From IMG/VR virus record IMGVR_UViG_3300042455_002512, positions 1 to 44,364 of that record: a DNA stretch of 44,364 bases, one strand, 5' to 3'. How positions within the stretch are numbered: the stretch's first letter is position 1; every line of letters begins with the position of its first letter. The DNA is from a virus. The notes beneath the pieces are model-generated. The model was not told where the DNA came from. It did no database searches and worked only from the letters and a program-made list of their open reading frames with translations. Position numbers and translations under genes: made by a program. Below, piece by piece: positions 1 through 44,364 of the stretch.

Positions 1-425
1 GAAATTCTGTATATCAGAATAAACATAAATTTAAAATTGAGACTAATTTTTTTAACGGTAACGGATTTAATGACCCCAAATTAAAAAATCTAGGTGAATT
101 TAAACATCCACTCTTCAACAGTATGTTTAATATTTGTATCGAAAATGTAAAAAAACAAAATTTTTTTACGGAAAAATTAATAGATTGTTTTATTACTAAA
201 ACAATACCGATTTATTATGGGTGTAAAAATATTAATGAGTACTTTAATGAAAAAGGATTTTATATTGTCGATTCATTTGAAGATATCATAAATATTTCTA
301 ATAACTTATCAGAAGTTGATTATTACGATAAATTAAAATATGTCGAGGACAATTTTGAAAGGAGTAAACAATATTGTGATTTGAGAAAAAGAATTGTTAA
401 TAAAATAGAAGAAATTATAGGATAG
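1..425 (+). CDS. Glycosyltransferase family 10-like (fucosyltransferase-like), C-terminal fragment
   Basis: The reading frame is open from the first bases of the window and ends at 423-425, so this is the 3' part of a longer gene and the ATG at 123 is internal. The visible part has the C-terminal signature of GT10 alpha-1,3-fucosyltransferases: FNICIEN, then NFFTEKLIDCF, then a PIYYG segment and an aspartate-rich stretch. In this family these residues bind the GDP-sugar donor. The next gene starts immediately after the stop (426) and is a GT11 fucosyltransferase, so both genes may act in one fucose-containing glycan pathway. The acceptor is unknown; a virion protein glycan is my inference. 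The catalytic N-terminal half cannot be seen. Confidence 0.7.
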   Translation, partial: NSVYQNKHKFKIETNFFNGNGFNDPKLKNLGEFKHPLFNSMFNICIENVKKQNFFTEKLIDCFITKTIPIYYGCKNINEYFNEKGFYIVDSFEDIINISNNLSEVDYYDKLKYVEDNFERSKQYCDLRKRIVNKIEEIIG

Positions 426-1199
426 ATGGTAACTGCAAGTATTATGGGAGGATTAGGAAACAAAATGTTCCAGATATCGGCAGCTTTCTCAATAGCTAAA
501 GAAAATAAAGACGAATTGATATTCAACATTAATGATTGTGAATCATCCCACAGACCCCTAAATAGTTATTTTGATAATATTTTTAAAAAAGTAAATTTTG
601 TTAATCATACGTTACCTATCAATAACGTTCATTTTGAACAAGGATTTCATTTTCAAAAAATAAATTACGTCCCCAATTTAAAAATCCATGGATATTTTCA
701 AAGTGAAAAGTATTTTTTAAAATATAAAAAAAATATTAAAAATTTATTTAGTATTGATAAAGAAAATAAAAAAAAATTAAATGACAAATATGGTGATTTA
801 TTAAAATTGAATACTTGTTCAATACATGTTAGACGAGGAGATTATTTGGGACTAACAGATTATCACACGGTTTTAGATATAAACTATTTCAATAAAGCTA
901 TGAGTTATTTTGATAGTAATACTACTTTTTTAGTTTTTTCGGATGATGTTAATTGGTGTAGGAATAATTTAATAAGTGAAAATATTTTTTTTATCGAGAA
1001 TAATTTAGATTATATTGATTTGTGGTTAATGTCGTTATGTAAAAATAATATAATTTCAAACTCTACTTTTTCTTGGTGGGGGGCCTATCTTAATAATAAT
1101 AGATATAAAAAAGTAATTTGTCCTAAAAATTGGTTTGGGGAATCTAATAAACATTTAATAATAGACGATTTATATTGTAAAAATTGGATAGTAATATGA
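426..1199 (+). CDS. Glycosyltransferase family 11 (alpha-1,2-fucosyltransferase-like)
   Basis: A 257-residue protein with the diagnostic GT11 motifs in order: GGLGNKMFQ near the N-terminus (residues about 8-16), SIHVRRGDY in the middle (the GDP-fucose-binding HxRRGDY motif), and STFSWWGAYL near the C-terminus. GT11 enzymes transfer fucose from GDP-fucose to a galactose or similar acceptor in cell-surface glycans. The length is slightly below the roughly 280-300 residues usual for bacterial members. It begins directly after the stop of the GT10-like gene, with no Shine-Dalgarno sequence, and its TGA overlaps the next start codon (ATGA at 1196-1199), so the genes look translationally coupled. 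Family assignment is firm; substrate and target are inferred. Confidence 0.9.
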   Translation: MVTASIMGGLGNKMFQISAAFSIAKENKDELIFNINDCESSHRPLNSYFDNIFKKVNFVNHTLPINNVHFEQGFHFQKINYVPNLKIHGYFQSEKYFLKYKKNIKNLFSIDKENKKKLNDKYGDLLKLNTCSIHVRRGDYLGLTDYHTVLDINYFNKAMSYFDSNTTFLVFSDDVNWCRNNLISENIFFIENNLDYIDLWLMSLCKNNIISNSTFSWWGAYLNNNRYKKVICPKNWFGESNKHLIIDDLYCKNWIVI

Positions 1200-1891
1200 T
1201 ACATTTTATTTCTTTTGCGGACTCTAAGTTTAAAAATACTTTAATTAGAATTGGACAAGAGGCTATTAATTCTGGATTTTTTGATAGAGTTACGACTTTT
1301 GATGAGACTTTTTTAGATGAAAAAACTTTAAATTATTGTTACTCTAACGGTCGTGGTTTTGGGTACTGGTCTTGGAAATCATATATTGTACATGAATATT
1401 TAGAAAAATTAAATTATGGGGACATTCTAGTCTATTCAGATGCTGGAAATACTATAAACATAAATGGTAAAGAAGTATTTAAAAGTTACATAGATTTTTT
1501 ATTAAAAGATTACAATGATTCTATTTTTTTTCAAATGGGCCACATAGAAAAAACTTGGTCAAAAATGGACGCTATCGATTTTTTAGATTCTTACGATTTG
1601 TTAGAAACAGGTCAAATTTCTGCGTGTTCATTTTTAATAAAAAAAACAGATAGAACTGTATCTTTAATAAAAACATGGAGAGATATATGTTATAATCATA
1701 AAAATTTAATTGATGATACCGAATCTAAAATAAAAAATGATGAGACTTTTTTAGACCACAGGCATGACCAATCAATAATATCAATTATAGTAAAAAAAAT
1801 GAAAATTGAATTATTTGAAGATGATACATGGAAGTATATTTCTCATAACGACAACAGTTATCCTATTAATTGTACAAGAATTAAGTATTAA
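1196..1891 (+). CDS. Glycosyltransferase-like protein with YxDAG motif
   Basis: I place the start at 1196 (MIHFISF), where ATGA overlaps the stop of the GT11 gene, rather than at the in-frame ATG at 1184. The product is about 231 residues. It carries GFGYWSWKSYIV followed by GDILVYSDAG. This pair recurs in bacterial and viral proteins of capsular or surface polysaccharide clusters, where the DAG aspartate is thought to take the place of the DxD metal and nucleotide-sugar motif. A later HDQSI segment also fits such enzymes. I recognise the type but not the exact sugar or linkage. Position inside a run of glycosyltransferases supports a role in glycan assembly. Confidence 0.65.
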   Translation: MIHFISFADSKFKNTLIRIGQEAINSGFFDRVTTFDETFLDEKTLNYCYSNGRGFGYWSWKSYIVHEYLEKLNYGDILVYSDAGNTININGKEVFKSYIDFLLKDYNDSIFFQMGHIEKTWSKMDAIDFLDSYDLLETGQISACSFLIKKTDRTVSLIKTWRDICYNHKNLIDDTESKIKNDETFLDHRHDQSIISIIVKKMKIELFEDDTWKYISHNDNSYPINCTRIKY

Positions 1892-1928
1892 GTGTTTAGA
1901 AGGATAAAAAAAAAATTATTATTACCAA

Positions 1929-1936
1929 TATAAAAT
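1929..1936 (+). promoter_or_regulatory. Weak late-type promoter candidate (TATAAAAT)
   Basis: TATAAAAT lies 14 nt before the ATG at 1951 in the 59-nt gap after the preceding gene. It differs at two positions from the T4 late core TATAAATA and lacks the ATATT extension seen at the better sites. In such A+T-rich sequence a chance match is likely. Confidence 0.25.
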
Positions 1937-1950
1937 TTAATTAAAAAATT

Positions 1951-3396
1951 ATGTCAGATAATATAAAATATAAAGATGGTAAAGTTAGATATAAAGATAT
2001 TATAATTGCGGACAAAGGTTTCGTATTAAATCTACCTGATAGAACTGATAGGAGAGATTATGTCTCTAAAACATTAAATGAGTTGCAAATTTCAGGATGG
2101 GAGTTTGAGGACGGAGTCAGATTTGATGACCCAGAATGGAGAAGATATGGTTGTACTCAAGCATATGTAAATATGTTTAAAAAAGCGATTGATAATGATT
2201 ATGAATCAATAGTTGTTTTTGAGGATGATATCAAAAAAACAGGTATGATTAGTTTAGAGCAAATTGACAAGATATTTGAACAATGGCCAATTCAGTCAAA
2301 AAAATATGATTTAATTGCTTTGGGAACCAGACCATTATTGGATAGTAAAATAACTAAAGAGTCTGAAAATTTTGGTACCATAAATAGCTGTCTTTGTACA
2401 CAATCATTTTATTTTAATCGTGAATTTATAAATTATGCATATAAAACTTTATCATGCTATAAGGACCCAATTTGTTCTCATTTTAAAGTAGTAATTGATG
2501 AATTTATAAACGACTGTTGTTCACACGAACACATTTATAAGATTCCTAATAAAATATTTAATGTCGGAATTACAATACCTATGATTTTCACTCAAGCACC
2601 TAGTTATTCTGATAATGAACAGAGTCATATGAATTTTGAAGGGTGGATTGAGGATTCATATTGGGCCGCTCTTAGAAATGGAGAAACTGAAAAAAAAATA
2701 ACAAAATCTAAGGAATTATTATCAATCGGTGCCGAACATCAAACAGATAAAGTCGGACATGGATTTATACAATATTATGAAACATTATTAGGTCACCTAA
2801 GAAATGAACATATAAATTTTTTAGAAATAGGAGTATTTTACGGTTCTAGTATAAAAATGTGGAGAGATTACTTTATTAACGGAACTATATACGGAATAGA
2901 CACTTTTGAAGGAATTCAGGGTAACGGAATGATATTCGATAATCCAACTCATTTTTATGATTATTGGAAATCATCCAATTTAGAAAGAGTAAAACTTATA
3001 AAATGTGACCAATCTAAAGAAAATGAGTTATACGATTTTGTAAAATACTGTAAAGAAAATAATATAACTTTTGATGTTATTTTAGATGATGGTAGTCATA
3101 TGATGAAGGACCAACAAGTAACATTAGATATTTTATTTGATGTCCTCAAGGATGGAGGATTTTATATTATGGAGGATATTCATAGTTCTGATTGTTTTCC
3201 ATGTTATGATGTTGAAAGTGATTTTAGTAATACAACTAAAAAAGTTTTATTAGATTTAAAAAATTTAAAAAAATTAAAAAGCCCATATATTACTAAAAAA
3301 GAAAGAGTAGAATATTTGGAATCATCAATTGTTGACATTGAACATTTTACGTCATTAAATAATGAATCTCAAATTATTACAATAAAGAAAAAATAA
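1951..3396 (+). CDS. Fusion: GT25-like glycosyltransferase + class I SAM methyltransferase
   Basis: A 481-residue two-domain protein. Residues about 20-215 look like family 25 (LPS-type) glycosyltransferases: GFVLNLPDRTDRR at the start, GCTQAYVNMF in the helix that follows, and VVFEDDI as the EDD metal-binding motif. Residues about 250-430 form a Rossmann methyltransferase of the type in antibiotic and capsule clusters: GAEHQTDKVGHGF, then FLEIGVFYGSS as the SAM-binding loop, YGIDTF, and VILDDGSH. The enzyme probably adds a sugar and O-methylates it or a neighbouring sugar. The next gene starts 9 nt downstream and also begins with a methyltransferase domain. Domain identities are clear; the joint reaction is inferred. 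Confidence 0.8.
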   Translation: MSDNIKYKDGKVRYKDIIIADKGFVLNLPDRTDRRDYVSKTLNELQISGWEFEDGVRFDDPEWRRYGCTQAYVNMFKKAIDNDYESIVVFEDDIKKTGMISLEQIDKIFEQWPIQSKKYDLIALGTRPLLDSKITKESENFGTINSCLCTQSFYFNREFINYAYKTLSCYKDPICSHFKVVIDEFINDCCSHEHIYKIPNKIFNVGITIPMIFTQAPSYSDNEQSHMNFEGWIEDSYWAALRNGETEKKITKSKELLSIGAEHQTDKVGHGFIQYYETLLGHLRNEHINFLEIGVFYGSSIKMWRDYFINGTIYGIDTFEGIQGNGMIFDNPTHFYDYWKSSNLERVKLIKCDQSKENELYDFVKYCKENNITFDVILDDGSHMMKDQQVTLDILFDVLKDGGFYIMEDIHSSDCFPCYDVESDFSNTTKKVLLDLKNLKKLKSPYITKKERVEYLESSIVDIEHFTSLNNESQIITIKKK

Positions 3397-3405
3397 TTTT
3401 TTACT

Positions 3406-5745
3406 ATGAATATAGATAATATTTTAAATTTTAATAACACTAAAATTGAACATGGAATGAATACACCTGAACAAATAGAGGGTTTAGTTAGTAAACTTTA
3501 TTCCATAATTGAAAGTAATATTGATGGTGATGTTGTTGAATTTGGGTGTTTTGTTGGGGAGTCGTCTAAATACCTGATGAAAACTATTGTTGAGACTCAT
3601 TCTAATAAAAATTTATTTGTTTACGACTCTTTTGAGGGGTTACCTGATTTATCAAAATGGGAAGAAAGTAGCGGATGGAGACCTAGAACTCTTAAAACTT
3701 CTGAAGATATCTTAATTCAAAATTTTAAACAAAATAATTTACCAATGCCAATTATCCATAAAGATTGGTTTAAAGATATACCAGAATATAAAATTCCTGA
3801 AAAAATATGTTTTGCGTTTCTAGATGGTGATTTTTATGACTCAATTTATGATAGTCTTAATAAAATATATGATAAAATATCTATAGGGGGATTAATATTT
3901 TTTCATGATTATCAAAGACCTGATTTACCCGGAGTTGAGGCGGCTATAGATACTTTTTGTAAAGAAAGAAATATTGAAAACAATACTGTTAAAATTGCGG
4001 ACCAATTAGGTATGATGACTAAAACCGATACACAATCAAATAATCAACAAAATAAAATTACAGAAATTAATGAAATAACATTGGTAACTGGAATATGGGA
4101 TATTGGTAGAGAAGGGTTAACAGAAGGATGGTCTAGAAATTACAATCATTATATTGAAAATTTTAAAAGAATATTACCTATTGATTGTAATATGATAATT
4201 TTTGGGGACAAGGACTTAGAGGAGATTGTATACCAATTTAGACCTAAAAATAAAACTCAGTTTATATTAAGACCAACTAGTTGGTTCAAAGATAACGGTT
4301 ATTTTGAAAATATTCAGAAAATTAGAAATAATCCTGAGTGGAAAAATCAATCAGGATGGTTACCCGAATCAACTCAAGCTAGATTAGAATATTATAATCC
4401 TTTAGTTATGTCAAAAATGTTTTTGCTACACGATGCAAAAATATTAGATAGATTTGACTCTAAATTTTTGTTTTGGATTGATGGCGGACTATCCAATACA
4501 GTACATCCTGGGTATTTTACACACGATAATGTGTTAAAAAAATTAGAATCTAAAATTGATAAATTTTCATTTGTTTGTTTTCCATACAAGGCTGAGAATG
4601 AAATTCACGGGTTCCCGTATCCAAAAATTAATGAATATGCTAAAGCTGATGTTGGTTTAGTTGCAAGAGGAGGTTTTTTTGGAGGACCAAAAGATTCAAT
4701 TAGTGAGGTGAATTCAGTATATTATTCATTATTAATGGATACATTAGGTAATGGTTATATGGGAACTGAAGAATCTGTATTTTCAATAATGGTTTACAAA
4801 AATTCCAATATAATTAATTATTTTGAAATAAATAGTGATGGGTTATTAGGAACATTTTTTGAAAATATTAAAAACGACACTTTAGAAGTTAAAACTAAAT
4901 TAGACCCTAATGTGATAATTAAAGAAAAAAACGTGGAAAAAACTTCATTATATGTAATTGGTTTTAATAGTCCAAAACAATTTTCAACACTAATTCAATC
5001 AATGATTGAATACGATGAAAATTTTATTAAAAAACCAAAAAAATACTTATTGAATAATTCTACAGATAGGTCAACAGATGAAGGGTACAGAGAACTTTGT
5101 GACGCTTATAACTTTGAAATTCTATCAGCTGGAGAAAATTTGGGTATTTGTGGAGGAAGACAGTATATCGCCGAACATTTTGACAAAACAGATTCTGAAT
5201 ATATGTTCTTTTTTGAGGACGATATGTTCTTCTATCCAAAAAGAGGTGAAGTTTGTAGAAATGGATTCAATAGATTTATTGAAGGTTTATATCAAAAAAG
5301 TATAAGAATAATACAAGAAGAAAATTTTGACTTTTTAAAATTAAATTTTTCTGAATTTTTTGGGGATAACTCCATACAATGGAGTTGGTATAATGTCCCA
5401 CAAGTAGTAAGAGAAGAATTTTGGCCCAACAATCCGAAATTACCTCAAATGGGATTGGACCCAAATGCCCCTAAGGCAAAATACGATTCAGTCAAATCTA
5501 TAGATGGAATTCCTTATGTCACAGGTGAAGTTTACTATTGTAACTGGCCTCATATAGTATCTAAAGATGGTAATAAAAAGATGTTTTTAGATACCACATG
5601 GGGACATCCCTATGAACAAACATGGATGAGCTTTATGTTTCAGGAAACCAAAAAAGGTAAATTAAAACCTGGATTACTTCTTTTAACACCAACAGAACAT
5701 AATAGGTTCGAACATTATGATAGAGAATTAAGAAAAGAAAGTTAA
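3406..5745 (+). CDS. Three-domain fusion: TylF-type methyltransferase, HtrL/YibB-like, GT2-like
   Basis: A 779-residue protein with three units. Residues about 10-200 match TylF/macrocin O-methyltransferases: VVEFGCFVGESS is the SAM loop, VYDSFEGLPD follows, and AFLDGDFYDS and FFHDYQ provide metal-binding aspartates. A Gln/Asn-rich linker (about 205-222) leads to an HtrL/YibB-like domain (about 223-480) that opens with ITLVTGIWDIGREG and contains FWIDGG. From about 512 a GT-A-like domain begins (SLYVIGFNSP) with LGICGGR and MFFFEDDMFF, typical of GT2-related folds with an acidic metal site. It ends the glycan island; a 46-nt gap separates it from the fibre genes. Domain calls are moderately firm; the acceptor is unknown. 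Confidence 0.75.
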   Translation: MNIDNILNFNNTKIEHGMNTPEQIEGLVSKLYSIIESNIDGDVVEFGCFVGESSKYLMKTIVETHSNKNLFVYDSFEGLPDLSKWEESSGWRPRTLKTSEDILIQNFKQNNLPMPIIHKDWFKDIPEYKIPEKICFAFLDGDFYDSIYDSLNKIYDKISIGGLIFFHDYQRPDLPGVEAAIDTFCKERNIENNTVKIADQLGMMTKTDTQSNNQQNKITEINEITLVTGIWDIGREGLTEGWSRNYNHYIENFKRILPIDCNMIIFGDKDLEEIVYQFRPKNKTQFILRPTSWFKDNGYFENIQKIRNNPEWKNQSGWLPESTQARLEYYNPLVMSKMFLLHDAKILDRFDSKFLFWIDGGLSNTVHPGYFTHDNVLKKLESKIDKFSFVCFPYKAENEIHGFPYPKINEYAKADVGLVARGGFFGGPKDSISEVNSVYYSLLMDTLGNGYMGTEESVFSIMVYKNSNIINYFEINSDGLLGTFFENIKNDTLEVKTKLDPNVIIKEKNVEKTSLYVIGFNSPKQFSTLIQSMIEYDENFIKKPKKYLLNNSTDRSTDEGYRELCDAYNFEILSAGENLGICGGRQYIAEHFDKTDSEYMFFFEDDMFFYPKRGEVCRNGFNRFIEGLYQKSIRIIQEENFDFLKLNFSEFFGDNSIQWSWYNVPQVVREEFWPNNPKLPQMGLDPNAPKAKYDSVKSIDGIPYVTGEVYYCNWPHIVSKDGNKKMFLDTTWGHPYEQTWMSFMFQETKKGKLKPGLLLLTPTEHNRFEHYDRELRKES

Positions 5746-5767
5746 TTAATCTATTTTACAATAAGAA

Positions 5768-5780
5768 ATATTTATTAAGT
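5768..5780 (+). promoter_or_regulatory. Late-type promoter candidate upstream of the P-domain protein
   Basis: ATATTTAT (5768-5775) matches the extended upstream half of the late-promoter motif found before other structural genes in this window, but the core reads TATTAAGT rather than TATAAATA. The ATG follows at 5792. It would be the entry point for the fibre genes after the glycan island. Confidence 0.35.
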
Positions 5781-5791
5781 AAAAAAGGTTA

Positions 5792-7975
5792 ATGGAATTC
5801 CTAATCAAACAGAACGCTACTCTCCCACTATTAAAGTTACAAGTAGTTAAAGACGGCAGAAGTGACTACAATAGTTTTATGAAACTTATCGAAGTTTCAT
5901 CGATTTTTTTCTCGATGACCGACTTAGATACAGGAATTCCAAAAATTATGTCTCGTCCTGCCGGATTTGTTGAAAAGACATTCGATGACCCCAACGCTGA
6001 AACCGAATATTACCTTTATTATCAATTTACATCAACTGATACAAATTTAATCGGTCGTTTTGAGGGTCAATTTATGTTAAGAAACTCCGAAGGAGTTTTA
6101 ATTTTACCTATAAGAGAAAAATTATTTATTAATATACAAGAATCATTTATTGCTAATGACTTGGAATACCAAAGTTGTTATGTTTCAGAATTTCCATGTT
6201 GTATTGAATCCCCGATAGAACCTGTTTGTCCCCCTTGTACTATCCCTCCCACACCAACAGTAACTCAGACAATAACCCCGAGTGTCACACCAAATTATTG
6301 TAAGACTTTTAATTCACAAGAATCGGACATTCTAATAATTGACGACAATACGGCGTCATACTATCCAATAACGTTCCTTGTTGATGGGATTTCTAATCCC
6401 ATTGATAGTGTAACATTAACACTTAATTCATATTTTCATACTTATGTTGGGGATGTTGGAATGTTACTAGTGGCACCTGATGGTAGATATTCGGTGATAA
6501 CGGGTCGAAAAGGTTCAATTGGTGTTGTTGATGGAACCATATCACTAACTACATTATCGAATGATGTTTGGGACGGATATTCAATTGGTTCTTATATAAA
6601 TGACCCAAATGCATATGATAATATCTTGTTTAGCCCCCCAAGTCCGTATCAATTAAGCGCCGGTCAGTCATCCCAAGACTTAACTGTTTTTCTAACGGAT
6701 AATGCGGGATTGTATGCTAATGGTTTTTGGAATTTATACATACAAGATTTTGCATCTGAGGACAGTGGTTCATTGCAATCGGCCACTTTAACAATATGTG
6801 ATTCAGGACTACAAAGAACTCCAACCGCAACCCCAACACCTACGATGACGCCAACACTAACTTCAGGATTTTTAATAAAAGGTAGTTTGTTTGGATTAAT
6901 ACAACCAGGTTCAGTGTATGTAAGATACTATTTTGTATTAGAAAATTCTTTTTATTCTGATATAACATTAACATTTACCCATGTAATAGGTACAACTAAT
7001 GGAAACATAACTATTAATTCTGGACTTGAGTTAGACAAAGGTAAAACATCTTCATTTAATGATATAACAATAGATGTAAATTTTGACACATTAACTGAAG
7101 TTTCATACTTTACAAACGTATTAATTAATCCAATAGAGTTTAATAGTAAATTTTTAATTGATGAACAAATTAATTTTATTTACCCAACACCTACACCAAC
7201 TCCAACATCACCGCCACCCCCTGTTTGTTCTAATAATTTAATGTCGGAATCTGGTGATATCATTATAAGTGAAAATAGTTTTGGTATAACTACCGAACAA
7301 ACTTGTATTTTTATAAGTTTATCGGCATATTATTACGAAATAGTTGGAGGAGTTGCGTTTTCATATACATTGAACTCAAATGTTACAATGAGTGAAGACT
7401 TAACCGTTGATTTCTTTAATTATTTGGGAACTGTAGAAGACGAGACAACATTAATTATAGAAGAAGAATTAACTTTATCGGCTGGTACATCAAGTACTCA
7501 AATTAATTTTACAAATAATACTTTCCCATATAATATATTTGATGGAGGTGCTAATTTCCAAATTAACGGAGGATACCCGTACAACACGTACGTTACTGAA
7601 GATTATGTTTATGTTATTACAACATCTTACGAATTTATACCACCAATATCAGGAAATACTCCAATTTCACCAACACAAATACCGGTACAACCTACTTTAA
7701 CACCTACACAAACTCAAACATCTACACAAACTCAAACACCTACAAGAACTCAAACACCTACACAAACTCAAACACCTACACAAACTCAAACACCTACTCA
7801 AACTCAAACACCTACTCAAACCCCTTCAATAACTCCTTCAGAGACTGTTACCCCCACATTAACACCAACCAACACCCCAACCCCTAGCTCAACTCCACCA
7901 ACACCCCCTTTAACCTTAATTTACACATTAACTGACGTAGCTAATGAAAATTTAAAAGGAGTTATTGTAATTTAA
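5792..7975 (+). CDS. Virion surface protein with P-domain and Thr/Pro/Gln repeats
   Basis: A 727-residue modular protein. Residues 1-140 form an N-terminal domain with metal-independent beta character and a Cys-rich end (SEFPCC, CPPC). Residues about 166-340 resemble a proprotein-convertase P-domain: YVGDVGMLLVAPDG early, then GFWNLYIQDFASEDSGSL near the end, the usual jelly-roll pattern. Two further beta-rich domains (about 359-465 and 480-620) are separated by PTPTPTPT linkers. Residues about 630-715 are Thr-Pro-Gln repeats from an 18-bp tandem DNA repeat. Location between the glycosyltransferases and a tail fibre gene suggests an exposed fibre or decoration protein whose Thr-rich linkers could carry glycans. 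The glycan link is inference. Confidence 0.6.
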   Translation: MEFLIKQNATLPLLKLQVVKDGRSDYNSFMKLIEVSSIFFSMTDLDTGIPKIMSRPAGFVEKTFDDPNAETEYYLYYQFTSTDTNLIGRFEGQFMLRNSEGVLILPIREKLFINIQESFIANDLEYQSCYVSEFPCCIESPIEPVCPPCTIPPTPTVTQTITPSVTPNYCKTFNSQESDILIIDDNTASYYPITFLVDGISNPIDSVTLTLNSYFHTYVGDVGMLLVAPDGRYSVITGRKGSIGVVDGTISLTTLSNDVWDGYSIGSYINDPNAYDNILFSPPSPYQLSAGQSSQDLTVFLTDNAGLYANGFWNLYIQDFASEDSGSLQSATLTICDSGLQRTPTATPTPTMTPTLTSGFLIKGSLFGLIQPGSVYVRYYFVLENSFYSDITLTFTHVIGTTNGNITINSGLELDKGKTSSFNDITIDVNFDTLTEVSYFTNVLINPIEFNSKFLIDEQINFIYPTPTPTPTSPPPPVCSNNLMSESGDIIISENSFGITTEQTCIFISLSAYYYEIVGGVAFSYTLNSNVTMSEDLTVDFFNYLGTVEDETTLIIEEELTLSAGTSSTQINFTNNTFPYNIFDGGANFQINGGYPYNTYVTEDYVYVITTSYEFIPPISGNTPISPTQIPVQPTLTPTQTQTSTQTQTPTRTQTPTQTQTPTQTQTPTQTQTPTQTPSITPSETVTPTLTPTNTPTPSSTPPTPPLTLIYTLTDVANENLKGVIVI
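7701..7820 (+). repeat. 18-bp in-frame tandem repeat encoding TPTQTQ
   Basis: About six and a half copies of an 18-bp unit, CCTACACAAACTCAAACA with small changes, run without interruption inside the P-domain protein gene. Each unit encodes Thr-Pro-Thr-Gln-Thr-Gln; one copy has Arg for Gln (ACAAGAACT). Copy number could vary by slippage without breaking the reading frame, changing linker length. Confidence 0.85.
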
Positions 7976-7994
7976 AAATTAAAAAAAATAAAAG

Positions 7995-8007
7995 ATATTT
8001 ATAAATA
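7995..8007 (+). promoter_or_regulatory. T4-type late promoter, exact core TATAAATA
   Basis: ATATTTATAAATA, with the exact T4 late core TATAAATA at 8000-8007, preceded by AG. The start codon of the fibre gene is at 8016, only 8 nt after the core. By T4 spacing transcription would begin within a few bases of the ATG. The same string recurs at 25621 and 41697. Confidence 0.75.
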
Positions 8008-8015
8008 AAATTAAA

Positions 8016-11000
8016 ATGGCTAACGTAAAAATTTCTCAACTACCCATAGGAACTCCTACGAGCTCAAGTATTTTTCCATTTGTTCAGAATTCAACAACTT
8101 ATCAGGGATATATATCGGCTCTAACAACTTCCGATTTAGTAGAAGTAACATTAAATGAGTTTAATAATTTAGTAGTAAACAATGAGGTTTTACCTAGCAA
8201 ATCTTATTTAATTTTTGAAGTTGACAATGATTTATATGGTGGGACAAGTGTTTTAGTTCAGGGAATCACCTCTAATTCAACATCCAATGAAGGTTATGGA
8301 ATTTTTTACAATCCAAAATATGACCAATCTATTAATGATAAAGGTATATGGAATAGATATATTGAATTATCAATATTAAACTATACCGGTACCACATTCA
8401 CTATAGGTGAGACAGTAACTTCGGATTCTGGAGCGATTGCTACTTTTTTAGGTGGTGAATTATTTGAATGGGTAAACGGCACTTGGTCAGGGGACACTTT
8501 TATTACAGGTAATACAAGTGGAACAATTGCGGAAGTTACAAATAGTTATTTTCAAGAATATAATGTAGGTGATAAAGTTATTTGGGGAGGTAAGGTTTGG
8601 GAACTTACTAGTAGTTCAATACTAGGTGAGGAAATTGCCTTAGGTGATAGTGGAACTACATATAGTGGATATACAACAAATACCCCAATAGTACCATCGT
8701 CAATAACAATATATAGTGAAAACGATTTGTTTTATGATAATGGTCTTGGTATTTTAGTCGGAGGAGGAGGAGGAAATATAAATTATGATACAGGTGAATG
8801 GAGTTTTACAACCTCAACTGGTGTTACATCGGGATATTCTATTACAATGGACTATACCACATCTTATGTTGGTAATTCATTGGATAAATATAATTTAAGT
8901 TCTATATGGTCCGCAGTTACATATAATAATACGGACTATAACGTAGTGGTAGATTCAATTGAATATGATTATGTACATGATAAAATCATTTATAGAAAAG
9001 ATAGATTTGGTAATGAAGTTAATTGTACATACGAATCAATATCTTATTTTGAAAACTTATATGGTAACCCTATAAAAGATTTTCAGTGGGGTAATGGACA
9101 AGATAATTGGGGAATAGGACCTAGTTTGTACTATTTTAACGACGTTTCTCTATCATCCGATGATATACAAAACGGTGGAGATTACGTATACGATAATGGT
9201 AATACACTTAATTCGGAATTGGGTCAAATTCCTTACACTCACACTCAAATGACCGAACCTCCAGTTAATCCTTTTGAAGAATCCCCACTACCCTATTTTT
9301 CAATTAACGGTACTGTTAATAGTGGAGATTTATATTTTGGTTCAGGTTCTTTATACTTTACAAGTTTATACCCTGGTTTATTTGTTATGGAGGCAGTTGG
9401 AACCTCAATTGATACTTTTTATATTGATGGTGGGGTTGGGGCGGACTGTTCAAGTGACTTAGATTCGTATACTTCGACTTATACTAATGACGGAGATATT
9501 TTTACCGCATTTGTAAAAAGATATTACAATTACTCAACACCTAAACCTTCAATTAATCATATAATGATTGTGAATGGAGAGGCCTCAGGTGTAACCCATG
9601 ACTATACTACTGGTGGTTGTGATAGTGATTTTGATGAAATTACAGGACTTTTAAGTGGAGGGGTTAATACAATATACTACCTAACTTTATCATTATACCC
9701 TGATGAGAAAATAAGTGACACACAAATCGATTCTATTGTTAATGAGTTTTTAAATTTAGTTAATGGGCAAACTCCACAAAACGCAATGTTAAATTTAAAT
9801 AATTATTACGAAAATATAACAGGTATTTTACCCTTAAATCAAACTTCTTCTCAATTAGGGGTTATGAACAACACGATTGAGTTCAGTTATTTTGAGTGTC
9901 TAAATTTCATGGGAGGACATTTATGGAACAACGAATTAAAAAACTATAGTATTTTTAGTAATAACTTATTTTCACCGAATAACGATTCTTTCTTTAGTGA
10001 CAATTTTTTAACAAATTCATCTGAAATTTCTAACAACTTGTTTACTGAAAGTTCATCTGTTACAGAGTATAATTTAAATAATAGTAATTTAACAAACAAT
10101 AATTTCTTTAGTTATTTAACCATACCATCCTATTTAATTTCTTCGGAATTAGTTAATTCTAACATATCAGGTAATACTTTTTATACCTCAATACTATCCG
10201 ATAACAAAATATTAAATAATTCAAATATTAATTTAAATGAATTTTTTGATTGTTTAATATCGGGTAATACATTAAGTATGAACTGTGAAATTAATAATAA
10301 TCAATTGGTTAATTCTACCGTTTCGTTAAATAAATTATCACAATCCTCATCTATTTCTTCAAATGTTTTATCAGATGGTATTATTTCAAATAACAAACTT
10401 GAATTTAACTCGTTTGTAAATAATAATTCCATACTTACAACCAGTTCAATAATTTTTAATTCATTTACTAATAATAGTGTATTGAGTGCAACCTCATTTA
10501 ATTCAAACACCGCATTACAGTATAATAACTTTGATTTAGAAAGCTCATTGATTAATGGACTATTCTCATCAAGTACCTTTGAATACAATTATTTGAAAAA
10601 CACGTATGTTGATTTAACGTCTTCTTGTATTATAGATTCTAAAACAATTACAAATGTTAACTTTGTGGACTCTGTAGTTGATGATATTTCTGAAAATTCT
10701 ACAGTTATTTTCGATAGTTTTTCAAAAAACGTGTTTACTAATTCTTCAGGTATAACTAGAATCAGTTATTACGATGGAACCGATACTTTAATTATAGGTA
10801 ACATAAATGATTCGATATTACCTACCTTAAATATTACAGGATGGACTGCGATAAGTTCCTATAATTTAGATGTTTACGTTAACGTTACTTTAGATGGAGG
10901 TAATTCAGTGACTGAGAGAGGGTCTGTTTGGGGATTATCTCCATATCCTACAGTTGCAGATAATTTAGTTGTTGACGCAGGAACAGGTACCGGTTCTTAC

Positions 11001-11111
11001 ACAAGTAGTTTAACAGGTTTAACGTCCGGTTCTACCATATATTTTAGAGGATATGCGGTTAATTCTATAGGAACAGGATATACTTGTCAAGATACTTATG
11101 ATACACCTTAA
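8016..11111 (+). CDS. Large tail fibre/adhesin with Asn-rich repeat ladder
   Basis: A 1031-residue structural protein. The N-terminus (MANVKISQLPIGTP) is of a type common in uncultured phage fibre or fibre-attachment proteins. Residues about 620-910 consist of short degenerate repeats rich in Asn, Ser, Phe and Leu (for example ISNNLFTESSSV and NLNNSNLTNNNFF), like the rungs of a beta-helix. The last 90 residues (GGNSVTERGSVWGLSPYPT to YFRGYAVNSIGTGY) resemble the fibronectin-like modules of Bacteroidetes surface proteins. A strong late-type promoter lies directly before the gene. Receptor binding is the likely job, with the C-terminal module as candidate tip; this is inferred from architecture, as no catalytic motif is visible. 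Confidence 0.65.
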   Translation: MANVKISQLPIGTPTSSSIFPFVQNSTTYQGYISALTTSDLVEVTLNEFNNLVVNNEVLPSKSYLIFEVDNDLYGGTSVLVQGITSNSTSNEGYGIFYNPKYDQSINDKGIWNRYIELSILNYTGTTFTIGETVTSDSGAIATFLGGELFEWVNGTWSGDTFITGNTSGTIAEVTNSYFQEYNVGDKVIWGGKVWELTSSSILGEEIALGDSGTTYSGYTTNTPIVPSSITIYSENDLFYDNGLGILVGGGGGNINYDTGEWSFTTSTGVTSGYSITMDYTTSYVGNSLDKYNLSSIWSAVTYNNTDYNVVVDSIEYDYVHDKIIYRKDRFGNEVNCTYESISYFENLYGNPIKDFQWGNGQDNWGIGPSLYYFNDVSLSSDDIQNGGDYVYDNGNTLNSELGQIPYTHTQMTEPPVNPFEESPLPYFSINGTVNSGDLYFGSGSLYFTSLYPGLFVMEAVGTSIDTFYIDGGVGADCSSDLDSYTSTYTNDGDIFTAFVKRYYNYSTPKPSINHIMIVNGEASGVTHDYTTGGCDSDFDEITGLLSGGVNTIYYLTLSLYPDEKISDTQIDSIVNEFLNLVNGQTPQNAMLNLNNYYENITGILPLNQTSSQLGVMNNTIEFSYFECLNFMGGHLWNNELKNYSIFSNNLFSPNNDSFFSDNFLTNSSEISNNLFTESSSVTEYNLNNSNLTNNNFFSYLTIPSYLISSELVNSNISGNTFYTSILSDNKILNNSNINLNEFFDCLISGNTLSMNCEINNNQLVNSTVSLNKLSQSSSISSNVLSDGIISNNKLEFNSFVNNNSILTTSSIIFNSFTNNSVLSATSFNSNTALQYNNFDLESSLINGLFSSSTFEYNYLKNTYVDLTSSCIIDSKTITNVNFVDSVVDDISENSTVIFDSFSKNVFTNSSGITRISYYDGTDTLIIGNINDSILPTLNITGWTAISSYNLDVYVNVTLDGGNSVTERGSVWGLSPYPTVADNLVVDAGTGTGSYTSSLTGLTSGSTIYFRGYAVNSIGTGYTCQDTYDTP

Positions 11112-11125
11112 AAAAAAAATAAAAA

Positions 11126-11401
11126 ATGAGACCAAATAGAAATAAAAATCAAATTAATACAACCACTATGGTTGTAAAATTACCAACTGAAGTTGTAATA
11201 AAAAATGTACCTGCAATACAAATCAAGAGTAACACAATTGAGATAATATCGGTACAAGATATCCCAACACAGAAAAAAATAATTGCAAATACTAAAGAAT
11301 TAGGTGTAATTACACTTTGGGAATCTAACCTTTATGAACAAATAGGTCAATGGACTGACTCAGATGTTGAGACAAGATTAATCGAATTATTTTTAAAGTA
11401 A
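11126..11401 (+). CDS. Small hypothetical protein (91 aa)
   Basis: I do not recognise this protein. It is 91 residues with a basic, Asn-rich N-terminus (MRPNRNKNQ), a Val/Ile-rich centre and a mixed helical C-terminus (WTDSDVETRLIELFL). It has no Cys, no membrane segment and no signal peptide. It starts 14 nt after the fibre gene in an A-rich stretch and its TAA overlaps the ATG of the peptidase gene (TAATG at 11399-11403), so the two are probably co-translated. A fibre-associated or assembly role is possible from context only. Confidence 0.6.
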   Translation: MRPNRNKNQINTTTMVVKLPTEVVIKNVPAIQIKSNTIEIISVQDIPTQKKIIANTKELGVITLWESNLYEQIGQWTDSDVETRLIELFLK

Positions 11402-12084
11402 TGGAAATAGAAAACGAAGCACCCATATTCAAGTTAGGACGACAATATATACCTGACGAAAGAGATAAAAGATTCTTAATAACTGACCATCTTTTAAAAA
11501 AAGTTTCAAAAACGAGAATAACAAGTCGTTATTGGGACGATACTGTATGGTGGGGAGACCAAGGTAATACTCCTCAGTGTGTTGGGTACGCTTGGGCTCA
11601 TTGGTTGAACGATGGACCCGTGTATCACAGAGGCCCAAAGCCTAAATTACCCCCAAATATTATATATGAGAATGCTCAAAAGTTAGACATTTGGCCCGGA
11701 GAAAATTACGATGGCACATCGGTAAGAGGAGGAGCAAAATACCTCCAAGGAAGACGACTAATTTCAAAATACTACTGGGGGTTTGATTTAACAACATTAA
11801 TCAATTCTGTAATGAATTTAGGTCCAGTAGTTGTCGGTACTAATTGGTATTATGGCATGTTTTTTCCTAATCAATCAGGTTTAATTAGAGCAACAGGTCC
11901 GTTAGCCGGAGGTCATGCTTATGTTGTGAATGGAGTTGCTTTAAACTCACAAATGTTCAGAATTAAAAATAGTTGGGGTAAGGGATGGGGTCAATCAGGT
12001 CACGCTTATATAAGTTTCACAGATATGAATAGACTTATCATGGAACAAGGTGAAATTTGTTTATCCACAGAAATAAGAACTTAA
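11401..12084 (+). CDS. Papain-like (C1A family) cysteine peptidase
   Basis: A 227-residue protein with the full C1A catalytic set in the correct order and spacing: oxyanion-hole Gln54 and nucleophile Cys60 in GDQGNTPQCVGYAW, His172 in GGHAYVVNG, and Asn190 in KNSWGKGWG. A Gly-rich, aromatic loop (SVRGGAKYLQGRRL) occupies the usual substrate-binding region. There is no signal peptide and only about 50 residues precede the active Cys, so any propeptide is short. The gene overlaps the upstream 91-aa ORF by one base and sits between the fibre genes and DNA polymerase. Possible roles are maturation of fibre or virion proteins, or an enzyme carried on the virion. Fold and active site are well supported; the substrate is unknown. 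Confidence 0.85.
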   Translation: MEIENEAPIFKLGRQYIPDERDKRFLITDHLLKKVSKTRITSRYWDDTVWWGDQGNTPQCVGYAWAHWLNDGPVYHRGPKPKLPPNIIYENAQKLDIWPGENYDGTSVRGGAKYLQGRRLISKYYWGFDLTTLINSVMNLGPVVVGTNWYYGMFFPNQSGLIRATGPLAGGHAYVVNGVALNSQMFRIKNSWGKGWGQSGHAYISFTDMNRLIMEQGEICLSTEIRT

Positions 12085-12112
12085 TTGATTTAGTGAAGTT
12101 TAATATTTATAA

Positions 12113-12141
12113 TTGATACAAAGGTAAATGTCGTAATTTCG
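12113..12141 (+). promoter_or_regulatory. Possible Bacteroidetes-type promoter for DNA polymerase
   Basis: TTG at 12113-12115 and TAATTTCG at 12134-12141, 18 nt apart, approximate the Bacteroidetes housekeeping pattern TTG...TAnnTTTG with one mismatch in the -7 element. A partial late-like sequence (ATATTTAT, 12103-12110, followed by AATTG) overlaps it. The polymerase start is at 12166 with no Shine-Dalgarno sequence. Tentative. Confidence 0.3.
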
Positions 12142-12165
12142 CGGCAGCCAATAAACCAATCAATT

Positions 12166-14991
12166 ATGATAAGTCAAGAAGAAATTAAATCGTTTCTAGA
12201 AGGAAACGACCCTGAAGAGCACATCGTTGCCATAGAGTTTGACTATGTTTCAGATTCTATATTCAAAATCAAAGAAATACCTGGTAAAGGTAAAGAAATC
12301 AAAAAAGACACATTTGTAGCATTTGCGTGGGTCGGTGACCTACGAGGTTTAAATTTTTATCAATCATCAAAGGCTTTACAGAAAGAAGCGATGTCCAAAT
12401 ATGGAATTATGATTGATAAACTTGAGACTGGTGACAATGACCGAATGGAAGAAGGTTTAAAGTATATGGTTAAATCCTTAAAGGGTTACCGTTCTTTAAT
12501 TCAATTCTTCCGTGATGGCGGTGCAGACCCTTGGGGTGAAAGGACAAAAGACCTAATTATGGTTTTACCTCCTACAGAGCAGTATCTTATTTCAAGGGAA
12601 AAACGACTATTTAAAGGGTATGATGAATACAATGACATCACGAGGTTTGTATTCGACTTAGAGACGACCGCACTCGAACCAAAAGACGGTCGTATCTTCA
12701 TGATAGGTATCAAGACAAACAAAGGATACCAAAAAGTAATTGAGTGTTCTAATGAGGACGAGGAGAGACGAGGACTCGTAGAATTCTTCAACATAATAGA
12801 TGAGTTAAAACCAAGTATTATCGGAGGTTATAACTCCGCAAACTTCGACTGGTATTGGATATTCGAACGTTGTAAAGCTCTGAACCTCGACATTAAAAGA
12901 ATTTGTAAAACACTTAACCCAAAACATACAATTAAAGAAAGTGAGAACTTACTTAAACTTGCCAACGAAGTTGAGAGGTATAATCAGGTTGGAATGTGGG
13001 GTTATAATGTGATTGATATTATCCATTCAGTCCGTAGAGCACAAGCGATTAATTCAAGTATTAAGTCAGCGGGTTTGAAGTATATTACCCAATATATAAA
13101 CGCAGAATCTAAGGACCGAGTTTATATTGACCATACCGAGATTGGTTCCATGTATGCCAAAAAGGAAGAATATTGGTTAAACATTAAAAACGGAAAATAT
13201 AAGAAAGCTAATAATCCTGAGTTTGATGACTTAGACATAAGGTTTCCTAACACATATATTAAAACAACAGGTGATGATATTGTGGAGAGATATCTTGATG
13301 ATGACTTAGAAGAAACATTAAAGGTTGATGAAGAATTTAATCAGGGGACATTCCTTTTGGCGTCTATGGTTCCGACAACATATGAAAGAGTTTCTACTTT
13401 AGGTACCGCAACAATTTGGAAAATGTTGATGTTGGCTTGGTCTTATAAACACAAATTAGCAATACCAAAAAAAGAAAATAAGACAGACTTTGTTGGGGGG
13501 TTATCAAGATTATTAAAAGTGGGTTATTCCACGGACGTTTTAAAACTAGATTACTCCTCTCTTTACCCTTCAATTCAACTTTTACACGATGTATTTCCAA
13601 CTTGTGACATTACAGGAGCAATGAAAGGAATGTTAACTTATTTTAGAGATACTCGTATAAAATACAAAAATTTGGCTAAGGAATATTCTAGTATTGATAA
13701 AAAAATGTCATTATCATTTGATAGGAAACAATTACCGATTAAAATTTTTATTAATTCATTATTCGGAGCGTTATCCGCACCTCAGGTATTTCACTGGGGA
13801 GATATGTATATGGGGGAGCAAATTACATCTACCGGTCGTCAATATCTTCGTCAAATGCTTTATTTTTTTATGAAAAAAGGTTATACCCCTTTGGTTTGTG
13901 ATACAGACGGTATGAACTTTTCGTTACCTGAAGGAGGTGTTGATGATAGAAAATATATAGGTAAAGGAAACAACTGGTTAGTAAAAGAAGGAAAAGAGTA
14001 TACAGGTTATGATGCCGATGTTGCCGAATTTAACGATATATTTATGAAAGGTGCGATGGGTCTTGATTGTGACGGTACTTGGAAATCCTGTATGAATATC
14101 GCTCGTAAGAATTATGCTACAATGGAACATAATGGTAAAATTAAACTAACAGGTAATTCAATTAAGAGTAAGAAACTCCCGATTTATATTGAGGACTTTT
14201 TGGATAAAGGTATAAAACTTTTGCTTGAGGGTAAGGGACAAGAGTTTGTTGAGTGGTATTATGAATACCTACAAAAAATATATGAGAGACAAATCCCCCT
14301 AATGAAAATTGCGCAAAGAGCTAAAATTAAACTATCTATTGAGGATTACATCAAACGGTCTAAAGAAAAAACAAAGGCGGGTAATGAAAACTCAAGAATG
14401 GCTCATTTAGAACTTGTAATTAGAGATAAAATTGCCGTAAATTTAGGAGATGTGATTTTTTATGTTAATAATGGAATAAAGGCTTCGCATGGAGATGTAC
14501 AAAAAGTTAATAAACCAAAAAACGGGTGGAAGCAGGAACATATTGATACGTTTTTTAAAACTTACAACAAAGTTTTAGACAACACAATGAATTCATTCAT
14601 ACAATTAAATTGTTATAGATTAGAACCGTCTGAAGTTGAGTCTAATCCCGATTTATTAGGTGAATATAATATCGCGAGAGCTATCGCAACTTTCAACAAA
14701 AGAATTGAGCCTTTGTTGATTGTGTTTGGAGAGGAGGTTAGAAACAATTTATTAGTTGATAATCCTGAAGATAGAGGACTTTTCACAAAAGAACAATGTA
14801 AGTTAATTAATGGTATTCCATTTGAGGATGGCGACCAAGACAGTATTGAAGATTTGTTAACGATTACGGAACAAGAAATGAAGTATTGGGGTAAAAGAGG
14901 GATTAACCCTTTTTATATTTATGAGTTAGCTGAAGAAGGGTGGGAAAAATATGTAGATTTACAAATAAAAAGTGAAACTTTAACTAATTAA
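12166..14991 (+). CDS. 43: Family B DNA polymerase, T4 gp43-like
   Basis: A 941-residue replicative polymerase with proofreading. Exonuclease motifs: Exo I VFDLETTALE (about residue 163), Exo II GYNSANFDW (about 222), Exo III YLDDD (about 377). Polymerase motifs: A in DYSSLYPSIQL (about 462), B in KIFINSLFGALSAP (about 526), and C in CDTDGMNF (about 579), which supplies the second catalytic Asp pair. A KSKKLPIY segment after motif C fits the primer-template-binding KKxY-like region. The size is close to T4 gp43 (898 residues). All catalytic residues are present, so it should be active. It would work with the gp32-like protein and UvsX encoded further along. Its stop codon overlaps that of a convergent minus-strand gene at 14988-14991. 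Confidence 0.95.
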   Translation: MISQEEIKSFLEGNDPEEHIVAIEFDYVSDSIFKIKEIPGKGKEIKKDTFVAFAWVGDLRGLNFYQSSKALQKEAMSKYGIMIDKLETGDNDRMEEGLKYMVKSLKGYRSLIQFFRDGGADPWGERTKDLIMVLPPTEQYLISREKRLFKGYDEYNDITRFVFDLETTALEPKDGRIFMIGIKTNKGYQKVIECSNEDEERRGLVEFFNIIDELKPSIIGGYNSANFDWYWIFERCKALNLDIKRICKTLNPKHTIKESENLLKLANEVERYNQVGMWGYNVIDIIHSVRRAQAINSSIKSAGLKYITQYINAESKDRVYIDHTEIGSMYAKKEEYWLNIKNGKYKKANNPEFDDLDIRFPNTYIKTTGDDIVERYLDDDLEETLKVDEEFNQGTFLLASMVPTTYERVSTLGTATIWKMLMLAWSYKHKLAIPKKENKTDFVGGLSRLLKVGYSTDVLKLDYSSLYPSIQLLHDVFPTCDITGAMKGMLTYFRDTRIKYKNLAKEYSSIDKKMSLSFDRKQLPIKIFINSLFGALSAPQVFHWGDMYMGEQITSTGRQYLRQMLYFFMKKGYTPLVCDTDGMNFSLPEGGVDDRKYIGKGNNWLVKEGKEYTGYDADVAEFNDIFMKGAMGLDCDGTWKSCMNIARKNYATMEHNGKIKLTGNSIKSKKLPIYIEDFLDKGIKLLLEGKGQEFVEWYYEYLQKIYERQIPLMKIAQRAKIKLSIEDYIKRSKEKTKAGNENSRMAHLELVIRDKIAVNLGDVIFYVNNGIKASHGDVQKVNKPKNGWKQEHIDTFFKTYNKVLDNTMNSFIQLNCYRLEPSEVESNPDLLGEYNIARAIATFNKRIEPLLIVFGEEVRNNLLVDNPEDRGLFTKEQCKLINGIPFEDGDQDSIEDLLTITEQEMKYWGKRGINPFYIYELAEEGWEKYVDLQIKSETLTN

Positions 14992-15305
14992 TTAAGTTTT
15001 AACCCGTCCGATGAAAGGATATACCATATATTATTTAACTTTAATAAATGAACACATGACCCTTTTTCTAATAAAATCTCATCATATTCTTCATCTATTT
15101 TATTTTCGGTACACGAAATAACTACTTGAGATAACGCCTTAATAGTTATTTCATTAGTTTTTTTATTATCTAAAACAATTTTATCTACCGTATTTTTAAC
15201 CAATATAAAATCTTCATCATTTGTCCAATAAACAGGTTCTTCTACAATTTTTTTAATTGTATAAACTTTTTGGCCCACTTGCTTTCGTAAAAATTTATTA
15301 TCCAT
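14988..15305 (-). CDS. Small hypothetical protein (105 aa) after the gp13-like gene
   Basis: I do not recognise this protein. I choose the ATG at complement 15303-15305 (MDNKFLRKQV), one base after the stop of the gp13-like gene, rather than the upstream ATG at 15371 that would overlap that gene by 65 bases. The product is 105 residues, with a basic N-terminus, then alternating hydrophobic strands (VYTIKKIVEEPVYW, ITIKALSQVVIS, VHLLKLNNIWYIL), which suggests a small beta-barrel. No membrane segment is seen. It is co-transcribed with a neck gene, so a head or neck role is possible. Its stop overlaps the DNA polymerase stop in a convergent arrangement with no visible terminator. Confidence 0.65.
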   Translation of the reverse strand: MDNKFLRKQVGQKVYTIKKIVEEPVYWTNDEDFILVKNTVDKIVLDNKKTNEITIKALSQVVISCTENKIDEEYDEILLEKGSCVHLLKLNNIWYILSSDGLKLN

Positions 15306-15306
15306 A

Positions 15307-16428
15307 TTAAATAACGTATATTTGTCTTGGCATTGCTGTAAATTTCTTCTGTTTGTTAAGATTTTCGGCAATTAATGCTTCTCTTTCCATTACTTTCTCA
15401 GGCTTCAATCTTGTCAAACGACCTTCAGCACCAATTAATTCTTCAATTAATTTTGATTTTTCATCTTTGGCTTCAGTGGCCAATGAAGCATAATCCATTG
15501 TTAATTCTGAATCGGGTGTTTTGATATTACCACTAAATTTACCTCTTACTCTAGATAAAGTTTCTTTAGCGTAAGCAAAAAACCATCTACGAACCCATAC
15601 CTGAGATGGGTTATTTAAGTCCACCCAATTAATTTTTTCAAATGGAACATCTGATGGAAGTTTAATAATGTCAGGATTATCTTTTAAACACTTATCTCTA
15701 TCTTTTCCCTCAACTTCATAATACCAATACCAAACTTTTCCTCTCATTAATGTTGCATTACCAAAGTCAAATTTGCCGCCAGGAGTATTCATAAGGTGAA
15801 TTGCCTTTTTCCCTTCAGGAAGTGCGGTAACTCTGTATGTTAAATCACCGGCAATGATTCTTCTTTGGATGTTTATCTCTTGCATTCTAAGTAACATGTC
15901 GAATGCCGGCATCATAAAATACGAACCCGAATATCCCATCTGAGAATAACCGGCCGGACCTCCTAATCCAGCACCACCTAACGCGCCAAATGACCATGGG
16001 TCGAATAATAGGTTATTCAATTCCGACGGAGTAAACCATAATAGTTCATTAAGTTCCCTACCCGCAGGTATTTCATAAATTTGTTGGTTTGGGTGAAGTT
16101 GAATGTAGTCTTTTTTAAGTACTGAATCTCCTCCGGCTTGCAATCCAACTATTTTAGAATATGCGTAAGTATATCTTTCCTCAAAGTCTAAACTTTTTGT
16201 GATAAAGGCTTTAGATAAGGATTGTGTATCTAAATTAAGTCCGTACAATGAAGTCCACTGAGATTCAATCAACCAATCTTGTACATATTGGGAATAATCA
16301 TCGATAGATAATTCTAACAAAGAATCTAGTTGTTCATCCTCAAGTTCAACACTTCTAAGAGGAGCTCCCAATAAGTGTCTCAATCTTTTATAAAGTTCAC
16401 CTCTATATGGTTCTTCAATTATGGCCAT
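15307..16428 (-). CDS. Neck / head-tail connector protein, gp13-like
   Basis: A 373-residue protein. The N-terminus (LYKRLRHLLGAP, then VELEDEQLDSLLELSIDDYSQYV) has the helical pattern common to gp13-type neck proteins of T4-like phages: a short LGAP turn followed by acidic helices. A Gly-rich low-complexity stretch follows (GALGGAGLGGPAGY), and the middle and C-terminus are aromatic-rich (VWYWYYEV, VWVRRWFFAYAKETL). The C-terminal helix is strongly charged. In T4, gp13 and gp14 close the filled head and join it to the tail. Here this gene is on the minus strand, while gp14-like and gp15-like genes lie on the plus strand 3 kb away. I assign it by pattern memory, so the exact orthology is uncertain. 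Confidence 0.55.
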   Translation of the reverse strand: MAIIEEPYRGELYKRLRHLLGAPLRSVELEDEQLDSLLELSIDDYSQYVQDWLIESQWTSLYGLNLDTQSLSKAFITKSLDFEERYTYAYSKIVGLQAGGDSVLKKDYIQLHPNQQIYEIPAGRELNELLWFTPSELNNLLFDPWSFGALGGAGLGGPAGYSQMGYSGSYFMMPAFDMLLRMQEINIQRRIIAGDLTYRVTALPEGKKAIHLMNTPGGKFDFGNATLMRGKVWYWYYEVEGKDRDKCLKDNPDIIKLPSDVPFEKINWVDLNNPSQVWVRRWFFAYAKETLSRVRGKFSGNIKTPDSELTMDYASLATEAKDEKSKLIEELIGAEGRLTRLKPEKVMEREALIAENLNKQKKFTAMPRQIYVI

Positions 16429-16438
16429 CGATTTGTTT

Positions 16439-16451
16439 ATTATATAAATAT
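16439..16451 (-). promoter_or_regulatory. Late-type promoter for the gp13-like gene
   Basis: On the minus strand this reads ATATTTATATAAT, with the core TATATAAT 10 nt before the ATG at 16428. The upstream ATATTTAT half is identical to that of the strong late promoters. It lies in the 27-nt gap after the superoxide dismutase gene. Confidence 0.5.
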
Positions 16452-16455
16452 TTCT

Positions 16456-17244
16456 TTAAATAGATTTATTTTGGTTAAGGAATACCTGACCTTTAAAACT
16501 CTCCAAAATTTGATTCTTTGTTGTTTTTACAGATTCGTTGGTTTCTTTTTTGGTTCTTAACTTGTAAAGTTCATTTACAAATTCCCAGTTCACAACATCC
16601 CAAAAGTTTTTAATATATTCATCTCTTTTGTTTTGGTATTTCAAATAGTAGGCGTGTTCCCAAACATCTAAACCCAATAAAGGATAACCACCTTTAATAT
16701 CATTCATAAGTGGGTTGTCCTGATTTGCGGTTGACATAATTTTAAGTTTGTTGTTCTTTGTTAACACCAACCAAACCCATCCTGAACCAAATCTATCTTT
16801 TGCGGTTTCCTCGAATTCTTTTTTGAATTCGTTTATACTACCGAAATCCTTTTTAATTTTTTCAATAACTTCTCCCTCAACTTTTTGTTTTTTAGGAGAC
16901 AACATTTTCCAAAACATTGCGTGGTTAAAGGCACCACCAGCATTGTTTCTAACGGTTGTGTTATACTTACTGATTGATTTTACAATTTCTTCGAGTTCAA
17001 CATCACCATAATCTTTTTTTGACAAAGCGTCGTTTAATTTCTTAACGTATGTTTTGTAGTGTTTATTATAGTGAACATCCATAGTTTTAGAATCAATAAA
17101 ATTTTTTAAAGACGAATACGAATATGGTAATTTTTCAATACCAATTCGTTTCATTTCGGTTATCAAAAAATCTTGATAACCTTTTTTGTCTTGTGAAATA
17201 ATTTCCTCTTTAATTAACTCCGCCTTTGACTCTAACTTTTTCAT
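16456..17244 (-). CDS. Fe/Mn-type superoxide dismutase
   Basis: A 262-residue protein. Residues about 37-230 form a complete Fe/Mn superoxide dismutase, with metal ligands His58 (MDVHYNKHY), His108 (GGAFNHAMFW), Asp193 and His197 (DVWEHAYY). NQDNPL near residue 177 and Gly at the position before AFNH favour the Mn or cambialistic type. It is longer than the usual roughly 200 residues: about 36 extra charged residues precede the domain and about 30 follow it. The enzyme converts superoxide to hydrogen peroxide and oxygen. It lies between the SNF2 helicase and the gp13-like neck gene. Whether it protects the infected cell or is carried on the virion cannot be told from sequence. Confidence 0.93.
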   Translation of the reverse strand: MKKLESKAELIKEEIISQDKKGYQDFLITEMKRIGIEKLPYSYSSLKNFIDSKTMDVHYNKHYKTYVKKLNDALSKKDYGDVELEEIVKSISKYNTTVRNNAGGAFNHAMFWKMLSPKKQKVEGEVIEKIKKDFGSINEFKKEFEETAKDRFGSGWVWLVLTKNNKLKIMSTANQDNPLMNDIKGGYPLLGLDVWEHAYYLKYQNKRDEYIKNFWDVVNWEFVNELYKLRTKKETNESVKTTKNQILESFKGQVFLNQNKSI

Positions 17245-17245
17245 T

Positions 17246-17272
17246 AAGATATTTTATACATATAAATATCTT
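17246..17272. repeat. Inverted repeat at the superoxide dismutase start
   Basis: AAGATATTT (17246-17254) and AAATATCTT (17264-17272) form a perfect 9-bp inverted repeat with a 9-nt spacer. It ends one base before the ATG of the dismutase gene and contains the late-type motif. It could be an operator or a weak hairpin, or may simply follow from the motif sequence. Confidence 0.5.
17257..17269 (-). promoter_or_regulatory. Late-type promoter candidate for superoxide dismutase
   Basis: On the minus strand GATATTTATATGTA, with the core TATATGTA (two or three differences from TATAAATA), ends 12 nt before the ATG at 17244. The ATATT extension is exact. It lies in the 37-nt gap after the helicase gene. 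Confidence 0.4.
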
Positions 17273-17281
17273 GTTTTGTAG

Positions 17282-19021
17282 TTATAAACGGGTGTTGATT
17301 CTATTCATCAATTCTTCTATGAAATCCGCCTTATCCAAGTTATCTCCCATTACAGTATCGATTATATTTTTCTTTTTGGATAGCATATCATAAATAACAC
17401 CTTCTATTGTGTTGTCAAAAATTGGATAATAGACTGACACTGAATTTTTTTGACCGTATCTATATGCTCTATCCTCAGCTTGTTGGTGATGAGCGGGAAC
17501 AAAAGATAGGTCGTTGAATATAACCGCCTCGGCTGCGGTTAAGGTTAAACCAACTCCGGCCGCCAACAAATTGCCCACGAATACTTTAATCTTATCGTTC
17601 TCTTGAAATTGGTCAACTGCATGTTGTCTCATTGGTTTACTTGTTGACCCATCTAAACGAACCGCCTGTTTACCAAAATGGTCGGCGATTTTATTTAAAG
17701 TATCGGTGAAATTAGTAAAAACAATAACTTTTTTATCTTGGTCAATAATATTTTGAATTAATTCAATGGTATCCGAGACTTTTTCATCCGCAATTGTTTG
17801 TCTTACTTTCATTAACTTGTTAAATTGAACGGTCAATGATGACGATTCATCTTTTCTATTTTCATACCAATTGTAATAATCCCCCATCAATTCCTCATAA
17901 ACTTTTGACTTTAATCTGAGATATACAGGTGAAATAATTTTATCAGGTAAATCTAAAACTTCAGTTTTTAATCTCCTTAGAACCTGTCGAGAAGTCCTAT
18001 CTCTTAACTCTTCTAAATTTGAAGCCCCTGTAACATTCCAAACTTTTCTATTTCCAGCCTTAAATTGGTATCCTTGACAATATCTTATGGCGTAGGCCAT
18101 CCAATTTTGTGCAACGGGACTTTCAATTAAACTTAATAGGTTGAAATAATTCATTGGACGAGATGTCATTGGGGTTCCCGTTAACAACCACAGTCTTTTT
18201 ACATTTTTGGCAAAACTATTAATCAATTTGGTTCTTTGAGCTTGAACATTTTGAACATAGTGAGCCTCATCTATTATAATTAAATCAAAATTTCCTTGAG
18301 TTATTGGTGAATTTTGTTTGTCCTTCAAATCATAAAAATTCTTTATAATATCATAGTTAACAATCACAAAATCATGTTCCAAAGAGAAGTTTTTTCCCTC
18401 TGCAATATAAACACTCCTATCGGTGTAGTTTTGAATCTCTCTCATCCAGTTTATTTTGAGTGAAGCCGGACAAATAATTAAAACTTTCTGAATACCCGTT
18501 TCTAAAGCCGCTATAATTGTTGCCGTTGTCTTACCCAATCCCATGTCGTCAGCCAAGATAAACCTAGTACTACCGACCAATTTTTCAATAGCAATTTTCT
18601 GATGTTCTAAAGCTGGTCTATGTTTGTACTTTTCATAGTCAACTTTAACATCTTTAATAACATGTGTCTTAATTATGGCTCCTTTGGGTAACCAAAAATC
18701 GTGAATAGTCTCACCTGAAAAAACTTTACCCCAAACGTGGTATGATTTTTCTTTTTCCACTAATAGTTTTTCAATCCACAATTCGGTAGGTATTTCAGAA
18801 TAAAGTTTTTCGTCGGCAATTTTCTTTGCAAAATATGGGTCTAAATCAACCCATTTTTTCGCGACTTTTGGAACAACATCGTGATAAGTTGTAATATATT
18901 CTGATTGAGCTCTTGTGGGGTAAAACTTTTTGTTTGACTCTTTTTGAGTTTTTAATCTTAAAATATAATTATTAGCACCCGAATATGACTCTAAAATATT
19001 CAGAGCTCTACTTTCAATCAT
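17282..19021 (-). CDS. SNF2-family (SMARCAL1-like) DNA-dependent ATPase/helicase
   Basis: I start at complement 19021 (MIESRALNILESYSG, 579 residues); the upstream ATG at 19102 would overlap the divergent gp14-like gene. SF2 motifs are complete: ADDMGLGKTT (Walker A), IIDEAHYVQN (DEAH box), LLTGTPM (motif III), IVFTNFTDTL (motif IV), GVGLTLTAAEAVIF (motif V) and QAEDRAYRYGQ (motif VI). The last is the SNF2 signature. The family translocates on duplex DNA and remodels forks or protein-DNA complexes. T4 has a different SF2 enzyme, UvsW, for fork reversal; this protein may fill that role. About 165 residues precede the ATPase core and could bind DNA. Family assignment is firm; role is inferred. 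Confidence 0.9.
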   Translation of the reverse strand: MIESRALNILESYSGANNYILRLKTQKESNKKFYPTRAQSEYITTYHDVVPKVAKKWVDLDPYFAKKIADEKLYSEIPTELWIEKLLVEKEKSYHVWGKVFSGETIHDFWLPKGAIIKTHVIKDVKVDYEKYKHRPALEHQKIAIEKLVGSTRFILADDMGLGKTTATIIAALETGIQKVLIICPASLKINWMREIQNYTDRSVYIAEGKNFSLEHDFVIVNYDIIKNFYDLKDKQNSPITQGNFDLIIIDEAHYVQNVQAQRTKLINSFAKNVKRLWLLTGTPMTSRPMNYFNLLSLIESPVAQNWMAYAIRYCQGYQFKAGNRKVWNVTGASNLEELRDRTSRQVLRRLKTEVLDLPDKIISPVYLRLKSKVYEELMGDYYNWYENRKDESSSLTVQFNKLMKVRQTIADEKVSDTIELIQNIIDQDKKVIVFTNFTDTLNKIADHFGKQAVRLDGSTSKPMRQHAVDQFQENDKIKVFVGNLLAAGVGLTLTAAEAVIFNDLSFVPAHHQQAEDRAYRYGQKNSVSVYYPIFDNTIEGVIYDMLSKKKNIIDTVMGDNLDKADFIEELMNRINTRL

Positions 19022-19081
19022 ATTTTCTACCTGTCCTGTCTCCAAAACAATATTTGATATTATAAAAATAGTAAAATTTAG

Positions 19082-19094
19082 ATATTTATCAATA
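19082..19094 (+). promoter_or_regulatory. Late-type motif overlapping the gp14-like start codon
   Basis: ATATTTATCAATA: the core TATCAATA (19087-19094) is one base off the T4 late core, and its last base is the A of the ATG at 19094. Used as a promoter with T4 spacing, it would start transcription inside the gene. It lies in the divergent gap between the helicase and neck genes. Confidence 0.35.
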
Positions 19095-19609
19095 TGGGAC
19101 AACCAAGAGTACCGATTTCAAGAATAGGTAAATTTTTCGGAGCGGAGGATTATGACCTTGATATATCAATGGGTGAGGAATGGTTACATGGTGACATGAA
19201 TTTCACATTGGTTTTGTATAGTGTTGATAGATATAAGACTAAAACCGATGATGTTTATGGAGAAACTCTAACTGACGGTATAAAGTTTAATCCACCAGTT
19301 GAATTTAAGGCATTTGTTCAAATAATGGCTCCTGAGAATAAAAATTTGGGAACTTCTAAAATAGAACAAACGGAACCTGGTAATATTAAAATTTCAGTAT
19401 ATCAAAAACATTTGGAGGAACTTGGGATTGATATAAACTTTGGTGATTACATTGGATATTATGAAACTGAATCACGAGTTAGATACTATACGGTTAATAA
19501 TGATGGTCGTGTTGTTTCAGATAACAAACACACATACGCTGGATATTTACCTTTTTATAGAACAATAACCGCATCACCTGTGACGGATAACGAATTTAGA
19601 GGATTATGA
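19094..19609 (+). CDS. Neck protein, gp14-like
   Basis: A 171-residue protein. Its layout parallels T4 gp14: FTLVLYSVDRYKTKTDDVYG corresponds to the gp14 segment with YYIPREY and IFGED; then a compact beta region (VEFKAFVQIM); then INFGDYIGYYETESRVRYY followed by YRTITA near the end, where gp14 has a GDLIYFP strand and IRKITA. T4 gp14 joins gp13 in the neck that closes the packaged head. T4 gp14 is longer (256 residues), so this would be a shorter version. The next ORF overlaps by ATGA (19606-19609), and the gp15-like gene follows, matching T4 gene order 14-15. Homology is by eye, hence moderate confidence. Confidence 0.6.
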   Translation: MGQPRVPISRIGKFFGAEDYDLDISMGEEWLHGDMNFTLVLYSVDRYKTKTDDVYGETLTDGIKFNPPVEFKAFVQIMAPENKNLGTSKIEQTEPGNIKISVYQKHLEELGIDINFGDYIGYYETESRVRYYTVNNDGRVVSDNKHTYAGYLPFYRTITASPVTDNEFRGL

Positions 19610-19764
19610 AAATTAAAATAACAGAAGAACAATTAATTAAGTTAACCGAAATGGTTGATTTAGAAAAAGTAGTTTGTGATGTGTGTGGGTGGTCGTGGAA
19701 ATTATCAGAAGGAGGAAACGACCCTTATATCTGTCATACATGTGGACATAATAATGAAGAATAA
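19606..19764 (+). CDS. 52-aa zinc-ribbon protein
   Basis: A short gene tightly fitted between the gp14-like and gp15-like genes: its ATG overlaps the previous TGA (ATGA), and its TAA overlaps the next ATG (TAATG at 19762-19766). The product has an acidic helix (ITEEQLIKLTEMVDLEK) and then two Cys pairs, CDVCG and CHTCG, separated by 17 residues, which form a zinc ribbon. The Trp-rich loop (GWSWKL) between the pairs is typical of rubredoxin-like ribbons. It may bind DNA, RNA or a protein partner. Overlapping starts and stops on both sides strongly support it being a real gene in the neck operon. The function is not known. Confidence 0.8.
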   Translation: MKIKITEEQLIKLTEMVDLEKVVCDVCGWSWKLSEGGNDPYICHTCGHNNEE

Positions 19765-20801
19765 TGCCATTACCTAAAAAAATTAAAAAACATATTCCTT
19801 TAACTCAACCTAAGACTTTATTAAGTAGGAGATATGAACTTGCTGAAAAAATTCAACAAGACGGGACATTTTTACCGAAGTCATTATTACATGCGGATTT
19901 GGATAAAGGATTTTTAGATTTTGTTAAAGATGAGTTAAAAACAATTGTTGATGGTAAAGTGGTCCCAATGGTTGACATTCTTATAACCACTCAAAATTGG
20001 GCTCAATTTACAGAAACTTGGAATTTCCAAAATTTAGATAAAAACGCGGAGCCTCCATTCATTACAGTAGTCAGGGTACCTGAAGTTAAATTTGGAACGA
20101 ATCCTGCGGTAATGTACAATATACCAAATAGAAAACAATATTTTTATGCTCAAGTCCCTACATGGGATGGAAATAGACAAGGTTTTGATGTGTATAAAAT
20201 ACCTCAACCTGTTCCTGTAGATATAACTTATTCTGTAAAAATTATTTGTAATAGAATGAGAGAACTCAATACGTTTAACAAAAACGTAATTGAGAAATTT
20301 GCATCAAGACAGGCTTATCAGGTTATTAAAGGTCATTACATACCGATTGTTATGGGTGAAATTTCTGATGAATCAGTTATGGAACTCGAGAAAAGAAAGT
20401 TTTATATACAAAGTTACTCATTTACAATGTTAGGTTTTTTAATTGATGAGAATGAATTTGAGGTGTCACCCGCAATTTCAAGAGTTTTACAATTAACTGA
20501 AACTGAAAGAAAAGATGTTAGAAGGCAAAAGAAAAGAAATTCAAATCCATCAAGTACAACTATGAATATTGATTTTCCTGTGGATGTTGACAGTTATACC
20601 AAAAAATTTGATTACTCGGTTAACGTTAATATTAGTAATCCCGTTAATATATCATCATATTCTGTATACATTAATGATAACTATTTTGGAGATGACATTC
20701 TACAGATTCAAATTAATAGTGGGGATACTTTAAAAGTTACGGTTGTTAAACCTGATTACTATGGTCAAACATCTATGGTGTTTAACAATCTTTTAGTTTA
20801 G
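19764..20801 (+). CDS. Tail terminator / sheath-stabilising neck protein, gp15-like
   Basis: A 345-residue structural protein. The middle part matches the T4 gp15 plan: a strand with VPMVDILITTQNW, then PVPVDITYSVKIICNR (gp15 has PSPIKMIYELSIFTR), a helix ending ASRQAY, GHYIPIVMG, and RRKF-type residues before FYIQSYSFTMLGFLID (gp15 has RRRIEWSLTFEVNGWM). T4 gp15 caps the tail and binds the neck. The C-terminal 90 residues (NIDFPVDVDSYTKK onward) look like a separate Ig-like beta domain. It follows the zinc-ribbon gene with a TAATG overlap, and its stop overlaps the convergent RHH gene. Gene order supports the call; sequence similarity is remote. Confidence 0.6.
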   Translation: MPLPKKIKKHIPLTQPKTLLSRRYELAEKIQQDGTFLPKSLLHADLDKGFLDFVKDELKTIVDGKVVPMVDILITTQNWAQFTETWNFQNLDKNAEPPFITVVRVPEVKFGTNPAVMYNIPNRKQYFYAQVPTWDGNRQGFDVYKIPQPVPVDITYSVKIICNRMRELNTFNKNVIEKFASRQAYQVIKGHYIPIVMGEISDESVMELEKRKFYIQSYSFTMLGFLIDENEFEVSPAISRVLQLTETERKDVRRQKKRNSNPSSTTMNIDFPVDVDSYTKKFDYSVNVNISNPVNISSYSVYINDNYFGDDILQIQINSGDTLKVTVVKPDYYGQTSMVFNNLLV

Positions 20802-20962
20802 TCTTCACCGTAAATATCCTTTTTTTCTTTACAGGTTTCAATTATAAGTTTTTCTAAAAACCTATAAATTTTAACTCCTTTCTTGTCACAATAATCTTTT
20901 AATAGTTTGTGAGCATCTTTTGAAATCTTTAAATTCTTTATTTCTCGACCGTTCTGCAACAT
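20798..20962 (-). CDS. 54-aa ribbon-helix-helix protein
   Basis: A minus-strand gene in the gap between the gp15-like and sheath genes, ATG at complement 20960-20962 and TAA at 20798-20800. The product begins MLQNGREIKNLKISKDAHKL and continues with two predicted helices (LKDYCDKKG, then YRFLEKLIIETCKEKK). The pattern of one beta strand (IKNLKIS) followed by helix-turn-helix with a Gly in the turn is that of ribbon-helix-helix DNA-binding proteins (Arc/MetJ type), which act as dimers or tetramers at operators. Its stop overlaps the stop of the convergent gp15-like gene. The divergent sheath promoter region lies upstream and is a candidate target. The class is likely, its target inferred. Confidence 0.7.
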   Translation of the reverse strand: MLQNGREIKNLKISKDAHKLLKDYCDKKGVKIYRFLEKLIIETCKEKKDIYGED

Positions 20963-20967
20963 AAGAT

Positions 20968-20991
20968 AAAAAAGGCAGAAAATAGTCTGCC
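20968..20991 (-). terminator. Minus-strand terminator/attenuator before the RHH gene
   Basis: Read on the minus strand: GGCAGA, a 6-nt loop, TCTGCC, then six T. This is a rho-independent terminator shape 5 nt upstream of the RHH start codon. It would stop minus-strand transcription arriving from the sheath side, or act as an attenuator if the RHH promoter lies upstream of it. On the plus strand no T-run follows. Confidence 0.6.
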
Positions 20992-20996
20992 CAATT

Positions 20997-21004
20997 TATA
21001 AATA
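20997..21004 (+). promoter_or_regulatory. Exact late core TATAAATA, distal sheath promoter candidate
   Basis: An exact TATAAATA sits 79 nt upstream of the sheath ATG. It lacks the ATATT extension (it is preceded by CAATT). If used it gives a leader of about 75 nt that includes the small inverted repeat CTTGA/TCAAG (21005-21021). A second late-type site lies at 21041-21053. Confidence 0.45.
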
Positions 21005-21040
21005 CTTGATACAAAGTCAAGAATTTTGGTTTTTTCTCAA

Positions 21041-21053
21041 ATATTTATCTATA
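21041..21053 (+). promoter_or_regulatory. Late-type promoter, proximal sheath
   Basis: ATATTTATCTATA, with the core TATCTATA (21046-21053), lies 30 nt before the sheath ATG at 21084. The ATATTTAT half is exact. The A-rich leader that follows has no Shine-Dalgarno sequence, as is usual for Bacteroidetes highly expressed genes. Confidence 0.5.
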
Positions 21054-21083
21054 AAAATAAATTAACTAACAAAAAAATTAATA

Positions 21084-24000
21084 ATGGCTTCTAACAGTAA
21101 AGTATTCGTATCTCCCGGGGTTTATACCTCTGAGGTCGATTTGAGTTTTGTATCACAAAGTGTTGGTGTTACAACTCTAGGTATTGTTGGTGAAACTTTA
21201 AAGGGTCCGGCTTTTGAGCCAATCTTTATTACCAACTTTGATGAATTCACCACCTATTTTGGTGGAACTTCACCTGAAAAATTTATAAACACACAAATCC
21301 CAAAATATGAGGCCGCGTATATTGCTAAGGCTTATTTACAACAATCTAATCAATTGTTTGTAACTAGAATTTTAGGTCTATCAGGTTATGATGCTGGTCC
21401 ATCATGGTCTATAAGAGTTAAGGCAAACGTTGACCCTTCAACTGTTGGTTTTAATTGTATAGCATTCGATGGCCCTGATTTATCAACGGGTTGTGCGATT
21501 GAATGTATTCAGTATGAACAATATGATTATAATATTATTTTTACAGGATGTAACAATGGTATTTCATCTATATCATTTACAGATACTACAGGGTCACCTG
21601 ATATTCTTTTAGAAAGATTAGACTTACCTTACGAACAATTTGATGGTGGTGTTTCATCACTCAGAACTGATTTATTGAATCAAATTAATAATGTTATAGA
21701 TGATAATGATTTACAATATTATCAAATGAATGTTTATGGTGCCGTTCCACAATCTATAATAACAGATTTTGAAAGTTACGGTTACACGTCATTTACAAAT
21801 GTTTTTGAAGTTGACGATTATATTTACGAAACCGCCAACTTTACAGATGCTAATAATGACCCTTGGTATTATGCTATGTTTGATAATAATGGAAACTCGG
21901 TATATACCGGTTCTTCATTTTATTCTTATTTATCAATTACAAATTCTACATCTTCTTCTAATTGTGCAACTTTTTACAATTATAGTGTTTATGGAGTTAA
22001 TGGTGTTATAAATTATAATACAAATACTATTAATGTGGTATTACCATATTCCGCGTTTTCAGGAGTTAATCTTTCGACAATTATAAGTGATTTCAGCGCT
22101 TGTACCGCAAATGTAACGGTTAATGGTTTACCTCAAGAAACTGCAAATACTGAAAATGATTTTTCATTTGGTCCTATAACTTATGTTTTAGTATCTGAAG
22201 ATACAGGAACTACAACAAACTGGACAGTTTCAGTAACTGTTCAAAATCCTTGTGACCCATTGACTTCAGGTAATACTGGTTCAGAAAATGTTGGTGAAAT
22301 ATTACAATGTTACACAGGTTCCGTTGTAGGTAGAATATACGTTTACTCAGGAACTGCTTTTACAAATTATGATGATTTAGTTATAGCAACACTTCGTTCA
22401 AGAGGATTGGCAACATATTCTTCAGATAATGGTGCGGTATATGAGGTTCCAGATTTAAGTGGTGTTACTTTAAATTGTACAGGTGCGTATTCAGGTGTTA
22501 CCAAAAACCCATATTTAACATTTGGAGTTAATGTAACAAGTAAAGATGGAGATGTATATTTCTTTGAAACTTCATTAACAAATTCAGATACAGAATATAT
22601 AACTAAAGTTTTTGGAACAACTAATTTTTCAAAACCTAGAACTGTTGTCCCTCTTTTTGTTGAAGAAAAATATCAACTTCTTTTGAACTATGGTTATAGA
22701 AAAGGTTATATTAGAGGTTTAGATTGTGAATTAATTTCTCTACCTGATGCAAGACAAGGGTTCGACCCAACTTCAATCGGATGGTATTTAGAACAATATC
22801 AATCACCAACATCTCCATGGGTTGTTTCTGAACTTAGAGGTAATAAAGTTTATAACTTATTTAAGTTTACAACAATTGCCGATGGTAATGACGCAAATAC
22901 CGAAGTTAAAATTTCTATAGCTAACATGTCATTTGGTAATGGAACATTCGATGTTTTAGTTAGAGATTTCTATGATTCAGACGCAAATCCAATTGTAATT
23001 GAGAAATTTACAAATTGTTCAATGGACCCAAATGATAATAGTTTTATTGCTAAAAAAATTGGTACTAAAGACGGTGAATATCAATTAAACTCTAAGTATG
23101 TTATGTTAGAAATAAATGAGGACGCTCCAATAGACGCGTTACCTTGTGGATTCTTAGGTTACAATATGAGAGAATATGCGGGAGCTCGTCCACCGTTCCC
23201 AATCTACAAAACAAAATACGATTTCCCTGGTGAAGTAATTTATGACCCTCCATTTGGTTTGGCAACAGGTGGTAATGATGCGATTACTTCTGGTGGTGAT
23301 AATGTCCGTAGAACTTACTTGGGTATTTCCGACACTATAGGTATTGATGTTGATTTTTATCAATATAAAGGAAAACAAACTCCTCTTAATATTTGTACAG
23401 ATACTACGGGTGATGAGTGGGCTTATAGAACTAGAGGTTTTCATATGGACGTAAACGCAAGTGCTATTACAATAGGTAATGGATTTGCAACTTCAGGTGA
23501 ACCGACCTTCTATGTTGGTTCTGCATCATTCACTAGCGACCCTGATAATGAAACAAATCCATATTACAGAATATACGCTCGTAAATTCTCATTGTTATGT
23601 CAAGGTGGTTTTGACGGATGGGATATCTATAGAGAATACAGAACAAACGCCGACAGATTTGTATTAGGAAAGAGTGGTTATTTGAGAGGAGCGTGTGCTG
23701 ACACAAGATACCCTAACGCAACTGGATGGGGAGCGTTTAAACAAATTTCAGTTGGTGATAACACAATGGATTATGGTAATAGTGACTATTACGCTTATTT
23801 ATTAGGTCAAAAATCATTCTCTAATCCTGAAGCGGTTAATATTAACGTATTTGTAACGCCTGGTATTGATTATGTTAATCATTCTAATTTGGTAGAAGCG
23901 GCTGTAGAAATGATAGAGTTTGACAGAGCAGATTCTTTGTATATTACAACTACTCCTGACTATAACATGTTCTCATCAACTGCAGGTGAACCAACTGAAT

Positions 24001-24671
24001 TAATTTACCCACAAGAAGCGGTTGATAACTTAGAGACCGCGGGATTAGATTCTAACTACACTTGTACTTATTACCCATGGGTATTAACGAGAGATACGGT
24101 TAACAATACTCAAATTTACATTCCTGCGACTGCTGAAGTTACTAAAAACTTGGCGTTAACTGATAACATCGCGTTCCCTTGGTTCGCGGCGGCTGGCTAC
24201 ACTCGTGGTATAGTAAACGCTATCAAAGCTCGTAAGAAACTAACTCAAGAGGATAGAGACACTCTTTATCAAGGTAGAATTAACCCAATTGCAACCTTCT
24301 CTGATGTAGGAACTGTAATTTGGGGTAATAAAACTTTACAAATTAGACAGTCGGCTCTTGACAGAATTAACGTTAGAAGATTGTTATTACAAGCTCGTAA
24401 GTTGATTTCAGCAGTTTCTGTTAGATTGTTATTTGAACAAAATGACCAAAAGGTTAGACAAGATTTCTTGGACGCGGTTAATCCAATCTTAGATGCTATT
24501 AGAAGAGACAGAGGTTTATACGATTTCCGTGTAACAGTTTCTTCAGATGTTGCTGACTTAGATAGAAACCAAATGACAGGTAAAATCTACATTAAACCTA
24601 CAAGGTCTCTTGAATTTATAGATATAACATTCTACATAACCCCAACAGGTGCGTCGTTTGAAAATATCTAA
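21084..24671 (+). CDS. 18: Tail sheath protein, gp18-like, oversized
   Basis: A 1195-residue contractile sheath subunit. The N-terminus (VFVSPGVYTSEVDLS, then GIVGETLKGPAFEP) is the conserved sheath start. The C-terminal 330 residues are also typical: VFVTPGIDYVNHSNLVEAAVEMIE, then SALDRINVRRLLLQARKLIS, and the final strand region with IDITFYITPTG. T4 gp18 has 659 residues, so about 500 extra residues are present. Most lie between about residues 100 and 530, in beta-rich, Ser/Thr/Asn-rich sequence that should project from the outside of the tail. It is preceded by two late-type promoters and followed by a strong terminator, as expected for an abundant protein. Confidence 0.93.
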   Translation: MASNSKVFVSPGVYTSEVDLSFVSQSVGVTTLGIVGETLKGPAFEPIFITNFDEFTTYFGGTSPEKFINTQIPKYEAAYIAKAYLQQSNQLFVTRILGLSGYDAGPSWSIRVKANVDPSTVGFNCIAFDGPDLSTGCAIECIQYEQYDYNIIFTGCNNGISSISFTDTTGSPDILLERLDLPYEQFDGGVSSLRTDLLNQINNVIDDNDLQYYQMNVYGAVPQSIITDFESYGYTSFTNVFEVDDYIYETANFTDANNDPWYYAMFDNNGNSVYTGSSFYSYLSITNSTSSSNCATFYNYSVYGVNGVINYNTNTINVVLPYSAFSGVNLSTIISDFSACTANVTVNGLPQETANTENDFSFGPITYVLVSEDTGTTTNWTVSVTVQNPCDPLTSGNTGSENVGEILQCYTGSVVGRIYVYSGTAFTNYDDLVIATLRSRGLATYSSDNGAVYEVPDLSGVTLNCTGAYSGVTKNPYLTFGVNVTSKDGDVYFFETSLTNSDTEYITKVFGTTNFSKPRTVVPLFVEEKYQLLLNYGYRKGYIRGLDCELISLPDARQGFDPTSIGWYLEQYQSPTSPWVVSELRGNKVYNLFKFTTIADGNDANTEVKISIANMSFGNGTFDVLVRDFYDSDANPIVIEKFTNCSMDPNDNSFIAKKIGTKDGEYQLNSKYVMLEINEDAPIDALPCGFLGYNMREYAGARPPFPIYKTKYDFPGEVIYDPPFGLATGGNDAITSGGDNVRRTYLGISDTIGIDVDFYQYKGKQTPLNICTDTTGDEWAYRTRGFHMDVNASAITIGNGFATSGEPTFYVGSASFTSDPDNETNPYYRIYARKFSLLCQGGFDGWDIYREYRTNADRFVLGKSGYLRGACADTRYPNATGWGAFKQISVGDNTMDYGNSDYYAYLLGQKSFSNPEAVNINVFVTPGIDYVNHSNLVEAAVEMIEFDRADSLYITTTPDYNMFSSTAGEPTELIYPQEAVDNLETAGLDSNYTCTYYPWVLTRDTVNNTQIYIPATAEVTKNLALTDNIAFPWFAAAGYTRGIVNAIKARKKLTQEDRDTLYQGRINPIATFSDVGTVIWGNKTLQIRQSALDRINVRRLLLQARKLISAVSVRLLFEQNDQKVRQDFLDAVNPILDAIRRDRGLYDFRVTVSSDVADLDRNQMTGKIYIKPTRSLEFIDITFYITPTGASFENI

Positions 24672-24682
24672 TCAATAATATA

Positions 24683-24711
24683 AGACAGGTCGGCAAAAGT
24701 CGGCCTGTCTT
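24683..24711 (+). terminator. Rho-independent terminator after tail sheath
   Basis: GACAGGTCGGC, loop AAAA, then GTCGGCCTGTC forms an 11-bp stem with two G-T pairs, followed by TTTATATTTAT. It starts 12 nt after the sheath stop codon. Confidence 0.85.
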
Positions 24712-24712
24712 T

Positions 24713-24725
24713 ATATTTATTTAAT
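24713..24725 (+). promoter_or_regulatory. Late-type motif directly after the sheath terminator
   Basis: ATATTTATTTAAT, with the core TATTTAAT (24718-24725), begins two bases after the terminator stem and lies 3 nt before the ATG of the HAD-like gene (24729). The extension is exact but the core is weak. Confidence 0.3.
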
Positions 24726-24728
24726 ATT

Positions 24729-25547
24729 ATGAGATTAAAATCAGTTAACGAAGGAATTACAGAAACCGGAACTCCGGACATGAAGTATTATGCATTTGAT
24801 TGGGATGACAATATTTTGATAATGCCAACAAAAATAATTCTTAAAGATAACAAGAATGATGAAGTTGGAATGTCTACCGAAGATTTTGCGGAATATAGAA
24901 TGAAAATTGGTAAAGAACCTTTTGAATATAATGGACATAACATTGTAGGGTTTGCTGAAAATCCATTTAGGTATTTTAGTGTGGAAGGAGATAAACAGTT
25001 TATAATTGATTCTCTATTAGGAAAACCAGGTCCTGCTTGGTCTGATTTTGTAGAGTCTATTAATAACGGTTCTATTTTTTCAATCGTGACCGCTAGAGGA
25101 CATACACCTGAAGTTATGAAAGAGTCAGTTTACAATATGATAATTTCAAACCATATGGGTATAGATTCTAATGAACTTCTAAAAAATTTAGAAAAATTTA
25201 GAGACATAGAAGGTATTGGTAAATCATCAAAAAAAGAAATGATAAAAGAATACTTAAATATGTGTCGGTTTTACCCTGTAACTTATGGTAAAGGAAGTGC
25301 GGTTAGTCCCGAAGAAGGAAAAATTAAAGCTTTAAATGAATTTGTGGGATATGTTAAAAGAATCTCTAAACACATAGAGAAAAAGGCATATTTAAAGAAT
25401 AGAATATCAAATAATTTTGTACCTACAATTGGATTTTCTGATGATGACCTAATGAATTTGGAAAAAGTTAAAAGTCATTTTGAAAATGAACCAGATAATA
25501 TAATTAAAACGATTTCAACTGCAGGAGGAGTAAAAAAACCTTATTAA
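24729..25547 (+). CDS. HAD-superfamily phosphatase-like protein
   Basis: A 272-residue protein with haloacid-dehalogenase motifs: FDWDDNIL with nucleophile Asp24 and general acid Asp26, IVTARGHTPEVM as the motif II threonine region, a Lys-rich stretch (KIKALNEF) that may give the motif III lysine, and GFSDDDLMNL as the acidic motif IV that binds magnesium. Such enzymes remove phosphate from small molecules, proteins or nucleic acid ends. The gene lies between sheath and tail tube, preceded by a terminator and a weak late-type motif. A DNA-end or nucleotide phosphatase would be plausible, but the sequence does not identify the substrate. Confidence 0.75.
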   Translation: MRLKSVNEGITETGTPDMKYYAFDWDDNILIMPTKIILKDNKNDEVGMSTEDFAEYRMKIGKEPFEYNGHNIVGFAENPFRYFSVEGDKQFIIDSLLGKPGPAWSDFVESINNGSIFSIVTARGHTPEVMKESVYNMIISNHMGIDSNELLKNLEKFRDIEGIGKSSKKEMIKEYLNMCRFYPVTYGKGSAVSPEEGKIKALNEFVGYVKRISKHIEKKAYLKNRISNNFVPTIGFSDDDLMNLEKVKSHFENEPDNIIKTISTAGGVKKPY

Positions 25548-25620
25548 TTATTTACTAGTGATTTATAACTAGAAGTTATTTGAAAAAACCCAAAAGTAAA
25601 TAGAAAAAAATTATTATTAG

Positions 25621-25633
25621 ATATTTATAAATA
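25621..25633 (+). promoter_or_regulatory. T4-type late promoter for tail tube, exact core
   Basis: ATATTTATAAATA with the exact core TATAAATA at 25626-25633, preceded by AG as at 7993 and 41695. The tube ATG is at 25665, so the predicted leader is about 27 nt, almost entirely A and T. Confidence 0.75.
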
Positions 25634-25664
25634 AAAAGAATAAAAAATTTAAAACAAAAATACA

Positions 25665-26153
25665 ATGGCTGATTTATTAATGAAAATGCCCATACCTTAT
25701 GAACCCAAAAGGAATAACCGATTTATTTTACGTTTTCCTTCTACATTAGGTATAAACGAGTGGTTCGTTGAATCTGCCGCTCGACCACATATTACGATTG
25801 TTAGTACTGAGATTCCATTCTTAAATACCTCAACTTATGTTGCTGGTCGTTTTACATGGGGAGCTCTTAATGTAACTTTTAGAGACCCTATTGGTCCTTC
25901 CGCTTCACAAGCTCTAATGGAATGGGTTCGTTTATGTGCCGAATCAGTTACAGGTCGTATGGGTTATGCTGCAGGGTATAAAAAAAATGTTGACATTGAA
26001 ATGTTAGACCCAACAGGAGTCGTGGTTGAAAAATGGATATTGGAAGGAACTTGGATGATGGACGTAAACTTTAATGCATTGAGTTATTCTGACGATAAAG
26101 TTTCAACAATCACCGCTCAACTTAGAATGGACCGTTGTATCTTGGTTTATTAA
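25665..26153 (+). CDS. 19: Tail tube protein, gp19-like
   Basis: A 162-residue protein, the same size as T4 gp19 (163). It has the tube pattern: NNRFILRFPSTLGINEWFVESAARP at the N-terminus, a strand with GRFTWGALNVTFRDPIGPSA, and a C-terminal half with VDIEMLDPTGVVVEKW, an ILEGTWMMDVNF strand and a closing TITAQLRMDRC. It polymerises into the rigid inner tube through which DNA passes. It has its own strong late promoter and a terminator after it, which fits high expression. The sheath gene is 1 kb upstream, separated by the HAD-like gene. Confidence 0.92.
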   Translation: MADLLMKMPIPYEPKRNNRFILRFPSTLGINEWFVESAARPHITIVSTEIPFLNTSTYVAGRFTWGALNVTFRDPIGPSASQALMEWVRLCAESVTGRMGYAAGYKKNVDIEMLDPTGVVVEKWILEGTWMMDVNFNALSYSDDKVSTITAQLRMDRCILVY

Positions 26154-26173
26154 GATTATACTTTACAATATTA

Positions 26174-26181
26174 TATAAATC
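26174..26181 (+). promoter_or_regulatory. Late-like core nested in terminator arm
   Basis: TATAAATC, one base off the late core, overlaps the left arm of the terminator hairpin after the tube gene. It could feed the zinc-finger and gp26-like genes with transcripts starting inside the hairpin, which would then not fold as a full terminator. Tentative. Confidence 0.3.
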
Positions 26182-26207
26182 CCATATTATTAATATGGGA
26201 TTTTTTG
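26177..26207 (+). terminator. Rho-independent terminator after tail tube
   Basis: AAATCCCATATTA and TAATATGGGATTT form a perfect 13-bp stem around a single T, followed by TTTTGTTT. It starts 24 nt after the tube stop codon. Confidence 0.8.
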
Positions 26208-26213
26208 TTTATT

Positions 26214-26339
26214 ATGGAAAACAATACAGGATTTACATGTAATACTTGTGGTAAAGTTTTTGAAACTGAAGAAGAGTTTCTTAATCGACATAAAAAAAAT
26301 TCCGAAAATCAACCGAAAGATAATCTAAATAAGGAATAA
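26214..26339 (+). CDS. 41-aa protein with a Cys2His-type zinc-finger segment
   Basis: A very short gene directly before the gp26-like gene (its TAA ends one base before that ATG region, 26341). The product has FTCNTCGKVFETEEEFLNRH: two cysteines separated by two residues, the conserved Phe and Leu of a classic C2H2 finger, and a first His at the right place. The second zinc His expected three to five residues later is missing (KKNSEN follows), so it is an incomplete or C2H-type finger. The tail is acidic and Asn/Lys-rich. The close fit to its neighbour supports translation. The partner, DNA or protein, is unknown. Confidence 0.65.
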   Translation: MENNTGFTCNTCGKVFETEEEFLNRHKKNSENQPKDNLNKE

Positions 26340-26340
26340 A

Positions 26341-27096
26341 ATGGACCCAAGTCTTTTAAACGCCGCTACAGAAAATTTTAATCTACCTCATGACATGGTA
26401 GTACTTCCAACTGGAGGTATATTTTATAAATCTAAAAAAAAGTCTATCAAAGTTGGGTATCTAACCGCTAGTGATGAGAATTATTTAATGTCAGGACTTG
26501 GTAATAGAGAAAATATAATTATGACTCTATTACGAAATAAAATTTACGAACATGATTTAAGACCTGACGAGTTATTAGAAGAAGACATTCAGGCAATTCT
26601 TTTATTTTTAAGGAATACATCTTTTGGTTCCGAATATATAGTAAACTTAGACGACCCCAGAACTGGAAAACAATTCGAAGAATCTATCATACTTGACGAA
26701 ATTAGTATAAAAAAAGGATTGGTACAACCAAATGAGGATGGAACTTTTACTACTAAATTACCTGTGTCAGGTGCAAATGTAAAAATAAGACCATTAGCTT
26801 TTGGTGAACTATTTGATATAGACAAAATTGTTGAGAATTATCCTAAAGGTAGAGTCGCTCCAAAAGTAACTTTGAAATTACAAAAACAAATCGTGGAATT
26901 GGAAGGACAAAATGATTTAGGTAAAATTAGTTTGTTTGTAGACCAATTACCTATCGGTGATTCGAAATATATTAGAAAGTTTTTAAAGGACAACGTGCCA
27001 TCATTAGATTTAAACAAGAAAGTAACTACCCCATCAGGAGAAAAGATAGATGTTGACATCGTCTTTGGGGTCGAATTTTTTCGCCCTTTCTTCTAA
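26341..27096 (+). CDS. Baseplate/tail assembly protein, T4 gp26-type
   Basis: A 251-residue protein with the pattern of the T4 baseplate family that includes gp26: LPTGGIFYKSKKKSIKVGYLTASDENYLMS, then a helical part in which residues are lost to LL (DELLEEDIQAILLFLRNTSFGSEY). In T4 it belongs to the baseplate hub pathway. The usual Cys-pair zinc site in the middle of this family is absent here (no Cys), while a stand-alone zinc-finger gene precedes it. A 62-codon ORF in the +1 frame overlaps its 3' end and the tape measure follows, the classic arrangement of tail assembly chaperones. The family call is moderately sure. Confidence 0.65.
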   Translation: MDPSLLNAATENFNLPHDMVVLPTGGIFYKSKKKSIKVGYLTASDENYLMSGLGNRENIIMTLLRNKIYEHDLRPDELLEEDIQAILLFLRNTSFGSEYIVNLDDPRTGKQFEESIILDEISIKKGLVQPNEDGTFTTKLPVSGANVKIRPLAFGELFDIDKIVENYPKGRVAPKVTLKLQKQIVELEGQNDLGKISLFVDQLPIGDSKYIRKFLKDNVPSLDLNKKVTTPSGEKIDVDIVFGVEFFRPFF

Positions 27097-27238
27097 CTAT
27101 AGAATTTCTTTAGCGAACGAGTATATAATTCTATCAAAAAATCTACATACGTCATATTCAGATTTTTTGATTATGCCAACTTATTTTAGAAAATATTTGA
27201 TTGATAAGGTTATCGAGATTAACACACCTAAAACCTAA
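27050..27238 (+). CDS. Short +1-frame ORF overlapping the gp26-like 3' end (possible frameshift extension)
   Basis: The ORF begins at ATG 27050, inside the last 47 bases of the gp26-like gene, and ends 30 nt before the tape measure. Beyond the overlap it encodes about 51 residues ending in SDFLIMPTYFRKYLIDKVIE, a helical, amphipathic segment like the short extensions made by frameshifting in other tail chaperones. It could be translated alone or as a fusion of about 298 residues by a +1 shift near 27079-27082. Such a small conserved-looking tail between chaperone and tape measure is expected by analogy with lambda G/GT; T4 gp51, next to gp26 in T4, may be the counterpart. I infer this from arrangement. 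Confidence 0.6.
   Translation: MLTSSLGSNFFALSSNYRISLANEYIILSKNLHTSYSDFLIMPTYFRKYLIDKVIEINTPKT
27076..27084 (+). other. Candidate +1 programmed frameshift site (TTT TTT C GC)
   Basis: In the gp26-like frame the codons read TTT TTT CGC. If Phe-tRNA in the P site slips from TTT to TTC, the next codon becomes GCC in the +1 frame and translation continues into the 27050-27238 ORF. CGC is a rarely used arginine codon in this A+T-rich sequence, which could favour a pause. The site is 13 nt before the gp26-like stop. Confidence 0.45.
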
Positions 27239-27244
27239 TTCAAA

Positions 27245-27257
27245 ATATTTATAAAAT
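27245..27257 (+). promoter_or_regulatory. Late-type promoter for tape measure
   Basis: ATATTTATAAAAT, core TATAAAAT (27250-27257), 11 nt before the ATG at 27269. The extension is exact and the core differs from TATAAATA at two positions. Confidence 0.5.
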
Positions 27258-27268
27258 AAATTTAGATT

Positions 27269-29080
27269 ATGATGATGGCAACTACTGCAGAAACCGTACA
27301 AGATTTTTATGATTTTATATCAACTTTAGGAAAAAAAAGTGTTGAAACTTTTACAGAGAGTTTTGTACCCGGACTAAAATCAATTTTAAATACTGTACAA
27401 GAAGTTGATGCTCAGGCGGTTGCAGTTGCAAAATCATTTGGACAAGGAAGAGAGAATATTTTGTCAATCAAAACATCTTTGGTTGATGCAGCTTCTTCCG
27501 TTGAAGCTTTGGGTGGTAAATTTTCTGATGTCGCGGATATTCAAACCAGTCTAGTTAAAAGTTTAAATAGAGCGGTTTTGTTAAGTTCCGATTCATACGA
27601 AAGTATTTTTGCAACTATAAAAGTAACTGGCCAAGAAGCGGGTACTTTATTTACTCAGTTCAAAAATATAGGAGTATCGGCATATGGTGTTGCTGATGGG
27701 ATGCAAAAAATTGTTGATACCGCAAGACAACAGGGATTAAGTGTGGAGGCGGTGAGTAAACAAGCCGTTGATAACATGGAATCTATGAATAAGTATAACT
27801 TTCAAGGAGGTGTTGACGGATTGGCTAAAATGGCGGCCCAAGCAACTAGTTTAAGAATTGATATGGCAACTACTCTTAATTTTTCAAATGATTTATATAA
27901 GCCCGAAAAGGCGATTGAAATGTCAGCAGCACTCCAAAGACTTGGGGTTACTCAGTCTGAATTATTGGACCCATTAAGATTAATGGATTTATCTATTAAT
28001 GACCCAACAGAACTTCAAAATCAATTAGTACAAATGACTCAACAATTTGTAACTATGAATGAGGCCGGACAATTTGAGATTGCGCCTGAGGGAAAACTTA
28101 GAATGAGAGAATTACAAGAAGCCACTGGAATTGCGTATGGAGAGTTAACAAAAATGGCTTTAGGTGGTGCCGAATTAGAAAATAAGTTATCTAAGATAAG
28201 ATTTCCTGAGTTTATGACTGATGACCAGCAAAAAATGATTGCAAACCTTGCTGAAATGAAGGATGGTGAATATGTTGTAACAATTGATGGTAAAGCAGAA
28301 AGTTTAGAAGATTTATTATCTAGAACTGATAGTACTGCAGAACTTGAAAAAATTCTTGATGCCGCCAAACCTAAAACTATGGAAGATTTGGCATCCGAAC
28401 AATTGGATATGCAAAAAAGTATGGAAGCTAGTATGGCGAAAATCGCTAATAGAACATCAAGAGCACTGGCAACATCAAATATCATTGAAGAATTAGGAAA
28501 TGCGACTAGAGAAGGATACAAGGGATTGACAGATATTATAACTGAAAGGGATGTTATGTCGGCAAAAAGTATTAGAGAATTAATAAATGTTAATGGGGAG
28601 GTTATTGGAGATGTTGCTGAAAAAATGTTTAAGGGAGAAGATGTTGATTTGGGAGGTGTTGTTGCTGAAATGGGTGAAAAATCTGGTGGCATTTTTGCAG
28701 AACAACTTGAAGGTTTGGGGATTAATTTTGCAGAACAAATTAAGGGGTTACAAGAATCTGATAATCGCGTTGCGGAAGTAATGTCATCACTTTATGAAAA
28801 TTTAGCAGATGTTATTAAAGAAAAAACTGGATATGATATAAGGCCGGCCGATACCATGAACAGAAATAGAACTGATACCACAACAAATCAACAAGATAGA
28901 ACGCAAACACAAAATATAAATTCTACATCAACTGTCGATGTTACTATAAAATTAGATGTTCCGGCAGGTATGTCAGAAAGTGAAGTCATAAACGCATTAA
29001 GAACTGAACAAATCAAACAAGAAATAGTAAAAATTGTTGAGGAGAAACATCCTGACCTCAAGTTAAAACCAGCGCAGTAA
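27269..29080 (+). CDS. Tape measure protein
   Basis: A 603-residue, mostly alpha-helical, Ala/Glu/Lys-rich protein with no Cys. Long heptad-like stretches such as VQEVDAQAVAVAKSFG and DIQTSLVKSLNRAVLL are typical of tape measures, which set tail length and are released from the tail before DNA passage. The length is close to T4 gp29 (590 residues), so a tail of T4-like length is expected. The C-terminal 100 residues are Thr/Asn/Gln-rich (residues 530-555), then a short conserved-looking helix. It starts with three consecutive ATG codons (MMM), so the exact start is ambiguous by two residues. It follows the gp26-like/frameshift pair, as tape measures usually do. Confidence 0.8.
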   Translation: MMMATTAETVQDFYDFISTLGKKSVETFTESFVPGLKSILNTVQEVDAQAVAVAKSFGQGRENILSIKTSLVDAASSVEALGGKFSDVADIQTSLVKSLNRAVLLSSDSYESIFATIKVTGQEAGTLFTQFKNIGVSAYGVADGMQKIVDTARQQGLSVEAVSKQAVDNMESMNKYNFQGGVDGLAKMAAQATSLRIDMATTLNFSNDLYKPEKAIEMSAALQRLGVTQSELLDPLRLMDLSINDPTELQNQLVQMTQQFVTMNEAGQFEIAPEGKLRMRELQEATGIAYGELTKMALGGAELENKLSKIRFPEFMTDDQQKMIANLAEMKDGEYVVTIDGKAESLEDLLSRTDSTAELEKILDAAKPKTMEDLASEQLDMQKSMEASMAKIANRTSRALATSNIIEELGNATREGYKGLTDIITERDVMSAKSIRELINVNGEVIGDVAEKMFKGEDVDLGGVVAEMGEKSGGIFAEQLEGLGINFAEQIKGLQESDNRVAEVMSSLYENLADVIKEKTGYDIRPADTMNRNRTDTTTNQQDRTQTQNINSTSTVDVTIKLDVPAGMSESEVINALRTEQIKQEIVKIVEEKHPDLKLKPAQ

Positions 29081-29096
29081 AAAAAAACCTTTTATT

Positions 29097-29109
29097 GTAT
29101 TTATATATA
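29097..29109 (+). promoter_or_regulatory. Late-type promoter for the 1685-aa baseplate protein
   Basis: GTATTTATATATA, core TATATATA (29102-29109), 10 nt before the ATG at 29120. An earlier ATG at 29112 gives only a two-codon ORF. The extension has one mismatch. Confidence 0.45.
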
Positions 29110-29119
29110 AAATGTTATA

Positions 29120-32100
29120 ATGTCAGAGAGCACTTTATCATTTGCATCTAGTGAATCTTTTCGTAAATCACTTATTGTAAGAAATTTACAACCGTATTCG
29201 GTTACGGGTGTTTATACTCCACCGGCTGGCGACATAACTTATGAGTATAATCAATCTGATTTTTCGGTTATTGATTCACCCGACAAATTGATTGCAAAAA
29301 ATCCGTTTGTTAACAAACTATATCCTCTTAATGAATTTGGACCATCGGGTGGATTTGATTTTAATATTAATTATAACGGGTCATTAGTACCTGTAAAACC
29401 TTCAGGAGAACCTTATTATCCATTAATTAATAGTCCCTTAATCGGGTTGAGTAATTATTGGTTAAATGAATTAGTTACGGGGCCTGCAAATCAGAACAGC
29501 TTCATACCCGACGGAGGATTTAAATTTTTATACGAGGTTGACGACTTACCTAATTTAAACAAATATTTTTCACCTTATTGGGACCCACCAACGTTTGTTC
29601 CGTCATTTTATAGTCCATATGAGATATTAAGTTCATCTAACCCAGTTGGTTCTGACGGACCATTGTCACAAGATTCTTTTATTGCTCGTTTGGGAGCTCA
29701 AACATTAAGGGAACTTTTTGTTGAGAGAATTAATCTTGAAATTTATCAAAATACTGTAGGTGCGGTAAACTTGGCGAGTCTTCAGGACCCATTTGAAGCT
29801 AGTTTGTTAATAACAGGACAACAACCTTTAGTTTATAGAAATTGGAGAATCACTGTACCTGAAAATCCAATATTAGCGGTAGTTGATTTTGCAACAAGAT
29901 TGGCTGGAGCTTATTGGCCCGTATCACCGATACCTGGTGATTATTTTGATGAAAATACTAATGGTAATTTACAGACTAGTCAAACATCAACAGCGCTAAA
30001 CGTAGTTAATAATTTAACGGGTGGGTTTTTAGGACCGATTTTAAATATAACTAGAAATCCATCTCAGATATTTTTAGCAAATACAGGAAACGGACAAAGG
30101 TCTGCATTATTCAATAATATAGATTATAATAGATATAGACCGGCTTATGACAGAGGATTATTAGGTACCTTGGCTCAAGGATTAACAAATCTTTTAGCCT
30201 CGGCAATTAATCCGAATAATGGAACTTTGATAGGTGGTTATTATGTTGGAAGTAATACTTCAGAACCTTCACAAATAAACTCACCACCGAATCAGTTACC
30301 TATAAATCCTTACGGACAACAAGTTCAAACACCTGTTTATGGTCCATCTGAATTGGCAATTTTATATGAAGGAAACCAAGAAGTTCTTAATTTTGGATTA
30401 GCCGGCAAATCTTTATCCGATGGAGGAGGAATTGACGGTCAATTTGTTTGGACATCACCAAAATATAAAGGAAATGCGGGTTATAAACCTACACCAGGAG
30501 GAGGCACGGGAAGTTTAGATGAACAGTTCAATTTAGTTAGTGGTAATTACACTCGAGGTTCATCAACAAATGTTGATTTTAAGGATAATTCAATATTAGA
30601 CCAAACTCAAAGGTTAATTGAATCTGCCGACTTAGTTGAAGGGATTGCCCGATTAAAACACGTAGGTAACGCAATCAATCAAGTTTCTAAAGTATTCAAT
30701 GATGGATATAAAGAAATGACTAAAGGGTCTAAAGTTTTATCTTATGTTGATAATACAACTGGAACTCAAGCTGGTGTTGAGTATTGTAGAGTTTTTGCAA
30801 AAGATACACCATATTATACCTACTCTGATTTACAAAAGACTGACGGAATTACTAATTCAGGGAGAAGGTTTTCATATTCCGTGTTAGATAACACCTTCAA
30901 TTTGAATATTTCTCCAACCAAAAATCCTGGGTCAACAAATATTATTGCGGATGGAAATAACGGAACAGGTGGTTATGCTAAAAAATACATGTTCTCTATT
31001 GAAAATTTAGCTTGGAGAACATCCAGTAGACCTGGTTATACTTATGATGAACTTCCAACATGCGAGAAGGGACCAAACGGAGGTAGAGTTATGTGGTTTC
31101 CTCCATATGATTTAAAATTTAACGATACAAGTAAACCAAGTTTTTCACCTACTTCATTTTTAGGTCGACCCGAACCAATTTATACATATAAAGATACTAG
31201 TCGTACTGGAAGTTTAAATTGGACTATTATAGTTGACAGTCCTTCAATTATGAATTTAATTATTGAAAAACAATTGAAAGGTGCCGCCAAGGAAAGAGTT
31301 GATTCAATAATAGATTCCTTTTTTGCGGGGTGTGTGAAGTACGATATATATGAGTTAGCCCAAAAATTTAATACAATACCTGCCAAGGATTTATATACCT
31401 ACCAAGAAATTTTGAATAATCCACAATTAACCGAAGAAGAGGTTAATTTCGTGGTTGAATCAATACCTAAAGACCCTGAAGTTTGTACATCTGACGTTTG
31501 GGGTGACGTTCCTGAAACTAAAAAAGTGTCTAATGAGCCTGAATTAGAAGCATTTGCTGATACTTATACTAATTTGTCATTTTATTTTGATAATAATGTA
31601 CCTGGACCTAATAATGGTACAACGTCAAATGAGGATTATTTGAGTGCTTACAACTCATATGTTAGTAATAAACAAGTTTACGGAGCTCAGGCTAATAATT
31701 TATTCAATACTGATGATTTTAATGGTAATGTTCTTGATTTCTTTGATAATGTTATAACAAATAATTTTGAAAAAATTAATAGTGGTTCATCTTGTATGGT
31801 ACAAGATTTATATAAGATATTATCAGAACAAAAGGGAACTATTGTTATAACTTTAGAAGGAGCGGCGTCGGCTAAGGCAACGCCTGAATATAATCAAAAA
31901 TTATCCGAAAGAAGAATTGATTCTGTAATAAAATACTTACAAAACTATTCTGAAGGTGATGTTTCGTTTAAAAAATATTTAGAAGACGGTTCTTTAAAAA
32001 TAAATTCGGCGGGAGGGTCTGGCGAAAATACAACAATTCCAGTTGGGGAGGGAAACATATCCCAAGACCCTATTAATTGTACTGAAGAGACTAAAGATAA

Positions 32101-34177
32101 GAATGGTAAAACTAATCAAGGTTCGTTAATTTATTCTGTCAGTGCTATGGCATGTAGAAGAGTTAGGGTTACTAGTATTTCTTATACCGATATACCTAAA
32201 GAAGAAACAATTATGGTTAATAAAGTAATTGGACAAACAACTGAAATAGAAAATCCCCCATCTGATAAAACATCAGGACAAGGTATTACCCCTCAGTTTC
32301 CAAAACCACAACCAACCGTAACAATTGAAAAGAAGTTAAAAGAAGGTATTAGTAAAAAAATATTAAGAAATTTATTGAGTGAGTGTGATTATTTTGAGGT
32401 GCTAAAACAAGATGTACCAATGGTATATGATTCAATCAAAGAAAAAATTAGATACTTCAATCCAGCCTTTCACTCTATGACACCTGAGGGTTTAAATGCT
32501 AGATTAACTTTCCTTAATCAGTGTACAAGACCTGGAGAAACAGTTCCAACTATAGGTGCCGATGGTAAACCAAAGACAAATGATGCTATCAATACTTCTT
32601 TCGGAGCTCCTCCTATTCTAGTATTAAGAATCGGTGATTTCTATAACTGCAAAATAGTACCTGATAATGTTGCATTTACATATGAACCATTAATTTATGA
32701 CATGAATCCTGAGGGGATTGGTTTACAACCTATGATTGTAAAAGTTAATATGAGTTTTTCTATGATTGGAGGTCACGGACTTAAAGAACCGGTTGACCAA
32801 TTACAAAATGCATTGTCGTTTAATTATTATGCTAATACTGAAATTTATGATGAAAGGTCAACATGGACTGACGATTCGTGGAAAGTGATTGATAAGAAAT
32901 TAATAGACTCAATCGAACAATCAGAACAACCGGCAACAGTGGCTAATGTGGAAAGTCAAAGAACTAATGACGGGGGAACAACAATTGGTGAAATTATAAC
33001 TAATATACCTGTTGAAAGTGGTCAAACTGGTGAAATTGCATATCAAAAAATAATGGATACCCTGTTTGACCAAACAAAACAATATATTGATGCGGTTCCT
33101 AATCTTTTAGAAAAAATAATGTTAAATACAAACCAAGGTATTGTTCAGATTATAAGTAATGATAGATTATATAGTGAAGGGTTACTTAATGTTGATTTAG
33201 ATGAAGTTGGTTCGGCCCCAATTTACGGAGCGCCAAATAAAATGGATGCGAAAATAAAAGAAATTTTTGATAAAGTAATATTAGAAATTCAGGACCAAAC
33301 TAACCCAATTATTAGTCAATTAAATACTATTGAATGGCAACCAAAGGATTTATCGGCGGTCATAACCAATATGGTTGATTATATTAATTCTCTTTCTTCC
33401 GAATTCTCAAATGGAATATTCACCACCATACAGGAATTAGTTTTGTTGGAACAAGATTATGTTCAAAATTTAAGAAAAATAAATTTGGTTTCCGACTTAA
33501 CTGACGGTAAAATTATTGATAAGGGAGTTCCAAGACCTTATACTCTTTCGGGAACTGATAAGGTTAGTGAATCAACAACCATTGATGATGATACTATAAC
33601 AACAACAGATGACGAATTATGGAATGACATTGCGAGATTACAATTAACTTTAGAGGAATATTATGAGTTTTTACAAAAAAAGAAGATATTTGAACCTATT
33701 GGTGATGTTGTGGTAAACTTTAAACCAATATATCCTTATTTTATTAACTCAGGTGAAAGCCCAACACCTGAAAAAACATTCTTTTTAGTTATAGGTAGAA
33801 TTTTTTACAATAGAACAAAACGACAAGAGTTTGTTGATGCAATTATTAAAGGAGATTTGGTTAACGTAAAAGACCCACAAAAATTAAAAAAGAAATTTGA
33901 GGATATTGTTGACGAGTTGTCCAAAGAGTATAGTAAAGAAATTGATGATGAAGAAAAATTATATAAAGACTTTAAAAAAAGTACTGAGTTTAAAGATTTT
34001 TCTGAAGGATTGGACGAAAAACTATACCCTAAAGGAAAAACTCGTAAATTTACTTATACCACGGTGCCTGGAACTGATGAGGGAAATCAAAAAACCGCAA
34101 TCACTAATTTATACAGCACAATAAATGTTGATGAGGATACAAAAACTTATATCGGTAAAGTTAAATTCAATTCATAA
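29120..34177 (+). CDS. Giant baseplate protein with inserted OmpA-like domain
   Basis: A 1685-residue structural protein. Residues about 620-760 contain a region with YMFSIENLAW, GPNGGRVMWFPPYDL and GRPEPIYTYKDTSRTGSL that recurs in baseplate proteins of Bacteroidetes T4-like phages. Residues about 885-1012 are an OmpA-like peptidoglycan-binding domain: TLEGAASAKATPEYN, then QKLSERRIDSVIKYL and a closing RRVRVTSISY. Residues about 1150-1250 (LRIGDFYNCKIVP, DMNPEGIGLQPM, IGGHGLKEPVDQL, QNALSFNYYAN) form a conserved baseplate-tube module. The C-terminal 300 residues are Asp/Lys-rich and helical. It is followed by the gp53-like and hub genes. A baseplate position is well supported; the cell-wall contact role comes from the OmpA fold. 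Confidence 0.75.
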   Translation: MSESTLSFASSESFRKSLIVRNLQPYSVTGVYTPPAGDITYEYNQSDFSVIDSPDKLIAKNPFVNKLYPLNEFGPSGGFDFNINYNGSLVPVKPSGEPYYPLINSPLIGLSNYWLNELVTGPANQNSFIPDGGFKFLYEVDDLPNLNKYFSPYWDPPTFVPSFYSPYEILSSSNPVGSDGPLSQDSFIARLGAQTLRELFVERINLEIYQNTVGAVNLASLQDPFEASLLITGQQPLVYRNWRITVPENPILAVVDFATRLAGAYWPVSPIPGDYFDENTNGNLQTSQTSTALNVVNNLTGGFLGPILNITRNPSQIFLANTGNGQRSALFNNIDYNRYRPAYDRGLLGTLAQGLTNLLASAINPNNGTLIGGYYVGSNTSEPSQINSPPNQLPINPYGQQVQTPVYGPSELAILYEGNQEVLNFGLAGKSLSDGGGIDGQFVWTSPKYKGNAGYKPTPGGGTGSLDEQFNLVSGNYTRGSSTNVDFKDNSILDQTQRLIESADLVEGIARLKHVGNAINQVSKVFNDGYKEMTKGSKVLSYVDNTTGTQAGVEYCRVFAKDTPYYTYSDLQKTDGITNSGRRFSYSVLDNTFNLNISPTKNPGSTNIIADGNNGTGGYAKKYMFSIENLAWRTSSRPGYTYDELPTCEKGPNGGRVMWFPPYDLKFNDTSKPSFSPTSFLGRPEPIYTYKDTSRTGSLNWTIIVDSPSIMNLIIEKQLKGAAKERVDSIIDSFFAGCVKYDIYELAQKFNTIPAKDLYTYQEILNNPQLTEEEVNFVVESIPKDPEVCTSDVWGDVPETKKVSNEPELEAFADTYTNLSFYFDNNVPGPNNGTTSNEDYLSAYNSYVSNKQVYGAQANNLFNTDDFNGNVLDFFDNVITNNFEKINSGSSCMVQDLYKILSEQKGTIVITLEGAASAKATPEYNQKLSERRIDSVIKYLQNYSEGDVSFKKYLEDGSLKINSAGGSGENTTIPVGEGNISQDPINCTEETKDKNGKTNQGSLIYSVSAMACRRVRVTSISYTDIPKEETIMVNKVIGQTTEIENPPSDKTSGQGITPQFPKPQPTVTIEKKLKEGISKKILRNLLSECDYFEVLKQDVPMVYDSIKEKIRYFNPAFHSMTPEGLNARLTFLNQCTRPGETVPTIGADGKPKTNDAINTSFGAPPILVLRIGDFYNCKIVPDNVAFTYEPLIYDMNPEGIGLQPMIVKVNMSFSMIGGHGLKEPVDQLQNALSFNYYANTEIYDERSTWTDDSWKVIDKKLIDSIEQSEQPATVANVESQRTNDGGTTIGEIITNIPVESGQTGEIAYQKIMDTLFDQTKQYIDAVPNLLEKIMLNTNQGIVQIISNDRLYSEGLLNVDLDEVGSAPIYGAPNKMDAKIKEIFDKVILEIQDQTNPIISQLNTIEWQPKDLSAVITNMVDYINSLSSEFSNGIFTTIQELVLLEQDYVQNLRKINLVSDLTDGKIIDKGVPRPYTLSGTDKVSESTTIDDDTITTTDDELWNDIARLQLTLEEYYEFLQKKKIFEPIGDVVVNFKPIYPYFINSGESPTPEKTFFLVIGRIFYNRTKRQEFVDAIIKGDLVNVKDPQKLKKKFEDIVDELSKEYSKEIDDEEKLYKDFKKSTEFKDFSEGLDEKLYPKGKTRKFTYTTVPGTDEGNQKTAITNLYSTINVDEDTKTYIGKVKFNS

Positions 34178-34180
34178 GTT

Positions 34181-34507
34181 ATGGCAAAAAAACAGTATTA
34201 TAATAGATATAGTGAGTTTATTGTTGATGGTTCACCATCGGTAGTAACATATGTTGATTTGCCTTCTAAAAGTACTGACAAAAGGTACATTTATAAAGTT
34301 GGTCAATCTAGATTAGATAAAGTATCTCAACAATATTATGGGACTCCTTTTTTTGGATGGTTAATTCTAATGGGTAACCCAAAATTTGGAGGGCAAGAAT
34401 GGAATATAGTTGACGGCAGTGTATTGACTATTCCATTTCCGCTGATAACTTCATTACAGGACTATAAAAATCAGTTAGATAATCATTTCTTTTATTATGG
34501 CAGATAA
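34181..34507 (+). CDS. 53: Baseplate wedge protein with LysM-like fold, gp53-like
   Basis: A 108-residue protein with the gp53 pattern: RYSEFIVDG at the N-terminus, YIYKVGQSRLDKVSQQYYG as the LysM core, PFFGWLILMGNP as its second half, and DGSVLTIPFPL before the final helix. In T4, gp53 clamps adjacent baseplate wedges and also carries a LysM-like domain; it is longer there (196 residues). The gene starts 3 nt after the giant baseplate gene, and its last 11 bases overlap the start of the hub gene (34497), so the three are translated together. Confidence 0.8.
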   Translation: MAKKQYYNRYSEFIVDGSPSVVTYVDLPSKSTDKRYIYKVGQSRLDKVSQQYYGTPFFGWLILMGNPKFGGQEWNIVDGSVLTIPFPLITSLQDYKNQLDNHFFYYGR

Positions 34508-37500
34508 TTCAGAGAACATATTAGTAGAATTTGATTATAATAATATTACCATAATAGACCCAAACAAAGTTATTGATGAAAATGGTAATGCTAAAGACAG
34601 ATATGTAAAACAGGAAGATTTGGTTATGTATGCTAACTTGGAATGTAAACCAATTCCAAGAACAAAATTAGCGGTTGGGTCTAACAACAGTGACATTATT
34701 AGAAATACCTCAATCGCTTCCATTAATTTCTTAAAACCGGGTGGTAAACGAATACTTGAAAATGATTATACAAATAATTTGACAGGTCAGGAAAATCTAA
34801 AGTCGGAAAATAAGATTAATTCAAAGGATGAAGAGTATTATGTAAAACAAACCAATTTATCGGAAGGAAATAATGGTACAGTAGATAGTGGGTTGTTAGG
34901 TATAACATCAATTTCTATACAACAAAACACCTCTTTTACTCCTGTGATAACAATTGAGTTAGAAGACGTTAAAGGTAGAGCGTTATTTGAATCGGGTAAT
35001 AATTCACCATACGCTGCATTTTTTAATATGCCATACCCCATATTTTATCTGACTATAAAGGGATATTATGGAAAGGCGGTAAGATTACCGTTAATGTTAC
35101 AAAGCTTTAATAGTAGATACAACACTAGTTCTGGTAATTTCCATATTACTCTTAGTATGATTACCTATAAGTATAATGTGTTAAATGAGGTAACTATGGC
35201 GGCGGCAATTGCTACACCACAAATGTATCAAAAAAATATTGATATAAAGGGTGTTGAAGGAGGTCCATCCCAATTTGCTAACATATCTAGTGTGTCGGTT
35301 TCGCTAGGTAAACAAAAAATGCATGAAATGTATAGTGAATATAAAACAAAAGGTTTAATTCCCGAAGACTTTCCTGAAATTACGATTCTCCAAATGTATT
35401 ATAGATTGGAAAATTTTATCAAAAACACTTTAGAATCTTATATACAACAAAACCTTGACCCATTAAACAACGTACAAGAATATGAAAAAAAGTTAAGAGA
35501 ATATCAGGGAAATATTGCGACTTATCAAAAATCGTGGAAAGATAAGTATATGGATAACGAAAATTTCTATGTTAGTAATTTAAGTGGAGAAAAACTTTAT
35601 TCGTTCAAAAAAGAGTTTGATGAACAATCTAAACGAGAGGTCGCGTTGGCCGAGTTGAAAAAATACATTACCGAATATAATGAAATTTTAAATAAAAATG
35701 AAACTGTTGGTACTAATGGTTTTTATGAAATTAACGGAAAAAGAGAAAATTGTACTATTCCAAATAACATAACTTTTGACATATTTTTGGAGATAATTGA
35801 TAAACCTGATGATGTCAATCTACAAAAAACATTGAATCAAAGGTCAACTAAGAAAAAATTTACTGATGATGATATTAGTAAATTAAATGCCGAATTGGGC
35901 ACAAATATGACGTTCAATTCAGGAAAAATTGTTATGAAAGATGGAGGAATTGTCCCTGAATATACATATTACAAATTTGGTGACTTGAATGAAGAACAGT
36001 CACCCGTACCACTTTTTAGAACATTTTTAGGAGAAGTTAATAGAATGTTCAAAGACGTAAAATCGTATCGAGAAAAAATTCAAGAGGCTCTTACTAAAGC
36101 TTTGACTGAAAAAATTCAATCAAAGGATAATGGAATTGGATTTATACCTACAATTAGAAATGTTTTGTCTGTTATTTTTGCAAATGGTGAGGCGTTTTTA
36201 AGAATAATGGATGATGTTCACGCTAAGGCTTGGGAAGTTAGAGATGATACCGATAGAAAGAAAGCAATTTTAGACCCTTCAGTTTCGAACGCAAATCCTG
36301 ATAATTTATCAAGTGGTGATAATACTAATCTACCTATATATCCATGGCCACAATATATTGTTGAAACCGCCGGAGAAAATGGACAAGAAAAATACATTGT
36401 TGCTTATCCTGGTGACCCTAAGTATTCTAATTTAACCAATGCCACTTCTTACGAAAAATGGCCTGAAGTTGAATTTGTTGAAGAATTTGTTAATGCGTTT
36501 GTAAATAGGAATCCTGAAATAGATAATCCAGAGCCTGTATCTAATGAGCAAACCGATATTAATAGACTTAGTTTTAATGCTATTGAATTTCCTGTTGAGA
36601 ATATTGTTTATGGTAATAAAGAAGAGGTTAAATTTTTCTTTGAAATATACGAAAGATTATTTTATACAATTTATTATTCGAGGCTATCAAGAGCGGAATC
36701 CTCAACTAAAGAAAAAGATTTGGTTAGTAGTATCATCGCAGAAGCTGAAAAAACTAATTTACTTTATGCATTAGGTACTGACAATCCATTTTTAATTGAA
36801 AAAATAAAACAGTACGGAATTAATTCGGCTAATTTTGAAACCACGCTCAGACATATATCAAATGGAGGTACAGGACAAAGTTGGCAAAATTTTATTAGAG
36901 GTATATTCAATACAAGTTACATAAGAAATACGGTGCAAAATTCACAATTTGAATTTTTAAATTTAGATGAAATTTTAGAAACTAAATCAAATCCACTACT
37001 TTCTTTGGAAAAAGAGGATGAATTTTTGAATTATATTACAGGTAGTAGTTCATCTAATAGTTACGATTATTCAGACATTTATCCTTTAACTAATTTAAGT
37101 TGGTGTAAAGATAAATTAGCGAATGGTCAATCTATTTCTGATAATAAAGCAGCGTTTAACACTACAAAAATTTTGACTTATAATAAGTCAAATAAGACTA
37201 TTACTAATTTTCCTTACAATTTATCCACATTAGAAAAAAGACCGATAACTAATTTTGTATTTGAAAATACTGTAGTACCGACTGCAGATACCACAACAAA
37301 TTTAGTTGATTTTTATGACGAAAGGGTCCGAACCAAACAGTTAGTTACCGAAGGAGATTTAATTTACTATAATTATTCAGGACAAGTAGGATTTTATCAA
37401 ACAACATCCATGTTGAATACACCATTTTATGTGAATTCAATACAACAGGCTGTGGAAAAATTCAGAAATTACGATGATTATCCTTACACTGTACCTGCTT

Positions 37501-40500
37501 ATCTATTCTTAAATAGTCTACCATTATCGACACTAAGAGAAAAATTTAAAACTTATAAAAATTCCGATTCAAATATTACAGTTGAAGATTTAGATTATAT
37601 TTTGGCTAGTTTGAAAAAATTCGGAGCAATACACAAAGTACCTTACTCGTGGATTTTAAAAATCGGTTCAATTTACCACAGATATAAAAAATATGTTGAA
37701 AACAATGTTGATATATTAGATGATTGTTGGCAAAACTTTAAACAAGTTGAAAATTTTGACCCTGTAACTAATGTTCCAACTAGAAATTACGGATTAATAA
37801 TTAATGGAGCTAATATCGACATAGTTTTAGAAAAAGATACAATTATTGGTACCGAAACATCCACTCTGATAAACACAGGTTTTTATCCAAAATTAATAAA
37901 TGACTTCAATGTGTTTTATCAGGGGTATATGATTTATAGTACGTTTACCGATACAGATATTCAAAACGGGTTTCTTAGTGGTGTAACTTTAAATTATGTG
38001 TCAGAGGCAATTATTGATGAACCCGAAGGATTTGACGATACAAATCTTATGAGGGATTTGAGAGTTATCCCATGGTCTGTTAGTATTGATAATATAATTA
38101 AAACCTTTACATATCCAATTCCGTCTCAGGGCTCACTATTGAATCAGACTTTTAATGAATGTTTCAAAAAAGAGGGTAATGTTGACAAATTAAAATTAGA
38201 AGTTAAAGGTAATCAATCAATGTACGACGGCTCAATTAGAAATTTTTGGGCGGCACCTCACTATGGTTATTTTGATTTATCAAAAATAAAAAAACCGGAA
38301 TATGATGAGTATATCAAAATAATTTTTACAGAAAGTGATGTGTTATCACAAGAAAATTTTGGTTTACATAACCCTATTATAGGTTATTCAAAAATCAGTG
38401 AAATATTTTCTGCCTTTAATACAGAAATTTTGGATAAATTCGAAGAAGAGTTTTTAAATTTTTCTAAATCGGTATACGATTATGATGTAACAAATTTATC
38501 CGAAACTTTAACCAAAACTGAAAAATCTTTCAAAAATTTCCAATTTTTAATGAGAGAAATGATGAAAGTACCGAAACAAAGTACCACAGGAGCAACAGGT
38601 ACCGAAGCAGTTTCAAGAACTCAAGAAATTCAATGTCAAACGATTAATTCATATATAAAAGAATTTTTGAATTTTGACTACGTATTCAAATATGGAAATC
38701 CATCGTCATTCGATAAAAAACTATTCTACAGTTTCTCCAATAAATTTATTGAAGACCCATACACATGGGAAAAATATACTGAGACGACACCAGATGCATT
38801 ACCAGTTCAAGGGGGTTCTGTTACATTAACAACATCACAAACAAATTTCCCTGAAGAGTGGAAAACTCTTAGAATATATGTTGGATTTTCAGATATACCT
38901 GAACTCACTTATAAAGATAGTGGTTCATTTATAACCGATTTCTTCATAGATTTAAATGTTGGATTTAATGTGCAGAATATCAAAAATTTTGCACCGATAA
39001 TTAAAATTTATGCAACACAAAAATTAACACAAACTCAACCACAAACTTCGGTTTCCCCATTACCAATACCACCTGTTTTACCTACACAACAATTTGTAGG
39101 ATTAATAATAGAAATTTTTACTTTAAATGATGGGTCAACTGTAACTATTTATAAACAAAATGAAAATAAATTTTCTTTATTTAGGAATTTTTCACAAGAG
39201 ATAAAGTTTGTTGGAGAACAAGTTGGTATGTCCGTTGAAACTAATTTAAATTTGGCAAAAGTTGCAATAACTGAAATTTACGGATTTTATTCACAATCAC
39301 CTTTAGACCCACAATATATTGCGGCGGTTACAACTCCTCCCGAACCACAGTTCCCGTTAGTACCGAGTTCAACCAACAATTGGGGTAAAGTAACATTTAT
39401 TAATAATATGGATAACTACCTAAGTGCGGTTGACAGATTCCAAGGTACTATAGTGGACAATTTAATGATAACATTAAGGGCTAAATTACCATTAATTACT
39501 GTTGAAAATAGTAAAGGTGTTAGAAAAGATTTGGACGGAACTCAAACAAAATTAGAACTATGGGAGTCATTTAAAGCAACTAATGATAAATGGATTTCTG
39601 GCGGTGATTTTAAAAATAAAACAATTTTTGAAGATTTACTATTATTAGATAGGGCCAGTAGGAATATTGGAGACACGGTTATTGCCGACATTTTTCATTT
39701 GAAAAATTTTATAATGGATGCTAGTCCTAAAATGTCAGTATTAAGTTTTGCACAATCTGTTTTATTAAGAAATAACTTCATGGTAATGAATATACCATCA
39801 TATGTTAATTTCTATAACGTACAAGATGCCGTTAAAAATCCAAAACCTAGACCCGAAGGTACTTTAGAATTCGCTAATACTTTGTTTGGTACTTTTTTGA
39901 ATGTTGACTATAGAGACTCATCATCTAAAATGGTATGTTTTTTTATTTCAAAACCATCTGAACACTTAGCAATAAATAAAAATGTTGATTACAGGTTTAA
40001 AGATGATGCCTTTGATTTGAGAAAAACTTCTAATCCATTAGTAGAAAACCAAGTTGGTAAAACAGATTGGGATAAGTCAAATAAAGTTGTTGGTTTCAAT
40101 GTTGATATTGGAGTACAGAATCAACAAATATTCCAAAGTTTTGACGTATCTCAGGATGCGGGAACTTCTACGGCTGAGTCTTTAGAAGTGATTAATCAAA
40201 TGGCAAACCAATCGGGTAATAGAGGGGGGGCAACACAGAATTTATCTTTATATAACATTTACAAAAACAGAAGTTATAAATGTAAGATAATGATGCTGGG
40301 TAACGCAATGATACAACCAAGTATGTATTTTAATTTAAGGTATGTACCTATGTTCAGCGGACCATATATGATTTTGGATGTAACACATAACATAGTCCCT
40401 GGTATGTTTCACACCACAATTACCGGTATTAGACAACCAACTGCTTCTTTACCGAAAGTTGACCAATTTGTCCAAACGATAAGAACAAATCTTTTGAAAA

Positions 40501-41684
40501 TAATAAAGGATAAGTTAAAAGTTGAATCAAGTTCAAATACACCTCAAGTTGTGCAATCAACACAAAATGTGACAAATACTAATGGAGTACCTAACCAATC
40601 TAACAGTGTTACTTCCCCAACTACAACTACAGGACCAACTTCTAATACCACCACTAATTCAGTTGACCAAACTAAAGTATTAAATGAAGAATTGACAAAT
40701 AATCCGGCAAGTACAAAATCCGCTAATCAAGAATGTACTCCTCATTCTGACTATAATACATTCATAAAGTCTGAAATTGTAAAAAGAACATTGAATGTAA
40801 GTGAAATGACTAAGATTGTTAATGAGTTAACAGGTAACAGTAATAATAGATTGAAATTAGCTCACACCATATTTGCATTTATGTGGTTAAACTCAAATGG
40901 TACTAGTGCCGGATTTTCGTCCAATAATTTCAATTTTGGAGGTATAGACCTCACAAGTTCGTGGGGGGCGTCTGGAGAAGCGAATTTTATGAAGGAATAT
41001 TTTTGTTCAACTGACAACGTACCATACGCATCATTTGAAAGTACCAATAAGTTTATAACCTTTTTAAAAAATAGGTGGGACTCAAGAATGGTAACAATAT
41101 CCAAAGATGATTATAAAGAAATAAGTAAATTTATTATTTTGAATTCAAAACAGGAGATTAAACCGGTAAGTATTTATGATAATTACAATGTTACCGATAA
41201 ATCAAACATAGAAACTGAAGTTCAAAAAGCAATATCGGCATATGACGAAGCAAATAGACAATTAAATCCTGCTGAAGTAAAACCAGAACCTTTAAAAACC
41301 GAAACTGTATACGTTGCGGGTGTAGGATTCGAATCTTTCATCGCCACTGTGGATACATCAGTAGATGGTAAAAGAGAAATATTCTTAGTCACACACGTAG
41401 TTAGAGGTACGGCTAGTTGTATTTCAGAAACTATTTCATATTCATTTGGTAATGCGGTAACATTGAATGTGGGAACTATCTCTAATAACGGACAAAGGTT
41501 TGAAGTAACACTTGAGGAGTTATTCTCTGACTCAGGGTGCGAGGATTCAACAGGTTCTGAAAGTAGAGGTAAATATGAATATAAATTGTGGATTTACACT
41601 AATCCTATTTTATCTGACGGAACACTTGATACTACCAGACGACAAATAATTTCAGGTCCCTACCCTATTACATTCGAACTTTAA
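34497..41684 (+). CDS. Giant baseplate hub protein with C-terminal lysozyme-like domain
   Basis: A 2395-residue protein, the longest in the window. The N-terminal part has hub features: SISIQQNTSFTPVITIELED (about residues 142-160), then NMPYPIFYLTIKGYYGKAV. Around residues 1915-1985 a second conserved piece (YKCKIMMLGNAMIQPSMYF, GPYMILDVTHNIVPGMF, TTITGIRQ) resembles the end of gp27/late-control-D hub domains. Residues 2013-2075 are a Thr/Asn/Gln linker. Residues about 2080-2230 resemble lysozyme/glucosaminidase-type domains (LAHTIFAFMW, NNFNFGGID, PYASFESTNKFITFLKNRW), though the usual catalytic Glu is not evident. A C-terminal beta domain follows. This would combine T4 gp27 and gp5-like duties. 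Hub call is moderate; enzyme activity is uncertain. Confidence 0.65.
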   Translation: MADNSENILVEFDYNNITIIDPNKVIDENGNAKDRYVKQEDLVMYANLECKPIPRTKLAVGSNNSDIIRNTSIASINFLKPGGKRILENDYTNNLTGQENLKSENKINSKDEEYYVKQTNLSEGNNGTVDSGLLGITSISIQQNTSFTPVITIELEDVKGRALFESGNNSPYAAFFNMPYPIFYLTIKGYYGKAVRLPLMLQSFNSRYNTSSGNFHITLSMITYKYNVLNEVTMAAAIATPQMYQKNIDIKGVEGGPSQFANISSVSVSLGKQKMHEMYSEYKTKGLIPEDFPEITILQMYYRLENFIKNTLESYIQQNLDPLNNVQEYEKKLREYQGNIATYQKSWKDKYMDNENFYVSNLSGEKLYSFKKEFDEQSKREVALAELKKYITEYNEILNKNETVGTNGFYEINGKRENCTIPNNITFDIFLEIIDKPDDVNLQKTLNQRSTKKKFTDDDISKLNAELGTNMTFNSGKIVMKDGGIVPEYTYYKFGDLNEEQSPVPLFRTFLGEVNRMFKDVKSYREKIQEALTKALTEKIQSKDNGIGFIPTIRNVLSVIFANGEAFLRIMDDVHAKAWEVRDDTDRKKAILDPSVSNANPDNLSSGDNTNLPIYPWPQYIVETAGENGQEKYIVAYPGDPKYSNLTNATSYEKWPEVEFVEEFVNAFVNRNPEIDNPEPVSNEQTDINRLSFNAIEFPVENIVYGNKEEVKFFFEIYERLFYTIYYSRLSRAESSTKEKDLVSSIIAEAEKTNLLYALGTDNPFLIEKIKQYGINSANFETTLRHISNGGTGQSWQNFIRGIFNTSYIRNTVQNSQFEFLNLDEILETKSNPLLSLEKEDEFLNYITGSSSSNSYDYSDIYPLTNLSWCKDKLANGQSISDNKAAFNTTKILTYNKSNKTITNFPYNLSTLEKRPITNFVFENTVVPTADTTTNLVDFYDERVRTKQLVTEGDLIYYNYSGQVGFYQTTSMLNTPFYVNSIQQAVEKFRNYDDYPYTVPAYLFLNSLPLSTLREKFKTYKNSDSNITVEDLDYILASLKKFGAIHKVPYSWILKIGSIYHRYKKYVENNVDILDDCWQNFKQVENFDPVTNVPTRNYGLIINGANIDIVLEKDTIIGTETSTLINTGFYPKLINDFNVFYQGYMIYSTFTDTDIQNGFLSGVTLNYVSEAIIDEPEGFDDTNLMRDLRVIPWSVSIDNIIKTFTYPIPSQGSLLNQTFNECFKKEGNVDKLKLEVKGNQSMYDGSIRNFWAAPHYGYFDLSKIKKPEYDEYIKIIFTESDVLSQENFGLHNPIIGYSKISEIFSAFNTEILDKFEEEFLNFSKSVYDYDVTNLSETLTKTEKSFKNFQFLMREMMKVPKQSTTGATGTEAVSRTQEIQCQTINSYIKEFLNFDYVFKYGNPSSFDKKLFYSFSNKFIEDPYTWEKYTETTPDALPVQGGSVTLTTSQTNFPEEWKTLRIYVGFSDIPELTYKDSGSFITDFFIDLNVGFNVQNIKNFAPIIKIYATQKLTQTQPQTSVSPLPIPPVLPTQQFVGLIIEIFTLNDGSTVTIYKQNENKFSLFRNFSQEIKFVGEQVGMSVETNLNLAKVAITEIYGFYSQSPLDPQYIAAVTTPPEPQFPLVPSSTNNWGKVTFINNMDNYLSAVDRFQGTIVDNLMITLRAKLPLITVENSKGVRKDLDGTQTKLELWESFKATNDKWISGGDFKNKTIFEDLLLLDRASRNIGDTVIADIFHLKNFIMDASPKMSVLSFAQSVLLRNNFMVMNIPSYVNFYNVQDAVKNPKPRPEGTLEFANTLFGTFLNVDYRDSSSKMVCFFISKPSEHLAINKNVDYRFKDDAFDLRKTSNPLVENQVGKTDWDKSNKVVGFNVDIGVQNQQIFQSFDVSQDAGTSTAESLEVINQMANQSGNRGGATQNLSLYNIYKNRSYKCKIMMLGNAMIQPSMYFNLRYVPMFSGPYMILDVTHNIVPGMFHTTITGIRQPTASLPKVDQFVQTIRTNLLKIIKDKLKVESSSNTPQVVQSTQNVTNTNGVPNQSNSVTSPTTTTGPTSNTTTNSVDQTKVLNEELTNNPASTKSANQECTPHSDYNTFIKSEIVKRTLNVSEMTKIVNELTGNSNNRLKLAHTIFAFMWLNSNGTSAGFSSNNFNFGGIDLTSSWGASGEANFMKEYFCSTDNVPYASFESTNKFITFLKNRWDSRMVTISKDDYKEISKFIILNSKQEIKPVSIYDNYNVTDKSNIETEVQKAISAYDEANRQLNPAEVKPEPLKTETVYVAGVGFESFIATVDTSVDGKREIFLVTHVVRGTASCISETISYSFGNAVTLNVGTISNNGQRFEVTLEELFSDSGCEDSTGSESRGKYEYKLWIYTNPILSDGTLDTTRRQIISGPYPITFEL

Positions 41685-41696
41685 ATAATTTATTAG

Positions 41697-41709
41697 ATAT
41701 TTATAAATA
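41697..41709 (+). promoter_or_regulatory. T4-type late promoter, exact core
   Basis: ATATTTATAAATA with exact TATAAATA at 41702-41709, 7 nt before the ATG at 41717. Together with 7995 and 25621 it defines the full motif AGATATTTATAAATAAAA. Confidence 0.75.
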
Positions 41710-41716
41710 AAAATAC

Positions 41717-41941
41717 ATGAGCACCAAAGAAATATTAGACAGTTATTTAGGTAAGAGTACCCGAATTACTGAAAGAGACAACGGTAATGGTTACAAAGAA
41801 GTTTGTGACTTAGATACCGGTGAATGTTACACTCTTAGAATGAAAGATGGTTTAATTGAAAGAGTTGACAACACTATGAATACCAATAAAAAAATTCAAG
41901 TAGAAACTCTAAACGGGGTTAAACAACTTTTAAACGGATAA
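41717..41941 (+). CDS. Small hypothetical protein (74 aa)
   Basis: I do not recognise its function. The 74-residue product is hydrophilic and contains VCDLDTGECYTLRMKDGLIERVD, a small beta-hairpin-like segment with two Cys in the order CxxxxxxC. It has no membrane segment. It has its own exact late promoter, so it is probably made late and in quantity, which points to a virion or assembly role. The next gene starts 4 nt after its stop. Confidence 0.7.
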   Translation: MSTKEILDSYLGKSTRITERDNGNGYKEVCDLDTGECYTLRMKDGLIERVDNTMNTNKKIQVETLNGVKQLLNG

Positions 41942-41945
41942 TAAA

Positions 41946-42620
41946 ATGGGGATTGATTCTAAAATTTTACAAGAGTTAAATAGATATAATTCTATTAATC
42001 GTTACATAACTGAGCAAGAGGTTCCACCTCCACCACCTGGTGAAGAGGTCGGAGCAGTTCCTCCACCACCTGGTGACCCGGGAGCAATACCACCTCCAGC
42101 AGAAGGGGCTGTCCCACCACCCCCTGCGGCCCCTGAAACCGCAACTCCTCAGGCAGTAGATGTTGCTACAGACCCTGATGTTGAAAAAATTGGGGAAGAA
42201 GGTGCCGAGAAAAAAGGAGAAGAATTAGAAATTACTGATTTAGTTAAGTCACAAAAAAATATTGAAACAAAACAAGAAGAATATTTTGATAATTTATTTA
42301 AACATTTAGAAGATTTAGAAAGTAAATTATCTAATATGGACTCTATAGTTACCAAATTAAATGATTTAGAGGCTAAAGTTGAAAAATACAGGACAAAAAC
42401 TCCTGAAGAAAAACTTGAATTACGTAGTTTAGACTCAGGTCCTTTTAACCAAAAATTGAGTGATTTTTTTGAGGACAAAGAAATTGATATGGAAAAAACG
42501 GGAAAGAATGACTATGTTTTAACTCAGGATGATGTTGAAGGTTATTCACCTATAGATATCAAAAAAAGTTTTAGAGATTTTGGAGATGAAGAAACAGGGG
42601 ACTTCACTGAAGTAAGATAG
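41946..42620 (+). CDS. Proline-rich, coiled-coil protein of unknown function (224 aa)
   Basis: A 224-residue protein in two parts. Residues about 25-75 are a proline-rich low-complexity segment (PPPPPGEEVG, then PPPPGDPG and PPPPAAPE). Residues about 95-160 form a predicted coiled coil (QKNIETKQEEYFDNLFKHLEDLESKL, then VTKLNDLEAKVEKY). The C-terminus (about 175-224) is acidic and ends DFTEVR. Proteins of this layout often act as flexible spacers or scaffold-like parts, but I do not recognise a family. It follows the 74-aa protein in the same late transcript, and a GNRA-loop terminator lies right after it, closing the late unit before the replication genes. Confidence 0.65.
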   Translation: MGIDSKILQELNRYNSINRYITEQEVPPPPPGEEVGAVPPPPGDPGAIPPPAEGAVPPPPAAPETATPQAVDVATDPDVEKIGEEGAEKKGEELEITDLVKSQKNIETKQEEYFDNLFKHLEDLESKLSNMDSIVTKLNDLEAKVEKYRTKTPEEKLELRSLDSGPFNQKLSDFFEDKEIDMEKTGKNDYVLTQDDVEGYSPIDIKKSFRDFGDEETGDFTEVR

Positions 42621-42625
42621 TAAAG

Positions 42626-42648
42626 TGGGGTCGAAAGACCCCATTTTT
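42626..42648 (+). terminator. Rho-independent terminator with GAAA tetraloop
   Basis: TGGGGTC, loop GAAA, GACCCCA, then TTTTT. A perfect 7-bp stem starting 6 nt after the stop of the 224-aa gene. It separates the late tail unit from the gp32-like gene. Confidence 0.9.
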
Positions 42649-42651
42649 GAT

Positions 42652-42680
42652 TTGACAAACCAACGGCTGACACTTATACT
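42652..42680 (+). promoter_or_regulatory. Sigma70-like promoter of the gp32-like gene
   Basis: TTGACA (42652-42657) and TATACT (42675-42680) with a 17-nt spacer, starting right after the terminator T-run. The ATG is at 42707, leaving a leader of about 20 nt. It is unlike the late motif, so it is probably used early or in mid-infection by the host polymerase. Confidence 0.6.
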
Positions 42681-42706
42681 TAGTAAACAATTTAAATTTA
42701 TATATT

Positions 42707-43558
42707 ATGGCGACAAACAATTCTTTAGATGCGATTCTTTCGCAGTACGAAAATTCAAAACAAGGAGGTTCATCTAACTCCTCAAAAATGTCTCAAGATG
42801 AAAGAATGAAAAAGTATTTCGCGGCTATCCTAAAGGATAACGAGAAACAGGGTCAAAAAAGACTACGTGTCCTCCCAACAAAAGACGGAAGTTCACCATT
42901 CAAAGAAGTATGGTTCCACGAAGTTCAAGTTGATGGAAAATGGCAAAAGTTTTTTGACCCAGGTAAAAATGACAACGAGCGTTCTCCTTTGTCAGAAGTT
43001 TATGAAGAACTTATGTCAACAGGAAAAGAATCCGATAAGGAGCTTGCAAAACAATATAAGCCACGTAAATTCTATATTGTTAAGGTTATTGACCGTGACA
43101 ACGAACAAGACGGAGTTAAGTTTTGGCGTTTCAAGCACAACTACAAGAACGAGGGTATTTTGGACAAAATCATTCCAATTTTCCGTCAAAAAGGAGATAT
43201 TACTGACCCTGAAAATGGTAGAGATATTATTCTTGAGTTGACCAAAGCTAAGACACCAAAAGGTGCAACATATACTGTCATTCAGACAATTATGCATGAC
43301 GACCCATCTCCTCTACACGATGATAAGGAGACCAAAGATTCTTGGGTTTCTGATAAATTGGGTTGGGAAGATGTATATTCTAAAAAGCCAGCCGAATACC
43401 TCGAAGCTATTGCTCGTGGTGAGGTTCCACGTTGGGATTCAGATGCGGGTAAATATGCTTATGGAAACTCAATTGAAGAAACAGTTTCTATGGGTGGAAA
43501 GAAATCAGTTGTTGACCCCCAATCTGAAGACGAACCCTCTGACGACCTACCCTTCTAA
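42707..43558 (+). CDS. 32: Single-stranded DNA-binding protein, gp32-like
   Basis: A 283-residue protein in the position and size of T4 gp32 (301). A flexible N-terminus (SKQGGSSNSSK) is followed by a core with KRLRVLPTKDGSSPFKEVWFHEV, PRKFYIVKVIDRDNEQDG and WRFKHNYKNEGILDKII. The C-terminus is acidic and ends SEDEPSDDLPF. T4 gp32 binds zinc through one His and three Cys, but this protein has no Cys at all, so it cannot have that site. The last residues, DDLPF, match the protein-docking tip of bacterial SSBs. It coats ssDNA during replication and recombination and works with polymerase and UvsX. A hairpin terminator follows. Confidence 0.85.
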   Translation: MATNNSLDAILSQYENSKQGGSSNSSKMSQDERMKKYFAAILKDNEKQGQKRLRVLPTKDGSSPFKEVWFHEVQVDGKWQKFFDPGKNDNERSPLSEVYEELMSTGKESDKELAKQYKPRKFYIVKVIDRDNEQDGVKFWRFKHNYKNEGILDKIIPIFRQKGDITDPENGRDIILELTKAKTPKGATYTVIQTIMHDDPSPLHDDKETKDSWVSDKLGWEDVYSKKPAEYLEAIARGEVPRWDSDAGKYAYGNSIEETVSMGGKKSVVDPQSEDEPSDDLPF

Positions 43559-43577
43559 TATAAAAAAAATATTAATT

Positions 43578-43607
43578 AAACTACCCCTGAAAGATGGGGT
43601 AGTTTTT
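43578..43607 (+). terminator. Rho-independent terminator after the gp32-like gene
   Basis: AAACTACCCC, an 8-nt loop, GGGGTAGTTT and a T-run: a 10-bp stem about 20 nt after the stop codon. Read-through would be needed to reach the 74-aa gene and uvsX unless they have their own promoter. Confidence 0.88.
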
Positions 43608-43621
43608 AATCCCTTTAAAAA

Positions 43622-43846
43622 ATGACAACTCAAGAAAAAATTACACAAAAATTGTATGAGGCGTTGACAAATAAATACTCCGCCCAAATTTCAGAAGCAG
43701 AAGCAACACTAATGGTTTATTTCAATAATCCTGTTGGTATTGGAGAACATCCACAACATTTGGAAGAAATGGATAAGTTTGTTGACCAACTTGCAAGTGC
43801 GAAAGATAAACTCGAAGCTTTACAGCAGTTTAAAAAGTATAGTTAA
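43622..43846 (+). CDS. Small hypothetical protein (74 aa) before uvsX
   Basis: A 74-residue, mostly helical, acidic protein with a central NPVGIGEHPQHLEEMDKFVDQL stretch and a C-terminal helix (AKDKLEALQQFKKY). I recall similar small proteins next to gp32 or uvsX in uncultured T4-like phages but cannot name a function. There is no Cys, membrane segment or signal. The uvsX start lies 1 nt after its stop, which suggests translational coupling and a role in recombination or replication, though that is inference. Confidence 0.75.
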   Translation: MTTQEKITQKLYEALTNKYSAQISEAEATLMVYFNNPVGIGEHPQHLEEMDKFVDQLASAKDKLEALQQFKKYS

Positions 43847-43847
43847 T

Positions 43848-44364
43848 ATGGCTATCAAGAAAAAAGAATTAGGTTTAGATTCAATTAAATCTAAATTCTC
43901 TACTTCGGCAAAATATAAACCTCAAAGGTATTTTGACTTGGGTACAGAATTTTTGGATGCGGTTGGAATACCAGGGCCGGCTATTGGGCATATCAATATG
44001 TTCTTGGGTCACTCTGATACAGGTAAGACCACTGCTCTTGTAAAGGCGGCGGTTGATGCTCAGAAAAAAGGAATTCTTCCTGTATTCATTATCACAGAAC
44101 AAAAGTGGTCATTCGAACACGCCCGTATTATGGGGTTTCAGTGTGAAGAAGTTGTTGATGAATCGACAGGTGAGATTGACTGGGATGGTTTTTATCTCTT
44201 TAACAATAACTTCGACTATATCGAACAAATTACCGAGTATATCAACAACTTGTTGGATGCTCAAGAAAAAGGTGAATTGGATTATAGTTTGTCATTCCTT
44301 TGGGATTCCGTTGGTTCAGTTCCTTGTAAGATGACCTTTGAAGGTAAGGGTGGAAAACAACACA
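43848..44364 (+). CDS. uvsX: UvsX (RecA-like recombinase), 5' part
   Basis: The gene starts at 43848 and runs off the window; 172 codons are visible. MFLGHSDTGKTTALVKAA is the Walker A (GHSDTGKTT), preceded by RYFDLGTEFLDAVGIPG as in T4 UvsX. FIITEQKWSFEHAR gives the conserved Glu region, and LSFLWDSVGSVP the Walker B Asp. UvsX forms the filament on ssDNA that carries out strand exchange and recombination-dependent replication; it displaces the gp32-type protein with the help of UvsY, which is not in view. The start codon follows the previous stop by one base with no Shine-Dalgarno sequence. The C-terminal part is not visible. Confidence 0.92.
   Translation, partial: MAIKKKELGLDSIKSKFSTSAKYKPQRYFDLGTEFLDAVGIPGPAIGHINMFLGHSDTGKTTALVKAAVDAQKKGILPVFIITEQKWSFEHARIMGFQCEEVVDESTGEIDWDGFYLFNNNFDYIEQITEYINNLLDAQEKGELDYSLSFLWDSVGSVPCKMTFEGKGGKQH

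Follow-up and report, generated by a model that had tools for sequence, protein, structure and literature searches.

The window, meaning the whole 44,364-nucleotide stretch of DNA that was analysed (IMG/VR record IMGVR_UViG_3300042455_002512), carries a gene of the T4 gp26/gp51 family between genes for a gp19-like tail tube protein and a tape-measure-like protein, as in the distant relatives that we compared. A short open reading frame (ORF) in the +1 frame overlaps the 3' end of this gene. The features of the locus are as follows:

25665..26153, + strand: tail tube protein (gp19-like), the upstream neighbour (phrog_4542, E 3e-24; PF06841, 26.9 bits, just under the cut-off)
26341..27096, + strand: putative short tail assembly chaperone (TAC-N), T4 gp26/gp51 family, 251 aa (PF12322, 36.9 bits; phrog_150, E 3e-10)
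27027..27033, + strand: 5' arm of a predicted stem, with invariant CCCC, pairing with 27066-27072
27050-27238, + strand: +1-frame ORF of 62 codons, overlapping the last 47 nt of the gp26-like gene
27066..27072, + strand: 3' arm of the stem, with invariant GGGG, pairing with 27027-27033 and ending 3 nt before TTTTTT
27076..27084, + strand: putative slip site TTT TTT CGC, assigned from conservation and codon rarity, the exact step being presumed
27083..27235, + strand: candidate +1-frame C-terminal extension (T-like domain), 51 codons, stop at 27236-27238, assigned from pN/pS and profile matches
27269..29080, + strand: probable tape measure protein, 603 aa, assigned from position and profile-profile alignment

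The PF12322 score of the 251-aa protein lies above the curated cut-off of 24.5 bits and is the single match to this family in the window record; together with the phrog_150 match it upholds the gp26-like identity given in an earlier note on this DNA. That note had also described a 62-codon +1 ORF that runs across the gp26-like 3' end and finishes just before the tape measure, and the coordinates agree: 30 nt separate its stop from the start of the next gene at 27269. The tape measure itself is probable, in that a profile-profile alignment with the tape measure annotated in Flavobacterium phage immuto and relatives covers 261 columns (E 2.4e-5, probability 75%); a single-sequence BLASTP search with the same protein gave no significant match. 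Taken alone, the 62-aa ORF matched nothing in Pfam or PHROGs. Through the overlap, frame 0 reads GTC GAA TTT TTT CGC CCT TTC TTC TAA and the +1 frame AAT TTT TTC GCC CTT TCT TCT AAC, such that a shift from TTT to TTC would yield the junction VEFF-ALSS followed by 51 added residues, the same product that had been proposed.

Elsewhere in the cluster, the gap from the tail tube gene to the chaperone gene holds a 44-aa ORF (26205-26339) with one C2H2-like zinc-finger motif (weak in Pfam, below cut-offs), and a 272-aa ORF (24729-25547), flanked by the probable sheath gene and the tube gene, has no convincing family match in Pfam or PHROGs. Directly after the tape-measure-like gene, a 1685-aa protein (29120-34177) includes an OmpA-like stretch (PF00691, E 1e-4, below the cut-off).

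Conservation and selection at the overlap

The close set consists of the best 80 of 198 IMG/VR relatives which, with the window, make 81 sequences at 63-100% protein identity and 18 distinct site sequences (window counted). An alignment of relatives had been suggested as a check on the slip sequence and the frame offset, and across this set (window plus best 80 of 198) neither varies: TTTTTTCG[C/G]CC and the offset are kept in 81/81, and the frame-0 stop lies 18 nt past the start of the T-run, again in 81/81. The +1 extension is 52-55 codons long throughout these best 80 of 198, one copy being cut by a contig end. For pN/pS we used the 43 distinct sequences in which the gene is followed by a complete extension: the value is 0.316 for the gene and 0.32 for the extension outside the overlap, and reaches 1.06 and 1.35 in the other two frames of the extension. 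By this measure the extension is under purifying selection, and the overlap and extension are, as judged from the alignments, well beyond chance. That the extension goes untranslated, as an assembly error or the tail of a pseudogene, has in our estimate a negligible probability: nothing in its favour was seen, and the extension is kept in 80 other contigs from many metagenomes, with the pN/pS of 0.32 given above. No relatives turned up among the 84,980 bacterial and archaeal species genomes searched.

An extension with a start of its own inside the chaperone gene would be a separate, small, unfused partner. The window does offer an ATG at 27050, preceded by AGGAG at a distance of about 8 nt, most relatives keep a TTG that lies 11 nt ahead of TTTTTT, and the extensions of cyanophage S-SCSM1 and Pseudomonas phage Cygsa01, adjacent ORFs each with their own ATG, appear to act as unfused partners. 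However, the 27050 ATG is missing from most relatives, the phage genes have no Shine-Dalgarno leaders, and in 8/80 relatives (the L003, L004 group; GGGGTAGAATTTTTTC) a TAG closes the +1 frame 2 nt before the slip site, between any start and the conserved part. Because this TAG directly precedes the slip site, these eight have no possible upstream start, and +1 entry must therefore occur inside AATTTTTTC. A +1-frame ATG, GTG or TTG upstream is likewise absent from 28/92 of the more distant immuto-type and LR756508-like loci. We consider an unfused partner unlikely on these grounds; judged from the window sequence by itself, with AGGAG ahead of the ATG, initiation at 27050 would be possible, but it was rejected for the group on the evidence of those relatives whose +1 frame is closed by TAG. 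The earlier note had held that a frameshift would be refuted by a separate, non-overlapping gene with its own start in related phages, or by loss of the slip sequence, and neither condition refuted it: the slip sequence is invariant in the close set, the close group has no such gene and many of the distant loci are startless. In some distant relatives, S-SCSM1 and Cygsa01, the extension does lie in an adjacent ORF with an ATG. As in G/GT-type systems, then, a conserved overlapping ORF lacking its own start extends the putative chaperone gene, both in the close relatives and in 28/92 of the immuto-type and LR756508-like loci.

It is important to note that conservation of the slip site is partly forced by dual coding in two overlapping frames. 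Across the 43 distinct sequences the codon is invariant at only 3/89 gene-body positions with an invariant amino acid, while the last 12 codons include TTT, GGG, TTT, TTT and CCT without any variation and use no Arg codon but CGC or CGG. AGA would be excluded at the site anyway because the +1 frame needs G[CG]C (Ala/Gly). GGG and the preceding TTT are also kept in the TAG-closed relatives, in which the +1 frame is unread at that point, and dual coding is therefore only a partial explanation.

Rare codon and upstream RNA stem

The claim that the slip site precedes a rare Arg codon holds for the window and beyond it. CGC and CGG occur twice each among the 13,643 codons of the window (AGA, 300 times) and are the rarest sense codons of this phage; they are again the two rarest in a 215-kb relative (CGC 14 and CGG 13 of 57,317 codons), in whose contig no tRNA genes were detected. 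In the loci of the 80 relatives the slip site itself supplies 67 of 85 CGG codons and 13 of 17 CGC codons, or 80/102 in total. As in prfB-type sites, the P-site TTT can re-pair in the +1 direction, and here CGC or CGG, the rarest codons, fills the A site; from this rarity we infer that the A-site codon is read slowly.

A slip of two bases backwards on TTTTTT would reach the same frame, -2 and +1 giving an identical reading in the window, and a run of six T residues allows the required re-pairing. Relatives with AAC TTT CTA, TTC TTT CGT, TTC TTT TGG or TTT CTT TGG, however, lack the run that permits -2 and keep a YTT-Y compatible with +1, and an A-site codon nearly unused elsewhere suits +1; a -2 slip is thus very unlikely in our view. 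Slippage of RNA polymerase on the same homopolymer (6 bases, 7 in some relatives) would instead produce a mixed mRNA population. Six bases are short for RNA polymerase slippage, and the arrangement of the frames persists in relatives whose sites, TTCTTTCG or TTTCTTTGG, have no long run, which makes this source of the long form extremely improbable.

The predicted stem between 27027-27033 and 27066-27072 has four invariant C-G pairs, and its outermost pair shows covariation (8 compensatory cells). None of 500 shuffles reached the observed stem score, and slid controls scored lower. The Gly codon GGG in the 3' arm is invariant in 43/43 distinct sequences, and the invariant GGGG, with CCCC as its predicted partner, is 8-9 nt ahead of the P-site codon. 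On 70S ribosomes, +1 frameshifting is stimulated by an upstream hairpin that refolds beside the E site (PMC6321510), so that a stimulatory role for the stem predicted here is plausible.

Gene starts in the window have A/T-rich leaders without Shine-Dalgarno sequences, and in the 215-kb relative such sequences precede 8/134 genes; Bacteroidota genes likewise lack such leaders, and from its leaders the window phage probably has a Bacteroidota host. The prfB +1 site is common in Bacteroidia all the same (PMC8710568). Stimulation by a classic internal Shine-Dalgarno sequence was rejected as the default, given that window genes do without such leaders and that the distance of GGGG is wrong for the prfB geometry. 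For the immuto-type group an ungapped alignment gave no RNA consensus stem; in loci L119-L198 of this type, a GGAGGGG-like stretch, often with a short CCCNATTGGGG hairpin, lies about 20-35 nt upstream of TTTYTTTGG.

Distant relatives and the tie to T4 gp26 and gp51

Phages at 22-42% protein identity also carry a similar extension out of frame. Independent instances of the +1 layout are those of Microcystis phage Mel-JY01, Flavobacterium phage immuto, Bacillus phage SP-15, Listeria phage LIS04, Streptococcus phage GXN1 and LR756508, and the site core in 92 immuto-type and LR756508-like loci is TTT/TTC, YTT or CTA, TGG (one TAC), CCT. A single locus of this type (L108, near 3210; CTT TCA TTC TTG TAT CCT) has the extension in the other frame, which may reflect either a -1 variant or an error in sequencing. 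LR756511 (L084 3670-3930), Agrobacterium phage Atu_ph07 (L090 3770-4010) and Desulfovibrio phage 7757 (L093 3640-3840) combine T TTT TTC with a -1-frame extension, and all three look, from their sites, like -1 versions; the extension ORF of Desulfovibrio phage 7757 lacks any start codon. The window group and the immuto-type loci, by comparison, have the extension in the +1 and not the -1 frame. The adjacent ORFs of S-SCSM1 and Cygsa01 match phrog_634/150.

The records of immuto, SP-15, LIS04, Mel-JY01 and GXN1 give the extension as a piece of its own, in truncated form or not at all. In those of immuto and SP-15 (L087 3824-3934 and L088 3821-3940) it is annotated as a short separate hypothetical protein, probably a truncated call.

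T4 gp26 and gp51 are both members of PF12322. The end of gp26 (...KEFFELL*) falls at the position of the slip site, while gp51 continues for about 48 residues past that point and closes with a motif that resembles that of the extension. Compared directly, the extension and the C-termini of T4 gp51 give a weak profile match (E 3e-4 to 7e-4, probability 26-38%). The extension profile matches the SP-15/GXN1-type extensions at E 3e-8, and these in turn match gp51 and cyanophage C-termini at E 2e-5; on profile comparison the link to gp51 is firmer by this route than directly. The fused form of the relative L004 is predicted with a mean pLDDT of 79.5, the extension forming three helices at lower confidence, and in a viral library its fold matches 'baseplate hub assembly' proteins of T4-like viruses and gp26 of Aeromonas phage 25. 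Sequence and fold searches of the PDB found no relatives.

T4 has two PF12322 genes, as does RB43. Ten related contigs, 96-322 kb long, gave exactly one match each, the eight of them in which the extension was looked for carry it once each, and the candidate frameshifting genomes tested have at most one PF12322 match each. The large relatives thus hold a single PF12322 gene in place of the T4-style pair of short and long genes, and T4 seems to use two separate genes for the purpose.

Proposed mechanism and known frameshift systems

Considering the invariant site and offset in 81/81, selection on a single frame and the missing starts together, the +1 frameshift that the earlier note had put forward as a candidate gains support, and we hypothesize, as a highly probable reading of these sequences, that a programmed +1 shift makes short and long tail assembly chaperones in this T4-like phage. 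The product of 26341-27096 would be the chaperone, and most ribosomes would terminate at 27094 to give its short form. In a minority, with the rare CGC waiting in the A site, the P-site Phe-tRNA would move from TTT (27079-27081) to TTC (27080-27082), and the shifted ribosomes would read 51 more codons in the +1 frame, so that the long form gains a helical domain at its C-terminus. If lambda gpG/gpGT is taken as the model, the tape measure protein encoded by the next gene would be coated by the short form, and the added domain of the long form would recruit tail tube subunits.

Lambda likewise has a short chaperone gene upstream of the tape measure gene and a minority fusion with a C-terminal domain from another frame, neither product being found in virions (PMC5009743). 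The likeness is one of layout, and lambda shifts -1 whereas the window would shift +1 before a rare sense codon. SPP1 17.5/17.5* is also a chaperone frameshift, but -1, at UUUUUUC (PMC6316719). The haloarchaeal myovirus HSTV-2 has a chaperone frameshift too, reported as very likely +1 (PMC5009743). In prfB (release factor 2) a P-site YTT slips +1 onto TTY ahead of a slow A-site codon (PMC8710568), and prfB CTT TGA is one base apart from the immuto-type CTT TGG; the window differs in having a sense codon where prfB has a stop, and in a predicted stem that replaces the Shine-Dalgarno sequence 3 nt upstream.

T4 has been listed as the exception to frameshifted tail chaperones (PMC5009743). T4 shares the PF12322 family with the window gene but uses two genes and no frameshift; PMC10885494 attributes to Vladimirov et al. 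2022 a short gene and a long fusion gene in T4-like phages. PMC12846349 attributes to the same authors -1 polyT signals in T4-like chaperone genes, and both sources credit them with the published tie of gp26/gp51 to G/GT-type chaperones. The sites of T4-like phages and of Vandenendeviridae/Andersonviridae, given in PMC12846349 and taken there in part from Vladimirov et al. 2022, resemble the window in having a T-rich slip site in a chaperone gene and a downstream ORF annotated 'hypothetical', but they are -1, at GTTTTT or polyT, where the window group would be +1.

The earlier note knew of no +1 version at gp26/gp51. The literature, on our search, yielded no conserved +1 site in the T4 gp26/gp51 family, although Vladimirov et al. 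2022 may contain one; the link of gp26/gp51 to G/GT-type chaperones had, as cited above, already been made. Vladimirov, Gautam and Davidson (Virology 2022) reportedly identified the tail chaperone genes of T4-like phages and put forward for them a mechanism that is not frameshifting. Frameshifted chaperones themselves are known; a conserved +1 frameshift at a rare codon in the chaperones of the T4 family would be new.

It is tempting to speculate, and we do so tentatively, that T4-like tail chaperones keep the short/long pair by at least three solutions: +1 frameshifting (the window group, immuto-type and SP-15-type), -1 frameshifting (Atu_ph07, LR756511 and Desulfovibrio phage 7757) and duplication (T4). 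On this possible account the window group has nearly purged two Arg codons, which now serve mostly to signal a pause at one +1 site, and has an upstream stem that refolds in place of the Shine-Dalgarno pairing rarely used by the ribosomes of the probable Bacteroidota host. If the +1 reading is true, distant T4 relatives do frameshift, in the +1 direction, and the two genes of T4 look like an alternative route to the same pair. These phages, which lack Shine-Dalgarno leaders, would then provide a large and abundant natural set of +1 sites that use a sense codon and have a stem upstream, and the gene calls in phages immuto, SP-15, LIS04, Mel-JY01 and GXN1 would be corrected.
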